Positions 1 through 64,000 of a DNA stretch of 64,000 nucleotides are shown here, one piece after another. Where the stretch lies: positions 360,439-424,438 of the forward strand of contig JAFDZT010000002.1 in the NCBI GenBank assembly GCA_018266735.1. The letters run 5' to 3'. Each line of letters starts with the position of its first letter. Position 1 is the stretch's first letter. The notes under the pieces are model-generated. The model saw nothing but the letters and a program-made list of their open reading frames with translations. It was not told the origin of the DNA and searched no databases. This stretch comes from Bacteroidota bacterium. Lineage in GTDB: Bacteria > Bacteroidota > Ignavibacteria > Kapaibacteriales > Kapaibacteriaceae. The position numbers and the translations under genes are program-made.

Positions 1-216
1 TGCGGAGAGGTTCAGCGATGGCAGTGCATTGCCCAACGCCTCACTCACCTGCGCATCGGCCTTATCGATGCCGTACCGTGCGATCTGTACGTTCTTGTTC
101 TTCTGAAGTGCGATGTCGATCGCCTCGTCGAGCGTGAGGATATGCGGCGCAGCCTGCAACCCCATCATGCCCATCACAAGGAGTAATAGCGACAACGCAA
201 GAGTGCGTTTGGCCAT
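1..216 (-). CDS. TolC-family outer membrane efflux protein, N-terminal fragment
   Basis: Only the first 72 residues are present; the gene runs off the left edge. The product opens with a signal peptide (MAKRTLALSLLLLVMGMMG...) followed by LTLDEAIDIALQKNKNVQIA, the typical first helix of TolC/OMF trimeric outer-membrane channels (L-x-E-A-x-x-x-A-L-x-x-N). Such proteins are the outer-membrane exit duct of RND or ABC efflux pumps. The ATG at 214-216 is preceded by GAAGGA. Upstream lies a promoter whose spacer holds a palindrome, which suggests repression by a TetR-type regulator. The pump genes would lie further left, outside the window. Confidence 0.8.
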   Translation of the reverse strand, partial: MAKRTLALSLLLLVMGMMGLQAAPHILTLDEAIDIALQKNKNVQIARYGIDKADAQVSEALGNALPSLNLSA

Positions 217-281
217 GGATTCGGTCCTTCAAGTTGTAATTGATCTTGTTCTTCGGTTCGGAAGCGCCTGACTAACGGTCA

Positions 282-312
282 CAAATATGACCAATGGTCA
301 TTTACTATGCAA
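282..312 (-). promoter_or_regulatory. promoter of the TolC-family gene
   Basis: On the minus strand TTG (310-312) is separated by 20 bases from CATATTTG (282-289). This is a one-mismatch fit to the Bacteroidota promoter TTG-N20-TAnnTTTG. The predicted start of transcription is near 275, giving a leader of about 58 bases. Confidence 0.5.
287..301. promoter_or_regulatory. palindromic operator in the efflux promoter spacer
   Basis: ATGACCAATGGTCAT is a perfect palindrome with 7-base arms around one central base. It fills the region between the -33 and -7 elements of the efflux promoter and overlaps the latter, the classical place for a repressor. TGACC-N3-GGTCA resembles operators of TetR-family efflux repressors. 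The regulator itself is not in the window. Confidence 0.55.
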
Positions 313-400
313 ATGGTCACCGACGACGGGCGTGTGTACGTAGTATTGTTCGGGAAGTTTCAACGCCCCGAAGATGAGGAATGGGACGTCGAACCTGACG

Positions 401-925
401 TCAGGAATGCGTTTGAAAGAGCCCAAGGGGCACGTCGGCCAGCGTTGGAACCACGATGGTGGCCGCGTCGGGGGGAAAGCTACCGACAAGGATCGTACGT
501 ACTCCGGCAGCCTGACCTGCCTGATGGTCCGTGATACTATCGCCAAGGAACCACGATCTGGCAAGGTCGATGGAGAGGTCGCGCTGCGCCTCGAGCAGCA
601 TGCCGGGCTCCGGTTTCCGGCGAGTACTGCCGGTTCCGGCGAGGTCGGTGCAGACGTACATGGCATCAAGTCCGAAGCCCAAACGTTCCGCAAGTTGCAC
701 TTGCATATGACCATGGACAAGGTCGAGATCGCCTTGCCCCATGATGCCTTTCCCTACCCCTTGCTGATTGGTGATGAGCACGAGCAGATACCCTGCCTCA
801 TGCGCAGCACGCAGGATCGGAAGCACATCCGCAAGCAGAATGAACTCATCCGTATTCCGCACATAGCCATCCATGATGCGCACGTTGATGATGCCATCAC
901 GATCGAGAAAGAGGGCGGGTTTCAT
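401..925 (-). CDS. HAD-family phosphatase, GmhB / histidinol-phosphatase type
   Basis: A 174-residue HAD hydrolase. The nucleophile motif LFLDRDG (Asp8, Asp10) is followed by LITNQQGV (motif II), RRKPEPGML (motif III lysine) and LGDSITDHQAG (motif IV). This is the pattern of D-glycero-D-manno-heptose 1,7-bisphosphate 7-phosphatases, which act in the cytosol on the pathway to ADP- or GDP-heptose. Odd point: the usual zinc loop with its Cys-x-His and Cys-x-Cys pairs is replaced by YVCTDLAGTGSTRRK with one Cys. The ATG at 923-925 overlaps the stop of the glycosyltransferase (ATGA), so it is the last gene of the polysaccharide operon. A longer TTG-started frame to 1030 is rejected. Confidence 0.75.
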   Translation of the reverse strand: MKPALFLDRDGIINVRIMDGYVRNTDEFILLADVLPILRAAHEAGYLLVLITNQQGVGKGIMGQGDLDLVHGHMQVQLAERLGFGLDAMYVCTDLAGTGSTRRKPEPGMLLEAQRDLSIDLARSWFLGDSITDHQAGQAAGVRTILVGSFPPDAATIVVPTLADVPLGLFQTHS

Positions 926-2172
926 GATGCGGAGGGTTGCGGGGTGGCAGGGGTCGGAATGTCGACGGGGGTCGTGGTCGGAAGGACAGAGGCGATTACA
1001 CCGTCCATCTGCTCGAACACATGCGACCAAGAATGCGTGTCCACCATGAGCTGTCGCGCATTGCGCGCCAACGTTGCACGCAGGTCTTCATCACGCAGGA
1101 TCGTGATCACGTGCGCGGCCAGTTCTTCCGGTGTGGTGCCGATCATGGCGTGGACGCCATGCGTTGCCTCGATGCCTTGCAGGCCGCTGGGCGTGGTGAC
1201 CACAGGACAGCCCGTGGCCATAGCCTCGAGCACCTTGTTCTGAATGCCCGAGCCACCATGATGCGGATGGACGAAGACGGCGGCGCGATGGAAGTACGGG
1301 ACAAGGTCCGGCACATCGGCATCGATGCGAATGCCGGTCGTGGCGAGCGCGCGGAGGGCTCTGCGCGGACCTGCGCCGGCAATGGTGAGCGTGGTGTTCG
1401 GCACGGCCTCGCGCACCGAAGGAAGGATGCGACGGATGATCGTGGTGGCCATGAGATGGTTGGCCAGCACGTCGAGCTTGCCCGCGAAGAGAAGACCGTG
1501 ACGCTCGGCATGTCCCTCGTGAAAGGCAAAGCGATCCATGTCGACACCGTTCGTGACGAGCGCATACGTGGCTCGTTCATTCAAGCCGGTGGACGCGGTG
1601 ATGTCTTCCGGACTCACGAACGTTGTCACATCGAACTCTTCGATCACCACCGGTTCATAACGCAGGAGTTGTCGTGTCTCCCACCACCGCACGAGTTTCT
1701 GGATGGGCGACCGTGCGGCCTCGGTGGAACGGGTTTGATATTCGACGCGACAGTCTTCGGCGATCAGGATCTTCGGCAATGCAGGATAGGGTCGCAAATA
1801 CTCGGCCGTTCGCATGAAGAACGAGATACCGAGATCGATACCGCGATGAGCTACGAGGTTGTCGACGATGGCACGAAAGTCCGGTCGCGTATAGAACGTG
1901 ATCTCCAACGGCAGATCGGTCGTGAAGGTACGAGCGGAAGCAAGGGCGGCATGGAGTGGCGCAAGCGGTACGGCATGCACTTCAACGCCCAGCCCTTCGA
2001 TGGCGGCGCGCTGTTCCGGTGTTGGGTGGTCTCCGTGATTGAACGTCACGAGAATGACGTTGTGCTGCGCTGCAAGATGACGTAGTAGATGATAGGCCTT
2101 GACGCGGTCTCCACCGATGAGCGGCCACGGGTAGCGGGGAGTAAGAAAGAGGATCGTCCGACCGTGCTTCAT
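922..2172 (-). CDS. GT4-type glycosyltransferase
   Basis: A 416-residue GT-B fold glycosyltransferase. The N-terminus (ILFLTPRYPWPLIGGDRVKA) is the acceptor-side Rossmann domain with the glycine-rich GG loop. The C-terminal half has GLLFAGKLD and HPHHGGSGIQNKVLEAMATG, the E-x7-E type donor-sugar site of family GT4. It resembles glycosyltransferases of exopolysaccharide systems that also use a WbaP/EpsH-type initiator. It starts 11 bases after the initiating transferase gene and overlaps the next gene by four bases, so it probably adds a later sugar to the same lipid-linked chain. Donor and acceptor cannot be told from sequence. Confidence 0.85.
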   Translation of the reverse strand: MKHGRTILFLTPRYPWPLIGGDRVKAYHLLRHLAAQHNVILVTFNHGDHPTPEQRAAIEGLGVEVHAVPLAPLHAALASARTFTTDLPLEITFYTRPDFRAIVDNLVAHRGIDLGISFFMRTAEYLRPYPALPKILIAEDCRVEYQTRSTEAARSPIQKLVRWWETRQLLRYEPVVIEEFDVTTFVSPEDITASTGLNERATYALVTNGVDMDRFAFHEGHAERHGLLFAGKLDVLANHLMATTIIRRILPSVREAVPNTTLTIAGAGPRRALRALATTGIRIDADVPDLVPYFHRAAVFVHPHHGGSGIQNKVLEAMATGCPVVTTPSGLQGIEATHGVHAMIGTTPEELAAHVITILRDEDLRATLARNARQLMVDTHSWSHVFEQMDGVIASVLPTTTPVDIPTPATPQPSAS

Positions 2173-2183
2173 GCGATGGGTTC

Positions 2184-3683
2184 TTAGTAGGCTCCCCTGC
2201 CTGAAAGCACAACGCCGATGGTGCGTAGGATGATGTAGAAATCGAGGAAGAGCGACCAGTTGCGCATGTAGTACAGATCGATATGGATGCGCGACTCGAA
2301 CTCTGCTTCGTTGCGCACGGTCACTTGCCAGAGACCGCTCAGTCCGGGTTTCGTGCTCCAGTACATGGACAAGTACATCTCGCGTGCACCTTCACTTACG
2401 TCGGCCACTTCCGACGGTAGCACCGGTCGCGATCCCACGAGCGACATGTCGCCCCGGATCACATTCCAGATCTGTGGCAGTTCATCGAGCGAGTACTTCC
2501 GCAACCACTGTCCGATGCGCGTGACGCGGGGATCGTTCTTGAGCTTGTGGTACCGTTCCCATTCCTCGCGATACTCGGGACGTTCGTCGAGGATGTCCTC
2601 GAGACTTCTGTCGGCATCGCTCACCATCGTCCGGAACTTGAGCAGGTTGAAGAGTTCACCACGATAGCCCACTCGCTTTTGGCGGTACATGATCGGTCCG
2701 GTGGACGAGAGTTTGATCAGGATCCCGATGGCGGCCATGAATGGTGCAGTGAGGATGAGCAGAGGGATCGTGAAGACAAGATCGAACAATCGCTTCTTCG
2801 ATGCCAAGGCGGGCTGACGTAGTCGTTGTTCCAGCTCGGCGCTCATCACAGGGTCGTTGGCCACGTTGGAGATCCAAACCACAGACGGATGCACGTGGTC
2901 GCCCACAAACGTGATGTGGGAGAAGTTGCGGCACGGACCTTCGATGAGTCGGGAGAGTTGTTCCGACGTCACATGTGGCAATGCCACGATGCCGTGTGTG
3001 AGGCCGTAGCGTCGGGAGAGTGGACCGATGGCGCGCTCGCCGCCGATCACAGGAACGCCCTGATAGTAGCCATACTCGGCCGAAGATTCGTTCGGCTCGA
3101 TGATGACCATTGGTCGTAGGCCGATGTGCAGATTGTTGCGCAGCGAATCCACGATCCGCTTGGCAAGGGTGTTCTCTCCGACGATCAACACCGGAATGCC
3201 ATACCACGGCTTGCGCGAGAGCCATCGGCGCACGAGCATGCGTGTGGCGGCCAACACGGGAAGGCCAAGGAGCCACGCCATGAAGAGGATGGACCGAGAG
3301 TACGGGAGAACGCCGCGGGTGAAGAACGACACCATGATGACGGCGGCAAAGACACCCGTGAGCGAGTAGAAGGTGGTGCGTAGCTCGGCAATGGCGCACA
3401 TTCCGTATCCCGGATAGATGCCACGCCATGCGGAGACGATGGCATTCATCACCAGAACGGCAATGATCACGGGGATGTAGGAGGCAAGGGGGATGGAATC
3501 GGGACTCGAAAGCGCACGCACCCCTATCACACCAAAGATCGCTGCGCTCATGGCAAGTGCATCCGTGAGCATCAGGATCGTCGTTGCGCGCATGCGACTC
3601 TTGCGGATGGAGTCGTGACTTACGCGATCCGTGACCGAACCGGTCAGGACCGTCGAAAGATCATGCAATGTTGGAGGCATCAT
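2184..3683 (-). CDS. polyprenyl-phosphate glycosyl-1-phosphate transferase (WbaP-like)
   Basis: A 499-residue membrane enzyme that starts an undecaprenyl-linked glycan by moving a sugar-phosphate from a nucleotide sugar to the lipid carrier. The N-terminal half has about four hydrophobic segments (first near TTILMLTDALAMSAAIFGVI) and a CoA-binding-like Rossmann domain (GIPVLIVGENTLAKRIVDSL). The C-terminal catalytic region shows KRLFDLVFTIPLL, RVGYRGELFNLLKFRTM, KYSLDELPQIWNVIRGDMSLVG and SRPVL. I chose the ATG at 3681-3683: the longer frame uses TTG at 3713, which coincides with a -7-like TATCTTG (3711-3717). It heads the operon with the GT4 enzyme and the HAD phosphatase. Confidence 0.85.
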   Translation of the reverse strand: MMPPTLHDLSTVLTGSVTDRVSHDSIRKSRMRATTILMLTDALAMSAAIFGVIGVRALSSPDSIPLASYIPVIIAVLVMNAIVSAWRGIYPGYGMCAIAELRTTFYSLTGVFAAVIMVSFFTRGVLPYSRSILFMAWLLGLPVLAATRMLVRRWLSRKPWYGIPVLIVGENTLAKRIVDSLRNNLHIGLRPMVIIEPNESSAEYGYYQGVPVIGGERAIGPLSRRYGLTHGIVALPHVTSEQLSRLIEGPCRNFSHITFVGDHVHPSVVWISNVANDPVMSAELEQRLRQPALASKKRLFDLVFTIPLLILTAPFMAAIGILIKLSSTGPIMYRQKRVGYRGELFNLLKFRTMVSDADRSLEDILDERPEYREEWERYHKLKNDPRVTRIGQWLRKYSLDELPQIWNVIRGDMSLVGSRPVLPSEVADVSEGAREMYLSMYWSTKPGLSGLWQVTVRNEAEFESRIHIDLYYMRNWSLFLDFYIILRTIGVVLSGRGAY

Positions 3684-3734
3684 CAAGGATTGTTCCCCTA
3701 TTCCAACCCCCAAGATAGGGGTTTTTGCCGTTTT

Positions 3735-5720
3735 TTACCCTTCTGTCAACAGATACTTCGGGCAGATCTCTTCGGAGACGGCGTCGAGGAAGCGACTGGG
3801 CTTGCCCAGGACGTCGGAATGCTCCCATTCGAACATCACGGCCGGATAGGTCATATAGAGGCGTTCCTTGGCCCTTGTACAGGCCACATAGAGGAGTCGG
3901 CGCTCCTCTTCGAGCGTTGCCTCGGACTCGGCGGATCGCGCCGACGGGATACGTCCTTCGTTGACCCAGATGAGGAAGACCGTATTCCATTCCAGACCCT
4001 TTGCCGAGTGAATGGTGGAAAGGGTCACGAAGTCGTCCTCCTTATCATCCGGTGCAATGTCATCGAGCGTATCCTGCGGTGGATCCAAGGCCACATCGGC
4101 GAGGAACGATTCGGTGGTCGCATATCGACCGCAGATGGCAAGCGTGGTCTCGATATCCTTCCAGCGCTTCGGATGGTCATCATACGTCCGCTCGAGGATA
4201 GGCTTGTACCACGAGGCCAGCACAGCAGCTCGATCGCCACATGGTATCAAGGCCATGGCACTGCGAAGGGCTCGCAACAATTCATCCACCGACGTGCGAG
4301 CCTTGCCCGTCACGGTCGGCACGGCCGCATTGATCGGATCGACCGAAGCAAGCAACTGATCGATCACCGTCCCTGCCACCTTCTGCCCTACACCTTGCAG
4401 CAACAGAAGTGCACGGAACCATGAGATGCCATCGCGTGGATTCACCGTGATGCGCAAGAGCGAGAGGAGGTCCTTGACATGCGCCGCCTCGGTGAACTTC
4501 ATGCCGCCATACTTTCGAAACGGGATGTTGGCCTTGCCGAGTTCGATCTCGAGGTCGAATGACAAGAAGCCAGAGCGGAACAGCACACTGATCTCGCTGA
4601 GCGGCAGTCCATGTTCATGCAACTCCAGGATTTGCTGCACAACGAAGGAGCTTTGCTGTCGTTCATTCTGACAGGAGATGAGCATGGGCTCGTCCCCATC
4701 CGTGCGCTCGGAGAACAGTTCCTTCTCGAACATCATGGGTGCATCGCGCAGGACGGCATTGCACACATGCAAGATCTGCTGCGTGCTGCGATAGTTGTGC
4801 TCGAGGCGAATGAGGCGCGTGTTCTCGTAGGCATCGGGAAAGCCATGGATGTTGCGCACATCAGCACCGCGGAACGAGTAGATGCTCTGTGCATCGTCAC
4901 CCACCGCCATCACATTTCCCTCGTCACCCACGAGACCTTTGATGATGGAGTGTTGCAGGACGTTCGTGTCCTGATACTCATCGATCATCACAAATCGATA
5001 CGACGAGCGAAGGAGCGGACCGATCTCGTCGTGCTTTGTGAGGGCGAGGAGCGACAGCAAGAGATCGTCGTAATCGACAAGGCGATGCTCATGCTTGAAC
5101 GCACCATAGGCGCGAATGACAGCGCCGATACGGTCTTCCTCTTCGATGAACTGCGGATACTGGTCCACGATCACGTCATGCAGTGAACGTGCTGTGTTCA
5201 CGGCCGACGAATACATCGTGTACAGTGTATGCTTTTGCGGGAAGCGCTTCTTCAGTGCGGCCACGTCGAACTTTCCGCGCACGAGGTTCATGGCGTCTTC
5301 GGCATCGGCCTGGTCCATGACGGTGAATGCCGACGCACCGTTCTCCGCATCGGGCTGCAGAACAAAGGGAAAACGCCGAAGAGTGGCATGGGCAAAGGAA
5401 TGGAACGTGCCTCCGGAGACGCGCTCGCACCGTCCGTCGAGCAAGGCAGAGGCACGTCGGATCATCTCCGATGCCGACTTGCGTGTGAACGTGAGCAGTA
5501 GGATGCTCTCGGGTGGAACGCCATCTTCGACCAACCGCGCAACGCGATACACAAGCGTACGCGTCTTGCCGGTGCCGGCACCGGCAAGGACGAGGGCCGG
5601 TCCGTTCGTATGCATCACAGCTTCGAGCTGTGCAGGATTCAATTCTTCGGCATAGTTGATGCGATACACACCTCCCGCGAGAGCGTTCGGTGTGGCCTTG
5701 CGAAGAACGAGCTTCTTCAC
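3735..5720 (-). CDS. UvrD/PcrA-type superfamily 1A DNA helicase
   Basis: A 661-residue ATP-dependent 3'-5' DNA helicase. Motifs run in order: Q motif LNPAQLEAV, Walker A GAGTGKT (47-53), TFTRKSASEM (Ia), VMIDEYQDTN (II), GDDAQSIYSFRGA (III), LEHNYRSTQQIL (IV), LSTIHSAKGLEW (V) and RLLYVACTRAKERLYM (VI). It lacks the long C-terminal tail of E. coli UvrD (about 720 residues). It probably works in repair or in clearing proteins from DNA. The start is GTG (5718-5720); the opening KKLVLRK then NYAEELNPAQ fits other Bacteroidota members. It begins 4 bases before the upstream E1 stop is passed, so the two form an operon. Confidence 0.9.
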   Translation of the reverse strand: MKKLVLRKATPNALAGGVYRINYAEELNPAQLEAVMHTNGPALVLAGAGTGKTRTLVYRVARLVEDGVPPESILLLTFTRKSASEMIRRASALLDGRCERVSGGTFHSFAHATLRRFPFVLQPDAENGASAFTVMDQADAEDAMNLVRGKFDVAALKKRFPQKHTLYTMYSSAVNTARSLHDVIVDQYPQFIEEEDRIGAVIRAYGAFKHEHRLVDYDDLLLSLLALTKHDEIGPLLRSSYRFVMIDEYQDTNVLQHSIIKGLVGDEGNVMAVGDDAQSIYSFRGADVRNIHGFPDAYENTRLIRLEHNYRSTQQILHVCNAVLRDAPMMFEKELFSERTDGDEPMLISCQNERQQSSFVVQQILELHEHGLPLSEISVLFRSGFLSFDLEIELGKANIPFRKYGGMKFTEAAHVKDLLSLLRITVNPRDGISWFRALLLLQGVGQKVAGTVIDQLLASVDPINAAVPTVTGKARTSVDELLRALRSAMALIPCGDRAAVLASWYKPILERTYDDHPKRWKDIETTLAICGRYATTESFLADVALDPPQDTLDDIAPDDKEDDFVTLSTIHSAKGLEWNTVFLIWVNEGRIPSARSAESEATLEEERRLLYVACTRAKERLYMTYPAVMFEWEHSDVLGKPSRFLDAVSEEICPKYLLTEG

Positions 5721-5724
5721 GACG

Positions 5725-7773
5725 TCAGTATGCGAGCAGTGCGCGGAGCTGTTGTTCGATCTCCGTGGTGTTCGGGATCACAACATCCATCATGCCCTTG
5801 TTGTACGGGATCGGAACATCTGGCGTGGCAAGGCGCACCACCGGTGCGTCGAGATGCGTGAAGGCTTCCTTCATGATCTCCGACGAGATCTCTGCACCGA
5901 ATCCGCACGTGATCGTGTCCTCGTGCAAGACCATACAGCGCGATGTGCGACGAACACTGTTCACCACGGTCTCGCGATCCCACGGCACGATCGTGCGCAG
6001 ATCGATGATCTCGATGTCCTCCTGCATGGCCTCGACCACTCCCTTGGCGCGGTGGACCATCTCTCCCCAACACACGATCGTTGCACGCGATCCGCTGCGA
6101 ACGATGTTCGCAACGCCGAACGGCAACACGTATTGATCGCCGGGATAGACACCACGACCCGGCATCGTGTCCTGAATGGCACGATGTTCAAGGAAGAACG
6201 TCGGATCGTTGCCGCGCAACGCGGTGCGCAACAATCCCACAGCATCTTGTGCATTCGATGGCATGGCAACACGCCAACCGATCGTGTGGGCGAAGATCGA
6301 CTCGCCGCTCACGCTATGCCATGGATCGCCCGTGCGCTTGGAGAATCCAACGGGAATGCGCAACACCATCGGTGCGGCGAAGTCGCCATTTGTACGCCAA
6401 CGCAACGTGCCGCAATCGTTGATCTGTTCGGTGGCGGGATCGAGGTATTTACGGAATTGGATCTCTGGAACGGGAACGAGTCCGGCCATGGCCATTCCGA
6501 CGGCACGACCGATGATGCCCTCTTCGCTGAGCGACGTGTCGAAGACGCGATCCGCACCATGCCTGATCTGCAGGTCAACGGTCGCTCCATGCACGCCACC
6601 CTTCACACCAACATCTTCACCGAAGACGAGGACGCGCGGATTGTTGGCAAGCTCGTAGTCGAGAGTGCGCTTGACGGCTTCGATCAGGTTCACCCTGCCG
6701 CCTTGCTCCTCCATCGCACCTGTTGCCGGCAAGGGCTCAATGCCTTCGCTCATCATCCCGCCGTGGAGAGCGGGCTTTCCGTCGAAGAACACATGACCGA
6801 AGGCGTCCGATGGTTCGGGTTCCGGTTGCGCAACAGCAGCGTCGGCAGCGGCGCGTACGTCTGCTTCCACGTTGGCAACGAATTCGTCCCACTGTTCGGA
6901 TGTCATGTATTTCTTGCGCTCAAAGAAGTCCTTGAGCTTTCCAAGCGGATCTCTCGCCTCTTCGTCGGCGCGCTGTTCCTTGGTCTTGTACGATTGATTG
7001 TCGGCCCCCGAGTGTCCGCACAGCCGCGGCACGCGCACGCGCATCAGCACAGGCGAGCGGCCTTCGCGCACATGGTCGATGGCCTTTGAGATCATCCGGT
7101 CCGCTTCGTCGGGATTACTGCCATCCACTTCGACAATGCGAAGGTTGGCAAAGGAGGCAAGGTTGGCGGCGATGTTCCCACCCGGTGTTTGGAACGAGCC
7201 CGGAACGGAGATGCCGAACTGATTGTCCTCGATGAAGAACATCATCGGAAGTTTCTGCGTGGTGGCGATCGTGAGCGCCGCCCAGAAACCGTTCGTGGCC
7301 ACAGAGCCGTCACCACCGAGTGCAACGGCGATGGCGCCGGACCACGAAGGATCGTTCATCACGGTGGTGCGATACTTGATGGCTTGCGCCCATCCGATGG
7401 CCGGTGTGTACTGCGCACCAACATCGCCCGAGGCGGGCAACACGGTGACGCCGTTCCGATTCGGCAAGTGGTGGACCACGCCGATGTCACGTCCGCCGTT
7501 GCGACTACCTGCGCGTGCAAGCGGACCTGCAAAGCCCTCTTCAAGGGTCATGCCGGCGGCGAGTACGAACGGACGTGATCGATAGTACACGGTGGCACCA
7601 TCATGTCCGTGCCGAAGTGCACGACCAAGAATGATCTGTGCAAGCTCATGTCCGCGTGCAGAGAATTGATAGGTGACCTTGCCCGATGGTGCAAGATCCG
7701 TCTCTTCGATGATGTCCATTGTGCGCGAAGCGATCAGCGTTCGCGCAACGTCGAGCCATTCGTTTTTTGTCAT
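5725..7773 (-). CDS. 2-oxoacid dehydrogenase E1, fused alpha and beta subunits
   Basis: A 682-residue thiamine-diphosphate enzyme in which both E1 subunits are joined. Residues 1 to about 330 are E1-alpha, with TPP motif GGDGSVATNG (GDG at 154-156) and LPMMFFIEDNQFGIS. Residues from about 345 are E1-beta (NLIEAVKRTLDYEL, VFGEDVGVKGGVHGAT, EEGIIGRAVGMA, HEDTITCGFGAEI). It decarboxylates pyruvate or branched-chain 2-oxoacids and reductively acylates the lipoyl group of E2. Single-chain E1 enzymes are common in Bacteroidota, where they are often called branched-chain. E3 and lipB are at 24-26 kb; no E2 gene is seen. A perfect -7 box ends 6 bases before the ATG. Confidence 0.9.
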   Translation of the reverse strand: MTKNEWLDVARTLIASRTMDIIEETDLAPSGKVTYQFSARGHELAQIILGRALRHGHDGATVYYRSRPFVLAAGMTLEEGFAGPLARAGSRNGGRDIGVVHHLPNRNGVTVLPASGDVGAQYTPAIGWAQAIKYRTTVMNDPSWSGAIAVALGGDGSVATNGFWAALTIATTQKLPMMFFIEDNQFGISVPGSFQTPGGNIAANLASFANLRIVEVDGSNPDEADRMISKAIDHVREGRSPVLMRVRVPRLCGHSGADNQSYKTKEQRADEEARDPLGKLKDFFERKKYMTSEQWDEFVANVEADVRAAADAAVAQPEPEPSDAFGHVFFDGKPALHGGMMSEGIEPLPATGAMEEQGGRVNLIEAVKRTLDYELANNPRVLVFGEDVGVKGGVHGATVDLQIRHGADRVFDTSLSEEGIIGRAVGMAMAGLVPVPEIQFRKYLDPATEQINDCGTLRWRTNGDFAAPMVLRIPVGFSKRTGDPWHSVSGESIFAHTIGWRVAMPSNAQDAVGLLRTALRGNDPTFFLEHRAIQDTMPGRGVYPGDQYVLPFGVANIVRSGSRATIVCWGEMVHRAKGVVEAMQEDIEIIDLRTIVPWDRETVVNSVRRTSRCMVLHEDTITCGFGAEISSEIMKEAFTHLDAPVVRLATPDVPIPYNKGMMDVVIPNTTEIEQQLRALLAY

Positions 7774-7779
7774 AGGCTA

Positions 7780-7787
7780 CAAAGTTA
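7780..7787 (-). promoter_or_regulatory. -7 element of the E1 gene (leaderless)
   Basis: TAACTTTG, a perfect TAnnTTTG, lies 6 bases before the E1 ATG (7771-7773), so transcription should begin at or next to the start codon. No clear TTG is seen at the -33 position. Confidence 0.45.
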
Positions 7788-7807
7788 CGAGGTGGCGCCA
7801 TTTTCGG

Positions 7808-7815
7808 TAGATTTG
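7808..7815 (+). promoter_or_regulatory. -7 element of the T9SS cargo gene
   Basis: TAGATTTG is a perfect TAnnTTTG, 31 bases before the ATG at 7847, with TTA in place of TTG at the expected -33 position (7785-7787). It is divergent from the E1 promoter. Confidence 0.4.
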
Positions 7816-7846
7816 ATGCTGAACACTTATTCTCCGAGGGTTTCCC

Positions 7847-8761
7847 ATGAAGGTTCTTTTCTCGTTCGTGATCGTGCTCATTTTGGCCTCGTCAACAGCG
7901 TTTTCGCAGCTCGTGGCCGGCTATTTGCCCAAGGATTGCCAAGCCTCTGCGCTCACGGCGGCCAAGAAGATCGCAGCCGATGCAGAACTCATCGGTATCG
8001 CCACATTCAAAGCAAGCATCCCGGTGGCCACCACCACTATCGACATTGGAATGAACCTCACGGATGGGAAGTCATCTGCCTGGGCCTACCTCTTCCATTC
8101 CGTCAGCAAAGACACGATCTTGATCAGTCCGTTCATTCGCCTGCTTGGCTCGTGCACCGCCATCGACATACCGGCGGGGACGGCTCCCGGCGACTTCGGT
8201 CCGGGCGACCTTGGCCTTGGCCAGCTGCCCGCCACCTACCTTCAAGGGAGCGCCCTTCTCACGGCCCTTGGCAAGGACGGAGACTATGCCACGTATCACA
8301 AGGCCAATCCCGATAGCCTTCCGCAATTCTCGGTCTTGAGCACGGCCGCCGACGCTGTCTTTGACTTCCCCGCCGGCACGCCCTTCTGGACGATCTCGTG
8401 GCAGGGATCAGGGCAGCAAGGCGCAGGCGGACTGACGTGCTTCGTGCATGCAGAGACCGGACAAACGTTGTGTATCGGACTCCCGACGTCCGTACAGGAA
8501 GAACCCTTCTCGGCTGCCGTGACCGTGATGCCGAACCCTGTGCATGATGTGATGACCGTGTCGATCCCGTTGTCGTGGACCGGTCACAGCGTGAGCATGG
8601 ACATCGTCGATCAAGTGGGAACCGTCGTCTCCACATCGACGTTCACAGCATCGGCGCCAATGATCATCGCGTCGACATCGACTCTTGCCAATGGATCCTA
8701 TATCATTCGGTTGCGTCAGAACGGACAATTGGTTCAGCGCAACGTTGTACTTGTGAAGTGA
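7847..8761 (+). CDS. secreted protein with T9SS type A sorting domain
   Basis: A 304-residue secreted protein. A signal peptide ([21 protein letters not shown]) leads into a region of about 200 residues that I do not recognise; it has a repeated [10 protein letters not shown]-like turn and an aromatic stretch [10 protein letters not shown]. The last 75 or so residues form a T9SS C-terminal domain: [14 protein letters not shown], then a [13 protein letters not shown] strand and the end [25 protein letters not shown]. Such cargo crosses the outer membrane by the type IX system and is cut by PorU, encoded at 19868-23692. glyA follows 7 bases later, so both may share a transcript. The function of the mature part is unknown. 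Confidence 0.8.
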
Positions 8762-8768
8762 GGAACGA

Positions 8769-10172
8769 ATGTATTCATCAGTAAAGCATACCGACCCGGA
8801 ACTCTACCACGCACTTGCGGGAGAGTATGAACGCCAACGCGATAAGATCGAGTTGATCGCCAGCGAGAACTTCACATCACTCTCCGTGATGGAAGCACAA
8901 GGCAGTATCCTCACCAACAAGTATGCAGAAGGGTATCCCGGAAAGCGGTATTACGGCGGATGCGAATGGGTGGATGTTGCTGAACAGTTGGCCATCGATC
9001 GGTTGAAGGAGTTGTTCGGTGCCGAGTATGCGAACGTCCAACCGCACTCGGGATCAAGTGCGAACATGGCCGTCTACTTCACCTACCTGCAGCATGGCGA
9101 TACGGTGTTGGGCATGGACCTTTCGCAAGGTGGACACCTGACGCATGGATCGCCGGTGAACTTCTCCGGCAAGTTCTACAACTTCATCGGCTATGGTCTC
9201 GATCCCGTAACGCAACGCATCGACTTCAATGCCGTGGAGGACCTTGCCAAGAAGCATCGTCCGAAGATGATCACCGTGGGCGCTTCGGCATACTCGCGTG
9301 AGATCGACTTCGCTGCTTTCCGTCAGATCGCTGATTCTGTTGGTGCCTTCCTCATGGCCGACATCGCACACCCTGCAGGTCTGATCGCCAAAGGAAAGCT
9401 GATGAGTCCGGTGCAGTATTGCGACGTGGTGACGAGCACCACGCACAAGACCTTGCGCGGTCCGCGCGGAGGTCTGATCATGCTGGGCAAGAATGTTGAA
9501 AATCCATTCGGTCAGGTCGCACCGAAGAGCGGCCGCACCAAGCTGATGGGCGAACTCATCGACTCGTGGGTGATGCCCGGCATTCAGGGTGGACCGCTCA
9601 TGCACGTGATCGCCGCCAAGGCCGTGGCCTTCGGAGAATGCTTGACGGATGCCTTCGGCACCTACACGGAACAAGTGATCAAGAACGCTTCTGCCTTTGC
9701 CGACGAGATGATGAAGATGGACTACCAGGTGATCTCCGGTGGAACCGACAATCACTTGATGCTCATCGATCTTCGCAACAAGAACGTGACCGGCAAGGCT
9801 GCCGAGATCGCCATGGATGCATCTGGCATCACGTGCAACAAGAATGCCGTGCCGAACGATACGCAACCACCCCTCGTCACGTCGGGCATCCGACTTGGTA
9901 CGGCGGCCATGACGTCACGCGGCATGGATGAAGATGATATGCGACACATCGCACGGTTGGTCGACCGTGTGATCACGAACGTTGGAAATGCAGACGTGTA
10001 TGCGGCTGTCAAGGAAGACGTGAAGCACTTCTGCCGTCAGTTCCCGTTGTATCCAACGTTGAATGCGTCCACCGACGAGGTCGGAAAGCGCATTGGCGAA
10101 ACGCTCGACGATGCGATGCGCTCCGTGGAAGATGTGGTGAAGAGCGTTGTCGACGAGGTCAAGAACATTTAG
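8769..10172 (+). CDS. glyA: serine hydroxymethyltransferase
   Basis: A 467-residue PLP enzyme that interconverts serine and glycine and loads tetrahydrofolate with a one-carbon unit in the cytosol. Seen: [11 protein letters not shown] near the start, [35 protein letters not shown], the PLP lysine in [16 protein letters not shown] (Lys227) and [13 protein letters not shown]. It is longer than the usual 415-430 residues, mostly through inserts around [22 protein letters not shown] and the C-terminus. It starts 7 bases after the T9SS cargo gene behind GAGG. Its stop overlaps the stop of tsaD on the other strand within TTAG (10169-10172). Confidence 0.95.
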
Positions 10173-11173
10173 TCGACAGCACGCAATGCATGCGCTGCTA
10201 TCGTGAAGGAGTGGTCCATCGGACGATGTCCTTCACGATAGCGGTGAGCGGCCAGGAAGCCGATCATCGCTGCGTTGTCCACGCAATACGCGGCGCGAGG
10301 TGCCACCGATCGGATCGATCGCTTAGCACACTCTGCCGACATGCGAGCGCGTAGTTCGGAGTTCGCACTCACTCCCCCGGCAACGACCACAGCACGCACA
10401 TCATGCTCGCGTGCCGCCTTCATGGTCTTGCTCACCAACACATCAACGATCGCACGTTGCACCGATGCGCACACATCGTTGATCGGCGCATCCGGATGAT
10501 CGCGCAGATAGTAGCGCACCGACGTCTTCAGTCCGCTGAACGAGAAGTTGTACGTGCCATCGTGCATGAGTCCGCGCGGGAACGCAATGGCCTCGGGGTC
10601 ACCCAGCTTTGCACGTCGATCCACATGCGGACCTCCGGGGTATCCCAGTCCGACGAGCTTCGCCACTTTATCGAACGCCTCACCGGCAGCATCGTCTCGT
10701 GTCGATCCCAACACTTCATAGGAGCTCAGAGAACGTAGCAAGACGATGCTTGTATGTCCGCCACTCACCACCAAACAGATGGCAGGAAACCCAAGCGATG
10801 GATCTTCAAGATGTCCCGAATACATGTGCGCTTCGATGTGATGCACCGGAAAGATCGGAATGCCGAGACGCATGGACAGGCCCTTGGCGAAGTGCGAGCC
10901 CACGATGAGCGACCCCGGGAGACCAGGACCATAGGTGACGGCAATGGCATCGAGGTCGGCCGTTGTGCACTTCGCTTCATGGAGCGCCGCTTGGACGATG
11001 GGCGCAATGCCCTTCACGTGTTCTCGTGAGGCTAGCTCCGGAACGATGCCACCATAGTGATCGTGAATGTCCTGCGACGAGATCACATTGCTCAACACAT
11101 CGAGTCCACGCAAGACCGATGCCGCCGTATCATCACACGATGTCTCGATGGCGAGGATCACTGGTTCAGACAT
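10169..11173 (-). CDS. tsaD: tRNA N6-threonylcarbamoyladenosine transferase
   Basis: A 334-residue ASKHA-fold protein that transfers the threonylcarbamoyl group to A37 of tRNAs reading ANN codons, normally with TsaB and TsaE. The start [39 protein letters not shown], the metal-binding pair in [10 protein letters not shown] (His112 and His116), [13 protein letters not shown] and [15 protein letters not shown] are all present. Length is typical. Its first bases overlap the cinA end by 8 bases, making a peroxiredoxin-cinA-tsaD transcription unit. TsaB, TsaC and TsaE are not in this window. Confidence 0.95.
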
Positions 11174-12425
11174 CGTCGTCCACTCCCTGCATCATGCGCC
11201 AAAGCATAGCTAGTGCGGCGGCAACGCTGCGTTCTCGATTGTTCCGACGGTCGGGACCGAATCGATGCTGTTTCGTGGCCGTGCCTGTTGGTCCTGCGAT
11301 CCCGATCCATACCGTGCCCACGGGCTTCTCCTCCGTGCCGCCATCCGGTCCGGCCACACCCGTGATCCCAATGCCATAAGTGGTCCCGAAGCGAGCGCGT
11401 ACACCATCGCACATCTGGCGAGCGACCACGTCGCTCACGGCGCCGAAGGTTGCAATGTCGGCGGCCGACACGCCAAGCTCGCGAACCTTCACGGCATTGC
11501 TGTACGACAGGATGCCGCCTTCGAAGTAGGCGCTGCTGCCGGCAACATCCGTGAAGGCCGCACCTAGCATTCCGCCTGTGCACGACTCGGCCACGGACAC
11601 CGTGCCGCCCTGCTCCTTCAGGAGCTCGCCAACACGCATTGCCAACGATGTGCTGCCGGTGCCATAGATCCACCGACCTGCGCGCTCCTGCAGGTAGGCC
11701 TCGATACGGTCGAGCTCATGCGCGCGTTCCTCCTGCGTCCGCCCATATGCCCCGATGCGCATGCGCACGCCAAAGGCATTCGGAAGGAAGGCAAGGCTGC
11801 AGCCGTGGAGGAAGGTGGCAGGGTCGCCGATACGATCGGCCAGGTAGGCTTCGGGGATCCCCGTGGAATACAGCGTGCGATACTCCCACGACGATTCGTT
11901 GCGTTCTTCGAGCATGCGCTGCAGATACGGGATCACGTGCTGTCGCATCAGTCCCTTCATCTCGTCAGGAACGCCTGGCATCGAGATCACAACGATGCCG
12001 TCGCGATCGAAGAGCATACCGGGTGCCGTCCCCAACGGATTATCGAGTTTGCGACAGGTCGAAGGAAGCATGGCCTGCTGCGCATTCCGGTCGGAGAGTT
12101 CTCGGCCACGCATCTTCATCCAAGCGCGCAGATGCTCGAGCCATTCGTGATCTTCCACAAGCGTGTCGTGGAAATACGAGGTGAGCACTGCCTTCGTGAT
12201 GTCGTCGTGCGTTGGACCAAGTCCACCGGTAAGGATCAACACCGGTGCCTGCGCACGCAGTCGATCGAGTTCATCGATCAACGCCTGTGCATCATCACCG
12301 ATGGTGGACAGCGCCACGATGGTGCAACCGATGGCGGTGCACGCTTCGGCGATGAAGGCAGCATTTGAATTCACGATCTGACCGATCAGTAACTCATCGC
12401 CGATGGTGATGATGGCAGCGTTCAT
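11166..12425 (-). CDS. cinA: CinA family protein (nicotinamide-nucleotide amidase)
   Basis: A 419-residue two-domain protein of usual CinA length. The N-terminal molybdopterin-binding-like domain shows ITIGDELLIGQIVNSN, LILTGGLGPTHDDITK and ISMPGVPDEMKGLM. The C-terminal CinA domain shows VSVAESCTGGMLGAAFT, SSAYFEGGILSYSNAVK and GITGVAGPDGGTEEKPVGTV. The C-terminal domain of the family hydrolyses nicotinamide mononucleotide to nicotinate mononucleotide in NAD salvage; the N-terminal one is an ADP-ribose pyrophosphatase in some members. It lies 8 bases after the peroxiredoxin gene and overlaps tsaD. Confidence 0.93.
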   Translation of the reverse strand: MNAAIITIGDELLIGQIVNSNAAFIAEACTAIGCTIVALSTIGDDAQALIDELDRLRAQAPVLILTGGLGPTHDDITKAVLTSYFHDTLVEDHEWLEHLRAWMKMRGRELSDRNAQQAMLPSTCRKLDNPLGTAPGMLFDRDGIVVISMPGVPDEMKGLMRQHVIPYLQRMLEERNESSWEYRTLYSTGIPEAYLADRIGDPATFLHGCSLAFLPNAFGVRMRIGAYGRTQEERAHELDRIEAYLQERAGRWIYGTGSTSLAMRVGELLKEQGGTVSVAESCTGGMLGAAFTDVAGSSAYFEGGILSYSNAVKVRELGVSAADIATFGAVSDVVARQMCDGVRARFGTTYGIGITGVAGPDGGTEEKPVGTVWIGIAGPTGTATKQHRFGPDRRNNRERSVAAALAMLWRMMQGVDDDV

Positions 12426-12433
12426 GGTGTGTC

Positions 12434-13057
12434 TCAGAGATCGCGTTTCATGAGGTAGAAGTCAACGGTCTCGTATCCCATGGCCGCACGTTCTTCAATG
12501 TCCTTCAATGTCTTCGGTGCCGGCACGATCACCTTCTGGCCTTCCAGCCAATTCACGGGAAGTGCGCACTTGTGGGCATCGGCTGTTTGAAGGGCAACGA
12601 GCACGCGTTTGATCTCTGCCATGTTCCGACCAACGTTGAGCGGATAGTACATGATCAACCGGATGGTGCGCTTGGGATCGATGAAGAAGACAGCGCGGAC
12701 GGTGGCGGTCTCACTTTCGCCCGGATGGAGCATTCCATAGAGCTGGGAGACGTTCATGCCAATGTCGGCCACAATGGGGAACTGCATCGACACGCCAAGC
12801 TTCTCTTTCACATTCTGCACCCAGGCAACATGGGAATGGATACTGTCGATACTGATGCCGATGAGCTTCGTGTCGTGGGCATCGAAGAAGGCCTGTTCCT
12901 TGGCGAATTCAGAGAGCTCCGTGGTGCACACCGGTGTGAAATCGGCGGGGTGCGAGAACATGACCACCCAACTGTTGTTGGCATAGTCGGAGAACTGAAG
13001 AGGGCCAATGGTGGTGGTGGCAGAAAAGTCGGGTGCGGTGTCACCAATACGCGGCAT
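12434..13057 (-). CDS. 1-Cys peroxiredoxin, Prx6 type
   Basis: A 207-residue peroxiredoxin that reduces hydrogen peroxide and organic peroxides. The active site is FSHPADFTPVCTTE with peroxidatic Cys44; the Thr and Arg (ATVRAVFFIDP) that complete it are present. The longer C-terminal domain (LPVNWLEGQKVIVPAP) places it in the Prx6/AhpC-like 1-Cys subfamily. The ATG at 13055-13057 has AAGGAG upstream, so the in-frame extension to 13192, which would read back through a terminator and rplS, is rejected. A weak -7-like CAGTTTTG lies at 13075-13082. Confidence 0.93.
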   Translation of the reverse strand: MPRIGDTAPDFSATTTIGPLQFSDYANNSWVVMFSHPADFTPVCTTELSEFAKEQAFFDAHDTKLIGISIDSIHSHVAWVQNVKEKLGVSMQFPIVADIGMNVSQLYGMLHPGESETATVRAVFFIDPKRTIRLIMYYPLNVGRNMAEIKRVLVALQTADAHKCALPVNWLEGQKVIVPAPKTLKDIEERAAMGYETVDFYLMKRDL

Positions 13058-13092
13058 CACGAACTCCTTCGAAACAAAACTGGTGATGAACG

Positions 13093-13127
13093 AAAAAAGG
13101 GACTCACGATGTCGCGAGTCCCCTTTT
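13093..13127 (-). terminator. rho-independent terminator after rplS
   Basis: On the minus strand GGGACTC, a short loop and GAGTCCC are followed by a T-run. The stem is extended by A/T pairs so it may also work in the opposite direction. It separates rplS from the peroxiredoxin gene. Confidence 0.8.
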
Positions 13128-13151
13128 GTAGCTTCAACGTGATCGACCGCC

Positions 13152-13535
13152 TTACGACAGTTTTTGACGGATCTTCTTCTCCGACATTCCACGGAGATAG
13201 TAGAGCTTGGCGCGACGAACCGTACCGCTCTTCAAGACCGTCATCGACTGGATGATCGGGGAGTGGACCGGGAAGATCCGCTCAACACCAACACCATTCG
13301 AGATCTTGCGTACGCGGAACGTTTCGTTCATTCCCGAGCCGCGACGTGCGATCACGACGCCTTGGAAATTCTGGATACGCTCTTTTTCACCTTCGATCAC
13401 ACGCACAGCGATCTTCACTGTGTCGCCGGGACGGAAGGAAGGCATTTCTGGCGAGAGTTCGCCTGCCTTGGCCTTACGCATTTCGAAGGCTTCGGCCTTC
13501 GTGATCGTTTCGATCTGTTTGAGTTCTTTTACCAC
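13152..13535 (-). CDS. rplS: 50S ribosomal protein L19
   Basis: A 127-residue ribosomal protein that sits at the 30S-50S interface. Family landmarks are [58 protein letters not shown] and the end [19 protein letters not shown]. The start is GTG (13533-13535) with GGAG 8 bases upstream. It has its own consensus promoter at 13569-13599 and its own terminator, so it is a single-gene unit. The usual neighbours rpsP, rimM and trmD are absent here. Confidence 0.97.
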
Positions 13536-13568
13536 GTCTGTAGCTCCGTATGCTTCAATTCAGGAAGG

Positions 13569-13599
13569 CAAAGATACGGGGTCGGGAGATTCCATGCAA
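13569..13599 (-). promoter_or_regulatory. promoter of rplS
   Basis: TTG (13597-13599), 20 bases, TATCTTTG (13569-13576): an exact match to the Bacteroidota primary promoter. Transcription should start near 13563, leaving a leader of about 28 bases. Confidence 0.7.
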
Positions 13600-13723
13600 G
13601 TGCGTTTGTGGATTGGGTTTTCCCCGTTTGACCGGGCCCCCTCGCGCCTATGACACTTCTCATGTCCATCGCATTTGAATTTTCGTATGTTCACGTCCGA
13701 AATACACCGTACACGGAGAGGTC

Positions 13724-15856
13724 ATGAAAACGTATGATGCCCACCATATTCGCAACATTGCGATCCTCGGCCACGCCGGTTCGGGGAAGACGACGTTGGC
13801 CGAGTCGATGCTGTTCGAATCCAACGAGATCCAGCGCCGCGGAAGCGTAGAAGAAGGAAGCACTGCCAGTGACTATCACGATATCGAGCAAGAACGCGGA
13901 TCGTCGGTCTTTGGAACTCCCCTGTTCGCCGAATGGCGAGACTATAAGATCAACATCATCGATACCCCGGGATTCTCCGACTATGTGGGCGAGGTGATCA
14001 GCGCCTTGCGCGTGGTCGACACGGGCTTGATGGTCTTGAATTCCCACCATGGCGTAGAGGTCGGGACCGAGACCATCTGGAAGTACACGAAGCAGTTCGA
14101 AACGCCGGTGATCTTCACGGTCAACAAGGTCGACCACGAGCAGAGCGATTTCTGGCGCACCGTCGAGCAAGCGAAGGAACGCTTCGGTCGTGAAGTGACC
14201 GTGGTCCAGTATCCCTTTGCCGAGGGCGTCGGATTCAACACCATCATCGACGTGCTGAAGATGACGGCCTACGTGTTCGGCGCAGACGGCGGTAAGCCGG
14301 AGAAGATGCCCATTCCCGATTCCGAACGCGAGCGTGCTGCGCAATTGCACAACGAGCTGATCGAGATCGTTGCCGAGAACGACGAGTCACTCATGGAGCA
14401 CTATCTGGCCAAGGGTGAACTTGATGAAGAGGAGATGCGTCACGGACTGACCAAGACCATCATCCAGCGCCAGATCTTCCCGCTGTTCTGTACGAGTGCG
14501 AAGAAGAACATGGGTGCCGGTCGATTGATGACGTTCATCGACGTTGTCGTCCCCGCCCCCGTCGAGATGCCACCCGTGAAAACGGAAGGCGGCACGGAAC
14601 TGAAGGCAGATCCGAAGGGCAAGACCTGCATCTTTGTCTTCAAGGCAGCAAGTGAGCCGAACGTCGGCGACATGTCGTTCTTCCGAGTGTATTCGGGCAC
14701 CGTGGCCCATGGCATGGACCTCGTGAACGAACAAACGGGAGTGACCGAACGGTTGGGGCAACTCTTCGTTGTGAACGGTAAGAAGCGGTCCGAAGTATCC
14801 GAGCTGCAGGCCGGCGATATCGGTGCCGTGGTCAAGCTGAAGAACACACACGTGAACAATACGCTGCACGACAAAGGACTCAACCTGGTCCTTCCCGCCA
14901 TTCAATTCCCTTCCCCGCGTGTACGCGTCTCCGTGGTGAGCAATCGCAAGGGCGAAGAGGACAAGCTCGGCATGGCCTTGCATCACTTGCATGAAGAAGA
15001 CCCAACGTTGCTCATCGAGCACAGCATGGAGCTCAAGCAGTTGCTCCTACACGGACAAGGCGAGATGCACGTGCAAACGGCAAAGCATCGCCTGATCAAT
15101 CGCTTCAAGTTGGATGTGAGCTTTGAAACGCCGAAGGTACCGTATCGCGAGACGATTCAACGCATGGTGGAAGGTTCGTATCGGCACAAGAAGCAATCCG
15201 GTGGAGCGGGTCAGTTCGCCGAAGTGCATATGCGCGTTGAGCCCTGGTATGAGGGCATTGCCGCACCGGCTGGCCTCTCCGTACGTGCCACCGAAGAACA
15301 CGATCTGCCATGGGGCGGTAAGCTCGTCTTCGTCAACGCCATCGTTGGTGGTGTGATCGAACAACGCTTCTTGCCGGCCATCCTCAAGGGTGTGATGGAG
15401 AAAATGACGGAAGGACCGGTGACCGGTTCGTATGTGCGCGATGTGCGCGTGACGGTGTTCGACGGGAAGATGCATGCCGTCGACTCGAACGAGGCCGCCT
15501 TTAAGACAGCGGGTCGTATGGCCTTCAAGGATTGCTTCATCAAGGCAGATCCTCAGCTTCTGGAGCCGATCTACGACGTCGAGGTCTTGATGCCCGAAGA
15601 GCATGTGGGCGATGTGATGAGCGATCTGCCGGTACGTCGTGCCGTGATCATGGGCATCGATTCCGACGGACATTATCAAGTGCTCAAGGCACGGATGCCG
15701 CTTGCGGAAGTGGACAAGTATGCCACCGTATTGCGGAGCATGACGTCGGGTAGAGCAGCGTTCTCGGCATCATTCGCCGAGTATGTGTCCGTGCCTTCGC
15801 AGATCCAATCGAAACTGCACCAAGAGTATCTGCAGCACGCGCAAGAAGAAGAATGA
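13724..15856 (+). CDS. elongation factor G paralog (EF-G2 / FusA2 type)
   Basis: A 710-residue translational GTPase with all EF-G domains. The G motifs are GHAGSGKTT (16-24), DTPGFSDY and NKVD. The G1 motif GHAGSGKT rather than AHIDAGKT is typical of the second EF-G (as in Thermus EF-G-2). Domain IV carries GGAGQFAEVHMRVEP and domain V ends AAFSASFAEYVSVPSQIQ. EF-G2 proteins are ribosome-dependent GTPases of uncertain role; some help ribosome recycling or slow-growth translation, and most genomes also have a standard fusA. The gene stands alone with GGAGAGGTC before ATG. Its stop abuts that of the next, convergent gene with no gap. Confidence 0.88.
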   Translation: MKTYDAHHIRNIAILGHAGSGKTTLAESMLFESNEIQRRGSVEEGSTASDYHDIEQERGSSVFGTPLFAEWRDYKINIIDTPGFSDYVGEVISALRVVDTGLMVLNSHHGVEVGTETIWKYTKQFETPVIFTVNKVDHEQSDFWRTVEQAKERFGREVTVVQYPFAEGVGFNTIIDVLKMTAYVFGADGGKPEKMPIPDSERERAAQLHNELIEIVAENDESLMEHYLAKGELDEEEMRHGLTKTIIQRQIFPLFCTSAKKNMGAGRLMTFIDVVVPAPVEMPPVKTEGGTELKADPKGKTCIFVFKAASEPNVGDMSFFRVYSGTVAHGMDLVNEQTGVTERLGQLFVVNGKKRSEVSELQAGDIGAVVKLKNTHVNNTLHDKGLNLVLPAIQFPSPRVRVSVVSNRKGEEDKLGMALHHLHEEDPTLLIEHSMELKQLLLHGQGEMHVQTAKHRLINRFKLDVSFETPKVPYRETIQRMVEGSYRHKKQSGGAGQFAEVHMRVEPWYEGIAAPAGLSVRATEEHDLPWGGKLVFVNAIVGGVIEQRFLPAILKGVMEKMTEGPVTGSYVRDVRVTVFDGKMHAVDSNEAAFKTAGRMAFKDCFIKADPQLLEPIYDVEVLMPEEHVGDVMSDLPVRRAVIMGIDSDGHYQVLKARMPLAEVDKYATVLRSMTSGRAAFSASFAEYVSVPSQIQSKLHQEYLQHAQEEE

Positions 15857-16561
15857 TCAGCGGCGTTGCAGTGTGATGATCGTACGTCCCTTTCGGCCCT
15901 TGTCGGAAGGGACGTAGAGTTTCAGGGTGTTCCCCTCACACTCCCAGGTGTACAGCTTGCCGCCTGTGATCTGAAGTCGGTGTCGGCCCTTCGGGTCGAT
16001 CGTGAGCCGATACTGGAACGTCCCCGCTGGCCACTCGGCATGCTGGTCCGCAAAGAATCGATACTCGTCGCCCTGCGTGTCCACCCACCGTCCTTCCAGC
16101 ACCGATAGGTTCACGATGCGTTGTAGCACGAACTGCAACGACCGATTCTTCGATGGGATGCGTGCGTAGACGAAGGGCTTCTCGATAGCGTTCGTCTTGT
16201 CGTAGAGGGCGATGTACTGTCCGTTCAACGAATCCGCCGTCAACACCCACCGATCGTTCAGTACATATCGAAGACCGAATCCGGGAATGGAAGCGCGAAG
16301 AAGTTGCGTGTGCGCACTATCGTTGAATGACCGAGCAATGGTGCATGTGCGAATGGAATCCGACTGCACGTCGATCACCATGGCAAGAGGGAGCGAGGGC
16401 TGTGAAAGGGGTTGCATGGCGGCGTGGACGGAATGGGTTCGCTTGAGTTCGTCGATCATGTCCGACCGCACCCACACTCCATCGAACAAGGCCACATTCT
16501 GTGCGAACGCAGCGCTGCTCGCGACGAGGGTCGCGAGCAGCAGTACGATGTTCCTTCTCAT
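15857..16561 (-). CDS. hypothetical secreted protein
   Basis: A 234-residue protein with a signal peptide (MRRNIVLLLATLVASSAAFAQ). I do not recognise the family. The mature part is rich in short beta strands and in Trp/Tyr: DGVWVRSDM, RYVLNDRWVLTADSLNGQYIALYDK, LEGRWVDTQGDEYRFF and LQITGGKLYTWECEGNTLKLYVP. The G-x-W-x and strand pattern resembles lipocalin-like or META-type beta-barrel domains, possibly two copies, but this is only a guess. It follows pruA by 3 bases and is likely co-transcribed with it. The cellular place is periplasm or cell surface. Confidence 0.7.
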   Translation of the reverse strand: MRRNIVLLLATLVASSAAFAQNVALFDGVWVRSDMIDELKRTHSVHAAMQPLSQPSLPLAMVIDVQSDSIRTCTIARSFNDSAHTQLLRASIPGFGLRYVLNDRWVLTADSLNGQYIALYDKTNAIEKPFVYARIPSKNRSLQFVLQRIVNLSVLEGRWVDTQGDEYRFFADQHAEWPAGTFQYRLTIDPKGRHRLQITGGKLYTWECEGNTLKLYVPSDKGRKGRTIITLQRR

Positions 16562-16564
16562 ACG

Positions 16565-18109
16565 TCAGATCTTCCGAGCTACGGTCTTGGCTTGCAAGAA
16601 GAGTCCCAGATAGTCGCGACCACCGGCCTTGGAGTCGGTGCCGGACATATTGAATCCACCAAACGGATGTCCACCCACCATGGCACCGGTGCACTTCCGA
16701 TTCAGATACAGATTGCCGCAATGGAATTCATTGCGAGCGCGTGCAAGCTTCTTGGCATTGCGTGTGTAGACCGCGCCGGTCAGACCATAGATGGTGTTGT
16801 TGGCGATCTCCAGGGCATGATCGAAGTCCTTGGCCTTGCACACGGCGAGGACCGGACCGAAGATCTCTTCCTGCATCAGGCGTGCCGTGGGCTTCACATT
16901 CACGAAGACCGTTGGTTCGATGAAGTAACCAGGTTTGTCCTTCACCTTCGAACCGCCGGAGAGAAGTTTGCCTTCCTTCTTGCCGATCTCGATGTACTTC
17001 AGGATGGTCTTCTCTGCACGAGCACTCACCACCGGACCAACGCGACCGTCATCTTTCGGATCGCCGATCTTATAGGCATCCATCACCACCTTGAGCTTGG
17101 TGACGAATTCGTCGTACACGGCCTGGTCCACAATGGCGCGTGAACATGCCGAGCACTTCTGTCCCTGGAAACCAAAGGCTGCTGCTGCGACGCCGGCAAC
17201 GGCCTCATCAACATTGCATTCCTTGTCAACGATGATGGCATCCTTGCCACCCATCTCTGCCACCACGCGCTTGATCCAGATCTGTCCGGGTTGTGGCGTG
17301 GCTGCAAGTTGGTTGACATGCAAGCCAACCTCCATCGATCCCGTGAAGGAGATGAATCGCGTCTTCGGGTGGCCCACGAGATAGTCGCCTGCTTCTGCAC
17401 CACTTGCAACGAGGAAGTTCAGCACACCTGCCGGCAGACCCACTTCTTCCATGATCTCGGTGAAGAGCCAGCCCATCATGGGCGAGTCGCTGGATGGCTT
17501 CAACACGATGGTGTTACCGCATACGATGGCCGCTACCGACATACCTGCAAGGATGGCGAACGGAAAGTTCCAGGGTGGAACGATCACGCCAACACCCAGT
17601 GGGATGTAGAACACTTCGTTCTTCTCGCCCGGCTGGTCCACAACAGGTTGCGGTTCTGCATAGCGCAGCGCTTCACGACCGTAATACTCGAGGAAGTCGA
17701 TGGCCTCGCATGTATCGGCATCGGCCTCGAGATAGTTCTTGCCTACTTCGGAGATCATCCATGCGTTGATCTCGAGACGACGACGGCGCATCACATTCGC
17801 AGCTTTGAACAGGTAGGTAGCGCGCTTCGCCATCGGAACGTCTTTCCACGTTTCAAAGGCCTTCAATGCAGCACGCATTGCCTTCTCGGCATCGTCCGTG
17901 CCCGACTTCTGGAACACGCCCACGGTCTCCGACGGATCGGCAGGATTCGTGCTCAGTGTCTTGGCCGTGGTGCGGATCTTTTTTCCGTTGATGATATTGG
18001 GATATTCTTTCCCGAACTTCGCACGTACGGCGTCGATCGCAGCACGTTGTTTTGCGGCGACGGCCGGCTTGGTGAAATCGTGGTACTGTTCGTTGACGAA
18101 GGGTTTCAT
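16565..18109 (-). CDS. pruA: L-glutamate gamma-semialdehyde dehydrogenase (P5C dehydrogenase)
   Basis: A 514-residue NAD-dependent aldehyde dehydrogenase that oxidises glutamate semialdehyde (P5C) to glutamate, the second step of proline breakdown. Seen: cofactor and substrate landmarks IPLGVGVIVPPWNFPFAI, GNTIVLKPSSDSP, RFISFTGSMEVG, the general-base glutamate in VVAEMGGKDAIIVD and the catalytic Cys in GFQGQKCSACSRA. The long N-terminus and the FQGQKCSA motif are those of the monofunctional PruA/RocA group. The ATG at 18107-18109 has GGAG upstream; a TTG-started extension into the divergent dedA gene is rejected. No proline dehydrogenase gene lies nearby. Confidence 0.93.
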   Translation of the reverse strand: MKPFVNEQYHDFTKPAVAAKQRAAIDAVRAKFGKEYPNIINGKKIRTTAKTLSTNPADPSETVGVFQKSGTDDAEKAMRAALKAFETWKDVPMAKRATYLFKAANVMRRRRLEINAWMISEVGKNYLEADADTCEAIDFLEYYGREALRYAEPQPVVDQPGEKNEVFYIPLGVGVIVPPWNFPFAILAGMSVAAIVCGNTIVLKPSSDSPMMGWLFTEIMEEVGLPAGVLNFLVASGAEAGDYLVGHPKTRFISFTGSMEVGLHVNQLAATPQPGQIWIKRVVAEMGGKDAIIVDKECNVDEAVAGVAAAAFGFQGQKCSACSRAIVDQAVYDEFVTKLKVVMDAYKIGDPKDDGRVGPVVSARAEKTILKYIEIGKKEGKLLSGGSKVKDKPGYFIEPTVFVNVKPTARLMQEEIFGPVLAVCKAKDFDHALEIANNTIYGLTGAVYTRNAKKLARARNEFHCGNLYLNRKCTGAMVGGHPFGGFNMSGTDSKAGGRDYLGLFLQAKTVARKI

Positions 18110-18153
18110 CGGGGCTCCATGAATTTCGAATTGAACACGCAAATTACGACGCA

Positions 18154-18774
18154 ATGATCGAATCGATCGTGGTATACCTGCAAGGCCTTCCCGTATGGGG
18201 CGTGATCATTGTCACGTTCCTCGTGGCCTATATCGAGAACCTCTTTCCCCCATCTCCCAGCGATGTGATCCTGGTGTTCCTCGGAACGCTGGTGGGCTTG
18301 GGAACGGTGGGAATGACAGCGATGATCGGCACGGCCACCTTGGGCAGCGTGGCGGGCTTTGCCACGGCGTACTGGATCGGACGTCGGTACGGAACTGCCC
18401 TGATCGAATCGAAGCGCGTCCCCTTCCTGTCCGTCGATCTGCTCTTGAAGGTGGAAGGGTGGTTCAACAGGTATCATGGCCTCATCATCATCGCCAATCG
18501 TTTCCTGTCCGGCACACGCGCCGTGATCTCCTTTGCTGCGGGCATCACAAAGATGCCTTTCCTCCGTACCACCCTCTATTGCCTTGTGAGTGCGGCTGCA
18601 TGGAACAGCATCATGGTGCTCATCGGTAAGCAGCTCGGGGCAAACTGGCGCTCGGTGGAAGGTATGCTGGCCACATACGGAAACGTCGTCACGATCTTGA
18701 TCGTGACGACGCTGGTGGTGTACTTCGGTTGGAGGTATCTCAAGCGACGCAAGGAGCGCCGTTCGGTCACTTAA
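18154..18774 (+). CDS. DedA/VTT family membrane protein
   Basis: A 206-residue inner-membrane protein of the DedA (SNARE-associated/VTT) family. Family landmarks: an acidic-Pro motif near the start (YIENLFPPSPSDVIL), G-rich segment IGTATLGSVAGFATAYWIGRRYG, and the conserved arginine motif NRFLSGTRAVISFAAGITKMPF. There are four to five hydrophobic segments and a basic tail (LKRRKERRS). DedA proteins are linked to recycling of undecaprenyl phosphate and phosphatidylethanolamine across the membrane and to proton-motive-force homeostasis. The gene is divergent from pruA and its end overlaps the end of porV by 8 bases. Confidence 0.9.
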   Translation: MIESIVVYLQGLPVWGVIIVTFLVAYIENLFPPSPSDVILVFLGTLVGLGTVGMTAMIGTATLGSVAGFATAYWIGRRYGTALIESKRVPFLSVDLLLKVEGWFNRYHGLIIIANRFLSGTRAVISFAAGITKMPFLRTTLYCLVSAAAWNSIMVLIGKQLGANWRSVEGMLATYGNVVTILIVTTLVVYFGWRYLKRRKERRSVT

Positions 18775-19834
18775 GCTGACCCCAGTCCACGAGCAGCGAG
18801 AATCGCAACGTGTTGGCCAAGGGGTGATTGTCTTCGACCGTCAGGATGTAGGAGAAATCAACGGCGAACAGATCGTACTTCACACCCGCACCGAGCGTGA
18901 AGAACTGGCGATTCCCGGCGGCCTTGGGCTCGCTGAAATATCCGCCGCGCAGCGACACGATCCGATCATAGATATACTCCATTCCGATCCCGATCTGCGG
19001 TCCACCAACACCCCACGACGTGAAGAACGATGTCGGGATCGGGTCCGATCCCAGCGAGTCGCGCTTGACGAGGAGCTTGGCAAAATCCGATGTGATCGTG
19101 AGATCGTTGTACTCATCTTCGACGATCTTGAAGGCAACACCAACACGCAGGGTGGTGGGGAGCGGGTCCGACTCGTTCAGGTAGGTCATCTTCGGACCGA
19201 CGTTCTGCAGGTTGACGCCAAAGCTGAACGTATTGTCGAGATTCTCTCCAAAGATGCTGAGCTTCTCGGGCTTCCAGAGCAAACCGATGTCGAAGGCCGC
19301 CGAGATACCGACACCTGCCCCGGCCTGACCGATACCGGCGGGCGCGAGGTTCGACTGGATGTACTTTACCTGCATACCCATACCGACGTCGTCCGAGACG
19401 AGCGTACCATAGGAAAGTCCGATACAGAACTCATTGGAACGGAACTTGCCCAGCTGACTTCCATCTTCGGCCGTACGCGTGAACTCTCCGAGATTCATGT
19501 AGGTGATCGTTCCGGCGATGGTACCATCGATGGCGTCAACGTAATCGGAATACGTACCGTAGGAATAGAACAGGTCTGCATTGAACTGCGGCAGCCACTT
19601 CGAGAACGCCAACGAGATCTGGCGTGACGACTGGAAGCCCAATCCCCCTGTGTTCCAATACACGGCATTGGCGTTGTCCGCGATGGCCGTGCCAACGTCG
19701 CCCATGCCGCTTGCGCGAGCATCAGGTGCGATCAAGAGAAAAGGAACAGCCGAGCCGCCGGCCTGGCCGTACATGCACGCAGCGCTCATGACCAATAGTG
19801 TCGCAACCGCCGCGCCCCTTTTCATCAACATCAT
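18767..19834 (-). CDS. porV: type IX secretion outer membrane protein PorV
   Basis: A 355-residue outer-membrane beta-barrel protein of the PorV/PorQ (UPF0164) family. After a signal peptide comes the family start GGSAVPFLLIAPDARASGMGDVGTAIADNANAVYWNTGGLG, shown here only in part to orient the reader: FLLIAPDARASGMGD then NAVYWNTGGLG. The body alternates strands and turns (GVGFKYI-like and SLRGGYFSE) to a terminal strand LRFSLLVDWGQLK. PorV shuttles T9SS cargo from the SprA translocon to the PorU sortase. It lies 33 bases downstream of porU, with a -7 box overlapping the porU stop, so it may be made at a higher level than PorU. Confidence 0.92.
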   Translation of the reverse strand: MMLMKRGAAVATLLVMSAACMYGQAGGSAVPFLLIAPDARASGMGDVGTAIADNANAVYWNTGGLGFQSSRQISLAFSKWLPQFNADLFYSYGTYSDYVDAIDGTIAGTITYMNLGEFTRTAEDGSQLGKFRSNEFCIGLSYGTLVSDDVGMGMQVKYIQSNLAPAGIGQAGAGVGISAAFDIGLLWKPEKLSIFGENLDNTFSFGVNLQNVGPKMTYLNESDPLPTTLRVGVAFKIVEDEYNDLTITSDFAKLLVKRDSLGSDPIPTSFFTSWGVGGPQIGIGMEYIYDRIVSLRGGYFSEPKAAGNRQFFTLGAGVKYDLFAVDFSYILTVEDNHPLANTLRFSLLVDWGQLK

Positions 19835-19862
19835 AGAGTTCCTCGTGAAGCGTAGTAGAAAT

Positions 19863-19870
19863 CAAATTTA
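19863..19870 (-). promoter_or_regulatory. -7 element of porV
   Basis: TAAATTTG, a perfect TAnnTTTG, overlaps the porU stop codon and lies 28 bases before the porV ATG, which has GAGGAAC upstream. The -33 TTG is not evident. Confidence 0.4.
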
Positions 19871-22800
19871 GCGAATGAGGGTCATACTGCCACTAAGAAT
19901 GGCAGTGGAGCCATCGGCCCCCGTCATGTTGACCACACACAGGTAGACCCCAGAAGATAACGACATCCCATCGTTCGTTCGGGCATTCCACTGGATCGTG
20001 GCCGTTTGCAGCTCTTCGATGTGCAGGTTGGTACTGTAGACCATGTCCCCGTTCACCGTGAAGATCCGCACCTGGGCATCGAACGGCTGTGGCTGATTGT
20101 GCTTGAACGTGATGAGCGTCGATGTGCTGAACGGATTGGGGTAGTTCATGAGGTCCTCGGCGATGGCGGCATCGTTCGAGGACTCGATCCGGAAGAGCGT
20201 TTCCTGCTCAGAGTAATAGTTGAGCACGTCCCACGCACGAACGCGAACGGTGTGCAGTCCCGGTCCCAGACCAAAGATCTGCTTAACGGCCGTTCCTGCC
20301 CTGCTGTTGTCGAGCGACGTGGAGAAGGTGTTCGTCAAATTCTCGATCACTTCCCCATCGTCGAACATGGCCTCAAGATTATGGCCGATCCCCACGCCCG
20401 TGGTGTTCACACCGGTCTTGTCGTTCAGGTCCACGATCAGAATGGGATTTCGGCGGACGAGGTCGCCACTCTTGAAGAGGCGACTGTCCATGTAGAGCGA
20501 CATCTGCGGACCTTCGTAATCATCGTACTCCACGTCGGCCACACCTCCAACGGTGATATTCGACGTCATGCCCATGGCATGCTCTCCTGTAGAGGAAGAC
20601 GCATAGCCGTAGAGGGTAGCACGCGAGGTCGAGAAGGCAATGTCCTTGGGAACGACGAACGTTGCCTCGAACCGACCGTGCGCGACATTGTACGAGCTAC
20701 GATTCAGGCCTGCACCAAGCTTGGTGAAATTGCTGACGGTGCCGTCAACGTCGGTCACGGTGAGCTGTACCTGACTGTCGTAGAGCGAAATGGTGATCAC
20801 GCCGCTGAACGATGTGTCGATGTCCTTGGATCCGAGCTTCGTGACAAAGCCCTTGACGGTGACCGTGGCCTTTGACTCCAGGTTCACCACAACGGAATCA
20901 CCCATCGCCTGCTGATTGATCGTGTCGATGGTCACCGTTCGATCTGGGATCAGAAGGCGCATCGTTGGGTCACCGAGCAGGAAGAACTTCTCTGCATTGT
21001 CGTCGTTGTACAGTTTCTTGACGTTCAACATCACATCGCCGAGCAACGGGAATCGTCCATCGGCCTCGCGGGAGAACAAGCTCGCATAGAAGTACTGATT
21101 GATCTCGGCATTGCTTTGCGAGAGCACGACACGCGATGCACTGAACACACCGATCGCCCCGCCGATCTGCGAGAGCACGAGCTCTTCGGCGCCGGACTGA
21201 TTGTCGGGCAGATCGAAACGTGCAAAGTCGCACGTGGCCGCGGTCAAGAAGAAGTTCTTCGTGGCATTCGTCATCATCGGCACCGTGGTCTCGCGCACGA
21301 AGATGTTCTCGTGTGCCCATACCCGCGGATTCCCGTGACCGATCCAGTTGAGGATCAGTTCGCCTGTGGTGTTGGTGGTCGACAGCATATCGTCGGTCAC
21401 ACCCGGCTTCCGACGTCCGCGCGCTACATTCTCTGTGGGGTACTCGACCAGATAGATCTTCTTGTCCTGGAAGGTCTCCGGCACGTACTTGGTAGCGAGC
21501 GTCTCGCTTTGTCGCAAGTGTAGCGAGCCATCAGGAACCTGTCCTTCACCAGTCGGAGAATCGTCCGCGATCATGGTGATGCGTGTTCTCCAGTCGCCCT
21601 CATCACTTTGCTGCTCATAGGATCGGATCTTGTCGATCATCTGCATGCCAACGGCATCAGACGTGATGGGCAACCGACCGATGGCCAATTCCGGAATGGC
21701 ATCGTCGCCCACGAGGCGCGTGAAGTAGTCATCCTTGGTATTGGTGTACAGTCCGTTGGTATTCCCATCGGGCTCGTCGGACTCATACGGGATCACATAG
21801 TTGATCGCGGCTGAGGAGATGTTCTTGTAGTCGAAGTGACCGTCTCCCCACAAGAACACATACTTCGGTGCGACCGTCCAGGTTGTAATCGCATACTGCA
21901 GAAAGTCCCGGATCGCCGTTGGATCCTGAATACCGTAGGAGAATTCGTTGAAGATCTCCTCCGTCGTCACCACCACGCCCCTCATGCCGGTGCTCTTCGT
22001 GCGATACGCCAACATGCTGTCGGCACTCTTACGAAGTGCACTGTTCGTCACGATCACGAGCGGTACGTTCCGTGCATCGGCCCGCAGGTTCACGATGGAC
22101 AGTTCACTCAGCGCCACGTCTTGCGGTCCGGCACTGAGATGGTAGAGTCGTTGCGAGGTCGCATTGAGGGCACAACGGACACTGAACATGCCACCGGTAG
22201 TGGCAACGTTCTCAACACGCACGGGATCTACGCGATCGGTGACGTCGTAGCCGAAGATGTCACCAGAGAACCCATTCACATCATACTGTGTCACACCCGC
22301 AAGGCCCTTCCCTGTTGCAAAGGCAAAGGAATTGTCAATGGCGGCAAGGCTGCGAGGATACTGGATCTCAAAGAAGTCCAACAGGGCCGTCGAACTCCGG
22401 TCGTTGCTCTTGTAGGCGAACTTCAACACGCTGCGATTATCGGCAGGAATGGCCGGCGCATCGATCGACCCTGTGGTTCCCATCACATAGGCGTCCATGT
22501 AATAGCCATTGGGTTGCAGACCGAGTTGGGCTACGGCCAGACCGTTCTCCGTCATCGTCATCGTGCCCGGCTCGGTCGAACGCGAGACAACGCTGAACAC
22601 ATAGTCCACCATGCCGCTTCGTACCAATCCCGGAAGGAGTGTGTTGATGGTGATGGACCCGCCATTCTCGAAGGAACGTCCGAACCAGCGGCGACCCGAT
22701 CCGCTGTTGTACGGATTCACCACTTCTTCTTCATACATGATCGTACCAACACCGGTCGTTGGCGTGTTCACCACCGTACCGCTCGGCGCAGGAACGATCT

Positions 22801-23692
22801 CTGCTCGCCTTCCATCCGTTCCTCCTACCGTGAGCACATAGGAGCTCACCTTGCTGTAGTGGTGGATGAAGTGACGAACGAGCGAGTCCTTCGAGATCAC
22901 GAAGCCGGATGGACCGCCGCCAAAGAAGATCACGTCGCGCACGCTTCCATCGCCATTCGTACGAACAGTGATGGCCTGCTCGTGCATGGCAGCGAACTCG
23001 GACCGGGTCACTCGCTCAGGAAGCTCCATGCCGCCACGACCGAAGATCTTGATCGTCCGAGCAGCCGCTGCATCGGTCGCAATGCCATTGCGACGGAGTT
23101 CGTCGGCAGAGATGCGATAGACACCATCACGTTGAATGCTGATGCGATAGGCCTTGCCGATGCGCTCCACTTCTTGGACTGCCTCGGTCGCTCGCGTGCG
23201 CAGTGTTGGTGCATTCGCGACGACAGACGTGTAGGTGATGGTCGACGAGACCGGTGCAGCAGAGCGAATGGTGCCGTTGTCATCGGTTGCCACTACCACC
23301 TGGATGCTCGCATAATGCGTCGTCCCACCAATGCCTTCGTACCGCACCGTCATGTTCGGCTGTGGTGTGAACGCGAACTGTGTTGGTCCCGGCACAACGA
23401 TCTGATGCGCTACGACCCATTCCGTGACGGAAGGGGCAAGGTGGCGAGGGAAGACGCGCGCGTTCTCGATGACCGGTTTGCGAATGGTCGTCGGTCCGTC
23501 CTGCACCGTCTCCCACGATTCGATCACTGGAGCATATGTGAACGCAAAGGCTCGCGCATCGGAACGAAGGATCTGAAATCCTTTTGGCAACGGCGCGGCA
23601 TGCAACACCGAAGCGATCGAACACAAGGTGACGATCGCTGTGATGATGGTTTGTCGGAAGGTGGAATGCTGCTGCAAGGTTGAACGGTGCAT
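19868..23692 (-). CDS. porU: type IX secretion system sortase PorU
   Basis: A 1274-residue secreted C25 (gingipain-family) cysteine protease. It removes the C-terminal signal of T9SS cargo at the cell surface and attaches the cargo to anionic LPS. After the signal peptide (ending SVLHAAPLPKG) comes a long beta-rich N-terminal part. The peptidase domain runs from about residue 600, with YVFLWGDGHFDYKN, the catalytic His in NWIGHGNPRVW (near 784) and Cys in LTAATCDFARFD (near 820). The C-terminus is itself a CTD-like domain (MNYPNPFSTSTLITF, DGMSLSSGVYLCVVNM). The start is the ATG at 23690-23692; a longer frame runs backwards through a terminator and tRNA-Gly and is rejected. Confidence 0.93.
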   Translation of the reverse strand: MHRSTLQQHSTFRQTIITAIVTLCSIASVLHAAPLPKGFQILRSDARAFAFTYAPVIESWETVQDGPTTIRKPVIENARVFPRHLAPSVTEWVVAHQIVVPGPTQFAFTPQPNMTVRYEGIGGTTHYASIQVVVATDDNGTIRSAAPVSSTITYTSVVANAPTLRTRATEAVQEVERIGKAYRISIQRDGVYRISADELRRNGIATDAAAARTIKIFGRGGMELPERVTRSEFAAMHEQAITVRTNGDGSVRDVIFFGGGPSGFVISKDSLVRHFIHHYSKVSSYVLTVGGTDGRRAEIVPAPSGTVVNTPTTGVGTIMYEEEVVNPYNSGSGRRWFGRSFENGGSITINTLLPGLVRSGMVDYVFSVVSRSTEPGTMTMTENGLAVAQLGLQPNGYYMDAYVMGTTGSIDAPAIPADNRSVLKFAYKSNDRSSTALLDFFEIQYPRSLAAIDNSFAFATGKGLAGVTQYDVNGFSGDIFGYDVTDRVDPVRVENVATTGGMFSVRCALNATSQRLYHLSAGPQDVALSELSIVNLRADARNVPLVIVTNSALRKSADSMLAYRTKSTGMRGVVVTTEEIFNEFSYGIQDPTAIRDFLQYAITTWTVAPKYVFLWGDGHFDYKNISSAAINYVIPYESDEPDGNTNGLYTNTKDDYFTRLVGDDAIPELAIGRLPITSDAVGMQMIDKIRSYEQQSDEGDWRTRITMIADDSPTGEGQVPDGSLHLRQSETLATKYVPETFQDKKIYLVEYPTENVARGRRKPGVTDDMLSTTNTTGELILNWIGHGNPRVWAHENIFVRETTVPMMTNATKNFFLTAATCDFARFDLPDNQSGAEELVLSQIGGAIGVFSASRVVLSQSNAEINQYFYASLFSREADGRFPLLGDVMLNVKKLYNDDNAEKFFLLGDPTMRLLIPDRTVTIDTINQQAMGDSVVVNLESKATVTVKGFVTKLGSKDIDTSFSGVITISLYDSQVQLTVTDVDGTVSNFTKLGAGLNRSSYNVAHGRFEATFVVPKDIAFSTSRATLYGYASSSTGEHAMGMTSNITVGGVADVEYDDYEGPQMSLYMDSRLFKSGDLVRRNPILIVDLNDKTGVNTTGVGIGHNLEAMFDDGEVIENLTNTFSTSLDNSRAGTAVKQIFGLGPGLHTVRVRAWDVLNYYSEQETLFRIESSNDAAIAEDLMNYPNPFSTSTLITFKHNQPQPFDAQVRIFTVNGDMVYSTNLHIEELQTATIQWNARTNDGMSLSSGVYLCVVNMTGADGSTAILSGSMTLIR

Positions 23693-23752
23693 GTGCTGTA
23701 CAGACGGAATCTCTCTGCTGTATTGTACTTGTTCCGCGCGGAAAGTTACCGC

Positions 23753-23798
23753 AAAAAAAAATGCCTCGCCATCAGGGGGGAATGAGACGGCAAGGCAT
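23753..23798 (-). terminator. rho-independent terminator after tRNA-Gly
   Basis: Minus-strand arms ATGCCTTGCC and GGCGAGGCAT (one G-T pair) flank an 18-base loop and are followed by nine T. It ends the tRNA-Gly transcript and shields porU from read-through. Confidence 0.8.
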
Positions 23799-23832
23799 GC
23801 AGCATAAAGAGGAAGTGACGACTTGCGTCGTC

Positions 23833-23906
<74 letters not shown>

Positions 23907-23921
23907 TTGATCTAACTTCTA

Positions 23922-23952
23922 CGAATTTACATGCCCTCTCTGAACTAGTCAA
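23922..23952 (-). promoter_or_regulatory. promoter of tRNA-Gly
   Basis: TTG (23950-23952), 20 bases, TAAATTCG (23922-23929), one mismatch to TAnnTTTG. The predicted start near 23916 leaves a short leader before the tRNA. Confidence 0.55.
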
Positions 23953-24002
23953 ACGGAATTTTGCGGCAAATCTGTAAGACCATGAAACAAAGCGGGATAG
24001 GG

Positions 24003-24023
24003 GTATCCACATACTTATCCACA
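24003..24023 (+). other. pair of DnaA boxes
   Basis: TTATCCACA at 24015-24023 is identical to the strongest DnaA box. GTATCCACA at 24003-24011 matches 8 of 9 bases in the same orientation, 12 bases away. Both lie in the 170-base gap between tRNA-Gly and lipB. No dnaA, rpmH or gidA is near, so this may be a DnaA titration or regulation site, or a minor part of an origin. Confidence 0.45.
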
Positions 24024-24076
24024 GCCTCGAGAGCACTGTTCAATGCAATGTTTTTCAACGACTTAAGCCATTTCGC

Positions 24077-24715
24077 TCAAAACTGCGGGTCGACGAAATG
24101 GCGTCGAAATGCCCGAAGAACGGCCTCGCGCACGTCGGCCATGGGCACATCGTGACCGAGCTCGCGGGAGATCGACGTCACGCCGGCATCGCGAATACCG
24201 CAGGGAACGATGGCATCGAAGACAGAGAGGTCGTTGTTCACGTTCAGCGCGAAGCCGTGGTAGATCACCCACCGTTTGCAGTGAATGCCAATGGCGCAGA
24301 TCTTTCGTTCTCCATCGATCCACACACCGGTGCGCCCCTCTACCCTGCCGCCCTTCAATCCGAATTCTGCGATGGCATCGATGATGCACTGTTCGACGGT
24401 GCGGAGGAACCAATGCAGATCAGGTTTGAGGCGCTCAAGATGAAAGATCGGGTAGCCAACAAGCTGTCCGGGTGAATGGACGGTGGCTTCGCCACCGCGA
24501 TCGATGGCGATCGAACGGATGTTACGGATGGCCAGTTCGTCATCGGTGAACAGCACGCCATCGCTGCCGGTGGTCCGTCCGCGTGTGATCACATCCGGAT
24601 GTTCGCACAGGACAAGTGTGTTGGGTTCGTTCTGAAACGACACGGCATCGACCAGCTCTCGCTGTCGATGCCATGCTTGTTCAAAGTCGATCGTTCCCCA
24701 CTCTTGAACGTTCAT
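24077..24715 (-). CDS. lipB: lipoyl(octanoyl) transferase
   Basis: A 212-residue enzyme that moves the octanoyl chain from acyl carrier protein to the lipoyl domain of E2 or GcvH. Family landmarks: VLCEHPDVITRGRTT, the RGGEATVHSPGQLVGYPI block with the conserved H-x-P-G-Q, EGRTGVWIDGERKICAIGIHCKRW with the catalytic lysine, and DLSVFDAIVPCGI with the catalytic cysteine. The start MNVQEWGTIDFEQAWHRQ matches the family; an ATG nine codons earlier (24742), overlapping the lpd end, is the alternative. It follows lpd and so couples lipoate attachment to E3 supply. Confidence 0.9.
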   Translation of the reverse strand: MNVQEWGTIDFEQAWHRQRELVDAVSFQNEPNTLVLCEHPDVITRGRTTGSDGVLFTDDELAIRNIRSIAIDRGGEATVHSPGQLVGYPIFHLERLKPDLHWFLRTVEQCIIDAIAEFGLKGGRVEGRTGVWIDGERKICAIGIHCKRWVIYHGFALNVNNDLSVFDAIVPCGIRDAGVTSISRELGHDVPMADVREAVLRAFRRHFVDPQF

Positions 24716-24726
24716 GTCCACGTGGG

Positions 24727-26130
24727 TCAGAAGTTCACGCATTCGTCGTAGGCCAATGCTGCGGCTTCCATGATGGCCTCCGACAGCGTCGGGTGCGCAT
24801 GCACGGTCTTGAAGATGGACTTTCCGGTGCCTTCGAGAGCGCGGACCATGCCGATCTCGCCGATCATTTCCGTCACGTCCGGTCCGATCATGTGTGCGCC
24901 GAGCACCTCTCCATACTTCGCATCGAAGATCAGCTTGACGAAGCCTTGGGCCTTGCCGATACCGTGGGCCTTGCCGTTCGCTGTGAACGGGAACTTGCCG
25001 ACCTTGATCTCGTAGCCGGCCTCTTTTGCCTTTGCTTCGGTGAGACCGATGCTGGCGACCTGTGGTTGACAGTAGGTACAGCCCGGAATGCCGGCATAGT
25101 CGACGCCATCCGTGTGATGTCCGGCAAGATGTTCTGCGGCCACGATGCCTTCGGCCGAGGCCTTGTGGGCAAGCCATGGCGCACCGGCAATGTCGCCGAT
25201 GGCATAGACGTTCGGAATGTTGGTCTGGCAATACTTGTTGATCTTGATCCATCCGCGTTCTGCGACAATGCCTGCCGCTTCGATACCGATGTTCTCGATG
25301 TTCCCTTGAACGCCGATGGAGTTCAGAGCAACGTCGGCCGTGAGTGTTTCCTTGGTGCCATCCTTCTTCTCGATGACCACTTCCACGCCCTTGCCCTTCT
25401 TCTTTGCGCTCAGCACCTTCGTCTCCGTCAGCAACGTGATGCCTTCCTTGTTGTACGTGCGGGCGAGTTCCTTCGAGACCTCTTCGTCCTCCACGGGCAG
25501 GATACGGTTCATCATTTCGATGATCGTCACCTTCGTTCCGTAGGAGTTGTAGAAATAGGCGAACTCGATACCGATGGCGCCAGCGCCCATGATGATCATG
25601 GTCTCGGGCTTCTTCTCTTGCAGCATGGCCTCGGTGGAGGTGAGCACGCGCTCGCGATCCACTTCGATGCCCGGGATCTGACGTGGACGTGCGCCGGTGG
25701 CGATGATGATGTTCTTGGCCGTGATCACGTCGGTGACAGTGCCCTTCTCATCCTTCACTTCGACCGTGGTGCCGTTCTTCAACGCGCCCCATCCCTTGAT
25801 CTGCGTGACCTTGTACTTCTTGAACAGGAAGGCCACGCCATTGCTCATGCGATCGGCAACGCCACGCGAGCGGGCGATCACCTTCGGGAAGTCGATCTCG
25901 ATGTTCTTGATGCCGAATCCGTAGTCGTCGGCATGCTTGAGGAAGTTCATGTACTCTGCGTTCTTCAGCAGGGCCTTCGATGGGATACATCCCCAATTCA
26001 AGCAGACGCCACCGAGACGGTCGCGTTCTACGCAGGCCACCTTCAGACCAAGTTGGGATGCACGAATGGCCGCTACATAGCCGCCGGGGCCGGAGCCGAT
26101 TACAACAACGTCGAACTGATGCTGATTCAT
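24727..26130 (-). CDS. lpd: dihydrolipoyl dehydrogenase (E3)
   Basis: A 467-residue FAD/NAD flavoenzyme that reoxidises the dihydrolipoyl arm of E2 or the glycine cleavage H protein and makes NADH. Seen: FAD site VVVIGSGPGGYVAAIRA, redox disulfide GGVCLNWGCIPSKAL (Cys43, Cys48), NAD site MIIMGAGAIGIEFAYF, second FAD motif PNVYAIGDIAGAPWLAH and the C-terminal His-Glu pair in HAHPTLSEAIMEA. Full length. It has a perfect -7 box 37 bases upstream and probably shares its transcript with lipB. It can serve the E1 enzyme encoded at 5725-7773. Confidence 0.96.
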   Translation of the reverse strand: MNQHQFDVVVIGSGPGGYVAAIRASQLGLKVACVERDRLGGVCLNWGCIPSKALLKNAEYMNFLKHADDYGFGIKNIEIDFPKVIARSRGVADRMSNGVAFLFKKYKVTQIKGWGALKNGTTVEVKDEKGTVTDVITAKNIIIATGARPRQIPGIEVDRERVLTSTEAMLQEKKPETMIIMGAGAIGIEFAYFYNSYGTKVTIIEMMNRILPVEDEEVSKELARTYNKEGITLLTETKVLSAKKKGKGVEVVIEKKDGTKETLTADVALNSIGVQGNIENIGIEAAGIVAERGWIKINKYCQTNIPNVYAIGDIAGAPWLAHKASAEGIVAAEHLAGHHTDGVDYAGIPGCTYCQPQVASIGLTEAKAKEAGYEIKVGKFPFTANGKAHGIGKAQGFVKLIFDAKYGEVLGAHMIGPDVTEMIGEIGMVRALEGTGKSIFKTVHAHPTLSEAIMEAAALAYDECVNF

Positions 26131-26167
26131 GGATTCTTGGGGGTGAGTGAGTAGCTCGATAAGACCA

Positions 26168-26175
26168 CAAAAATA
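26168..26175 (-). promoter_or_regulatory. -7 element of lpd
   Basis: TATTTTTG is a perfect TAnnTTTG, giving a predicted leader of about 30 bases. The -33 TTG is not evident. It is divergent from and adjoins the promoter at 26191-26220. Confidence 0.4.
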
Positions 26176-26190
26176 CGATGTTCTACGGCA

Positions 26191-26220
26191 TTGCGAATTG
26201 CATTTCCATGGCTAGTCTTG
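26191..26220 (+). promoter_or_regulatory. promoter of the small membrane protein gene
   Basis: TTG (26191-26193), 19 bases, TAGTCTTG (26213-26220), one mismatch to TAnnTTTG. The start of transcription would be near 26226, about 36 bases before the ATG at 26262. Confidence 0.45.
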
Positions 26221-26261
26221 TTCCTGAGGTTGGTTGTTTTTCAACAGTTGTTGGAGGGGTT

Positions 26262-26690
26262 ATGCAGTCTACGGCCGCTATCGTGGCGATCTTGATCTCG
26301 TCGGCATTGCAATGGCTTTGGAATGGCCTCGTGCACGGATTTCTTCTCGCAAAGATGGAACAAGAAGCGTTCTCCGTGTATTCGGTCGTGATGCATCCGG
26401 CCGGGCAGGAGCCGAACATGGGACTTTGGTTCATACCCACCGTCATTGGGTCGTGGTATCTTCTCCATGTTCTTACGCGTAAGCCCGGTCCCTTTTCGAT
26501 CAAGGATGCCGTGATCGCCGGGATCATTCTAACGTTGGTTATCGACGCGATCTTCAACATGAGCATGTACATGTACTTCGCGAACTACCCTCTTCAAATG
26601 GCCGGCATCGGTATGGGAGTGGATGTGATCACGGGTGCCATTGCCGGTGGTTCGTTGGGGTTTGTGTATAACAAAATGGCGAAGGCTTGA
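26262..26690 (+). CDS. hypothetical four-helix membrane protein
   Basis: A 142-residue membrane protein of unrecognised family. It has about four hydrophobic segments: AIVAILISSALQWLWNGLVHG, LWFIPTVIGSWYLLHVL, AVIAGIILTLVIDAIFNMS and IGMGVDVITGAIAGGSLGFVY. Charged loops carry MEQEAFSVYS and RKPGPFSIKD. I chose the ATG at 26262 because GGAGGGG stands right before it and a promoter at 26191-26220 would exclude the longer frame from 26178. It stands alone between lpd and the respiratory operon, with which it shares a bidirectional terminator. A small integral membrane protein of the DUF1761 kind is possible but unproven. Confidence 0.7.
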   Translation: MQSTAAIVAILISSALQWLWNGLVHGFLLAKMEQEAFSVYSVVMHPAGQEPNMGLWFIPTVIGSWYLLHVLTRKPGPFSIKDAVIAGIILTLVIDAIFNMSMYMYFANYPLQMAGIGMGVDVITGAIAGGSLGFVYNKMAKA

Positions 26691-26718
26691 CGTCGACATA
26701 CGAATGTCCGTTCATGAA

Positions 26719-26750
26719 AACGGCCCTGTTCCGCAAGGAACAGGGCCGTT
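26719..26750. terminator. bidirectional terminator after actF
   Basis: Perfect 14-base arms (AACGGCCCTGTTCC and its complement) around a GCAA tetraloop. T-rich tracts follow on both strands. It ends the respiratory operon on the minus strand and the small membrane protein gene on the plus strand. Confidence 0.9.
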
Positions 26751-26773
26751 GTTGTTTTCGATGCGATGTGTGA

Positions 26774-27982
26774 TCAGACCACGTATTCCTTCGATTCAGC
26801 GAGGACGGGGTCGTTCACGGCCATTGCGCTGTTCTTCTTGTAGGCGCGCGCTGCAAGCATCATGAAGAGACCGGCGAAGAAGATCCATCCCGTCAGTTCC
26901 TGCCAGCCGAACATCATGCCTTCGGATCCGCTCACATGGCCAACGGCAGGCAAGATGATCCATGCAAGGTCGATGTAGTGCGAGATCAGGATGATGATAG
27001 CAGCGGCGACAAGGATGTTCGTCTTACGCTTCACGTCCTGACGGAGAAGGACCATGAAGGGCACGATGAAGTGCATGATCACCAGAGCGATGCCCATGTA
27101 CTGCCAACCGTGTGAGGTACGTGCCGTGAAGTACACGGTCTCTTCGGGAAGATTCGCATACCAGATGATGAAGTATTGCGAGAAGGCGATGTACGTCCAG
27201 AACACACTGAAGGCGAACATCAGTTTTCCAAGATCATGGAAGTGTTCGTCGCGAATGTAGCCCTTCAAGTGACCGCCGCGATAGAGTGCAACGGTCATTA
27301 GCGTGATCACCGAGATGGCAGCAACGAAGTGTCCTGCGAACGTATAGACACCGAACATGGTCGAGAACCAGTGTGGCTCGAGCGACATGAGCAGGTCGAA
27401 CGAGCAGAACGAGATCGACAACGCATAGATCAGCACCATCGGTGCCGCAAGTGTCCAGTTCTTCTCGGTTGGTCTGTGATCTCCCGGCATGGTGTCCTGC
27501 TTGATCGAGTTCCCAACGATCACGCGATACATGCCGAACCACAACAGTGCATAGAGCGTAAGACGGATGATCAGGAACTGCGTATTCAGATACCCGGCCT
27601 TATGGATCAGGATCGGATCGGTGAGGGCCGATTCATGCGTCCACTCATAGATCGAGGAATGCGAGAACAGGTTGATGATCACCGGCAGGAAACCTACAAG
27701 CATGAAGGGCACCATTCCTGCGAAGTTCTCGGCGATACGACGGATGGAAGAGCTCCAGCCGGCGCGTGTCAGGTACTGCAACGCGGAGAAGAAGACCATG
27801 GTCACACTGATACCGGCGAAGTACCAGAAGCCCAACAAGTAGTCTCCCATCATACGTTGAAGTCCGCCACCAACAGCATAGGCAGCGCCAAGACCAACGG
27901 CACCGAGAACGGTGAGGATCATGCCATAGCGCTGGATCTTACCGATCAGCGGCGAGGAACCAAGATTGACCAATTGTGACAT
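26774..27982 (-). CDS. actF: alternative complex III subunit ActF
   Basis: A 402-residue polytopic membrane protein with about ten hydrophobic segments, last gene of the act operon. It belongs to the second quinol:cytochrome c oxidoreductase quinone-binding subunit family, a relative of ActC/NrfD that has degenerated. Typical stretches are MMGDYLLGFWYFAGISVTMVF-like helix starts, GWSSSIRRIAENFAG, SFCSFDLLMSLEPHWFSTMFG and WTYIAFSQYFIIWYANLPEET. The motif FDLLMSLEPHW is highly characteristic. In the known complex ActC and ActF form the membrane core and may carry quinol oxidation or proton movement. A strong terminator follows. Confidence 0.93.
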   Translation of the reverse strand: MSQLVNLGSSPLIGKIQRYGMILTVLGAVGLGAAYAVGGGLQRMMGDYLLGFWYFAGISVTMVFFSALQYLTRAGWSSSIRRIAENFAGMVPFMLVGFLPVIINLFSHSSIYEWTHESALTDPILIHKAGYLNTQFLIIRLTLYALLWFGMYRVIVGNSIKQDTMPGDHRPTEKNWTLAAPMVLIYALSISFCSFDLLMSLEPHWFSTMFGVYTFAGHFVAAISVITLMTVALYRGGHLKGYIRDEHFHDLGKLMFAFSVFWTYIAFSQYFIIWYANLPEETVYFTARTSHGWQYMGIALVIMHFIVPFMVLLRQDVKRKTNILVAAAIIILISHYIDLAWIILPAVGHVSGSEGMMFGWQELTGWIFFAGLFMMLAARAYKKNSAMAVNDPVLAESKEYVV

Positions 27983-28000
27983 AATGCGTCCCTTCTTGCC

Positions 28001-28663
28001 TTATTGAGCAGAGCCCGTGGTGGAAGAATTTGAAGCAGCCACGGTCGGAGCGTTGCTGTCTGTTCCCTCTACTCCTTGCAGTGTGCGCAAGTAATAGATG
28101 ATGGCCCACCGATCTGTTGGAGAGATCTTGTCGGCATAGCTCGGCATCAAGTTCTGTCCGGCACTTACGATATGGAAGATGCGAGCATTGGAGAGTGCGG
28201 CCGTTTGTTCGCGCGTGAGATCGGGAATGCCTGGCCAGGGTCCGCGCTCGACCACCTTCGAATTGCTCTTCGCATCATAGCCATGACATGGGGAGCAGAA
28301 GACGTTGAAGCGATTCTGTCCACGCGACATCAAGAACTCCGTCTTCTCAAGATGCGGATTCACATTGAAGCTCTCGGCCTTGTCCACGTCGCCCATGCCC
28401 AGCGGATACACCGTCGAGCCCCTTGCCACCGTGCCCTCCATCGGGTCACGTTGTGTTCTGCCATCGGAGAAGAACTTGCTTCCCGATTGCGGAATGGCCT
28501 TGAACTGGTGGTCCATGTTCGGCAGGAACTCCACGGGTGCTTGATCACTGAACCATGTGATCTTCCCCCAAAGTACCAGGACGATGAAGACCGAAGCGGC
28601 TGCTCCGAGAACGATCCAGAGGATCGGCAGTTTTCTGTTCGTATCGCTCATGCTCTGCGCCAT
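28001..28663 (-). CDS. actE: alternative complex III monoheme cytochrome c subunit ActE
   Basis: A 220-residue membrane-anchored cytochrome c. A single N-terminal hydrophobic segment (LPILWIVLGAAASVFIVLVLW) anchors it, and one heme site CSPCH lies within NRFNVFCSPCHGYDAKS. The axial methionine is probably in SAGQNLMPSYADKI. The cytochrome fold ends with DRWAIIYYLRTLQG and is followed by a Ser/Thr/Ala-rich tail. In alternative complex III this subunit passes electrons from the ActA/ActB side to the terminal oxidase. ATG at 28663 is 20 bases after the actD stop; an in-frame ATG at 28651 (MSDTNRK) is equally possible. Confidence 0.92.
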   Translation of the reverse strand: MAQSMSDTNRKLPILWIVLGAAASVFIVLVLWGKITWFSDQAPVEFLPNMDHQFKAIPQSGSKFFSDGRTQRDPMEGTVARGSTVYPLGMGDVDKAESFNVNPHLEKTEFLMSRGQNRFNVFCSPCHGYDAKSNSKVVERGPWPGIPDLTREQTAALSNARIFHIVSAGQNLMPSYADKISPTDRWAIIYYLRTLQGVEGTDSNAPTVAASNSSTTGSAQ

Positions 28664-28683
28664 CTCTGCGTAGTGATCAATGG

Positions 28684-29213
28684 TTATGCTGTCACGGTAT
28701 GCACGTTCTGTGCACCGAGACCCTTCAAGAAGGTTGCTGTTTGCTCAGCTGAGAATCGATCGTCGTCCGAATCGATCGTGACCACGAACGTGTCATCGGT
28801 GGCCTTCTTGAAGCTTTCGTCGTTCTGATAGCGGTTATACCATGTGGGCAGTTGACACAGACCGAAGAGTCCGATCACCGTCATGATGGCCGTACCGAGA
28901 ATGGACAATTCGAAGTCGATCGGAATGGAGAATTGCCAATCGAACAATCCCTTGCCTCCGATGTTGAGCTTATAGTCGACGGCACCCGTCCACCACTGCA
29001 ATCCGAGCGCCGTGGAGAGTCCGCCACACAATCCCAGGAACGAGATGTAGGTGATGATCGAACGCTTGATGCCCATGGCCTTGTCCAGACCGTGCACGGG
29101 ATACGGCGTGTGGATGTCCCACTTCCGATACCCTGCCTCGTTGATCTTCTGGGCGGCCGTCATGATCACGTTCACATCTTTGAATTCGCCGATAACGCCT
29201 GCTGGTGTACTCA

Positions 29214-29214
<1 letters not shown>
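28684..29214 (-). CDS. actD: alternative complex III subunit ActD (DUF3341)
   Basis: A 176-residue DUF3341 protein. A soluble N-terminal domain starts VIGEFKDVNVIMTAAQKINEAGYRKWDIHTPYPVHGLDKAMG, of which HTPYPVHGLDKAMG is the most conserved piece. Two hydrophobic segments follow (IITYISFLGLCGGLSTALGL and LSILGTAIMTVIGLFGL). In the known ACIII structures ActD has two membrane helices and a cytoplasmic domain, binds no cofactor and supports the ActC side. The ATG overlaps the actC stop by one base (TGATG), so translation of the two is coupled. Confidence 0.92.
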
Positions 29215-30632
<1,418 letters not shown>

Positions 30633-30668
30633 GTGATGATCCTTTGTTCCGAGTGCTCAGTTATCGAA

Positions 30669-33600
30669 TTAAGAGTGATGACCGGCAGCTTCACCTGCCA
30701 TTGACCCAGCGATGTTGCGAACCTTGGCCAGATACGTCACGCTCGGACGTACGTTGAGTTCTTCGAGGACCGTGAAGCCACGCTCGCTGGCCCGTGCCTT
30801 TGCAACGCGACTCTTGGGGTCGTTCATATCGCCGAAGATGATGGCGCCGGCCGGACATGCTTCCTGACATGCCGTGACGGCTTCGCCATCCAGCACGCGT
30901 GCACGACCGTTGTCCTTGGCATGCCACTTCGCCTCGTTAAGACGCTGCACGCAGAACGTGCACTTCTCCATGATCCCGCGCATACGAACCGTCACCTCCG
31001 GATTGAAGGCAAGGTCGAGCGGTGTGCGATGATCCGTGTTGTAGTTGAGGAAGTTGAAGCGACGGACCTTGTACGGACAGTTGTTCGAGCAGTACCGTGT
31101 ACCAACGCAACGGTTGTACGTCATCTCGTTCAAACCTTCCGGACTGTGCGTGGTGGCCGCAACCGGACAGACGTTCTCGCACGGTGCGTTCTCGCAATGC
31201 TGACAGAGCATGGGCTCCACCACCGTGTTCGGATTCTCCATATCGCCCGTGTAGTAGCGGTCCAAGCGGATCCAGGCCATTTCACGACCCTTCATCACCT
31301 GCTCCTTGCCGACAACCGGAATGTTGTTCTCGCTCTGACAGGCCACGATACAAGAGGAGCAACCGGTGCACGACGACATATCGATGACCATTCCCCACTT
31401 GTGTCCCTTGTACTCGTACTCGGACACGATGCTCAGTGGCTTGGACTTGTTGTTGTTCTTGCTGCCGTCCTCGCGCGGGAAGTGCTCATGCAGATCTTCC
31501 ACCTTGCCGCCCTTCACGTCGTTCAACGTGAGTTGCTTTGCGATCTGGCGTTCGCCACGACCGTCGTCGAGCGTGTGATGGTTCTGCGTGACGGCGATGC
31601 GATGACGTTCGCCGCTCTTCACAGCGATCTCGACGGGCTGATACGATGTGGTGTGCCCTGCCATGGCAAGTGCATACGTGTTCGCACCAACGTTCGCATG
31701 GACGGCTCCGCCTTCCGTCTTTCCATAGCCAAGCTGCGTGACGATCACATCGTCGGCCATGCCAACCTGTACCCATACCGGCAGGTCGACTGCACCATGC
31801 TTCGTCGTCACCGTGATGACCGATTCGTTGGCCTTGGCAACGGCCTTGGCATCCGTGCTCGCGGCAACGCCAAGCGCAACGGCCGTCTTGGCGCTCATGA
31901 GCGCAACATTGTCCCATGTGATCTTCGTCACCGGGTCGGAGAGCTCTTGCAACCAACCGTTGTTGGAGTACTTGCCATCATACAGTGCAAGAGACGGGAC
32001 CGTGACGATCACACGTCCCTTGGTCGCCGTACCCGCAGGAAGCGAACTGCCGGCAGCAATGTTCATCGTCGCCGTGGCAGTGGCCGGTGCAGAAGGCTTG
32101 AGGATCCCGTCTTGCAACGTCTTGCTCCAACCGCGCTCGCCTGCGCCGGCGGCCGTGAGCGTTGCATTCCAACGAGCCATGATGTAGTCGTAGTACGATG
32201 TGACAGCATCACCAAAGGCGGCAGGGTTCACTCGCTTTGCCACCGTGATGAGCGTGTCCTGGAACGAGGCCATGCCTTCGTTCAACGGAGCGATGGCGGG
32301 CTGCTGAACGGAAAGTGTTCCGTCGTAGCACACCGCATCACCCCACGATTCGAGCCAGTGCGTGGCCGGAAGGCTCACAGCACAAAGCTTCTTCGAGGTC
32401 TCGTCTTCGTAGAGATTGCAGGCAACACGCACCGGAACCTTCGCAAGTGCCGCGCGGAACCGACGGTCTGCCGAATATTCTGGGTTGGTATTGTCGAACA
32501 CCACCACATGCACCGAACCCGATTCCATGGCCGCAACGGCGGCTTCGATCGCCTCGGCCTTGATGCCGCTGTATGGCAAGACACAGGCAGGATCGAGCGG
32601 ACGTCCGGCACCGATGTTGCCAAGTGCTTGATTGATGTTCACACCGATCGCATGTGCGCGTGGCGAGCAGGCATCACCGACCATGACGATGCTTGCGCCG
32701 TTCGCACCCTTGAGAGCAGCAGCAGCTTCGCGTGCGGCCTTCGTGGTGGCGGCATCGGCACTGCCGGCCAGATCGGAACCCAGGAGCGTTCCCGAGACCA
32801 CGTTCTGTTCGAGCACGGCAAGGAAGGCGTCATGTTGGGAAGGATGCAAGGCTACGCGCACGTCGGCATTGGCACCCGTGAGGGTGTAGGCCGCTTCGAC
32901 AACGATCACCTTGCTCATGGTTGGCGAGCCGGGCTCCGGCGCACGACGTGCGGCGAATCGTCCGGTGTGATGCAGGGCCAGTTTATCGGTTCCAAGGAAG
33001 TCGGATCCGACGCTGACGATCACTTCTGCTTTTCCAAGGTCGGCAACAAGTTCACCATCGATGCCGAGCACGGCCTTGTTGGCGCGTGCCTGATGATCGC
33101 AGACGATGGCGGGAAGCGTCACGAACGACATGTTCGGAACGTTCGTCGTGACGTCGCGCATCAGCGCTTCGTAGGATGGAGAGCAATGCTCGTCGACGAA
33201 GACGATGACGTTCTTTCCGGCAGCCTGCGCATCCGTCACGCCCTTCGTCAGTTGCGAGATGGCGTTCTCGTACGAGGTGGGTGCAGTGTTCACGCGTGCA
33301 CGACGCATGCGGTCCGGATCGTACAACGACAGCAACGACGCCTGCATCTCTGCATTCGCCGTTCCGCAGTTGCTCGGATGAAGTTCATTCCCCTTCACCT
33401 TGATCGGACGTCCTTCGCGACTCTTGATCAACGTACCATAGGCCACGTTGCGATGCGAATAGACCGACGCATAGTATTGCGGGAGTCCGGGAATGAAGTT
33501 CTGATGGGACTTCACCGTTGGCACAAGCTTCTGATCCGGCCTGCGGCAGGCAGCAGCTGTGAGCGCCATCGATGCCGACACCAGGGCCATGAAGCCACGT

Positions 33601-33710
33601 CGGCTCACACTGCTATCGAAGACAGGCGCGGCAGTCACGCCGTCGACGAACTCTCCTGACGCACCTTCGCGCGTCTCCGCAAGTTCATCGATGCTCTTCC
33701 AGAGTTTCAT
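30669..33710 (-). CDS. actB: alternative complex III subunit ActB (molybdopterin-like and Fe-S domains)
   Basis: A 1013-residue periplasmic subunit. A twin-arginine motif SVSRRGFMAL (Arg37, Arg38) with a hydrophobic stretch ending AAAC (Cys55) points to Tat export and possible lipid attachment. Residues about 60-700 resemble molybdopterin oxidoreductases that have lost the cofactor. The last 270 residues are a PsrB-like ferredoxin domain with four cysteine groups: CTGCSSCIVAC, CQHCENAPCENVC, CVGTRYCSNNC and CTFCVQR/CQEACPAGA. It takes electrons from quinol at ActC and passes them to heme subunits. The ATG at 33708-33710 replaces a longer frame opened by a rare start at 33872. Confidence 0.94.
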   Translation of the reverse strand: MKLWKSIDELAETREGASGEFVDGVTAAPVFDSSVSRRGFMALVSASMALTAAACRRPDQKLVPTVKSHQNFIPGLPQYYASVYSHRNVAYGTLIKSREGRPIKVKGNELHPSNCGTANAEMQASLLSLYDPDRMRRARVNTAPTSYENAISQLTKGVTDAQAAGKNVIVFVDEHCSPSYEALMRDVTTNVPNMSFVTLPAIVCDHQARANKAVLGIDGELVADLGKAEVIVSVGSDFLGTDKLALHHTGRFAARRAPEPGSPTMSKVIVVEAAYTLTGANADVRVALHPSQHDAFLAVLEQNVVSGTLLGSDLAGSADAATTKAAREAAAALKGANGASIVMVGDACSPRAHAIGVNINQALGNIGAGRPLDPACVLPYSGIKAEAIEAAVAAMESGSVHVVVFDNTNPEYSADRRFRAALAKVPVRVACNLYEDETSKKLCAVSLPATHWLESWGDAVCYDGTLSVQQPAIAPLNEGMASFQDTLITVAKRVNPAAFGDAVTSYYDYIMARWNATLTAAGAGERGWSKTLQDGILKPSAPATATATMNIAAGSSLPAGTATKGRVIVTVPSLALYDGKYSNNGWLQELSDPVTKITWDNVALMSAKTAVALGVAASTDAKAVAKANESVITVTTKHGAVDLPVWVQVGMADDVIVTQLGYGKTEGGAVHANVGANTYALAMAGHTTSYQPVEIAVKSGERHRIAVTQNHHTLDDGRGERQIAKQLTLNDVKGGKVEDLHEHFPREDGSKNNNKSKPLSIVSEYEYKGHKWGMVIDMSSCTGCSSCIVACQSENNIPVVGKEQVMKGREMAWIRLDRYYTGDMENPNTVVEPMLCQHCENAPCENVCPVAATTHSPEGLNEMTYNRCVGTRYCSNNCPYKVRRFNFLNYNTDHRTPLDLAFNPEVTVRMRGIMEKCTFCVQRLNEAKWHAKDNGRARVLDGEAVTACQEACPAGAIIFGDMNDPKSRVAKARASERGFTVLEELNVRPSVTYLAKVRNIAGSMAGEAAGHHS

Positions 33711-33753
33711 ACGGTAGCCTAGTAGATGATGTTCAAGTGTTGAAATCGGTCGA

Positions 33754-34506
33754 TCAATAGTGACACGAGGAGCAATTCTCGGGTCCAACTCCCGCCTGCT
33801 TGGGCTGCGGGATGCCGTGTACCTGTTGTGCAGGCACCGGACTTTGACCAAAACCGTACGACGGGACGACAACGGGCTGTACGGCAGCGATCTGCGCAGC
33901 GCGCAACGGCTTGTACAGGAACGTCGAGTCCATCATGTTCTTCTGATCGATCTTCATCCCCGTGAAGATCCCGGAGATCGGACGAGCACCAACGATGCGT
34001 TGCTCCGGATTGCGGTGGCAGTCCAAGCACCAGCCCATGCTGAGCGACTTGTATTGCGAGACCACGCCCATCTCTTCGACAGGTCCGTGGCACGACTTAC
34101 AGTCGATCTGCGCACGGATGTGTCGCGAGTGGTTGAAGTGCGCATAGTCCGGCACCTTGTGGATCCGCACCCATTCAATGGGCGTTCCCTTCTCATAGTT
34201 GTCGCGCACGAGCTTCAACTTTGGACTCTCATTGCGCACAACGGTATGGCAGTTCATACAGGTCTGTACCGACGGGACTGGCGAGTGTCCGGAGACCTCG
34301 ACGCCCGCATGGCAGTACTGACAGCTGATCTGCGTGTACCCAGCGTGCACTTTGTGTGAGAACGGAACCGGTTGCTGCGGTCGGTAGCCGACATCAGCAA
34401 CGTCATTGCGGACTCCGAAATACCCAATAAGGAAGACGCAGAGCGCTACCGTTCCGGCAACCGCCCCGCCAACCTTCACTCCCATGTCGAATCGGCGTGA
34501 GAACAT
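33754..34506 (-). CDS. actA: alternative complex III pentaheme cytochrome c subunit ActA
   Basis: A 250-residue cytochrome with one N-terminal membrane segment (VGGAVAGTVALCVFLIGYFG) and five CxxCH heme sites: CQYCH (62-66), CMNCH (83-87), CKSCH (136-140), CLDCH (160-164) and CSSCH close to the C-terminus. Distal histidines are visible in FSHKVHAG and FNHSRHI. Five hemes is the usual count for ActA. It is the first gene of actABCDEF and has its own predicted promoter (34532-34562), with AAGGGTGG before the ATG. The subunit sits on the periplasmic side and receives electrons from ActB. Confidence 0.95.
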   Translation of the reverse strand: MFSRRFDMGVKVGGAVAGTVALCVFLIGYFGVRNDVADVGYRPQQPVPFSHKVHAGYTQISCQYCHAGVEVSGHSPVPSVQTCMNCHTVVRNESPKLKLVRDNYEKGTPIEWVRIHKVPDYAHFNHSRHIRAQIDCKSCHGPVEEMGVVSQYKSLSMGWCLDCHRNPEQRIVGARPISGIFTGMKIDQKNMMDSTFLYKPLRAAQIAAVQPVVVPSYGFGQSPVPAQQVHGIPQPKQAGVGPENCSSCHY

Positions 34507-34531
34507 TCACCACCCTTTGAAAAAAGACCCG

Positions 34532-34562
34532 CAAATATCCGAAAAGATGTTCACCTATTCAA
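34532..34562 (-). promoter_or_regulatory. internal promoter of actABCDEF
   Basis: TTG (34560-34562, over the stop of the upstream gene), 20 bases, GATATTTG (34532-34539), one mismatch to TAnnTTTG. It would let the act genes be expressed separately from the oxidase genes upstream. Confidence 0.45.
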
Positions 34563-34783
34563 CGTGAAGCAGCGCGCATCTTACGCACAATGACCACGAT
34601 GAAGGCAGAAAGGATGGAAAGCGGCACTACCAGCATGAACAACACGCTCATGGAGTAGGAGTCGCCAACCGATGCATTCGCCGAACCCTTGGTGAAGTTG
34701 TCGGAGCAGCTCGGACAAGCCTGCAGCACCGACGTCGAGACCAACAGGAGGGGAAGCAACAACAACGTCAGTTTCATCTTCAT
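34559..34783 (-). CDS. small membrane protein with CPSC motif
   Basis: A 74-residue protein: a signal-like hydrophobic start (MKMKLTLLLLPLLLVSTSVL), then QACPSCSDNF with Cys23 and Cys26, a short polar stretch, and one membrane helix (MSVLFMLVVPLSILSAFIVVIV) with a basic end RKMRAASR. The paired cysteines would face the periplasm. Its ATG overlaps the DUF420 stop (ATGA), and it sits between the Sco1/DUF420 assembly genes and actA. Small proteins of this layout occur beside oxidase genes in other phyla, to my recollection, but I know of no assigned function. A copper-handling or CuA assembly role is my inference from the cysteines and neighbours. Confidence 0.75.
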   Translation of the reverse strand: MKMKLTLLLLPLLLVSTSVLQACPSCSDNFTKGSANASVGDSYSMSVLFMLVVPLSILSAFIVVIVRKMRAASR

Positions 34784-35211
34784 AGGAACCACCGATAGAG
34801 CATGAAGTAGACCAACACCCCGGTGACCGACACATAGAGCCAGATCGGATACGTGATCTTGGCGATCCGTCGGTGCCGGGCATCCATTCGTTTCAGTCCG
34901 CGGAACAACGTGATGCTCGCCAAGAACGGAACCGATGCCGCAAGGATCACATGCGTGATCAGAATGCTGAAGTACACGATGCGCCATGTCCCCTGTCCCT
35001 TGAACGGCGTGTTCCACGACCCCGTCGACTCGTGCAACCACCACTTGTGGAGGAGGTAGCACGCCAAGAACACGATCGACACACAGAAGGCAATGATCAT
35101 GGTCATCCGATGCCGCTCGATCTGCCGCCGCTTGATGAACTGCAACCCCACCGTCAAGAGCACAGTGCTGATCGCATTCAGAGTGGCATTCACTGCCGGC
35201 AATTCGTCCAC
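34780..35211 (-). CDS. DUF420 membrane protein, oxidase assembly candidate
   Basis: A 143-residue membrane protein with four hydrophobic segments. Family landmarks are LPAVNATLNAISTVLLTVG, RHRMTMIIAFCVSIVFLACYLLHK, ILITHVILAASVPFLASITL and RRIAKITYPIWLYVSVTGVLVYFMLY. The conserved histidines lie at helix ends. DUF420 includes the YozB-type proteins linked to maturation of heme-copper oxidases, which fits its place between sco1 and the CPSC protein. The start is taken as GTG at 35209-35211 with GGGGA upstream; TTG at 35217, overlapping the sco1 stop as TTGA, is the alternative. Longer frames are rejected. Confidence 0.85.
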   Translation of the reverse strand: MDELPAVNATLNAISTVLLTVGLQFIKRRQIERHRMTMIIAFCVSIVFLACYLLHKWWLHESTGSWNTPFKGQGTWRIVYFSILITHVILAASVPFLASITLFRGLKRMDARHRRIAKITYPIWLYVSVTGVLVYFMLYRWFL

Positions 35212-35213
35212 GT

Positions 35214-35801
35214 TCAAAGTCCCCGCAACACAGTTTTCAATCTCGTCACTTCCGCCGTGTCCGCGCTGTCGAAATAGTCTCGAATTCTCATCTGATCGTC
35301 CACCAACACAAACCGCGTGCTGTGCATCGACGGATCGGTCGGCTCCATCACGGTGAAGCCCCGCACAGCAAGCGCTCGCATACTGTCCGTCGGCATCCGC
35401 ACGAACGTCCACGTCCCCTTCCGCGCTCCGAACCGCTCCGCATACGCAAGTAGTCGCTCCTGCGTGTCGTTGTCCGGATCGGTCGTGATCGAGACGAATC
35501 GGATCGTCGACCCGAACTCGCGCTGCAGTTCTGCCTGTACCGTGTTCAAGGCCGGACACACCGATTCGCATGACGTGAAAAAGAACGAGGCCAACCAGAA
35601 CCGACCTTTCATCGACGTGGCCGCAAAGGGCCGTCCCTGCTCATCCACACCGTGAAACTCCGGCACGTCGCGCATCGGACCGCGCAACTGTACCGTCGTG
35701 TTCGACGCATCCGCGCCGCCTTGCTCCTTTGGCTGCTCACACCCTATAAGAAGGATGAACAGGGAGGCAAGGGCGAATGGTCTTAGCGCGTGTATGCCCA
35801 T
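35214..35801 (-). CDS. sco1: Sco1/SenC copper chaperone lipoprotein
   Basis: A 195-residue lipoprotein of the thioredoxin-fold Sco family that delivers copper to the CuA site of oxidase subunit II. The lipobox LLIGC gives a lipid-bound Cys21. The copper ligands are both present: CESVC (Cys78, Cys82) and the histidine in SMHSTRFVLVDD. The ATG at 35799-35801 overlaps the coxD end by 19 bases. The position after the oxidase genes and before DUF420 and the CPSC protein makes a compact copper-assembly block. Confidence 0.92.
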   Translation of the reverse strand: MGIHALRPFALASLFILLIGCEQPKEQGGADASNTTVQLRGPMRDVPEFHGVDEQGRPFAATSMKGRFWLASFFFTSCESVCPALNTVQAELQREFGSTIRFVSITTDPDNDTQERLLAYAERFGARKGTWTFVRMPTDSMRALAVRGFTVMEPTDPSMHSTRFVLVDDQMRIRDYFDSADTAEVTRLKTVLRGL

Positions 35802-36094
35802 GACTCCAAGAAGTTCAAGGCGAACGTCATCACGCTGAACAGGAACACCGGCACATAGACGAAGAATCGCAACATCGGATGATCGAATTTCAGGTGCATG
35901 AACACCCACATCACGGCGATCACCTTGACCACAGCGATCGCAACTCCGATCGATACGTGTAGGATATCACCTGGTGTTCCCCACTCATGTGGGAATGGCA
36001 ACATGGCAGCGCCAACGGTAAGCAGCGTGAGCACTGCCAGTGCGTAGAACACCTGCATGTATGACTTGATCACATTGCCGTGGTCATGACCCAT
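35783..36094 (-). CDS. coxD: cytochrome c oxidase subunit IV
   Basis: A 103-residue membrane protein of the bacterial oxidase subunit IV family with three hydrophobic segments (YALAVLTLLTVGAAML, VSIGVAIAVVKVIAVMWVFMHL and FFVYVPVFLFSVMTFALNFL). The motif KVIAVMWVFMHLKFD is typical. It begins MGHDHGN, a small His-rich start. The ATG at 36092-36094 has AGGAG five bases upstream, so the extra seven codons of the longer frame are dropped. It follows coxC, and sco1 begins inside its last codons. Confidence 0.88.
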   Translation of the reverse strand: MGHDHGNVIKSYMQVFYALAVLTLLTVGAAMLPFPHEWGTPGDILHVSIGVAIAVVKVIAVMWVFMHLKFDHPMLRFFVYVPVFLFSVMTFALNFLESWAYTR

Positions 36095-36136
36095 AGGAAC
36101 TCCTGATAGCAACAAGAGTGAAGGAATTGTTTCGTA

Positions 36137-36769
36137 TCAATGATGAACCGCTGCACCCGCTGCCGCATGATACGGGATCATGAGATAGAGGGCCGGGAAA
36201 ATGAAGATCCACATGAGATCCACAAAGTGCCAGTAGAGACCGAGCGTCTCCACTTTCACGGGATGGTTGTAGCCGCTCTTCGTGAACGACTTCAGCCACA
36301 TGAAGATCATCGGGATCACTCCGCCGATCACGTGCAAGGCGTGGAAGCCCGTCATCAGGAAGTAGAAGGAGAAGAACAGCGTGTGATGTTCTTGACCCGG
36401 GAACAGTCCGTCGTGCCACTTGCCGCTGTACTCGAAGTACTTCACGATCAAGAAGCCGAAGCCGCCAAGGATCGTAAGACCCAGGAACAAGCGGAAGTTC
36501 TTGACGTTGCCCTTCTCGAGATTCAGGATCGAGAGCGCCATGGTGAGCGAGCTTCCGATCAGAATGAAGGTGTTCGTCAGTGCCATCGCCACGTTCAAGT
36601 GATGACTTCCCTCTCCGAACACCGTGTAGTTGCTGTTGCGCAACACAATGAAGGCACCAAAGAAGCCCGTGAAGAACATGAGTTCCGATGCAAGGAAGGC
36701 CCACATGGCCAACTTGCCCATGGGGATCTTTGTCACCGGCTCATGCGCCAGATTCAATGCTGAAGACAT
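36137..36769 (-). CDS. coxC: cytochrome c oxidase subunit III
   Basis: A 210-residue membrane protein with five hydrophobic segments, the short bacterial form of subunit III. Landmarks are KLAMWAFLASELMFFTGFFGAFI, SSLTMALSILNLEKGN, FYFLMTGFHALHVIGG with the conserved His-x-x-His, and LYWHFVDLMWIFIFPALYL. It stabilises subunit I and supplies the oxygen entry path. It ends HAAAGAAVHH, another histidine-bearing tail in this complex. It lies 28 bases after cyoE. Confidence 0.94.
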   Translation of the reverse strand: MSSALNLAHEPVTKIPMGKLAMWAFLASELMFFTGFFGAFIVLRNSNYTVFGEGSHHLNVAMALTNTFILIGSSLTMALSILNLEKGNVKNFRLFLGLTILGGFGFLIVKYFEYSGKWHDGLFPGQEHHTLFFSFYFLMTGFHALHVIGGVIPMIFMWLKSFTKSGYNHPVKVETLGLYWHFVDLMWIFIFPALYLMIPYHAAAGAAVHH

Positions 36770-36797
36770 ATGTCACCCGAAATGGTACTGATACTGT

Positions 36798-37712
36798 TCA
36801 TTGCTTATCAAGAAACATCAACACGAAAACGCCCATCAAGAAGGCATACGATGTGAGCAACACTCTCCGTGCGGCCTTGGCATCGTGATCCTTGAAGAAC
36901 ATCACACATTCAAGCGTCAACCATGCGCTGAGGAGCATGGCACCAACGCCATACATCCATCCCGTTACTCCCAAGAGCGTTGGCACGATGGCCGCTGCCC
37001 ATGTGAGGATGGCCGTGATCAGCATCTGCATGCCGAGTGCACGACCACTGTCATCTTCGATGGAACGCAACACGAATCCACCCGCCCGATAATCGGCGCG
37101 GTACATCCATGACAGTGCATAGAAGTGCGGCAACTGCCAGAAGAAGAGAATGGCGAAGAGCGCGATGGCCGGAGCGTCGAACGTACCGCGAACGGCTGTC
37201 CATCCACCGGCAAAGGGCAAGGCACCGGGAATGCCGCCAACGATGACGGCCAACGAGGAGCGACGCTTCATTGGTGTGTAGACCACCACATACGACAGCC
37301 ACGTGATCACGGCAAGCACGAGCGTGAGCATGTTCACGGTGGCCAAGAGTCCGAGACCGACCATGGTGAGCATGATGCTGAAGGCCGTAGCAGAGCGCAC
37401 GCTGATGATGCCGGACGGGATCGGTCGCGACGCCGTGCGCTTCATCTTTCCGTCGTGCTCGCGCTCGACGATGTGATTCATCACGCAGCTTCCGCTCGAC
37501 ACGGCAATGGTGCCAAGCATCGTTGCACCGAAGTGCATCCACATGGCACCAGATGCAACGGCCGTGGTGAGCGCCGTTGGAATGGCCAGATAGTATCCGG
37601 CAAGCGTCGACAAGGCCACCATCTGCGAGATGCCTGGCTTCGTGAGCTCGTAATACTGTCGTGCGAGTCCTGCCGTTGCCGGCATCGTCGCTGCTACGGT
37701 CTGCTCACTCAT
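36798..37712 (-). CDS. cyoE: protoheme IX farnesyltransferase (heme O synthase)
   Basis: A 304-residue membrane prenyltransferase of the UbiA superfamily. It adds a hydroxyethylfarnesyl chain to heme B, making heme O, the precursor of the heme A of aa3 oxidases. Seen: LTKPGISQMVALSTLAGYY, the first Asp-rich-type motif in NHIVEREHDGKMKRTASRPIPSG, VVYTPMKRRSSLAVIVGG, GALPFAGGW and ALSWMYRADYRAGGFV. About eight to nine membrane segments. Its start overlaps the ctaA end by 8 bases, so both heme A enzymes are translated together. Confidence 0.94.
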   Translation of the reverse strand: MSEQTVAATMPATAGLARQYYELTKPGISQMVALSTLAGYYLAIPTALTTAVASGAMWMHFGATMLGTIAVSSGSCVMNHIVEREHDGKMKRTASRPIPSGIISVRSATAFSIMLTMVGLGLLATVNMLTLVLAVITWLSYVVVYTPMKRRSSLAVIVGGIPGALPFAGGWTAVRGTFDAPAIALFAILFFWQLPHFYALSWMYRADYRAGGFVLRSIEDDSGRALGMQMLITAILTWAAAIVPTLLGVTGWMYGVGAMLLSAWLTLECVMFFKDHDAKAARRVLLTSYAFLMGVFVLMFLDKQ

Positions 37713-38862
37713 AGGCGAGCCTCCCGTGCACCGGCGCCGGACGGTAGTAGTGTTGCATGGTGTACATGATCATGGTGTTCACGGCCACGAGCAGAACACC
37801 CGTGGCAACATGGGCCGTGGTGTATGCTTCGCTGCGGAAGGTGAACAAGATCATCACACCAAGAAGGATCTGCCAGATAACGAGAACCGAGGCGATGGCC
37901 GTCGGCACGACGAGTCGTTTGAACTGCGAACGCTGACGCATGATGAGGATCCATTGCGCGATCACGGCAACGGCAACACCATAGGCCATGGTGCGGTGCA
38001 GGAAATGGATGACCACTTGCAGATGCGCCATGTCGGCCGCTGTTGGCAAGAAGCTGGTCGGTCCCCATTCCGGCCACGTGACGCTCACGCCCCAACTGTC
38101 GGTGTGACGGGTGAGCGCCCCCAAGAGGAACTGCACGATGGTGAGCACCCACGTGGTCACGACGACGTTCCGTGCTGCCCTGCCGCCTTTCACCTCGATG
38201 GCCGATGTGATGGACGTCCATGCATGCGAAGTGCTCATGGCCAATCCGATGGCGATCATGAAGAAGATCTCGGCGAGCATGCCGTGCGTGGTCGATGTCC
38301 AGTCGGGCAGATTGTTGCGAACGGTATACCCTCCGAACGACCCTTGCAAGCAGACGCCGAAGAAGGCCGCTTGGGCCAACCAGAAGACGCGTGCACGCGA
38401 TGTGGCGCGAAGGGCGCGGAAAAGCGAGGTAAGGAGCAAGGCGGCAAGGCCGAACATCACAGCTTCCATGATGCCCGTTGGCATGCGCTGCAGTCCGACA
38501 ATGGCCGTTGACACGATGAGCACGACGATGGCGTCAAGTGCAATGATGGTCGAACCGGAACGCTGATCGCGTGGCGTAGTGCGGAACGTGAGGAGGACAA
38601 GGCCAACGGTGACCATTCCCACGACGGTGGCAAAGAGTCGGTGACCGTGTTCCCAGAATCGATCCTGCTGCCAGAGCCATTCCGACGGACGGTACGTCAC
38701 CATGGACACGCTGTTCGACGTGGGCCAGTCCGGGAACGCCATCCCTGAACGGGTGGTGTTCACATGACCGCCCCAGACGATGAGTCCGTAGGTGAGAATG
38801 CACAGCGCCACGCTGACGCGGTGGAGCCATGCATTCGACCGATCGTTGGAAGGGGTCGACAT
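37705..38862 (-). CDS. ctaA: heme A synthase (COX15/CtaA family)
   Basis: A 385-residue membrane protein with about eight hydrophobic segments in two homologous halves. It oxidises the methyl group at C8 of heme O to give heme A. Landmarks: VWGGHVNTTRSGMAFPDWPTSN, EHGHRLFATVVGMVTVGLVLL, QGSFGGYTVRNNLPDWTSTTHGMLAE, FLLGALTRHTDS and FLHRTMAYGVAVAV, with the paired heme-ligand histidines in each half. The ATG at 38860-38862 is 2 bases after the coxA stop. The longer frame to 38952 is rejected. Confidence 0.92.
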   Translation of the reverse strand: MSTPSNDRSNAWLHRVSVALCILTYGLIVWGGHVNTTRSGMAFPDWPTSNSVSMVTYRPSEWLWQQDRFWEHGHRLFATVVGMVTVGLVLLTFRTTPRDQRSGSTIIALDAIVVLIVSTAIVGLQRMPTGIMEAVMFGLAALLLTSLFRALRATSRARVFWLAQAAFFGVCLQGSFGGYTVRNNLPDWTSTTHGMLAEIFFMIAIGLAMSTSHAWTSITSAIEVKGGRAARNVVVTTWVLTIVQFLLGALTRHTDSWGVSVTWPEWGPTSFLPTAADMAHLQVVIHFLHRTMAYGVAVAVIAQWILIMRQRSQFKRLVVPTAIASVLVIWQILLGVMILFTFRSEAYTTAHVATGVLLVAVNTMIMYTMQHYYRPAPVHGRLAYE

Positions 38863-38864
38863 GA

Positions 38865-40748
<1,884 letters not shown>

Positions 40749-40760
40749 GGTGATGGGTCC

Positions 40761-41597
40761 TTACTTCTTTGTTGAATCTGCTACAGCTGGTTCCGCGGAT
40801 GCCATCGGCGCAGGTGTCTGCGCTGCGAGCATCTCTGCGTTCTTGGAGTCCGACCATTTGTCGAAGTCCGTCTTTGAAAGCACGTCATACTGTCCGCGCA
40901 TACCGCCGTGTCCCGTTCCGCACAGTTCTGCACAGGCGATCTCGTAATGACCGGGCTTGAAGGAATTGAACCAAATGTTCATCCACGTTCCCGGCACCAC
41001 ATCCTGCTTCACGCGCATGTTCGGAAGGAAGAAGCTGTGCAGCACATCAACGGACGAGCCGCGCATCACGATGTTCGCGTTGACGGGCACTTTGAATTGG
41101 TTCTCGACAAAGAAGTCGTCCTTGCCGTACACATCGTTGGAGTCGATGCCGAAGGGATTGTCGAGTGTGATCAGGCTGCGTGCCGAGCGATCGTTGTGGG
41201 CATTGCGACCGAACTTTCCGTCGGCACCCGGATAGAGGAACATCCATCCGAAGGTCTTGCCCATGACGAGGATCTCAAGGTCGGCCTTTGGAACACGCTT
41301 CGAATACTTCGTGCGCTCCCAGATCTCGTCGGAGTACAATCCGATGGCAGCAAAGAGGATGGTCGGAAGGATCGTCCACGTCAACTCCACGATGTTGTTC
41401 CCGTGGTAGTTGTATCCCCGACGGTCCGGACGATACCGATACTTCACAAGGAAGAAACCGAGAATACCGAACGTGAGGAAGAAGATCCCTACCGAGATGT
41501 AGTAGATGATCGCGAACAATGCATCGAGGTCCCCACCGAACGTACTAATGTTCTCGGGGAACCACGCCAGCATGTCGAAAACCTTCAGGAAATCCAT
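40761..41597 (-). CDS. coxB: cytochrome c oxidase subunit II
   Basis: A 278-residue subunit with two N-terminal membrane helices (FAIIYYISVGIFFLTFGILGF and VELTWTILPTILFAAIGLY) and a periplasmic cupredoxin domain. The dinuclear CuA site is complete: DVLHSFFLPNMRVKQD gives one His, and CAELCGTGHGGMRG gives both cysteines, His and Met. There is no fused cytochrome c domain, so this is an aa3 and not a caa3 enzyme; the separate lipoprotein cytochrome c just upstream could fill that role. The end is Ala/Pro-rich. Confidence 0.95.
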   Translation of the reverse strand: MDFLKVFDMLAWFPENISTFGGDLDALFAIIYYISVGIFFLTFGILGFFLVKYRYRPDRRGYNYHGNNIVELTWTILPTILFAAIGLYSDEIWERTKYSKRVPKADLEILVMGKTFGWMFLYPGADGKFGRNAHNDRSARSLITLDNPFGIDSNDVYGKDDFFVENQFKVPVNANIVMRGSSVDVLHSFFLPNMRVKQDVVPGTWMNIWFNSFKPGHYEIACAELCGTGHGGMRGQYDVLSKTDFDKWSDSKNAEMLAAQTPAPMASAEPAVADSTKK

Positions 41598-41637
41598 TGC
41601 ATGATCCTTAATGATTCGTTCTCATTCGAAGTGGTGA

Positions 41638-42192
41638 TCACAGCGGCTGCTGTAGTTCGGCCTCGGTGAAGGCGCCTGCTCGACCCGCTGTCTTCTCGCG
41701 TACGGCCTTGACGTCGTCAACCGTGACCGCTGCACCGGAGTTGCCAAAGTTGCTGCGCACGTAGGTGAGCACGTCGGCGATCTCTTGGTCGCTCAAAACG
41801 TCCTTCCATGCCGCCATCTGTCCGTTGATCGTTGCGCCGGCTCGCTGGATCGGTCCCTTGAATCCGTGAAGCACGATGCGAATGGGAACCGAGGCATCTC
41901 CTTGGGCGAAGGCCGAGCCTGCCAGAGGTGGGATGTTGTTCCCGGGAACGCCCTTGCCCGTGCCGAGGTGGCAGGATGCACAGATCTTACCGTAGACCGC
42001 TTTTCCCGGTCCGCCGGCACTTGCATCTGCTGCGGTGGCCGTTGCGGCGTTCGGGTCGACCCACGTTGGGTCGTCACCAAGCTTCGTGAAGAAACCTTGG
42101 ATGTTGCACGCCGTGATCGTGGCCGCGACCACGATGAAGGTGAGTGCAAGGAGGAGTGGGCGGAGATTGCCCCGCATGCGGGAACCGTGCAT
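41638..42192 (-). CDS. lipoprotein cytochrome c, first gene of the oxidase operon
   Basis: A 184-residue lipoprotein: hydrophobic start with lipobox TITAC (Cys29), a Ala/Thr-rich linker, then a class I cytochrome c domain with CASCH (71-75), NNIPPLAGS, and the axial Met in INGQMAAWKDVLSDQEIADVLTYVRSNFG, of which NGQMAAWKDVLSD is the diagnostic part. It probably carries electrons from alternative complex III to CuA, as the mono-heme lipoprotein cytochromes do in related supercomplexes. The ATG at 42190-42192 has GAGGAC upstream; MRGNLRP five codons later is possible. A long upstream frame is rejected. Confidence 0.88.
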   Translation of the reverse strand: MHGSRMRGNLRPLLLALTFIVVAATITACNIQGFFTKLGDDPTWVDPNAATATAADASAGGPGKAVYGKICASCHLGTGKGVPGNNIPPLAGSAFAQGDASVPIRIVLHGFKGPIQRAGATINGQMAAWKDVLSDQEIADVLTYVRSNFGNSGAAVTVDDVKAVREKTAGRAGAFTEAELQQPL

Positions 42193-42240
42193 GTATCTGC
42201 GTCCTCGAGAGTCGTGAAGAACATTCGTCGGCAAAGCGTC

Positions 42241-42272
42241 CGAAAATACGCTGTGCTGAAGACTTACGAAAA
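42241..42272 (-). promoter_or_regulatory. candidate promoter of the oxidase operon
   Basis: TATTTTCG (42241-42248), one mismatch to TAnnTTTG, lies 18 bases from TTTTCG (42267-42272), a weak stand-in for the -33 element. Transcription would start near 42235, about 42 bases before the cytochrome c gene. Confidence 0.35.
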
Positions 42273-42301
42273 TGGAGATGCGTGCAGGCAGTCGATGTGG
42301 A

Positions 42302-42328
42302 GAACGTTTTCTCGAGGGAAAAACGTTC
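42302..42328. repeat. inverted repeat at the end of the epimerase gene
   Basis: GAACGTTTT and AAAACGTTC form perfect 9-base arms around a 9-base loop. It overlaps the epimerase stop codon and lies upstream of the oxidase operon promoter. No T-run follows, so it may be a weak terminator or a protein-binding site. Confidence 0.5.
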
Positions 42329-43247
42329 ACTTTCGGTGCAAGAACCAGTCGGCAGTGAGGTGCACTCCCTCTTTGAGGCCCATGGTCGGCGTCCAGCCGG
42401 ACGTGGCGCGAAGCTTGTCGAAGGAACAAACATTTCTGCGCAGATCGCCCGGCTTCCCCTCGCCGTGACGTGTAAGAGCCGTCGCACCGTAGGATCGACG
42501 CAAATGATCGACGAGTTCGTTGAGCGATGTTTCGATGCCCGTGCAGCAGTTGAAGGCACCACGCAGACGTTGCTCGGTGACAAAGAGATTGGCCCGCGCA
42601 ACGTCGCCAACGTAAATGTAGTCGCGTGTCTGTTCCCCATCGCCGTTGATGACGGCCGTTGCTCCATCGATCCACTTTTGCAGGAAGATGGCGATCACGC
42701 CGGCTTCGCCGAAGGGGTTCTGACGAGGACCGTAGACGTTGGTGTAGCGGAGGATGGTGGACGTCATGCCGTGCACCTCCTGGTAATAGTCCAGGTAGAG
42801 CTCCACCGATCGCTTTGAAACACCGTAGGGAGAAATGGGGCGCGTTGGATGCGACTCGTCGGCCGGGAAGACCGATTGATCGCCATACACTGCTCCACCA
42901 CTGGATGCGAAGACCACATGCCCGACACCATTTCGATGTGCCGCCTCGAGCAGTCGCAAGGAACCGATGATGTTCGTCGTCGCATCCTTGACGGGATCTT
43001 GCACGCTCACCCGCAATTCCATGTGCGCAGCATGATGGTTCAACACATCGAAGCGCTCCTGCGCGAACACATCGGCAACGGCCGGATCGGTGATGTTGAG
43101 CTCGATCAGTCGCGCGTTCCCCGGAACGTTCGTGCGCTTGCCGGTGCTGAGATCGTCGATGATCACCACGTCGTGCCCGGCATCGAGATAGGCCTGGGCC
43201 ACGTGCGATCCAATGAAGCCGGCACCACCGGTCACGCAGACCTTCAT
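42327..43247 (-). CDS. NAD-dependent sugar epimerase (UDP-glucose 4-epimerase-like)
   Basis: A 306-residue extended short-chain dehydrogenase. The Rossmann motif VTGGAGFIGSHV is at the start, followed by VIIDDLSTGKR, NIIGSLRLLEAA, the catalytic VFASSGGAVYGD serine and SPYGVSKRSVELYLDYY (Tyr-x-x-x-Lys), and YGPRQNPFGEAGVIAIF. The family converts UDP-glucose to UDP-galactose or acts on related nucleotide sugars such as UDP-GlcNAc; the substrate cannot be fixed by eye. The ATG overlaps the purD stop (ATGA). It might feed the polysaccharide genes at the left end of the window. Confidence 0.88.
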   Translation of the reverse strand: MKVCVTGGAGFIGSHVAQAYLDAGHDVVIIDDLSTGKRTNVPGNARLIELNITDPAVADVFAQERFDVLNHHAAHMELRVSVQDPVKDATTNIIGSLRLLEAAHRNGVGHVVFASSGGAVYGDQSVFPADESHPTRPISPYGVSKRSVELYLDYYQEVHGMTSTILRYTNVYGPRQNPFGEAGVIAIFLQKWIDGATAVINGDGEQTRDYIYVGDVARANLFVTEQRLRGAFNCCTGIETSLNELVDHLRRSYGATALTRHGEGKPGDLRRNVCSFDKLRATSGWTPTMGLKEGVHLTADWFLHRK

Positions 43248-44545
43248 ACGGTTTGCTCCACTCTGCGAATGCCCTTCAGGGCGATATCGGTGCGAAAGAT
43301 CTTGGTGCGATACTGAATGCATGCCACGGCTTCGTAGGCACGTGCACGCGCCTCGCCAAGCGTCGACGCAATGGCCGTGACGCCGAGCACCCTGCCGCCA
43401 TTGGTGACGAACTCGCCATCCTTGATGGCCGTGCCCGCATGGTAGACGATGATGTTGCCCAATGCCTCAGCTTGTTCGATGCCGTGAATGGGCACGCCCT
43501 TTTCATAGCCGTCGGGATAGCCTTCAGAGGCAAGGACGACAGTACAAGCAACGTTCTTGGAGATGGATCGGAGGGTGGCAGGGTCGAGGGCACCACGCGC
43601 GGCTGATGCGAAGAGCGCCGCCACATCTCCATCACAAACGCTGAGCACCGGTTGTGTTTCGGGATCGCCGAAGCGACAATTGAATTCGACGACGTTGATG
43701 GATCCGTCGGCATCGATCATGAGACCTGCATACAGACATCCGACAAAGGGATGTCCCTCTGCACGCATGGCATCGATCATCGGTGTGATCACATCGCGCT
43801 GTGCTCGCGCAAGCACGTCGTCCGTGACGATCGGTGCCGGTGCATACGCTCCCATACCGCCGGTGTTCTTGCCGGTGTCGTTGTCGCCAATACGTTTGTG
43901 ATCCTGTGCGCTTGCGAGAACGATGTAGTTCGTTCCATCACTCACAGCAAAGAGCGATGCTTCTTCGCCGGAGAGGAAGGCCTCGACGACGATCTCTGCA
44001 CCACTTGCACCGAAGGAGCCATCGAACATGTCTTCGACGGCACTGATGGCCTCTTCACGTTCCGTGGCCACCACCACACCTTTTCCGGCGGCAAGTCCAT
44101 CTGCTTTGATGACGACGGGCAAGGCATGCGACCGAACATGGTCGATGGCCTCGTCGCGTTGTGCTCCGGTGAATCGGCGATACGCAGCGGTGGGCACACC
44201 GTACCGCACCATCAGCTCCTTGGCAAAGGCCTTGGAGGATTCGATGCGTGCGGCGGCTTGGGACGGACCGAAGACGGCGAGCCCATGGGAGCGCAACACG
44301 TCCGAGAGTCCTGCGGCCAATGGCTGTTCCGGACCGATCACCACAAGTGTGATGGCATGCTCTGAACACCATGCGGCCACAGCATCGCCGTTGTCGATCT
44401 CGAGTGCAACGAGCGTTCCATGTTGTGCCATGCCGGGATTGCCCGGAGCAATGAAGAGCGCCGTGCACGACGCACTGCGTTGCAACGCACGGGCCATGGC
44501 ATGTTCACGACCGCCGGAACCGATCAGCAGAATACGTTCTTGCAT
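43244..44545 (-). CDS. purD: phosphoribosylamine-glycine ligase
   Basis: A 433-residue ATP-grasp enzyme, second step of purine synthesis (phosphoribosylamine + glycine + ATP to GAR). Landmarks: ILLIGSGGREHAMARAL, VVIGPEQPLAAGLSD, FGPSQAAARIESSKAFAKELM, LPVVIKADGLAAGKGVVVA, VVEAFLSGEEASLFAVSDG, GGMGAYAPAPIVTD and NVVEFNCRFGDPETQPVL. Full length. It begins 4 bases after the DUF3127 gene and overlaps the epimerase, as part of an alaS-led operon. Neighbouring pur genes are absent. Confidence 0.96.
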   Translation of the reverse strand: MQERILLIGSGGREHAMARALQRSASCTALFIAPGNPGMAQHGTLVALEIDNGDAVAAWCSEHAITLVVIGPEQPLAAGLSDVLRSHGLAVFGPSQAAARIESSKAFAKELMVRYGVPTAAYRRFTGAQRDEAIDHVRSHALPVVIKADGLAAGKGVVVATEREEAISAVEDMFDGSFGASGAEIVVEAFLSGEEASLFAVSDGTNYIVLASAQDHKRIGDNDTGKNTGGMGAYAPAPIVTDDVLARAQRDVITPMIDAMRAEGHPFVGCLYAGLMIDADGSINVVEFNCRFGDPETQPVLSVCDGDVAALFASAARGALDPATLRSISKNVACTVVLASEGYPDGYEKGVPIHGIEQAEALGNIIVYHAGTAIKDGEFVTNGGRVLGVTAIASTLGEARARAYEAVACIQYRTKIFRTDIALKGIRRVEQTV

Positions 44546-44549
44546 GCGA

Positions 44550-44927
44550 TCAGAATGGAACGTCGTCGAAGTCGGCTGTTGCCGGTCCGCTTGCGGCCGG
44601 TGGGATCTGCGAATAGTCCTGGGCCGGACCCGTGCCCGCTTGTGCAGGTTCGATGCGCCATGCCTCGAGATTCGTGAAGTAGACCGTTTCGCCGGTCTTG
44701 CTCTGGAACGGACGTCCGCGAAGATTGAAGAGCACCTTCACTTGCTGACCTACCTTAAAGGTGTCGAGCAACTGACAGCGGTCTTGCGTCACTTGGAACT
44801 TGATATGCTGCGGATAATTTCCGTCCTGCATCTCCAGCACGAAGTCGCGCTTGCGGAACGTGTCCTTCACTTGTTGCGTGTCCATTACCACGTGCAGTGT
44901 ACCCACTGCTTCGTACGAATTCGCCAT
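44550..44927 (-). CDS. DUF3127 protein with SSB-like C-terminal tip
   Basis: A 125-residue small protein of the DUF3127 family known mainly from Bacteroidota. Residues 5-95 form the domain: GTLHVVMDTQQVKDTFRKRDFVLEM, HIKFQVTQDRCQLLDTF, VGQQVKVLFNLRGRPFQSKTGE and YFTNLEAWRIE. The strand pattern suggests an OB fold. A low-complexity Ala/Gly/Pro/Gln linker then leads to the acidic end ADFDDVPF, which copies the protein-docking tip of single-stranded-DNA-binding protein (DDDIPF). This layout strongly suggests a nucleic-acid-binding protein that recruits partners. It lies between alaS and purD in one operon. No function has been shown as far as I know. Confidence 0.85.
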   Translation of the reverse strand: MANSYEAVGTLHVVMDTQQVKDTFRKRDFVLEMQDGNYPQHIKFQVTQDRCQLLDTFKVGQQVKVLFNLRGRPFQSKTGETVYFTNLEAWRIEPAQAGTGPAQDYSQIPPAASGPATADFDDVPF

Positions 44928-44938
44928 GTCCGTGTCCC

Positions 44939-47479
44939 TTAGGATGATTGTGTGTTCGTGATGATCTGCGGGATGCGCTGCAACACGTCGGCAAGACGTG
45001 CCACGTCGCGTCCACCCGCCGTTGCAAGGTGAGGTTTCCCTCCCCCGCCTCCGCCAAGTTCCTTTGCGATCGCACCAACGATGGTCCCTGCCTTGAAACG
45101 AGGGATGAGATCATCGGTGACCACGCAGACGAGCTGTACCTTTCCGTCGAGTTCTGCGGCGAGCACGCCAATGCCCTGGTGCTTGAGGGCCAAACGCAAC
45201 TCGTCGCCGAGCGACTTCAATTGTTCGCCATCTTCTGCCTTCACAACGCCAACGGCCACCTTCGTGCCATCAACGTTCTGTGCGGCGCTAACGAGTGCCG
45301 GAATGGCTGCGGCCAATTCCTGCGTGCGAAGACCTGCCAGTTCCTTTTCAAGCTGACGTACTCGTTCCTGCACGGCAAGCGTTTCGTTGGTGGCCGCATC
45401 CCGTTGTTGCGCAAGGTCGCGCAGATACTTCGGGATCGACCTGCCGGCAATGGCATCGATCCGACGAACACCGGCAGCAACGCTGGATTCGGAGATGAGC
45501 TTCAACAAACCGATCTCGCTGGTGTTGCGCACATGCGTGCCACCACAGAACTCCACCGAGAACTTCTCGTCGATGGTCACCACGCGGACCTTGTCGCCAT
45601 ACTTATCGCCAAAGAACATCTTCGCACCCGGGATCGATCGAGCCTTCTCGATCGAGAGTTCCTCGGTCTGCACATCGATGCTCTGGAAGATCTTCTCATT
45701 CACCATGCGTTCGATCTCTTCCAATTCGTCCTGCCGTACCTTCTCGAAATGCGAGAAGTCGAATCGCAAGTGGTCCGGAGCCACGAGCGATCCCGCTTGC
45801 TGCACATGCGTTCCGAGCACGCGTCGCAATGCTTCGTGCAAAAGGTGTGTGGCAGAGTGTTCGCGTGCAATGTCCTTGCGTCGTTCTCTGTCGATGCGGA
45901 CCACGGCGGACTCGCCCGGTGCCGCTTCGACAGCGCGTTCACACACATGCACAATGGCATCGCCATTCTTGCGCACGTCTTCCACCACATACTCCGTTCC
46001 GCCAACGATCAACACGCCTGTGTCGGCAACCTGTCCGCCCATCTCCACATAGAACGGCGTCACATCGGTCACCACCTGGTTGTTGTGCACGTACAGGATC
46101 TTCGCCTCGTTCTCAAAGTGCCCGTACCCGTCGAAACGTGACACGGCATCGATGGAATCCATCTGCACTTCGGCCACATGGGCCTTGCGTGCAGAACGCG
46201 AGCGAGCACGCTGCTCATCGAGGAGTCGTTCGTATTCGTTCAGATCGATCTGAAGTCCGCGCTCGCGTGCGAGCAACTGCGTCAGGTCGATCGGAAATCC
46301 GAAGGTGTCGTAGAGTTCAAAGGCATCGGCGCCTTGGACCATGCCGCCCTCTGCCTTTGCCGCTGCATCTTCGAAGCGGATGAGGCCACGGTCGAGGGTG
46401 GCAAGGAAGGATTCTTCTTCGGCCTTGATGATGCGCTCGATCAGCGCTTGCTGTTGAACGATCTCCGGGAAGACGTCGCCCATCGTATCGCAGAGCACTT
46501 GCACGTGCTTGTAGAGCACGGGCTCGGTGAGGCCGAGGTTGCGTGCATAACGTGCGGCGCGACGGAGGATGCGACGGAGGACATAGCCGCGTCCTTCGTT
46601 GCCGGGGATGGCACCATCGGCAATGGCGAACGTGAGCGTGCGGATGTGATCGGCGATCACACGCATCGCAACGCCGTCCGGATCGTCGAGTTCTTGTCGG
46701 TAGGGTTTGCCGCAAAGACCAACGGTGACGTTGATGATGGGCTGGAAGACATCAGTGTCGTAGTTCGACGACTTCTCTTGCATCACAGCGGTGACGCGTT
46801 CGAAGCCCATGCCGGTGTCGACGTGTTTGGACGCAAGCTCTTCGAGGCCTCCGTCGACGCGACGGTTGTACTGAATGAAGACGTTGTTCCAGATCTCGAT
46901 CACCTCTTGCACGCCGGCATTAACGAGCGGACCTCCGCTCAGGTCTGGCGTGCGATCGAAGTGGATCTCGGAACATGGACCGCAGGGACCGGTATCGCCC
47001 ATTTCCCAGAAGTTGTCCTTATCACCAAAGCGATGAATGTGCGACTCGGGCAGGTACTTCTTCCAGATCTCATAGGCCTCGTCGTCGGTCTGATACACCG
47101 TTGCATGCAGGCGCTCTTTGGGAAGCTTCCACACATCGGTGAGGAGTTCCCACGACCATGCAATGGCCTCTTCCTTGTAGTAATCTCCGAAGCTCCAGTT
47201 GCCGAGCATTTCGAAGAAGGTGTGGTGATACGTATCGTATCCCACCTCTTCAAGGTCGTTGTGTTTCCCGCTCACGCGAATGCACTTCTGCGTATCGGCG
47301 GCACGCGTGTAGTCGCGTTTGCCCACTCCAAGGAACACGTCCTTGAATTGGTTCATGCCGGCATTCGTGAACAGGAGGGTGGGATCGCCGTGCGGGATCA
47401 CCGGTGCAGAAGGCACGATGCGGTGACCGCGGGCGGCAAAGAAGTCAAGGAAGGACTGGCGGATCTGGCGTGAGGTCAT
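44939..47479 (-). CDS. alaS: alanine-tRNA ligase
   Basis: An 846-residue class II synthetase. Aminoacylation domain: RQSFLDFFAARGHRIVPSAP, FTNAGMNQFKDVFLG, VGYDTYHHTFFEMLGNWSFGDY and EMGDTGPCGPCSEIHFDR. The editing domain carries the zinc-type HSATHLLHEALRRVLG and VEFCGGTHVRNTSEIG motifs, and a C-terminal DHHA1 region ends with ELGGGGGGKPHLATAGG. The ATG at 47477-47479 is preceded by only 6 bases after the -7 box, so the message should be leaderless; the longer frame is rejected. It leads the operon alaS-DUF3127-purD-epimerase. Confidence 0.96.
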   Translation of the reverse strand: MTSRQIRQSFLDFFAARGHRIVPSAPVIPHGDPTLLFTNAGMNQFKDVFLGVGKRDYTRAADTQKCIRVSGKHNDLEEVGYDTYHHTFFEMLGNWSFGDYYKEEAIAWSWELLTDVWKLPKERLHATVYQTDDEAYEIWKKYLPESHIHRFGDKDNFWEMGDTGPCGPCSEIHFDRTPDLSGGPLVNAGVQEVIEIWNNVFIQYNRRVDGGLEELASKHVDTGMGFERVTAVMQEKSSNYDTDVFQPIINVTVGLCGKPYRQELDDPDGVAMRVIADHIRTLTFAIADGAIPGNEGRGYVLRRILRRAARYARNLGLTEPVLYKHVQVLCDTMGDVFPEIVQQQALIERIIKAEEESFLATLDRGLIRFEDAAAKAEGGMVQGADAFELYDTFGFPIDLTQLLARERGLQIDLNEYERLLDEQRARSRSARKAHVAEVQMDSIDAVSRFDGYGHFENEAKILYVHNNQVVTDVTPFYVEMGGQVADTGVLIVGGTEYVVEDVRKNGDAIVHVCERAVEAAPGESAVVRIDRERRKDIAREHSATHLLHEALRRVLGTHVQQAGSLVAPDHLRFDFSHFEKVRQDELEEIERMVNEKIFQSIDVQTEELSIEKARSIPGAKMFFGDKYGDKVRVVTIDEKFSVEFCGGTHVRNTSEIGLLKLISESSVAAGVRRIDAIAGRSIPKYLRDLAQQRDAATNETLAVQERVRQLEKELAGLRTQELAAAIPALVSAAQNVDGTKVAVGVVKAEDGEQLKSLGDELRLALKHQGIGVLAAELDGKVQLVCVVTDDLIPRFKAGTIVGAIAKELGGGGGGKPHLATAGGRDVARLADVLQRIPQIITNTQSS

Positions 47480-47485
47480 AACCCG

Positions 47486-47515
47486 CAAGTTACGGCGTGG
47501 AGCCCGTTCCGCCAA
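47486..47515 (-). promoter_or_regulatory. promoter of alaS (leaderless)
   Basis: TTG (47513-47515), 20 bases, TAACTTG (47486-47492), then 6 bases to the alaS ATG. It is a good match to the Bacteroidota promoter with one base missing from the -7 box. Confidence 0.5.
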
Positions 47516-47547
47516 TGTCGGCCGTTGGAGGTATCTTGCGCCTTCCT

Positions 47548-48783
47548 ATGACCCAACACTCGCCGCTTCCGCTTCCCGCCGAGATCGTTCCCACCCTCGC
47601 CACCGCGCCCCGCGTCGTGTGCACGTGGTCGCGACCGTTATGGTCGAAAGCGTGGACGGAGGAGTTGAGCGCCTTGTTCGGTCCGCCCACGATGCCGCAG
47701 CGCATCGTGGTGACGGCAGAACACACCGACGATGGATGGACGGTACGCACGGATGCGTTCACGCAACGCCAAAGCTTCACGAAACGGTGGCAAGGCGGCA
47801 TGGAAGAACTCGCGCAACGGCTCTGGGACGTGGGTTTCGGTCAGCTCCTCGTGCAAACTCCCGACGTCGATCTGCAATGTCGACGGAACGCCAAGCGCAG
47901 CACCACCACCCGACATGCTCCGAGCAAACAGGATTGGGATGGCGTGGTCGCAGACCGAACGAAACGCGTGCCGTTACCGGTGGATCGATTTTATGAACTC
48001 CTGCATGCGCTCGACCTTGCCTCGGTGGACGGGACGATCCTCGCGCCGATGGCCGACAAGTACCGACAGCTCAATCATCTGATCTCCATCATCGAGCACT
48101 TGCCGCCATTCCGCCTTGCCACTGCAGGAACAACGATCTCCATCACCGATGCCGGATGCGGCAAGGCCTATTTGAGCTTCGCCCTCTGTGCCGTGCTCAT
48201 GGCCCGCGGCGTGGATGTGCATGTGTATGGAGTGGACACGAATCCGCATGTGATCGACCATTGCACATCGGTTGCGCGAACGCTTGGATGGGAAGATCGA
48301 TGCACCTTCGCCTGCATGTCGATCGCACAGGTGGAGCCGCGACCAATGGACCTGTTGCTGGCATTGCATGCTTGCGACACGGCAACGGACGAAGCACTAG
48401 CCCTTGGTCTGCGCTCGCATGCACGCACCATGGTGGTGGCACCATGCTGTCATCACTACGTCCAACGTCAACTCTCGCGCTCCCTCGTGCCCGTATCTGC
48501 ACGACCCTTGCTTGACGATGGGATCGTGAAGGAACGGTTGGGCGACATGCTCACCGATACCATGCGACGTGACATCGTGCAGTGCTTTGCCTATGAGGCA
48601 TCACTTGAAGAGTTCATTGCGCTGGAACACACGGCCAAGAACGTGATGCTGAAATGTGTAGCCAAAACGGATGGACCTATACCAGAACCCGATCTCGACC
48701 GTTTGACCGAACTTCGTGCCTACAGCGATGCTTGGCACGTGATGCCGAAACTCTATGAACTCATCTCTGATCTTGTACCATGA
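47548..48783 (+). CDS. SAM-dependent methyltransferase, Methyltransf_32-like
   Basis: A 411-residue protein. The N-terminal 150 residues are unrecognised. The C-terminal half is a Rossmann methyltransferase with SAM motif ITDAGCGKAYLSFALCAVL, VYGVDTNPHVIDHC, a motif IV-like LLALHACDTATDEALALG and VVAPCCHHYVQRQL. The APCCHH motif links it to the Methyltransf_32 group, to which TRM13-like and GSTCD-like RNA methyltransferases are related. The substrate is unknown; RNA is my guess. A -7-like TATCTTG (47532-47538) favours the ATG at 47548 with almost no leader. TTG at 47536 behind GGAGG is the alternative start. It overlaps the M61 peptidase gene (ATGA). Confidence 0.8.
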   Translation: MTQHSPLPLPAEIVPTLATAPRVVCTWSRPLWSKAWTEELSALFGPPTMPQRIVVTAEHTDDGWTVRTDAFTQRQSFTKRWQGGMEELAQRLWDVGFGQLLVQTPDVDLQCRRNAKRSTTTRHAPSKQDWDGVVADRTKRVPLPVDRFYELLHALDLASVDGTILAPMADKYRQLNHLISIIEHLPPFRLATAGTTISITDAGCGKAYLSFALCAVLMARGVDVHVYGVDTNPHVIDHCTSVARTLGWEDRCTFACMSIAQVEPRPMDLLLALHACDTATDEALALGLRSHARTMVVAPCCHHYVQRQLSRSLVPVSARPLLDDGIVKERLGDMLTDTMRRDIVQCFAYEASLEEFIALEHTAKNVMLKCVAKTDGPIPEPDLDRLTELRAYSDAWHVMPKLYELISDLVP

Positions 48784-50648
48784 ACATCATGCGTAGTATC
48801 CTCACCATCGTCGTCGTCACCTTTGTTGGGATCGGATCGATCGCAGCACAACAGCCGGCAACGATCAAGAACGATCTGAATCCTTCGTACCAACGAAGCA
48901 TGTATCGCGTGCTCATCGATCTGCGTCACGTCGACAACGATCGCGTCCACGTCCACATGAACCTTCCCGCCCTTCGCGCAGACTCTGCCGTGATGGTCTT
49001 CCCTGCCACCATCCCGGGCACGTATGAACCACAGTCGTGGTGGCGATATATCAGTGAGTTCAAGGCCTGGGACAGCAGTGGTGCACCATTGCCTGTGCAT
49101 CGCAGTGCCGATCATCAGTTCGTGATCTCGGGTGCGAAGAAGCTTGCACGTGTGGACTACATGGTGGACGACTCGTTTGACGATCACGACACGACGTTCC
49201 CGCAGATCTTCCATCCGGCCGGGACGAGCATTCAGGCCGACAGCATCTTCGTGATGAATCAGTGTGGATTCATCGGCTATCTCGACGGGATGTCGAAGTT
49301 GATCTATCAGGTGACGGTGATCAAGCCTCCGCATCTGTATGGCGCGTCGGCGCTGCAGATCAAGTCGTACTCGGATACGCTGGACATGTATTCGGCATCG
49401 AGCTACGATGCCTTGGTTGACAATCCCATCATCTATGCTGTGGCCGATACGGCATCGTTCACCGTTGCCGGAACGCGCATCATGATCGCCTGTGCGAATG
49501 TGACAGATCATTCGATCGCCCAACAACTCGTTGAACCCATCAAGCGCATTGCCACGAGCATTGCGAGCTTCCTTGGGACGATGCCGGTGGACCGCTATGC
49601 CTTCCTCTTCTATTGTTGGGATGGCAGCACCAAGAACGTCGACGTGCGCAGTCCCGCCTTCGGAGCGCTCGAGCACAACTACAGCTCGCTCTATTTCTGG
49701 CATGCGAAGAATGCGGCGCAAGGCGTTGCCGATGTGGCAACACATGAGTTCCTGCACATTCTCGAGCCATTGAATCTGCACAGTGAAGAGATCGCCAATT
49801 TCGATTTCCGTGCACCGAAGATGTCAAAGCACTTGTGGTTGTATGAGGGCGTGACGGAGTACTTCTCCGACATGGCGCGCATACACGATTCAGCGATCTC
49901 GGAGGTCGACCTCCAGCGCATGTTGTCTCGCAAGCTCTTCGCCGCGGCCTACTTCCCTCCCGCCTTGTCCCTTACGGACTTCTCGAAGAACGTGATGACG
50001 GATGCGAACCAACAGGTCTACCCGCTCATCTATGAGTACGGACCGATCGTTGCGCTGGCACTCGATATACAACTGAGGGAAGAGAGCAAGGGTGAGCGCG
50101 GACTCCTGGACCTGATCCGATCCTTGTCCGCCGTGTACGGTCCGGACAAACCGTTCAAGGATGACGAGCTGTGGAAGATCATCGAGAAGGCCACGTCACC
50201 CTCCATCGCCGCATTCTGCGATCGATACATCGAGCACGCAGAGCGCATCCCTGTTGGCGAGGTCTTGAAGAAGATCGGTTGGAACTACACGGCCAAGAAG
50301 ATGGTGTCGGTGCCCGGGTACGGCATTGAGTTTCGGATGCATGGCACCGACCCGCGCATGCTCATCGGTCCCGTTGGTGAGAACCCTCTTGGTGTTCAAG
50401 CCGGCGACGAACTCAAGAAGATCAACGGTCGCACTGCGAGCATGAATGACGAGTCGCTCTGGACGAACATCATGCGACCGAGCGTTGGAGATGAGCTCAC
50501 GATCACCGTGCTACGTAACGGACAGGAAGTGGACCTTACCGGCAAGGCCGTGATGGTGAGTCGTGAACAACGTCACGTGATCGAGGACGATCCCAAGGCC
50601 ACACCGCAGCAAGTGGCGCTACGACGTGCACTGCTCTACGGTTCCTGA
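48780..50648 (+). CDS. M61 family aminopeptidase with PDZ domain
   Basis: A 622-residue secreted metallopeptidase of the glycyl-aminopeptidase (M61) family. A signal peptide ends near IGSIAAQQ. An N-terminal beta domain (VFPATIPGTYEPQSWWRYISEF) precedes the catalytic thermolysin-like domain with zinc motif HEFLH (322-326) and the third ligand in LWLYEGVTEYFSD. A C-terminal PDZ domain (MLIGPVGENPLGVQAGDELKKINGR) follows. All zinc ligands are present. It probably works in the periplasm on peptides with N-terminal Gly or Ala. It is translationally coupled to the methyltransferase gene. Confidence 0.9.
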   Translation: MNIMRSILTIVVVTFVGIGSIAAQQPATIKNDLNPSYQRSMYRVLIDLRHVDNDRVHVHMNLPALRADSAVMVFPATIPGTYEPQSWWRYISEFKAWDSSGAPLPVHRSADHQFVISGAKKLARVDYMVDDSFDDHDTTFPQIFHPAGTSIQADSIFVMNQCGFIGYLDGMSKLIYQVTVIKPPHLYGASALQIKSYSDTLDMYSASSYDALVDNPIIYAVADTASFTVAGTRIMIACANVTDHSIAQQLVEPIKRIATSIASFLGTMPVDRYAFLFYCWDGSTKNVDVRSPAFGALEHNYSSLYFWHAKNAAQGVADVATHEFLHILEPLNLHSEEIANFDFRAPKMSKHLWLYEGVTEYFSDMARIHDSAISEVDLQRMLSRKLFAAAYFPPALSLTDFSKNVMTDANQQVYPLIYEYGPIVALALDIQLREESKGERGLLDLIRSLSAVYGPDKPFKDDELWKIIEKATSPSIAAFCDRYIEHAERIPVGEVLKKIGWNYTAKKMVSVPGYGIEFRMHGTDPRMLIGPVGENPLGVQAGDELKKINGRTASMNDESLWTNIMRPSVGDELTITVLRNGQEVDLTGKAVMVSREQRHVIEDDPKATPQQVALRRALLYGS

Positions 50649-50658
50649 TCGAACGCGT

Positions 50659-51258
50659 TTACTTGGAATACCATTGCTTGAGGACCGATGCGAATCGGTC
50701 CTCTGTCATTTGGAGCCGGTCGTACATCCCCGCAACGGTGCGTTGACGGAAGGCCTCATAGAGGGACACGGCACAGGCAACAGAGATGTTGAGCGATTGG
50801 ATCACTCCCACCTGCGGAATGAGGAAGTTCCCATCTGCCTTGGACAGAGCCTCTTCAGATACGCCGGAGTGTTCGTTGCCGAACACCAATGCAACAGGTT
50901 GCGTGAGGTCGAGGTCGTGGAGCGACACAGCGTTGCTGCTCATGTGCGTGGTGAGGATCGTCATCCCCTGCGCGCGTAGCTGCGCATAACAGGCATCCAC
51001 AGAATCATGCACGTGCAGATCCACCCACTTGCGCGCACTCGCACTGCTCTTTTCGCCGAGCGATGGAAGGTGTTCACCGGAATGATAGATGCCATGCGCC
51101 TCGAACACACCAACGGCATCGCATGAACGGATCACGGCACTGACGTTGTGCGGATCGTGCACGTTCTCGAAGACCACCGTGAGGGTAGGTTGGCGACGGC
51201 GGAGCACGGCGGCAAGACGCGCCGCGCGTTCGGGAGTGATCGTGTCAGGACTCGGCAA
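50659..51258 (-). CDS. trmH: tRNA (guanosine-2'-O-)-methyltransferase, TrmH type
   Basis: A 199-residue SPOUT methyltransferase with the three knot motifs: ENVHDPHNVSAVIRSCDAVG (motif 1 with the catalytic Arg), LVFGNEHSGVSEEAL (motif 2) and IPQVGVIQSLNISVACAV (motif 3). TrmH methylates the 2'-OH of G18 in tRNA. The N-terminal TPERAARLAAVLRRRQPTLT is the tRNA-binding helix of the family. There is no ATG; the start must be TTG at 51256-51258, right after the nuoD stop with AAGTGAG upstream, so the two are co-transcribed. Confidence 0.9.
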   Translation of the reverse strand: MPSPDTITPERAARLAAVLRRRQPTLTVVFENVHDPHNVSAVIRSCDAVGVFEAHGIYHSGEHLPSLGEKSSASARKWVDLHVHDSVDACYAQLRAQGMTILTTHMSSNAVSLHDLDLTQPVALVFGNEHSGVSEEALSKADGNFLIPQVGVIQSLNISVACAVSLYEAFRQRTVAGMYDRLQMTEDRFASVLKQWYSK

Positions 51259-51264
51259 ATCGAC

Positions 51265-52554
51265 TCACTTATCGGCTTCGCCCATCACCGGATCGATCGA
51301 TCCGATAATGGCCACTACATCCGATACCATGGAGCCTTCGGCCATGTACTTCAGCGCCTGAAGATTCGACGACGAAGGCGAGCGAAGCTTGAGCTTCCAC
51401 GGATGTCCGGTTCCATCGCTGGAGATGAAGAACCCGAGTTCACCCTTCGGAGCTTCGATGGCCGTGTACGTTTCGCCCTTCGGCGGCATGCATCCGAAGT
51501 TGATCAGCATGAAGTCGTTGATCAGTTCTTCCATGCTCGTATAGATCGAAGCCTTGCTCTGCATCACGTTGCGAGGATCGTCCGCCTTATGTCCACCGCG
51601 CGGGATCACTTGCAGGCGATCGAGGATCTGGTGGATCATCTTCACGGATTCCTTCACTTCGGCAACGCGACACATATAGCGTGTATAACAGTCGCCATCG
51701 TTACCGGTGATCACGTTGAAGTCGAGTTCATTGTATGCCAGATACGGCTCATCGCGACGGAGGTCGCGCGCAATGCCCGAGCCGCGCAGCATTGGTCCGG
51801 TCAGTCCCAATTGAACGGCCTTTTCGGGCGGCATGTAGCCAATGCCGGCCATACGCTCCACGAAGATGCGATTGCGATTGACGAGCTTCTCGAAGCTCAC
51901 CATCTCGTCGGGGAATGCATTAAGCCATGCACGAATGTCGCGAAGCACATCTTCCGGAATATCGTTGGCAACGCCACCGATGCGTGCATACGATGTGGTG
52001 AATCGTGCACCGCAGAGGCGCTCGAACAGATCGTACAGTTTCTCACGTTCCGTGAACGTCCACAAGAACAACGTCAGTGCGCCCACGTCCATGGCCGTTG
52101 CGCCCATGGCGATCAAGTGCGAGCTCACACGAGCAAGTTCGCACACCAGCATGCGCAACCACACACCACGCTCCGGTACTTCCACCCCTGCCGCCTTCTC
52201 GATCGCCATGGCGATGCCAACATTGTTGGACAGCGGAGAGAGATAATCCAGTCGGTCCGTATGCGGAATGAACTCATGATACGTGGAGCTCTCGGCGATC
52301 TTCTCGAAGCCGCGATGCAGATATCCTAGTTCGGGTACGCACTTCACCACGGTCTCGCCATCGAGTCGGAGCAGAACGCGCAACACGCCGTGTGTTGCAG
52401 GGTGCTGCGGACCCATGTTCAGGATCATATCGTTCTCGAGCGGATCCTCGAACATTGCCAGCGTATCCTTGTCCATCACTTCGCGAATGATCTTGGACTG
52501 ACGAAGCTTTTGAACGCGTTCGATCGTGGCTGTATTGGTAACGGGCAGGGACAT
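51265..52554 (-). CDS. nuoD: NADH-quinone oxidoreductase subunit D
   Basis: A 429-residue 49-kDa-type subunit of complex I that lines the quinone-binding chamber in the peripheral arm. Landmarks: LNMGPQHPATHGVLRVLLRLDGE, CVPELGYLHRGFEKIAES, the DRLDYLSPLSNNVGIAMAIE loop, RLCGARFTTSYARIGG, GPMLRGSGIARDLRR and the end MVSDVVAIIGSIDPVMGEADK, of which SIDPVMGE is nearly invariant. Full length and intact. The ATG at 52552-52554 has AGAGGA upstream, and a -7-like TATATTCG is at 52582-52589. It is unusual that no other nuo gene adjoins it. Confidence 0.95.
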   Translation of the reverse strand: MSLPVTNTATIERVQKLRQSKIIREVMDKDTLAMFEDPLENDMILNMGPQHPATHGVLRVLLRLDGETVVKCVPELGYLHRGFEKIAESSTYHEFIPHTDRLDYLSPLSNNVGIAMAIEKAAGVEVPERGVWLRMLVCELARVSSHLIAMGATAMDVGALTLFLWTFTEREKLYDLFERLCGARFTTSYARIGGVANDIPEDVLRDIRAWLNAFPDEMVSFEKLVNRNRIFVERMAGIGYMPPEKAVQLGLTGPMLRGSGIARDLRRDEPYLAYNELDFNVITGNDGDCYTRYMCRVAEVKESVKMIHQILDRLQVIPRGGHKADDPRNVMQSKASIYTSMEELINDFMLINFGCMPPKGETYTAIEAPKGELGFFISSDGTGHPWKLKLRSPSSSNLQALKYMAEGSMVSDVVAIIGSIDPVMGEADK

Positions 52555-52591
52555 CACTTCCTCTGGCAAAAAAACGTTCCGCGAATATACG

Positions 52592-53617
52592 TTACTTGAG
52601 GTGTTCTCTTATGAAGACAACGATCTTCTCGTTGAGATCCGACGTGGGCCAATGTCCGCCTTCGAACGGCACGTACTTCACGTTCACGCCGGCACGGTCC
52701 ATAGCAGCCTTTATCAGCTCCACGGTTTGAAACGGAACCACCTCGTCCTTCGTTCCATGGGCCAGGAAAACGTCAATGCCCGCCTCCTTGAGTCGATCGT
52801 ATCGATCGACCACCTTGCCGGCCGCATACATGCTCGCGGAAAGGGAGACGAGGGCGGAAAAGGTGTCGGGGTAGCGCGTCGACAGAACATTGGCGTAGAA
52901 TCCACCCTGCGAGAACCCCACGACGATGGCCTTGGCATCAGAGATGGGAAGCTGACGGCGCGCGTCGAGGCAGACCGATTCATACCATTCTGCCGAGAGA
53001 TCGATGATCGATCCAAAGAGCGAGTCGGCCATGCCGAGCACCTCACCCGCTGCCGAGTACTTTTCTCGCTGTGTGGAGAAGGACTCCTTGACCTTGAGAT
53101 ACGGCGCTTCCGGACAAACGAAGATCACGCCACGTAGCTTCAGACTTCGTGCCCACGAGAGCATGATCTCGGGTGAATGTCCATTGCCATGCAAGAGCAG
53201 GATCAGCTGATAGGTCTCCCCCGCCTTCATATCAGGAGGATAGAGTACCCTCGATCGTCCCCAACGGACCTGCTTATGAAACAGAAGCGGGAAGTCCTTC
53301 GCGGCATTCTCGCGTTCCGTGATACCATTGGCCGTGGCAAGTTCCTGCGCCTGCTTCGCTTCGCTCGGATGTCCTGCTGCAGCATAGCAACCGGCGAGCA
53401 TTTGTGCTGCCTCTGCATCGGCCGGCACGGAACGCAACCACTGTTCAAGGAATGGAATGGCCTCGGCCAACCTTCCTTTTTGCACCAGCTCCACACCGCG
53501 ATCCTTTGCGGAACGCTTATCGCTTTGTTTGAGCAGTGCCTTGATGTCGAGCTGCTGTGCGGCAAGCATCATGGCGCCGCACACCAGTACGAGGAGCATG
53601 GAGGCCGTTCGTTTCAT
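52592..53617 (-). CDS. secreted alpha/beta-hydrolase with N-terminal TPR-like repeat
   Basis: A 341-residue exported protein. After a signal peptide (SMLLVLVCGAMMLAAQQ) a helical region with GRLAEAIPFLEQWLRSVPADAEAAQML and LAGCYAAAGHPSEAKQAQELA forms about two TPR-like repeats. The rest is a carboxylesterase/phospholipase-type hydrolase with nucleophile GFSQGGFYANV (Ser near 234), acid in LAHGTKDEVVPF and histidine in FEGGHWPTSD. The oxyanion motif is LLLHGNGHSP. The substrate is unknown. It overlaps the PPK2 stop by ATGA and so follows that gene in an operon. Confidence 0.82.
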   Translation of the reverse strand: MKRTASMLLVLVCGAMMLAAQQLDIKALLKQSDKRSAKDRGVELVQKGRLAEAIPFLEQWLRSVPADAEAAQMLAGCYAAAGHPSEAKQAQELATANGITERENAAKDFPLLFHKQVRWGRSRVLYPPDMKAGETYQLILLLHGNGHSPEIMLSWARSLKLRGVIFVCPEAPYLKVKESFSTQREKYSAAGEVLGMADSLFGSIIDLSAEWYESVCLDARRQLPISDAKAIVVGFSQGGFYANVLSTRYPDTFSALVSLSASMYAAGKVVDRYDRLKEAGIDVFLAHGTKDEVVPFQTVELIKAAMDRAGVNVKYVPFEGGHWPTSDLNEKIVVFIREHLK

Positions 53618-54537
53618 TCATTCACCAGTCTTGTTCGTGCTTCTGCAAGGATGGCCAGTTGTTCTTTGCTGACAGTTGGATAGCGCAGATCGAGATCTTC
53701 CACGGTCTTATGGAGCACCGTGGTCAGGGCAAGTCGACTCCACCATTTATCGTCTGCTGGGATGATGTACCATGGCGCATGGTTCGTGGACGTGGCCGTG
53801 ATGGCATCTTCGTAGGCGTGTTGATACGCTTCCCAGTACTCGCGCTCATGCACATCGGCCGCAGAGAACTTCCAGTTCTTTTCCTGATCGTCGATACGCG
53901 AAAGGAGTCGACGCTTCTGTTCTTCCTTCGAAAGGTGCAGGAAGAACTTCAGCACGATGGTGCCACTGCGTACCAGGATCCGTTCGAAATCGTTGATCAC
54001 GTGATACCGTTCTTTCCAGAAGGACTCCGGCAAGGGTCTCGAGGTATCGATCCCGGGGAGTTTCTCAGAGGCAACGATCTCGGGGTGGACCTTGGAGACG
54101 AGAACGTTCTCATAGTGTGAGCGGTTGAAAATGCCGATCTCACCACGAGCAGGGAGCGCCTGATAATGTCGCCACAGAAAGTCGTGGTCCAGCTCATTGT
54201 CGGACGGACGTTTGAAGGAGGTGACCTTGACCCCCTGCGGATTCAATCCCGACATCACGTGCTTGATGGCCCCGTCCTTCCCCGCCGTGTCCATGGCCTG
54301 GAGAACGATGAGCAGCGAGTGCTTATCGTCGGCATAGAGCACGTCCTGCAACCTCGACACTTGCTCGATCCCCTCGTCCATGATGCGGATGGCCGTTTCC
54401 TTCGTGAGCGTCGTCCCCGTGAAGGCCGTGGGATACTGCTTCAGTTTGACCTTTTCACCGGGCTCGACCCGCATCGCACCGACGAGGGTTTTCAGCTCCT
54501 TCAGCTCGGCCGGCGTACTCGTCGCAGACTTTGCCAT
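53614..54537 (-). CDS. polyphosphate:nucleotide phosphotransferase (PPK2 family)
   Basis: A 307-residue one-domain PPK2 kinase that uses inorganic polyphosphate to phosphorylate nucleotides. Walker A is LQAMDTAGKDGAIKHV; the lid and Walker B regions are GVKVTSFKRPSDNELDHDFLWR and RGEIGIFNRSHYENVLV; NDFERILV and LKFFLHLSKEEQKRR follow. The AMDTAGKDG motif fits the PPK2-related/class III group that can take AMP and ADP. The ATG at 54535-54537 has AGGTGA upstream. The tRNA terminator at 54583-54606 isolates it from the tRNA operon. It leads an operon with the esterase. Confidence 0.92.
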   Translation of the reverse strand: MAKSATSTPAELKELKTLVGAMRVEPGEKVKLKQYPTAFTGTTLTKETAIRIMDEGIEQVSRLQDVLYADDKHSLLIVLQAMDTAGKDGAIKHVMSGLNPQGVKVTSFKRPSDNELDHDFLWRHYQALPARGEIGIFNRSHYENVLVSKVHPEIVASEKLPGIDTSRPLPESFWKERYHVINDFERILVRSGTIVLKFFLHLSKEEQKRRLLSRIDDQEKNWKFSAADVHEREYWEAYQHAYEDAITATSTNHAPWYIIPADDKWWSRLALTTVLHKTVEDLDLRYPTVSKEQLAILAEARTRLVNE

Positions 54538-54582
54538 GATGATCACCTTTCAGGTTGGTGATGTGAACATAGGGATCAAACG

Positions 54583-54606
54583 AAAAAAAGCGGTCACATG
54601 ACCGCT
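54583..54606 (-). terminator. rho-independent terminator of the tRNA-Ser/tRNA-Leu operon
   Basis: On the minus strand AGCGGTCA and TGACCGCT pair perfectly around a 2-base gap and are followed by seven T. It sits just after tRNA-Leu. Confidence 0.85.
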
Positions 54607-54615
54607 CTTCTTGCG

Positions 54616-54699
54616 TGGGCGAGGCGGGACTTGAACCCGCACGTCCTTTCGAACACGGGCTTCTGAGACCCGCCTGTCTGCCAATTTCAGCACTCGCCC
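54616..54699 (-). tRNA. tRNA-Leu (CAG)
   Basis: An 84-base class II tRNA: acceptor GGGCGAG pairs with CTCGCCC and discriminator A; anticodon arm CGGGT-CTCAGAA-GCCCG gives CAG; a variable arm and T arm GCGGG-TTCAAGT-CCCGC follow. CCA is not encoded. Confidence 0.94.
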
Positions 54700-54716
54700 C
54701 CCTGATGGACTGCTTG

Positions 54717-54803
54717 CGGAGAGGGAGGGATTCGAACCCTCGATAGGATTGCTCCTATAACGGTTTTCGAGACCGCCCGATTCAACCACTCTCGCACCTC
54801 TCC
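54717..54803 (-). tRNA. tRNA-Ser (CGA)
   Basis: An 87-base class II tRNA: acceptor GGAGAGG pairs with CCTCTCC, discriminator G; anticodon loop CTCGAAA gives CGA; a long variable arm TATAGGAGCAATCCTATC and T arm GAGGG-TTCGAAT-CCCTC follow. It is first in the two-tRNA operon, 17 bases before tRNA-Leu. Confidence 0.94.
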
Positions 54804-54815
54804 GTGCTGCAGCTT

Positions 54816-54831
54816 TTTGTGGGGCCACAAA
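54816..54831. repeat. inverted repeat over the tRNA operon start
   Basis: TTTGTGG and CCACAAA are perfect arms around GG. The element overlaps the -7 box of the tRNA promoter and covers the likely start of transcription, so it could act as an operator or as a 5' hairpin of the precursor. Confidence 0.4.
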
Positions 54832-54835
54832 TATA
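54828..54835 (-). promoter_or_regulatory. -7 element of the tRNA-Ser/tRNA-Leu operon
   Basis: TATATTTG is a perfect TAnnTTTG, about 25 bases before tRNA-Ser. No TTG stands at the -33 position. Confidence 0.45.
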
Positions 54836-54854
54836 GCAAGGCGGCAGGGATTTT

Positions 54855-55931
54855 TTATGCCCGAAGGTCGGGCGTCTTGATCGATTCGAGAATATTCAGG
54901 TAGCTCACGTATCGCTCCTCGTCGATCTTCCCTTCTTCCACGGCCTTCTTCACACCGCATCCTGGTTCGTGCGTGTGTGAACATGTAGCGTACCTACATT
55001 CTGAGACGAATGGCATAAACTCTTCAAAGTAAAAGGGTAACTCCTCGACGCCAAGCTCCCAGATCGCGAGTTCGCGGATGCCGGGCGAGTCGATGATGGA
55101 CCCACCGTTGGCGAGTGGGATCAAGATAGCGGCCGACGTGGTGTGCTTGCCGGTGAAGTACTTGTCGGAGACGGCGCCAACCACTTGACGTGAATCGGTC
55201 AGTGCATTGATAAGACTGGACTTACCTACGCCACTGGGTCCGCTGAACAACGTCGATCTCCCCACAAGCTGGGCAGCAAGCTCGTCGATGCCCTCAGAGT
55301 GCTTCACGCTCACGAAGTGACAGGTTATCCCCAGATGTTGATAGGCTGTGAAGTCGGATCGGATGTCGCGCCGGTCTTCATCCTCCGGGAACAGGTCCAT
55401 CTTATTGATGCAGATGATGGGCTGCAGATCGCCCTTGTCGGCAGCGATCAAGTACCGATCGATCAAGCGCTTATTGTACATCGGAAGAGCTGTGGACATC
55501 ACGATGCAGAGCTGGTCGACATTGGCCACGAAGACCTGTTCGCGCTGCACGCGCCCTGCCGCCTTCCGAGAAAGCACCGTGCGTCGCTCCTCGACACGCA
55601 CGATCGTCCCCTGTTCGCCTTGGTCGGTCTCCGGAGTTATCCACACGACATCCCCAACAGCGACGATCGTGCCGATGTGCGGACAGTCGACGGTACCCGA
55701 AACGGAGCAAATGTGGAAAACCTTGTCGGGTTCGACGGCAACGATCCAGTTCGGACCGGCGGCGGTGATCACCGTGCCGCGCTGGGCATTGGGTGGCAAC
55801 ACCCGTTCTTGTTTGATGATGGTTCGAGTCCGGTTTCGACTCTTGGCGCGGTGACGCGTCTTTTCCGAAAACTGCTCGTCGAGTTCGGGATCTGCGTCCG
55901 GCTGCTCGTGGGATCGTGTCGGCACGGGCAC
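54855..55931 (-). CDS. rsgA: ribosome small subunit-dependent GTPase A
   Basis: A 358-residue circularly permuted GTPase that tests the maturing 30S subunit. An OB fold (GTVITAAGPNWIVAVEPDKVFH) comes first. G motifs run in the order G4 CINKMDLF, G1 FSGPSGVGKSSLINAL, G2 GKHTTSAAIL, G3 IIDSPGIRELAIW. The C-terminal zinc site is CRYATCSHTHEPGCGVKKAV (Cys-x4-Cys-x-His-x5-Cys). There is a basic N-terminal extension of about 45 residues (EKTRHRAKSRNRTRTI). No ATG is available near the start; GTG at 55929-55931 or two codons later is used, with no clear RBS. Confidence 0.93.
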   Translation of the reverse strand: MPVPTRSHEQPDADPELDEQFSEKTRHRAKSRNRTRTIIKQERVLPPNAQRGTVITAAGPNWIVAVEPDKVFHICSVSGTVDCPHIGTIVAVGDVVWITPETDQGEQGTIVRVEERRTVLSRKAAGRVQREQVFVANVDQLCIVMSTALPMYNKRLIDRYLIAADKGDLQPIICINKMDLFPEDEDRRDIRSDFTAYQHLGITCHFVSVKHSEGIDELAAQLVGRSTLFSGPSGVGKSSLINALTDSRQVVGAVSDKYFTGKHTTSAAILIPLANGGSIIDSPGIRELAIWELGVEELPFYFEEFMPFVSECRYATCSHTHEPGCGVKKAVEEGKIDEERYVSYLNILESIKTPDLRA

Positions 55932-55950
55932 TAAAAAGTGTGGAAAAATT

Positions 55951-55978
55951 TTGACACGTCTCTTCTTTTCAGTACTTT
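55951..55978 (+). promoter_or_regulatory. promoter of recJ
   Basis: TTGACA (55951-55956) with TACTTT (55973-55978). The 16-base spacing suits a classical promoter, and read as TTG-N19-TACTTTAC it also suits the Bacteroidota type. It lies downstream of the first GTG in the recJ frame, so that start cannot be used. Confidence 0.55.
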
Positions 55979-56009
55979 ACGGACAGTTTTTCAATATACC
56001 AGGTTTTTC

Positions 56010-57707
56010 TTGAACTATCGGTGGATCTTCAAAGACCAACTCGATGAAACAGCCGTCCAGAGAATAACAGAAACCCTTGATCTCCCCGTCCCGATCTCGA
56101 AAGTCCTTGTTGGCAGAGGACTTACGACTGTCGAGGAGGTCGACCGCTTTTTCCAGCCCGGGCTGGAACTCCTTCATTCGCCATGGCTCATGGACGGAAT
56201 GGAGCTGGCGGTCGATAGGATCGAAAAGGCAATACGAGACAAAGAGCTGATCTGGGTCCACGGTGATTACGACGTGGACGGCACATCGAGCACTGCCATG
56301 GTCCTTCACTTCCTGAAGACCATTGGTGCACGTGCGGACTATCATATCCCGAATCGACTCGACGAAGGCTTCGGCTTTACCGAGGGAAGCGTGGATAGAG
56401 CCCATGCCGCAGGTGCCACCGTGGTCATCACGGTGGATGTGGGCATTACGGCCGTCAAGGCCGTACGTCATGCCAACGAGCTTGGTATCGACGTGATCGT
56501 GGTGGATCACCACCAGGCCGCAGAGGAACTCCCTGCCGCCCTTACCATCCTTGATCCGATCAAACCGGGTTGTTCCTATCCCTTCAAGGACCTTGCCGCA
56601 TGCGGTGTGGCCTATAAGCTCATTCAAGCCGTGTGCGAGCGTCGGGGCGAGCCCGAGGCTGCCCATAATTACCTGGACTTCGTGGCCATTGCCTCGGCGG
56701 CCGATATCGTGGCCCTGTCGGGTGAGAATCGCATCCTTTCGTACTTCGGTCTGGAGCTGCTCAATTCCTTCCCCCGTCCGGGTCTGAAGGGACTGATCGA
56801 CTGCGCCGGACTCACGCTCGGATCGATCAACAACTCGTCCATCATCTTCGGTCTGGCCCCGCGCATCAATGCGGCCGGCCGCCTCGGCGACCCACGGCGT
56901 GCAGTGGAAATGATGATCCAGCCCACAGAACTCGGTGCTTTCCACATCGCCCAGGAACTTGAACACGACAATCGGAAACGACGCGCCATCGACGAGGTCA
57001 CCTTTGAGGAGGCCACGGCCGAGGCCGAGAAGCAGATAGCAGAAGGCGGCCGTAAGTCATTGGTACTACACGGAGGTGAGTGGCATGCCGGTGTGATCGG
57101 CATTGTGGCTTCCCGCCTTGTGGAAAAGTACCACCTCCCCACGGTCATGCTCACCACCATCGACGGGATCGCTAAAGGTTCTGCTCGATCCATCAAGGAT
57201 TTCGATATCCATGCCGCCTTGAAGAGCTGCGAAGACCTTCTGATCGAGTTCGGAGGTCATAAGCATGCCGCCGGTCTATCTCTGCCCGTTGCCAACGTGC
57301 CTGAGCTGGCCCGCCGCGTCGACCTTTTTGCACAGAAATGGCTTTCGCTCGACCAGTTAGTACCAGAGATCGTGATCGATGCAAATCTTCAACTGAACGA
57401 GCTAACACCTCATTTCTTCAAGATGTTGGCGCGTTTTGCACCGTACGGGTACAGCAACCATCGTCCGGTTTTCCACACCCAGGACGTGATCTCTGCAAAT
57501 GGTGTGAAGATCGTTGGGAACAACCATCTGAAGTTCCGGGCCTTGCAGAAGAACTTCGCCATCGATGCCATTGGATTCAATCTTGGACACAAGATCGCCG
57601 ACTGCACGAATGGAAAGCCTTTTTCACTAGTTTACACGCTCGAAGAGAATGTGTTCAATGGCACTTCCACTCCTCAGATCCGGATCAAGGATATCAGGAG
57701 TCAGTAA
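56010..57707 (+). CDS. recJ: single-stranded-DNA-specific exonuclease RecJ
   Basis: A 565-residue 5'-3' exonuclease of the DHH superfamily that trims single strands in recombination and repair. Metal motifs: WVHGDYDVDGTSS (near 85-91), ITVDVGITAVKAV, VVVDHHQ (DHH near 166-168) and VAIASAADIVAL. The DHHA1 domain has LEFGGHKHAAGLSL-type sequence (IEFGGHKHAAGLS), and a C-terminal OB fold follows. I start it at TTG 56010-56012 (LNYRWIFKD), since a good promoter lies at 55951-55978 and the family starts at this point. The GTG frame from 55938 is rejected. Confidence 0.92.
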   Translation: MNYRWIFKDQLDETAVQRITETLDLPVPISKVLVGRGLTTVEEVDRFFQPGLELLHSPWLMDGMELAVDRIEKAIRDKELIWVHGDYDVDGTSSTAMVLHFLKTIGARADYHIPNRLDEGFGFTEGSVDRAHAAGATVVITVDVGITAVKAVRHANELGIDVIVVDHHQAAEELPAALTILDPIKPGCSYPFKDLAACGVAYKLIQAVCERRGEPEAAHNYLDFVAIASAADIVALSGENRILSYFGLELLNSFPRPGLKGLIDCAGLTLGSINNSSIIFGLAPRINAAGRLGDPRRAVEMMIQPTELGAFHIAQELEHDNRKRRAIDEVTFEEATAEAEKQIAEGGRKSLVLHGGEWHAGVIGIVASRLVEKYHLPTVMLTTIDGIAKGSARSIKDFDIHAALKSCEDLLIEFGGHKHAAGLSLPVANVPELARRVDLFAQKWLSLDQLVPEIVIDANLQLNELTPHFFKMLARFAPYGYSNHRPVFHTQDVISANGVKIVGNNHLKFRALQKNFAIDAIGFNLGHKIADCTNGKPFSLVYTLEENVFNGTSTPQIRIKDIRSQ

Positions 57708-57728
57708 CACCACTTATGAGGAGGCGAA

Positions 57729-59186
57729 ATGATTCGCCCAAGTACGTTGCTCGCAGTGGCACTGCTTTCGATGCCGCTCCCAGCACAAGAGTCCATCTCG
57801 CTTCACCGAGGCACGGCACTCACCGTTCGCACGGTCACCGCCGACGTTCATCGTCCGACAGGTCTGGCCATCGATCCGGCGGGAATGCTATGGGCTGCCG
57901 AATCTGAATCCGCCATGATCCTTCGCATCGATCCGCGCACCGGAACGAAGAGCGTGGTGTTGCAAAAGCCCTTCTCGATCACGAGCGTCCAAGGTTCACC
58001 CACGATCAGCGCGATCTATGGCATCGTCGTCGATCCGGACTTTGCAGGAACGCATCCCTATCTCTACCTGGCCCATGCCACCGACGATGGAACGCAGCAT
58101 GTGACGCGCATGACGTATGCCGGTGAGCGACTGACGGATCCCGTTGTCCTCCTCAGCACCGATCCTGTTCCCTCCTCGCAACCATGCTCCCTCTTGCTCC
58201 TTCCCGACGGCACTTTGCTGTTCGGAACAGGCTCGTTCGACACGCCGGCACCGCAAGAGATGACGTCGACCTGTGGCAAGGTGCTGCGACTGCGCACGGA
58301 TGGGACGGCGCCAGATGACAACCCGTCCTACGACCCGCTTGCGCCAACGGCGGCGCGTTCCTACGTGTACACGCGTGGACATCGCGCTGTGCAGGGCATG
58401 GTGCGCGTTCCGCGCCTCGATGCCCAGCTTGAGGGCACCATTTATGCCACCGAATGGGGCAGCAAGGCCGGCGACGAGATCAATGTGCTTGCATCCGGTA
58501 AGAACTACGGATGGCCCAATATCGAAGGCTACTGCGCGAGCTCAACGTCCGCCAACACCTGTCCGCGCACCACCGCCGACGCCCTCTTCACCGGCATTGC
58601 CTACTATGCCCATCCCGCCATCCCAGAATGGGGTCGCAAGCTGCTCGTGGGCTCGTATCGCCTCGAGCGACTCTTGGTGATGGACCTTGCCGCCGATGGA
58701 TCCATTGCGAACAAGGACGCCACACGCGATCCGCAGAACGTGACCACACTGGCCGACAGTAACATTGTCCTCTTTGCCAATCAGGGCATTCCCGAACGTC
58801 CGCGCGACGTGCTTGCGGCCAACGATGGTCGCATCTACATCGCCCTGCATCAGATCACGGACGAAGGTGGCATCGATCGCATCGTCGTCCTCGAGAACCC
58901 GAACATGCAAGTGCTTGTGAGCGCGGTGCACGAGGTGCCCAATGGTAGTGGTCTTGTGGTGTCGCCCAATCCGGTGACCGACCACATGACCGTGCGCATG
59001 AGCGACGTGCCCACGTCGGCATGGACACTCACCTGCACGGATCAACTCGGTCGCACGATGTTCACCACGACGGTGGCGGCGGGGACGGACAATGTCACGA
59101 TCCCCTGCGCAGAACTTCCGTCCGGTGCCTACGGGATCTCGGTCCACCACGGACCGTCGACCTTCCATACCACCGTCATCCGTTAA
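57729..59186 (+). CDS. PQQ-type sugar dehydrogenase (GSDH family) with T9SS sorting domain
   Basis: A 485-residue secreted protein. A signal peptide (STLLAVALLSMPLPAQ) leads to a six-bladed beta-propeller of the soluble glucose/sorbosone dehydrogenase family: RPTGLAIDPAGMLWAAES, AIYGIVVDPDFAGTHPYLYLAH, LLLLPDGTLLFGTGS, KVLRLRTDGTAPDDNPSY, YTRGHRAVQGMVRV and GKNYGWPNIEGYC are family blocks. The last 75 residues are a type A T9SS domain (VVSPNPVTDHMTVRM, LTCTDQLGRTMFT, ELPSGAYGISVHHG). It would be secreted to the surface through PorU/PorV. GAGGAGG stands before the ATG. It follows recJ by 21 bases. Whether it binds PQQ is not proven. Confidence 0.85.
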   Translation: MIRPSTLLAVALLSMPLPAQESISLHRGTALTVRTVTADVHRPTGLAIDPAGMLWAAESESAMILRIDPRTGTKSVVLQKPFSITSVQGSPTISAIYGIVVDPDFAGTHPYLYLAHATDDGTQHVTRMTYAGERLTDPVVLLSTDPVPSSQPCSLLLLPDGTLLFGTGSFDTPAPQEMTSTCGKVLRLRTDGTAPDDNPSYDPLAPTAARSYVYTRGHRAVQGMVRVPRLDAQLEGTIYATEWGSKAGDEINVLASGKNYGWPNIEGYCASSTSANTCPRTTADALFTGIAYYAHPAIPEWGRKLLVGSYRLERLLVMDLAADGSIANKDATRDPQNVTTLADSNIVLFANQGIPERPRDVLAANDGRIYIALHQITDEGGIDRIVVLENPNMQVLVSAVHEVPNGSGLVVSPNPVTDHMTVRMSDVPTSAWTLTCTDQLGRTMFTTTVAAGTDNVTIPCAELPSGAYGISVHHGPSTFHTTVIR

Positions 59187-59196
59187 CTTCCCCGTC

Positions 59197-61866
59197 ATGA
59201 TCGACGCTGCAACACTCGAGGGAGTGGTGGAAGACGTGCGTGTTCACGGCGACGTCGTCGTCTACACGCTTCGCACCTCCGACCACGGCACCATCCTCGC
59301 CTCGCTTCCCCGCCACCTTCCCTATGCCTCGCAGGTATGGGTTGGCGCACATATGCGTGTGCATGGAGCGATCGAGGGAGCGATAGGTGGAAAGGAGGCA
59401 TGGTCACTCGATCATGCACGCCTTGTGCTCGAGCCGCATGTGCTGCTCGATGTGACCGATGTTGCGGCCTGCATCACGAGCAGTGGCATCGATCCGCGAC
59501 ACATTCTGTTACGTCGCCTTCCCACCACGGACGTGTCGCCGCACATCATCTTCGGCTCGGTCGTCAACTCCATGCTCGACGTGGTGTTGCAAGACCCGCA
59601 GCGAAGCGATGAGCACCTGCTTGCCGATGCCTTCGATCAACGTCCGCTCTCCATTGCGGCCCTGCATGCGCATGATACCTCTGCCGTCGACACCCTCAAG
59701 GAGCGAGCACGTCGCACCATACCGCATCTCCGTGCAGCAGCCGAATCATTTCCGGGCGATGGCGTGGTGATCGAGCCGTCGTTCGTTGCTGCGGCGTTCG
59801 GATTGCAGGGGCGATTGGATGTGATGACCACGTACAGCAGTGATCCGCACCGCCATGATGTGATCGAGCTGAAGACATCGAAACCGCTTGCGGGCGCCAT
59901 GGCCGTGCATCCGCAGTATGCCGCACAGGTGGCCGCCTACGATCTCTTGTTGGAATCGGCCGATCCGCAGCGCAGCGGCACATCGATGGTCTGTTATGCG
60001 AACGATCTTGGAGTGACGATGCGCGCGGTGGATGTGCGCGAGGAGCACAAACGACGCATCCTGCACGCACGGAACCACGTGCTCTGTTTGCAACGACAAC
60101 TTCGCGAAAAGGATTTTCAAGCGTTGCGATCCATTCGTGCGACCGATGTTGGTTGGTCCAGCTATGAGCGCAGAGATGCAGAGCGATTCGAAGACCTCTA
60201 TCAACAGGCCGATGTGGTGTCGCGCACGTATGTGCAAGCATTCACATCGTTCATCGAGAACGAGGCAGATGCATTGCGAACATCAATTGATGACGATCGG
60301 GCACTGGTCGACCTGCAGCTCGACATCGCAACGTCCGATCTTGTCCAATGGCATCTCACGTTGCTACGCACCACCGATCATGCACCCACGTCGTTGCGAC
60401 GTGGCGACATTGTCGTGCTCTCTGCCACCGAGGACGATGCCGACCGTATCATGTCCCACGTCTACAAGGCCACCATCGTGGAGCTCGATGCACAGCATGT
60501 GCGCGTGAGTTTGCGCAACAAGCAAACCGATGCCTCGGAGATCGCAGGGATCGCACGATGGCGCATCATGGCCGATGTGAGCGAGTCGTTGTTGCGCGCG
60601 CAGCATCGCGAGCTCTTCACGTTCCTTGCCGCATCAACGCAGACCCGATCGCTCATCCTCGGTCTTGCACGACCGGTCACTCGTCCTCTCGTAGCGACGG
60701 CCCTCCCTGCCACCTTGCATCCCTCCCAGAGCCTTGTGATCGAGAAGGCACTTTCGTCCACCAACTATGCCCTCATCCAGGGTCCACCCGGCACGGGCAA
60801 GACCTCCATCGTTGTCCGCACGCTGGTCGAACAACTCCTGCTCGATCCGTCGGAGCGCCTCTTGCTGTTGGCATGCACCAATCGGGCCGTGGACGAGATC
60901 GTTGCCGTGCTCCATGCCATCGGAAGTACAGGCCACGTGCGTGTTGGTGGCGGAAGCAACATGTATCACATCATGGCCGAAGCACTGCCAACGGCGCGCA
61001 TTGTTGTGGGGACGGTGGCTGCATTGCAAACGTATGCAGAGGTGTTCTCCATCGTCACGTTCACCACGGCCATCATCGACGAGGCATCGCAACTTGTGGA
61101 GTCGCAGATCTGTGGCATACTCACGCGCGTGGGGCGGTTCATGCTCATCGGCGATGAGAAGCAGTTACCTGCCGTGGTGTTGCAGGGTGAGGAACGAACG
61201 TTCGTTCGATCGACCATCTTCTCGCCATTGTGTCTGTCGGATCTTCGCACGTCGCTCTTCGAACGACTCTTGCGCGTTGCAGCACGCAACGGGTGGACCG
61301 ATCATGTGGGCACGTTGCGGGTGCAGGCGCGGATGCACGACGACATTCAGCGCATCGCCAATGAGCTTGTCTATCACGGTCAGCTCGAATCGGCCCGTCC
61401 ATGGCAACACGATCCATCACCATCACCGCGTGTGCGCTACATCGCATCACCCGTCGAACCACCATCGACTATTGCAATGGCCGAGGCCGCCTTGGTGGCG
61501 GACATCCTTCGTGAGCGGTTTGCGTTGGACGCGCCTCCCACGTCCATTGGCGTCATCACACCGTTCCGCACGCAGATCAATGCCATCCGCTCGCTCTTGC
61601 CCGACGACATTCGCAATGCCGTCAGCATCGACACGGTCGAGCGATATCAAGGAAGCGAACGCGACACCATCATCATCTGTCTGGCCTGTCACACACCTCA
61701 ACAACTGCGCTCAGCACAGTCCATCCTGCACGACAATGGCACCATCATCGACCGCAAGTTCAACGTCGCCGTCACCCGCGCCCGCAAAGAACTCATCGTC
61801 ATCGGACGTCAGGATGTGATGCAGCAAGTCGAACCCTATGCGCAGTTCCTCGCACTTGCGAAGTGA
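59197..61866 (+). CDS. Dna2-like nuclease-helicase (PD-(D/E)xK plus SF1B)
   Basis: An 889-residue fusion. The N-terminal third carries a RecB/Cas4-type nuclease: GLQGRLDVM (Asp near 208), DVIELKTSK (Glu near 223, Lys near 225) and the QxxxY-type QYAAQVAAYDLLL. The C-terminal part is a UPF1/Dna2-type SF1B helicase: Q motif LHPSQSLVIEKAL, Walker A GPPGTGKT (529-536), AIIDEASQLVES, GDEKQLPAVV, VQARMHDDIQ, DTVERYQGSERDTIIICL and NVAVTRARKELIVIG. The cysteines that hold the iron-sulfur cluster in Dna2 and Cas4 are absent. It probably processes flaps or broken ends. The ATG is 10 bases after the previous stop. A longer frame inside that gene is rejected. Confidence 0.85.
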   Translation: MIDAATLEGVVEDVRVHGDVVVYTLRTSDHGTILASLPRHLPYASQVWVGAHMRVHGAIEGAIGGKEAWSLDHARLVLEPHVLLDVTDVAACITSSGIDPRHILLRRLPTTDVSPHIIFGSVVNSMLDVVLQDPQRSDEHLLADAFDQRPLSIAALHAHDTSAVDTLKERARRTIPHLRAAAESFPGDGVVIEPSFVAAAFGLQGRLDVMTTYSSDPHRHDVIELKTSKPLAGAMAVHPQYAAQVAAYDLLLESADPQRSGTSMVCYANDLGVTMRAVDVREEHKRRILHARNHVLCLQRQLREKDFQALRSIRATDVGWSSYERRDAERFEDLYQQADVVSRTYVQAFTSFIENEADALRTSIDDDRALVDLQLDIATSDLVQWHLTLLRTTDHAPTSLRRGDIVVLSATEDDADRIMSHVYKATIVELDAQHVRVSLRNKQTDASEIAGIARWRIMADVSESLLRAQHRELFTFLAASTQTRSLILGLARPVTRPLVATALPATLHPSQSLVIEKALSSTNYALIQGPPGTGKTSIVVRTLVEQLLLDPSERLLLLACTNRAVDEIVAVLHAIGSTGHVRVGGGSNMYHIMAEALPTARIVVGTVAALQTYAEVFSIVTFTTAIIDEASQLVESQICGILTRVGRFMLIGDEKQLPAVVLQGEERTFVRSTIFSPLCLSDLRTSLFERLLRVAARNGWTDHVGTLRVQARMHDDIQRIANELVYHGQLESARPWQHDPSPSPRVRYIASPVEPPSTIAMAEAALVADILRERFALDAPPTSIGVITPFRTQINAIRSLLPDDIRNAVSIDTVERYQGSERDTIIICLACHTPQQLRSAQSILHDNGTIIDRKFNVAVTRARKELIVIGRQDVMQQVEPYAQFLALAK

Positions 61867-61873
61867 GATGTGT

Positions 61874-61953
61874 GTCACTTGTCACTTGTAACTCGTCACT
61901 TGTAACTCAACTCGTCACTTGTCACTTGTCACTCGTAACTCAACTCGTCACTT
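61874..61953. repeat. heptanucleotide tandem repeat array
   Basis: Eighty bases are built from 7-base units GTCACTT (7 copies), GTAACTC (3) and GTCACTC (1), with two 5-base partial units AACTC at 61909-61913 and 61942-61946. The pattern shows a higher order, GTCACTT-GTAACTC-AACTC recurring. It fills the convergent gap between the nuclease-helicase and the lipoprotein gene and supplies the lipoprotein stop codon. Confidence 0.9.
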
Positions 61954-62643
61954 CTTATTCAAAACTCCATCACTCGACATCTTATACACCAAGGCCGAGC
62001 TGAACGTTTGTGCGAGGTCCGTCACCGAAGTTGGGTCCGTTGTCGATGAACGACCGATCCAGCATGCATCTGCCTTCTCATCCGTCAGGTCGTAGAGTTT
62101 GGTTTCGAGAACGATGGACGTTGTTGTTGTTGTAGAGCCCGGCGTGTAGACCGTTTGATACGACGCGTAATAGTGATTGTAGTATGGATATCCACCTGCA
62201 CCATAGTATCCGCCATAGTATCCGCCGACTGGAACCGTTGTGGCCGTTGGCGGGTTATACGTTTCCTTTTTGTCGATGCCCTTCAGCGTGATCATGATGG
62301 CTCCATCGACGCCATCGCTCTTGATCTTCTGCACCAGCTTCGAGATCGCATTCGGATCGTCGATCACACCGTCGGAGTTCGCATCATACGATTCGATGCT
62401 GACGATCGTGGAGATGGAAACGGCATCGATGCCCTTCCCCTTCAGCGCCTTCACGACTTCGGATTCCACCTTGACCTTGTTCAGCGGGTCTTTTGCCATG
62501 GCCACGACAACGAGCTTGTTCCACTTGTGACCAACATAGTTGGGGTTGGCCCACGTGTCGTACACGTCGGTGTAGGAACCGCACGACGCAAGAAGGACGG
62601 AAGCAAGGAGGAAGGCGGAAAGAAGCGTTGAGCGCATGATCAT
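61948..62643 (-). CDS. lipoprotein, DUF4136-like, with Tyr/Gly-rich insert
   Basis: A 231-residue lipoprotein. The lipobox LLASC follows a hydrophobic start. The domain begins SYTDVYDTWANPNYVGHKWNKLVVVAMAKDP, and this WANPNY and VVVAM pattern resembles the DUF4136 family of putative outer-membrane lipoproteins. Next come KALKGKGIDAVSISTI and DGVDGAIMITLKGID. Odd feature: a Tyr/Gly-rich run (VGGYYGGYYGAGGYPYYNHY) in the middle. The ATG at 62641-62643 has GAGG upstream; longer frames are rejected. The last codons and stop lie at the edge of the heptanucleotide array. Function unknown; anchored in the outer or inner membrane. Confidence 0.8.
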   Translation of the reverse strand: MIMRSTLLSAFLLASVLLASCGSYTDVYDTWANPNYVGHKWNKLVVVAMAKDPLNKVKVESEVVKALKGKGIDAVSISTIVSIESYDANSDGVIDDPNAISKLVQKIKSDGVDGAIMITLKGIDKKETYNPPTATTVPVGGYYGGYYGAGGYPYYNHYYASYQTVYTPGSTTTTTSIVLETKLYDLTDEKADACWIGRSSTTDPTSVTDLAQTFSSALVYKMSSDGVLNKK

Positions 62644-62667
62644 GGGAACCTCGAAGTAAATGATGCC

Positions 62668-62675
62668 CAAATATA
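62668..62675 (-). promoter_or_regulatory. -7 element of the lipoprotein gene
   Basis: TATATTTG is a perfect TAnnTTTG, 24 bases before the ATG. It is divergent from the yebC promoter 16 bases away. Confidence 0.45.
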
Positions 62676-62691
62676 CGCAGCGCCGTCTTCG

Positions 62692-62699
62692 TAGCTTTG
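62692..62699 (+). promoter_or_regulatory. -7 element of yebC (leaderless)
   Basis: TAGCTTTG, a perfect TAnnTTTG, is followed by CACC and then the yebC ATG at 62704. Transcription should start at the start codon. Confidence 0.5.
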
Positions 62700-62703
62700 C
62701 ACC

Positions 62704-63444
62704 ATGGCAGGACATAGTAAATGGGCGAACATCAAGCACCGCAAGGCGGTCACCGATGCCCGACGCGGCAAGCTTTTCACGCGCATCTCGAAGGAGATCA
62801 TCGTCGCAGCCAAGCTGGGCGGCGGGGATCCCGATAGTAATCCACGTTTACGCATGGCCATGCTCACCGCCCGCGGCGTGAGCATGTCGAACGAGACCAT
62901 CAAGCGCGCCATCCAACGCGGCACGGGTGAACTCGAGGGCGTGAGCTACGAAGATGTGCGCTACGAAGGATACGGTCCGGGCGGCGTGGCCTTCATCGTG
63001 GAATGCACCACCGACAAACCACACCGCACCGTTGCAGAACTCCGCGCCACGTTCAGCAAGTGCGACGGAAATCTTGGCGAGACGAATTCGGTGGCGTGGA
63101 ACTTCGTGCGAAAGGGTGCGCTGACGTTGCAGACATCGCTCACGGAGGACGCTTTGATCGAACTCGCCCTCGAGGCCGGAGCCGACGATGTGCGCATGAC
63201 GGACGAGGGTGCCGTGGTGCATTGTGCCGTTGACCTCTTGGGACAATGTCAGAACATCCTTCAGTCGAAAGGCCTTCTCGTGACCGAAGCTCGCTACGAC
63301 TACGAACCCAACACCATGGTGTCCGTCACTGACGCGGCCGTGGTCAAGAAACTCACGAAACTCATCGACATGCTAGAGGAGAACGACGACGTACAAAACG
63401 TTCACAATAATGCCGACGTCGACGACGCGTTGTTCGACACATGA
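62704..63444 (+). CDS. yebC: YebC/PmpR family protein
   Basis: A 246-residue YebC/PmpR (TACO1) protein of standard length. Landmarks: MAGHSKWANIKHRKAVTDARRGKLF, TRISKEIIVAAKLGGGDPDSNPRLR, MSNETIKRAIQRGTGE and YEGYGPGGVAFIVECTTD, and a C-terminal acidic tail. The family was first seen as transcription regulators and has lately been tied to relief of ribosome stalling at proline runs. It overlaps ruvC by ATGA, the usual yebC-ruvC pairing. Confidence 0.96.
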   Translation: MAGHSKWANIKHRKAVTDARRGKLFTRISKEIIVAAKLGGGDPDSNPRLRMAMLTARGVSMSNETIKRAIQRGTGELEGVSYEDVRYEGYGPGGVAFIVECTTDKPHRTVAELRATFSKCDGNLGETNSVAWNFVRKGALTLQTSLTEDALIELALEAGADDVRMTDEGAVVHCAVDLLGQCQNILQSKGLLVTEARYDYEPNTMVSVTDAAVVKKLTKLIDMLEENDDVQNVHNNADVDDALFDT

Positions 63445-64000
63445 GGATCCTTGGTATCGACCCCGGCAGCGTTGTCTGCGGTTACGGCGTGATCGACGTG
63501 GAAGGATCGCGCATCACCCTCGTCGAGTACGGCGTGATCGAGGCCAAGAAGAAACAGGCCTCGTTCCCCTTCCGCCTTCAAGACATCCATGCCCGTCTTT
63601 GTAGCGTGATCGAGCGCTCGAAGCCTGATGCCTGTGCCATGGAGCAGGTGTTCTATGCGAAGAACGTGGTGAGCGTGGTCAAGCTCTCGCATGCGCGTGG
63701 CGTGGCTGTGCTGGCATGTGCGCAAGGCGGCATGGAACCGCATGAATACACGCCGATGCAAGTGAAGCGCAGCGTCACGGGCAGCGGACGGAGCGCCAAG
63801 GAGCAAGTGGGCTTCATGGTGCGCACGATGCTCAAGATCAAAGAAACGCCGCAGTTCTTCGACGCCACCGACGCCCTTGCCGTTGCGATCTGTCACGCCC
63901 TCAACGGCGGCACCCCCGCCTCCGGCAGGTCCCGCACCTCGAAGCGGAGCTCGTGGGCGGAGTATGTGGAGAAAAACCCGAGCAAAGTGACGAGGTACAA
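63441..64000 (+). CDS. ruvC: Holliday junction resolvase RuvC, 3' end outside window
   Basis: At least 186 residues; no stop is reached before the edge. RuvC cuts Holliday junctions moved by RuvAB. The four acidic catalytic residues are visible: Asp in MRILGIDPGSVVCGYG, Glu in CAMEQVFYAKNV, and the two Asp in FFDATDALAVAICHAL. VKRSVTGSGRSAKEQVGFMV is the conserved substrate loop. The ATG overlaps the yebC stop. The C-terminus past DALAVAICHA is longer than usual, with a basic Ser/Arg/Lys tail running to the end of the window. Confidence 0.94.
   Translation, partial: MRILGIDPGSVVCGYGVIDVEGSRITLVEYGVIEAKKKQASFPFRLQDIHARLCSVIERSKPDACAMEQVFYAKNVVSVVKLSHARGVAVLACAQGGMEPHEYTPMQVKRSVTGSGRSAKEQVGFMVRTMLKIKETPQFFDATDALAVAICHALNGGTPASGRSRTSKRSSWAEYVEKNPSKVTRY

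Follow-up and report, generated by a model that had tools for sequence, protein, structure and literature searches.

The protein encoded by a small chromosomal gene of a Bacteroidota bacterium, a member of the Pfam family DUF3127 (PF11325), is probably a divergent member of the single-stranded DNA-binding protein (SSB) superfamily that acts as an accessory SSB beside the canonical one. SSB acts as a hub on single-stranded DNA, where it brings enzymes of replication and repair together. In many Bacteroidota, DUF3127 is found beside a normal SSB, and in their phages it is found where an SSB gene is expected. The family itself is known from Pfam, and its phage members already bear the name SSB in RefSeq phage records and in PHROGs, where PHROG 4932 is entitled 'single strand DNA binding protein'. 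Furthermore, the SSB of a Pantoea phage has been stated in the literature to hold a DUF3127 domain. No experiment supporting the PHROG 4932 name was found, nor any experimental study of DUF3127 in the open-access literature searched. What appears to be new is the argument, drawn from the predicted fold, the conservation of the tip and a survey across the phylum, that the cellular proteins are divergent second SSBs with a functional-looking tip.

The gene lies in the window, by which we mean the whole analysed stretch of 64,000 nucleotides (contig JAFDZT010000002.1, positions 360,439 to 424,438). The open reading frame has an ATG start, and the last seven residues of its product are DFDDVPF (Table 1). 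The protein matches PF11325 with 92.1 bits over residues 7-93, passing the gathering cut-off of 27, and PHROG 4932 with an E-value of 2.3e-28 over residues 6-125 (profile positions 2-117 of 117), a full-length match within the same family that includes the tip. Unlike the PHROG members, the copy in the window is encoded on the chromosome, in a genome with a canonical SSB. This genome holds one such SSB (PF00436; positions 1489-1899 of locus L002), a protein of 137 aa with the C-terminus SDEIPF. A search of NCBIfam with the window protein returned weak spurious matches only.

Table 1. Features of the DUF3127 locus and tip-bearing proteins of DUF3127-bearing phages
Feature	Sequence	Coordinates	Strand	Details
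DUF3127 (PF11325) gene, probable divergent SSB-family protein	Window	44550..44927	-	125 aa; PF11325 92 bits; phrog_4932 match
Predicted OB-fold domain, residues 4-94	Window	44646..44918	-	AlphaFold2 model; Foldseek and VIA-align matches
Pro/Ala/Ser/Gln-rich disordered linker (predicted), residues 95-118	Window	44574..44645	-	pLDDT about 50; mean 1.1 bits per column
SSB-Ct-like acidic tip DFDDVPF, residues 119-125	Window	44553..44573	-	Family conservation 89/94; 3.5 bits per column, last five residues
alaS, co-directional, upstream	Window	44939..47515	-	TIGR00344 907 bits; gap 11 bp
purD, co-directional, downstream	Window	43244..44545	-	TIGR00877 487 bits; gap 4 bp
Tip-bearing primase/primase-helicase protein	L152	1903-4122	-	
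Tip-bearing primase/primase-helicase protein	L158	12096-14612	+	
Tip-bearing primase/primase-helicase protein	L172	12071-14587	+	Tip assigned as presumed homologue of the L158 protein
Tip-bearing primase/primase-helicase protein	L170	6128-7594	+	
Tip-bearing primase/primase-helicase protein	L177	12374-13399	+	
Tip-bearing primase/primase-helicase protein	L181	7435-9264	+	

The initial annotation had recognized in the protein the architecture of SSB, with an OB-like domain, a disordered linker and an acidic end, and had proposed a comparison of the predicted structure with SSB. Both the architecture and the likeness are supported by an AlphaFold2 model calculated from an alignment (A2) of 38 cellular and viral relatives. 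The model has a mean pLDDT of 79.9, with values of about 90 across most of residues 11-90 and of about 50 past residue 96, where the tail is predicted to be disordered. Predicted strands 4-19, 25-35 and 38-47, a helix (50-54) and strands 62-75 and 81-94 define a five-stranded OB fold, in which three strands, a helix and two strands follow each other in the order of SSB. In a Foldseek search of the PDB, the top 50 matches listed are all SSB or the SSB-derived PriB, with a best E-value of 1.3e-6. Similarly, SSB and PriB occupy the top rows of the VIA-align comparison, where Z-scores reach 13.3 over 94 residues at 2.0 Å (yeast Rim1, 13.3; Salinibacter SSB, 12.9; Bacillus subtilis SsbA with DNA, 12.7; PriB, 12.6). 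Among viral structure models, DUF3127 proteins rank first, mostly followed by phage SSBs. Since many SSBs were among the training data of AlphaFold, the fold match cannot count as independent of them.

Profile comparisons connect the family to SSB as well. The DUF3127 profile matches the Deinococcus SSB (1se8) among PDB sequences at an E-value of 2.6e-4, and its weaker matches are mostly SSBs in the same β4-β5 register. Alignment of the domain alone to 31 Bacteroidota SSBs with hhalign gave a probability of 63% and a score of 30.5 over the third to fifth strand, whereas none of 150 column-shuffled controls scored above 18.9 and the reversed alignment reached 13.2; the full-length value of 95.8% is raised partly by the shared tail. 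The PF00436 model does not match the window protein at E ≤ 1, and the best value among the 38 relatives is only about 0.1, in 2 of them. Because this model is not matched, the window protein is not filed as a canonical SSB. Taken together, the structure prediction and the profile comparison point to a divergent relative within the SSB superfamily, with a true but distant homology for which the profile support is moderate. The term 'mimic' in the initial annotation, which implies convergence, is thus disfavored.

With canonical SSB (PF00436/TIGR00621) the family shares the SSB topology of the predicted OB fold, the disordered linker, the acidic -PF tip and a β4-β5 region alignable by profile. 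In contrast, the DUF3127 domain is shorter, has 10-20% identity to solved SSBs, misses the PF00436 model, and conserves other residues in its first three strands (QQV..F.KREFV); in this analysis, the family was encountered in part of a single phylum and in the phages of that phylum. The aromatic residues of E. coli SSB that stack on single-stranded DNA are Trp40, Trp54, Phe60 and Trp88. Position 74 of DUF3127, which aligns to Trp88, is aromatic (Phe, Trp or Tyr) in 90% of the members; counterparts of the other three are not evident in the DUF3127 alignment, where their positions are not reliably alignable. Lys26, Arg72 and Trp90 are nearly invariant, and the net charge of the domain is about neutral. 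Judging from homology, the aromatic aligned to Trp88 and the conserved basic residues, DUF3127 most likely binds single-stranded DNA.

The acidic tip, whose conservation in the family was half of the refutation test in the initial annotation, proved to be strongly conserved. Of 94 members sharing less than 80% identity in the domain, 89 carry a tip of the acidic-hydrophobic-Pro-aromatic type, and 85 end in a strict [LIVMT]PF. The five members without the standard tip are one phage protein, three proteins from one small clade and one with a PPF end. At the same loci, such ends occur in only 8 of the 2208 open reading frames that are neither DUF3127 nor SSB, so that chance does not account for the tip. 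On average, each column of the last five residues of the tip carries 3.5 bits of information, compared with 2.4 bits for the domain and 1.1 for the linker, which has little alignable conservation. The difference between tip and linker suggests that the former is under selection while the latter drifts, as in SSB. It is through the tip that E. coli SSB binds its partner proteins (PMC7145534).

Some members deviate at this end. In three loci from the order of the window (L262, L268 and L273; genomes G332, G390 and G347), DUF3127 stops after the OB domain, with neither linker nor tip; these proteins cluster together in the tree, and their genomes retain one normal SSB tip. In two Cytophagales (L014 and L021), DUF3127 ends in DDLPFF, with an extra Phe, while DDLPF is the C-terminus of the tailed SSB in these genomes. 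The protein of Hymenobacter amundsenii (L062) ends in a shifted frame where its relatives have the tip DDDNDLPF, probably owing to a frameshift in the gene or in the assembly. No pattern of co-variation between DUF3127 tips and SSB tips was observed, and the extra Phe of L014 and L021 is absent from their SSBs.

PF11325 is present in 170 of 296 Bacteroidota genomes sampled phylum-wide, usually as a single copy, and in 71 of 119 genomes from the order of the window. PF00436 is present in 293 of the same 296 genomes, and DUF3127 is nearly always accompanied by canonical SSB in the sampled genomes. DUF3127 was detected in a single one of 14 control genomes, that of Bacteroides ihuae. Side-by-side counts gave no clear sign that extra PF00436 copies are inversely related to DUF3127: families with and without DUF3127 alike have one to several copies of PF00436. 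In the tree of 94 rows, a fully supported branch separates two deep groups of 22 and 72 rows. All sampled phage proteins fall within the larger group, and phage and host rows are intermixed in this tree, which is built on few columns. A few genomes carry two DUF3127 genes (L272 in G228; L222 and L223 in G289). The second copy of G228 (L272) is far from the usual copy of its family, and its partner in the tree is a phage sequence; it is perhaps a prophage gene.

We found 111 phage records matching DUF3127, with mostly flavobacterial hosts. In all five annotated phages, the gene is located near RecT or ERF, NinG, DnaA/DnaC-like replication proteins, a primase-helicase or a dUTPase. A survey of 144 neighboring proteins from 20 IMG/VR loci yielded DNA methylases, helicases, exonucleases, ERF annealing proteins, ParB-like proteins and primases as the commonest named families. 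PF00436 is found in none of 22 DUF3127-bearing phage records, many of which are fragments. This absence is weak when taken alone, since most phages have no recognizable canonical SSB (our SSB query matched only 2499 of 50697 phage records) and fragments are common; for the same reasons, the position of DUF3127 in the module outweighs it. In addition, several primase or primase-helicase proteins of these phages carry an SSB-like acidic -PF tip of their own and account for the majority of the rare non-SSB proteins that end in this way. These tips may offer a route into the SSB-tip pockets of the host.

A different role for the tip is conceivable but improbable, namely that of a decoy or regulator, in which the OB domain is past binding single-stranded DNA and the protein mainly competes for the partners of SSB. 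The tip is indeed the most conserved part of DUF3127, and the same genomes hold a canonical SSB with a similar one. However, the clade of L262, L268 and L273 keeps the domain after the loss of linker and tip, which suggests an independent function for the domain; Lys26, Arg72, Trp90 and the aromatic at position 74 are strongly conserved within it, and phages retain DUF3127 in replication and recombination modules.

It is also unlikely that DUF3127 is a primosome cofactor like PriB, an SSB-derived OB protein that would bind single-stranded DNA and help PriA to reload the helicase, the tip adding a contact with PriA. In both, an OB domain derived from SSB spans about 90-100 aa, PriB ranks with the best structural matches to the model, and the architecture of the tipless clade resembles that of PriB. 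Nevertheless, SSBs match equally well or better, and the phage copies adjoin annealing proteins and exonucleases besides replication genes. PriB lacks both a C-terminal tail and the acidic tip, whereas the window protein and nearly all of its relatives carry linker and tip; to our knowledge, PriB has not been described in Bacteroidota.

The initial annotation had also placed the gene in one operon with alaS and purD. The three genes are indeed tightly spaced and co-directional, but their arrangement carries little weight as functional evidence. When neighbors were clustered for 69 loci from 27 lineages, alaS (upstream; f1, f2 and f3) and purD (mostly downstream; f1, f3 and f5) were the only genuine recurring neighbors in the order of the window, and no neighbor was conserved across the phylum. 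The order alaS-DUF3127-purD is confined to the family of the window and, in part, to adjacent families of its order. As this neighborhood is lineage-local, we rejected the operon as a clue to function. The close packing with alaS and purD, together with the general ability of OB folds to bind RNA, might suggest an RNA-binding OB protein with a part in translation or nucleotide metabolism. This reading is very unlikely given that no neighbor is kept across the phylum, that phage copies lie within DNA-metabolism modules and that the tip is of the SSB type.

An accessory SSB related to the bacterial ones, the reading that we prefer, has parallels in other systems. The lactococcal phage Orf14bIL67 SSB family complements an E. 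coli ssb-1 mutant and has been reported as connected to archaeal SSBs (PMC3208561). Like DUF3127, it is a phage SSB family clearly apart from bacterial SSB; DUF3127, in contrast, matches bacterial SSB best and is also chromosomal in many hosts. The SSB paralogs of Gram-positive bacteria are likewise additional SSBs beside a main one, but DUF3127 is far more divergent than these: SaSsbC, for example, has 33-38% identity to other SSBs (PMC5945547).

In the mechanism that we propose, the OB domain would bind single-stranded DNA, probably as an oligomer like that of SSB, and the disordered linker would present the acidic D-D-V-P-F tip. Proteins of replication, recombination and repair could then receive the tip in their SSB-tip pockets and would thereby be brought to the strand. 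In Bacteroidota phages, DUF3127 appears to act as the SSB that the phage itself encodes, with RecT/ERF annealing proteins, exonucleases, DnaA/DnaC-like proteins and primase-helicases encoded nearby. More tentatively, many Bacteroidota might possess two parallel SSB-tip hubs, the canonical SSB and a highly divergent DUF3127 SSB shared with phages, the latter kept as a regular chromosomal gene for a specialized job, such as recombination or restart, and using the same partner pockets. Should Bacteroidota commonly possess a second, unrecognized SSB that docks through the same tip, and should their phages use it as their SSB, the recruitment of partners in these organisms would need to be reconsidered, and a Pfam family of 'unknown function' would gain a directly testable function.
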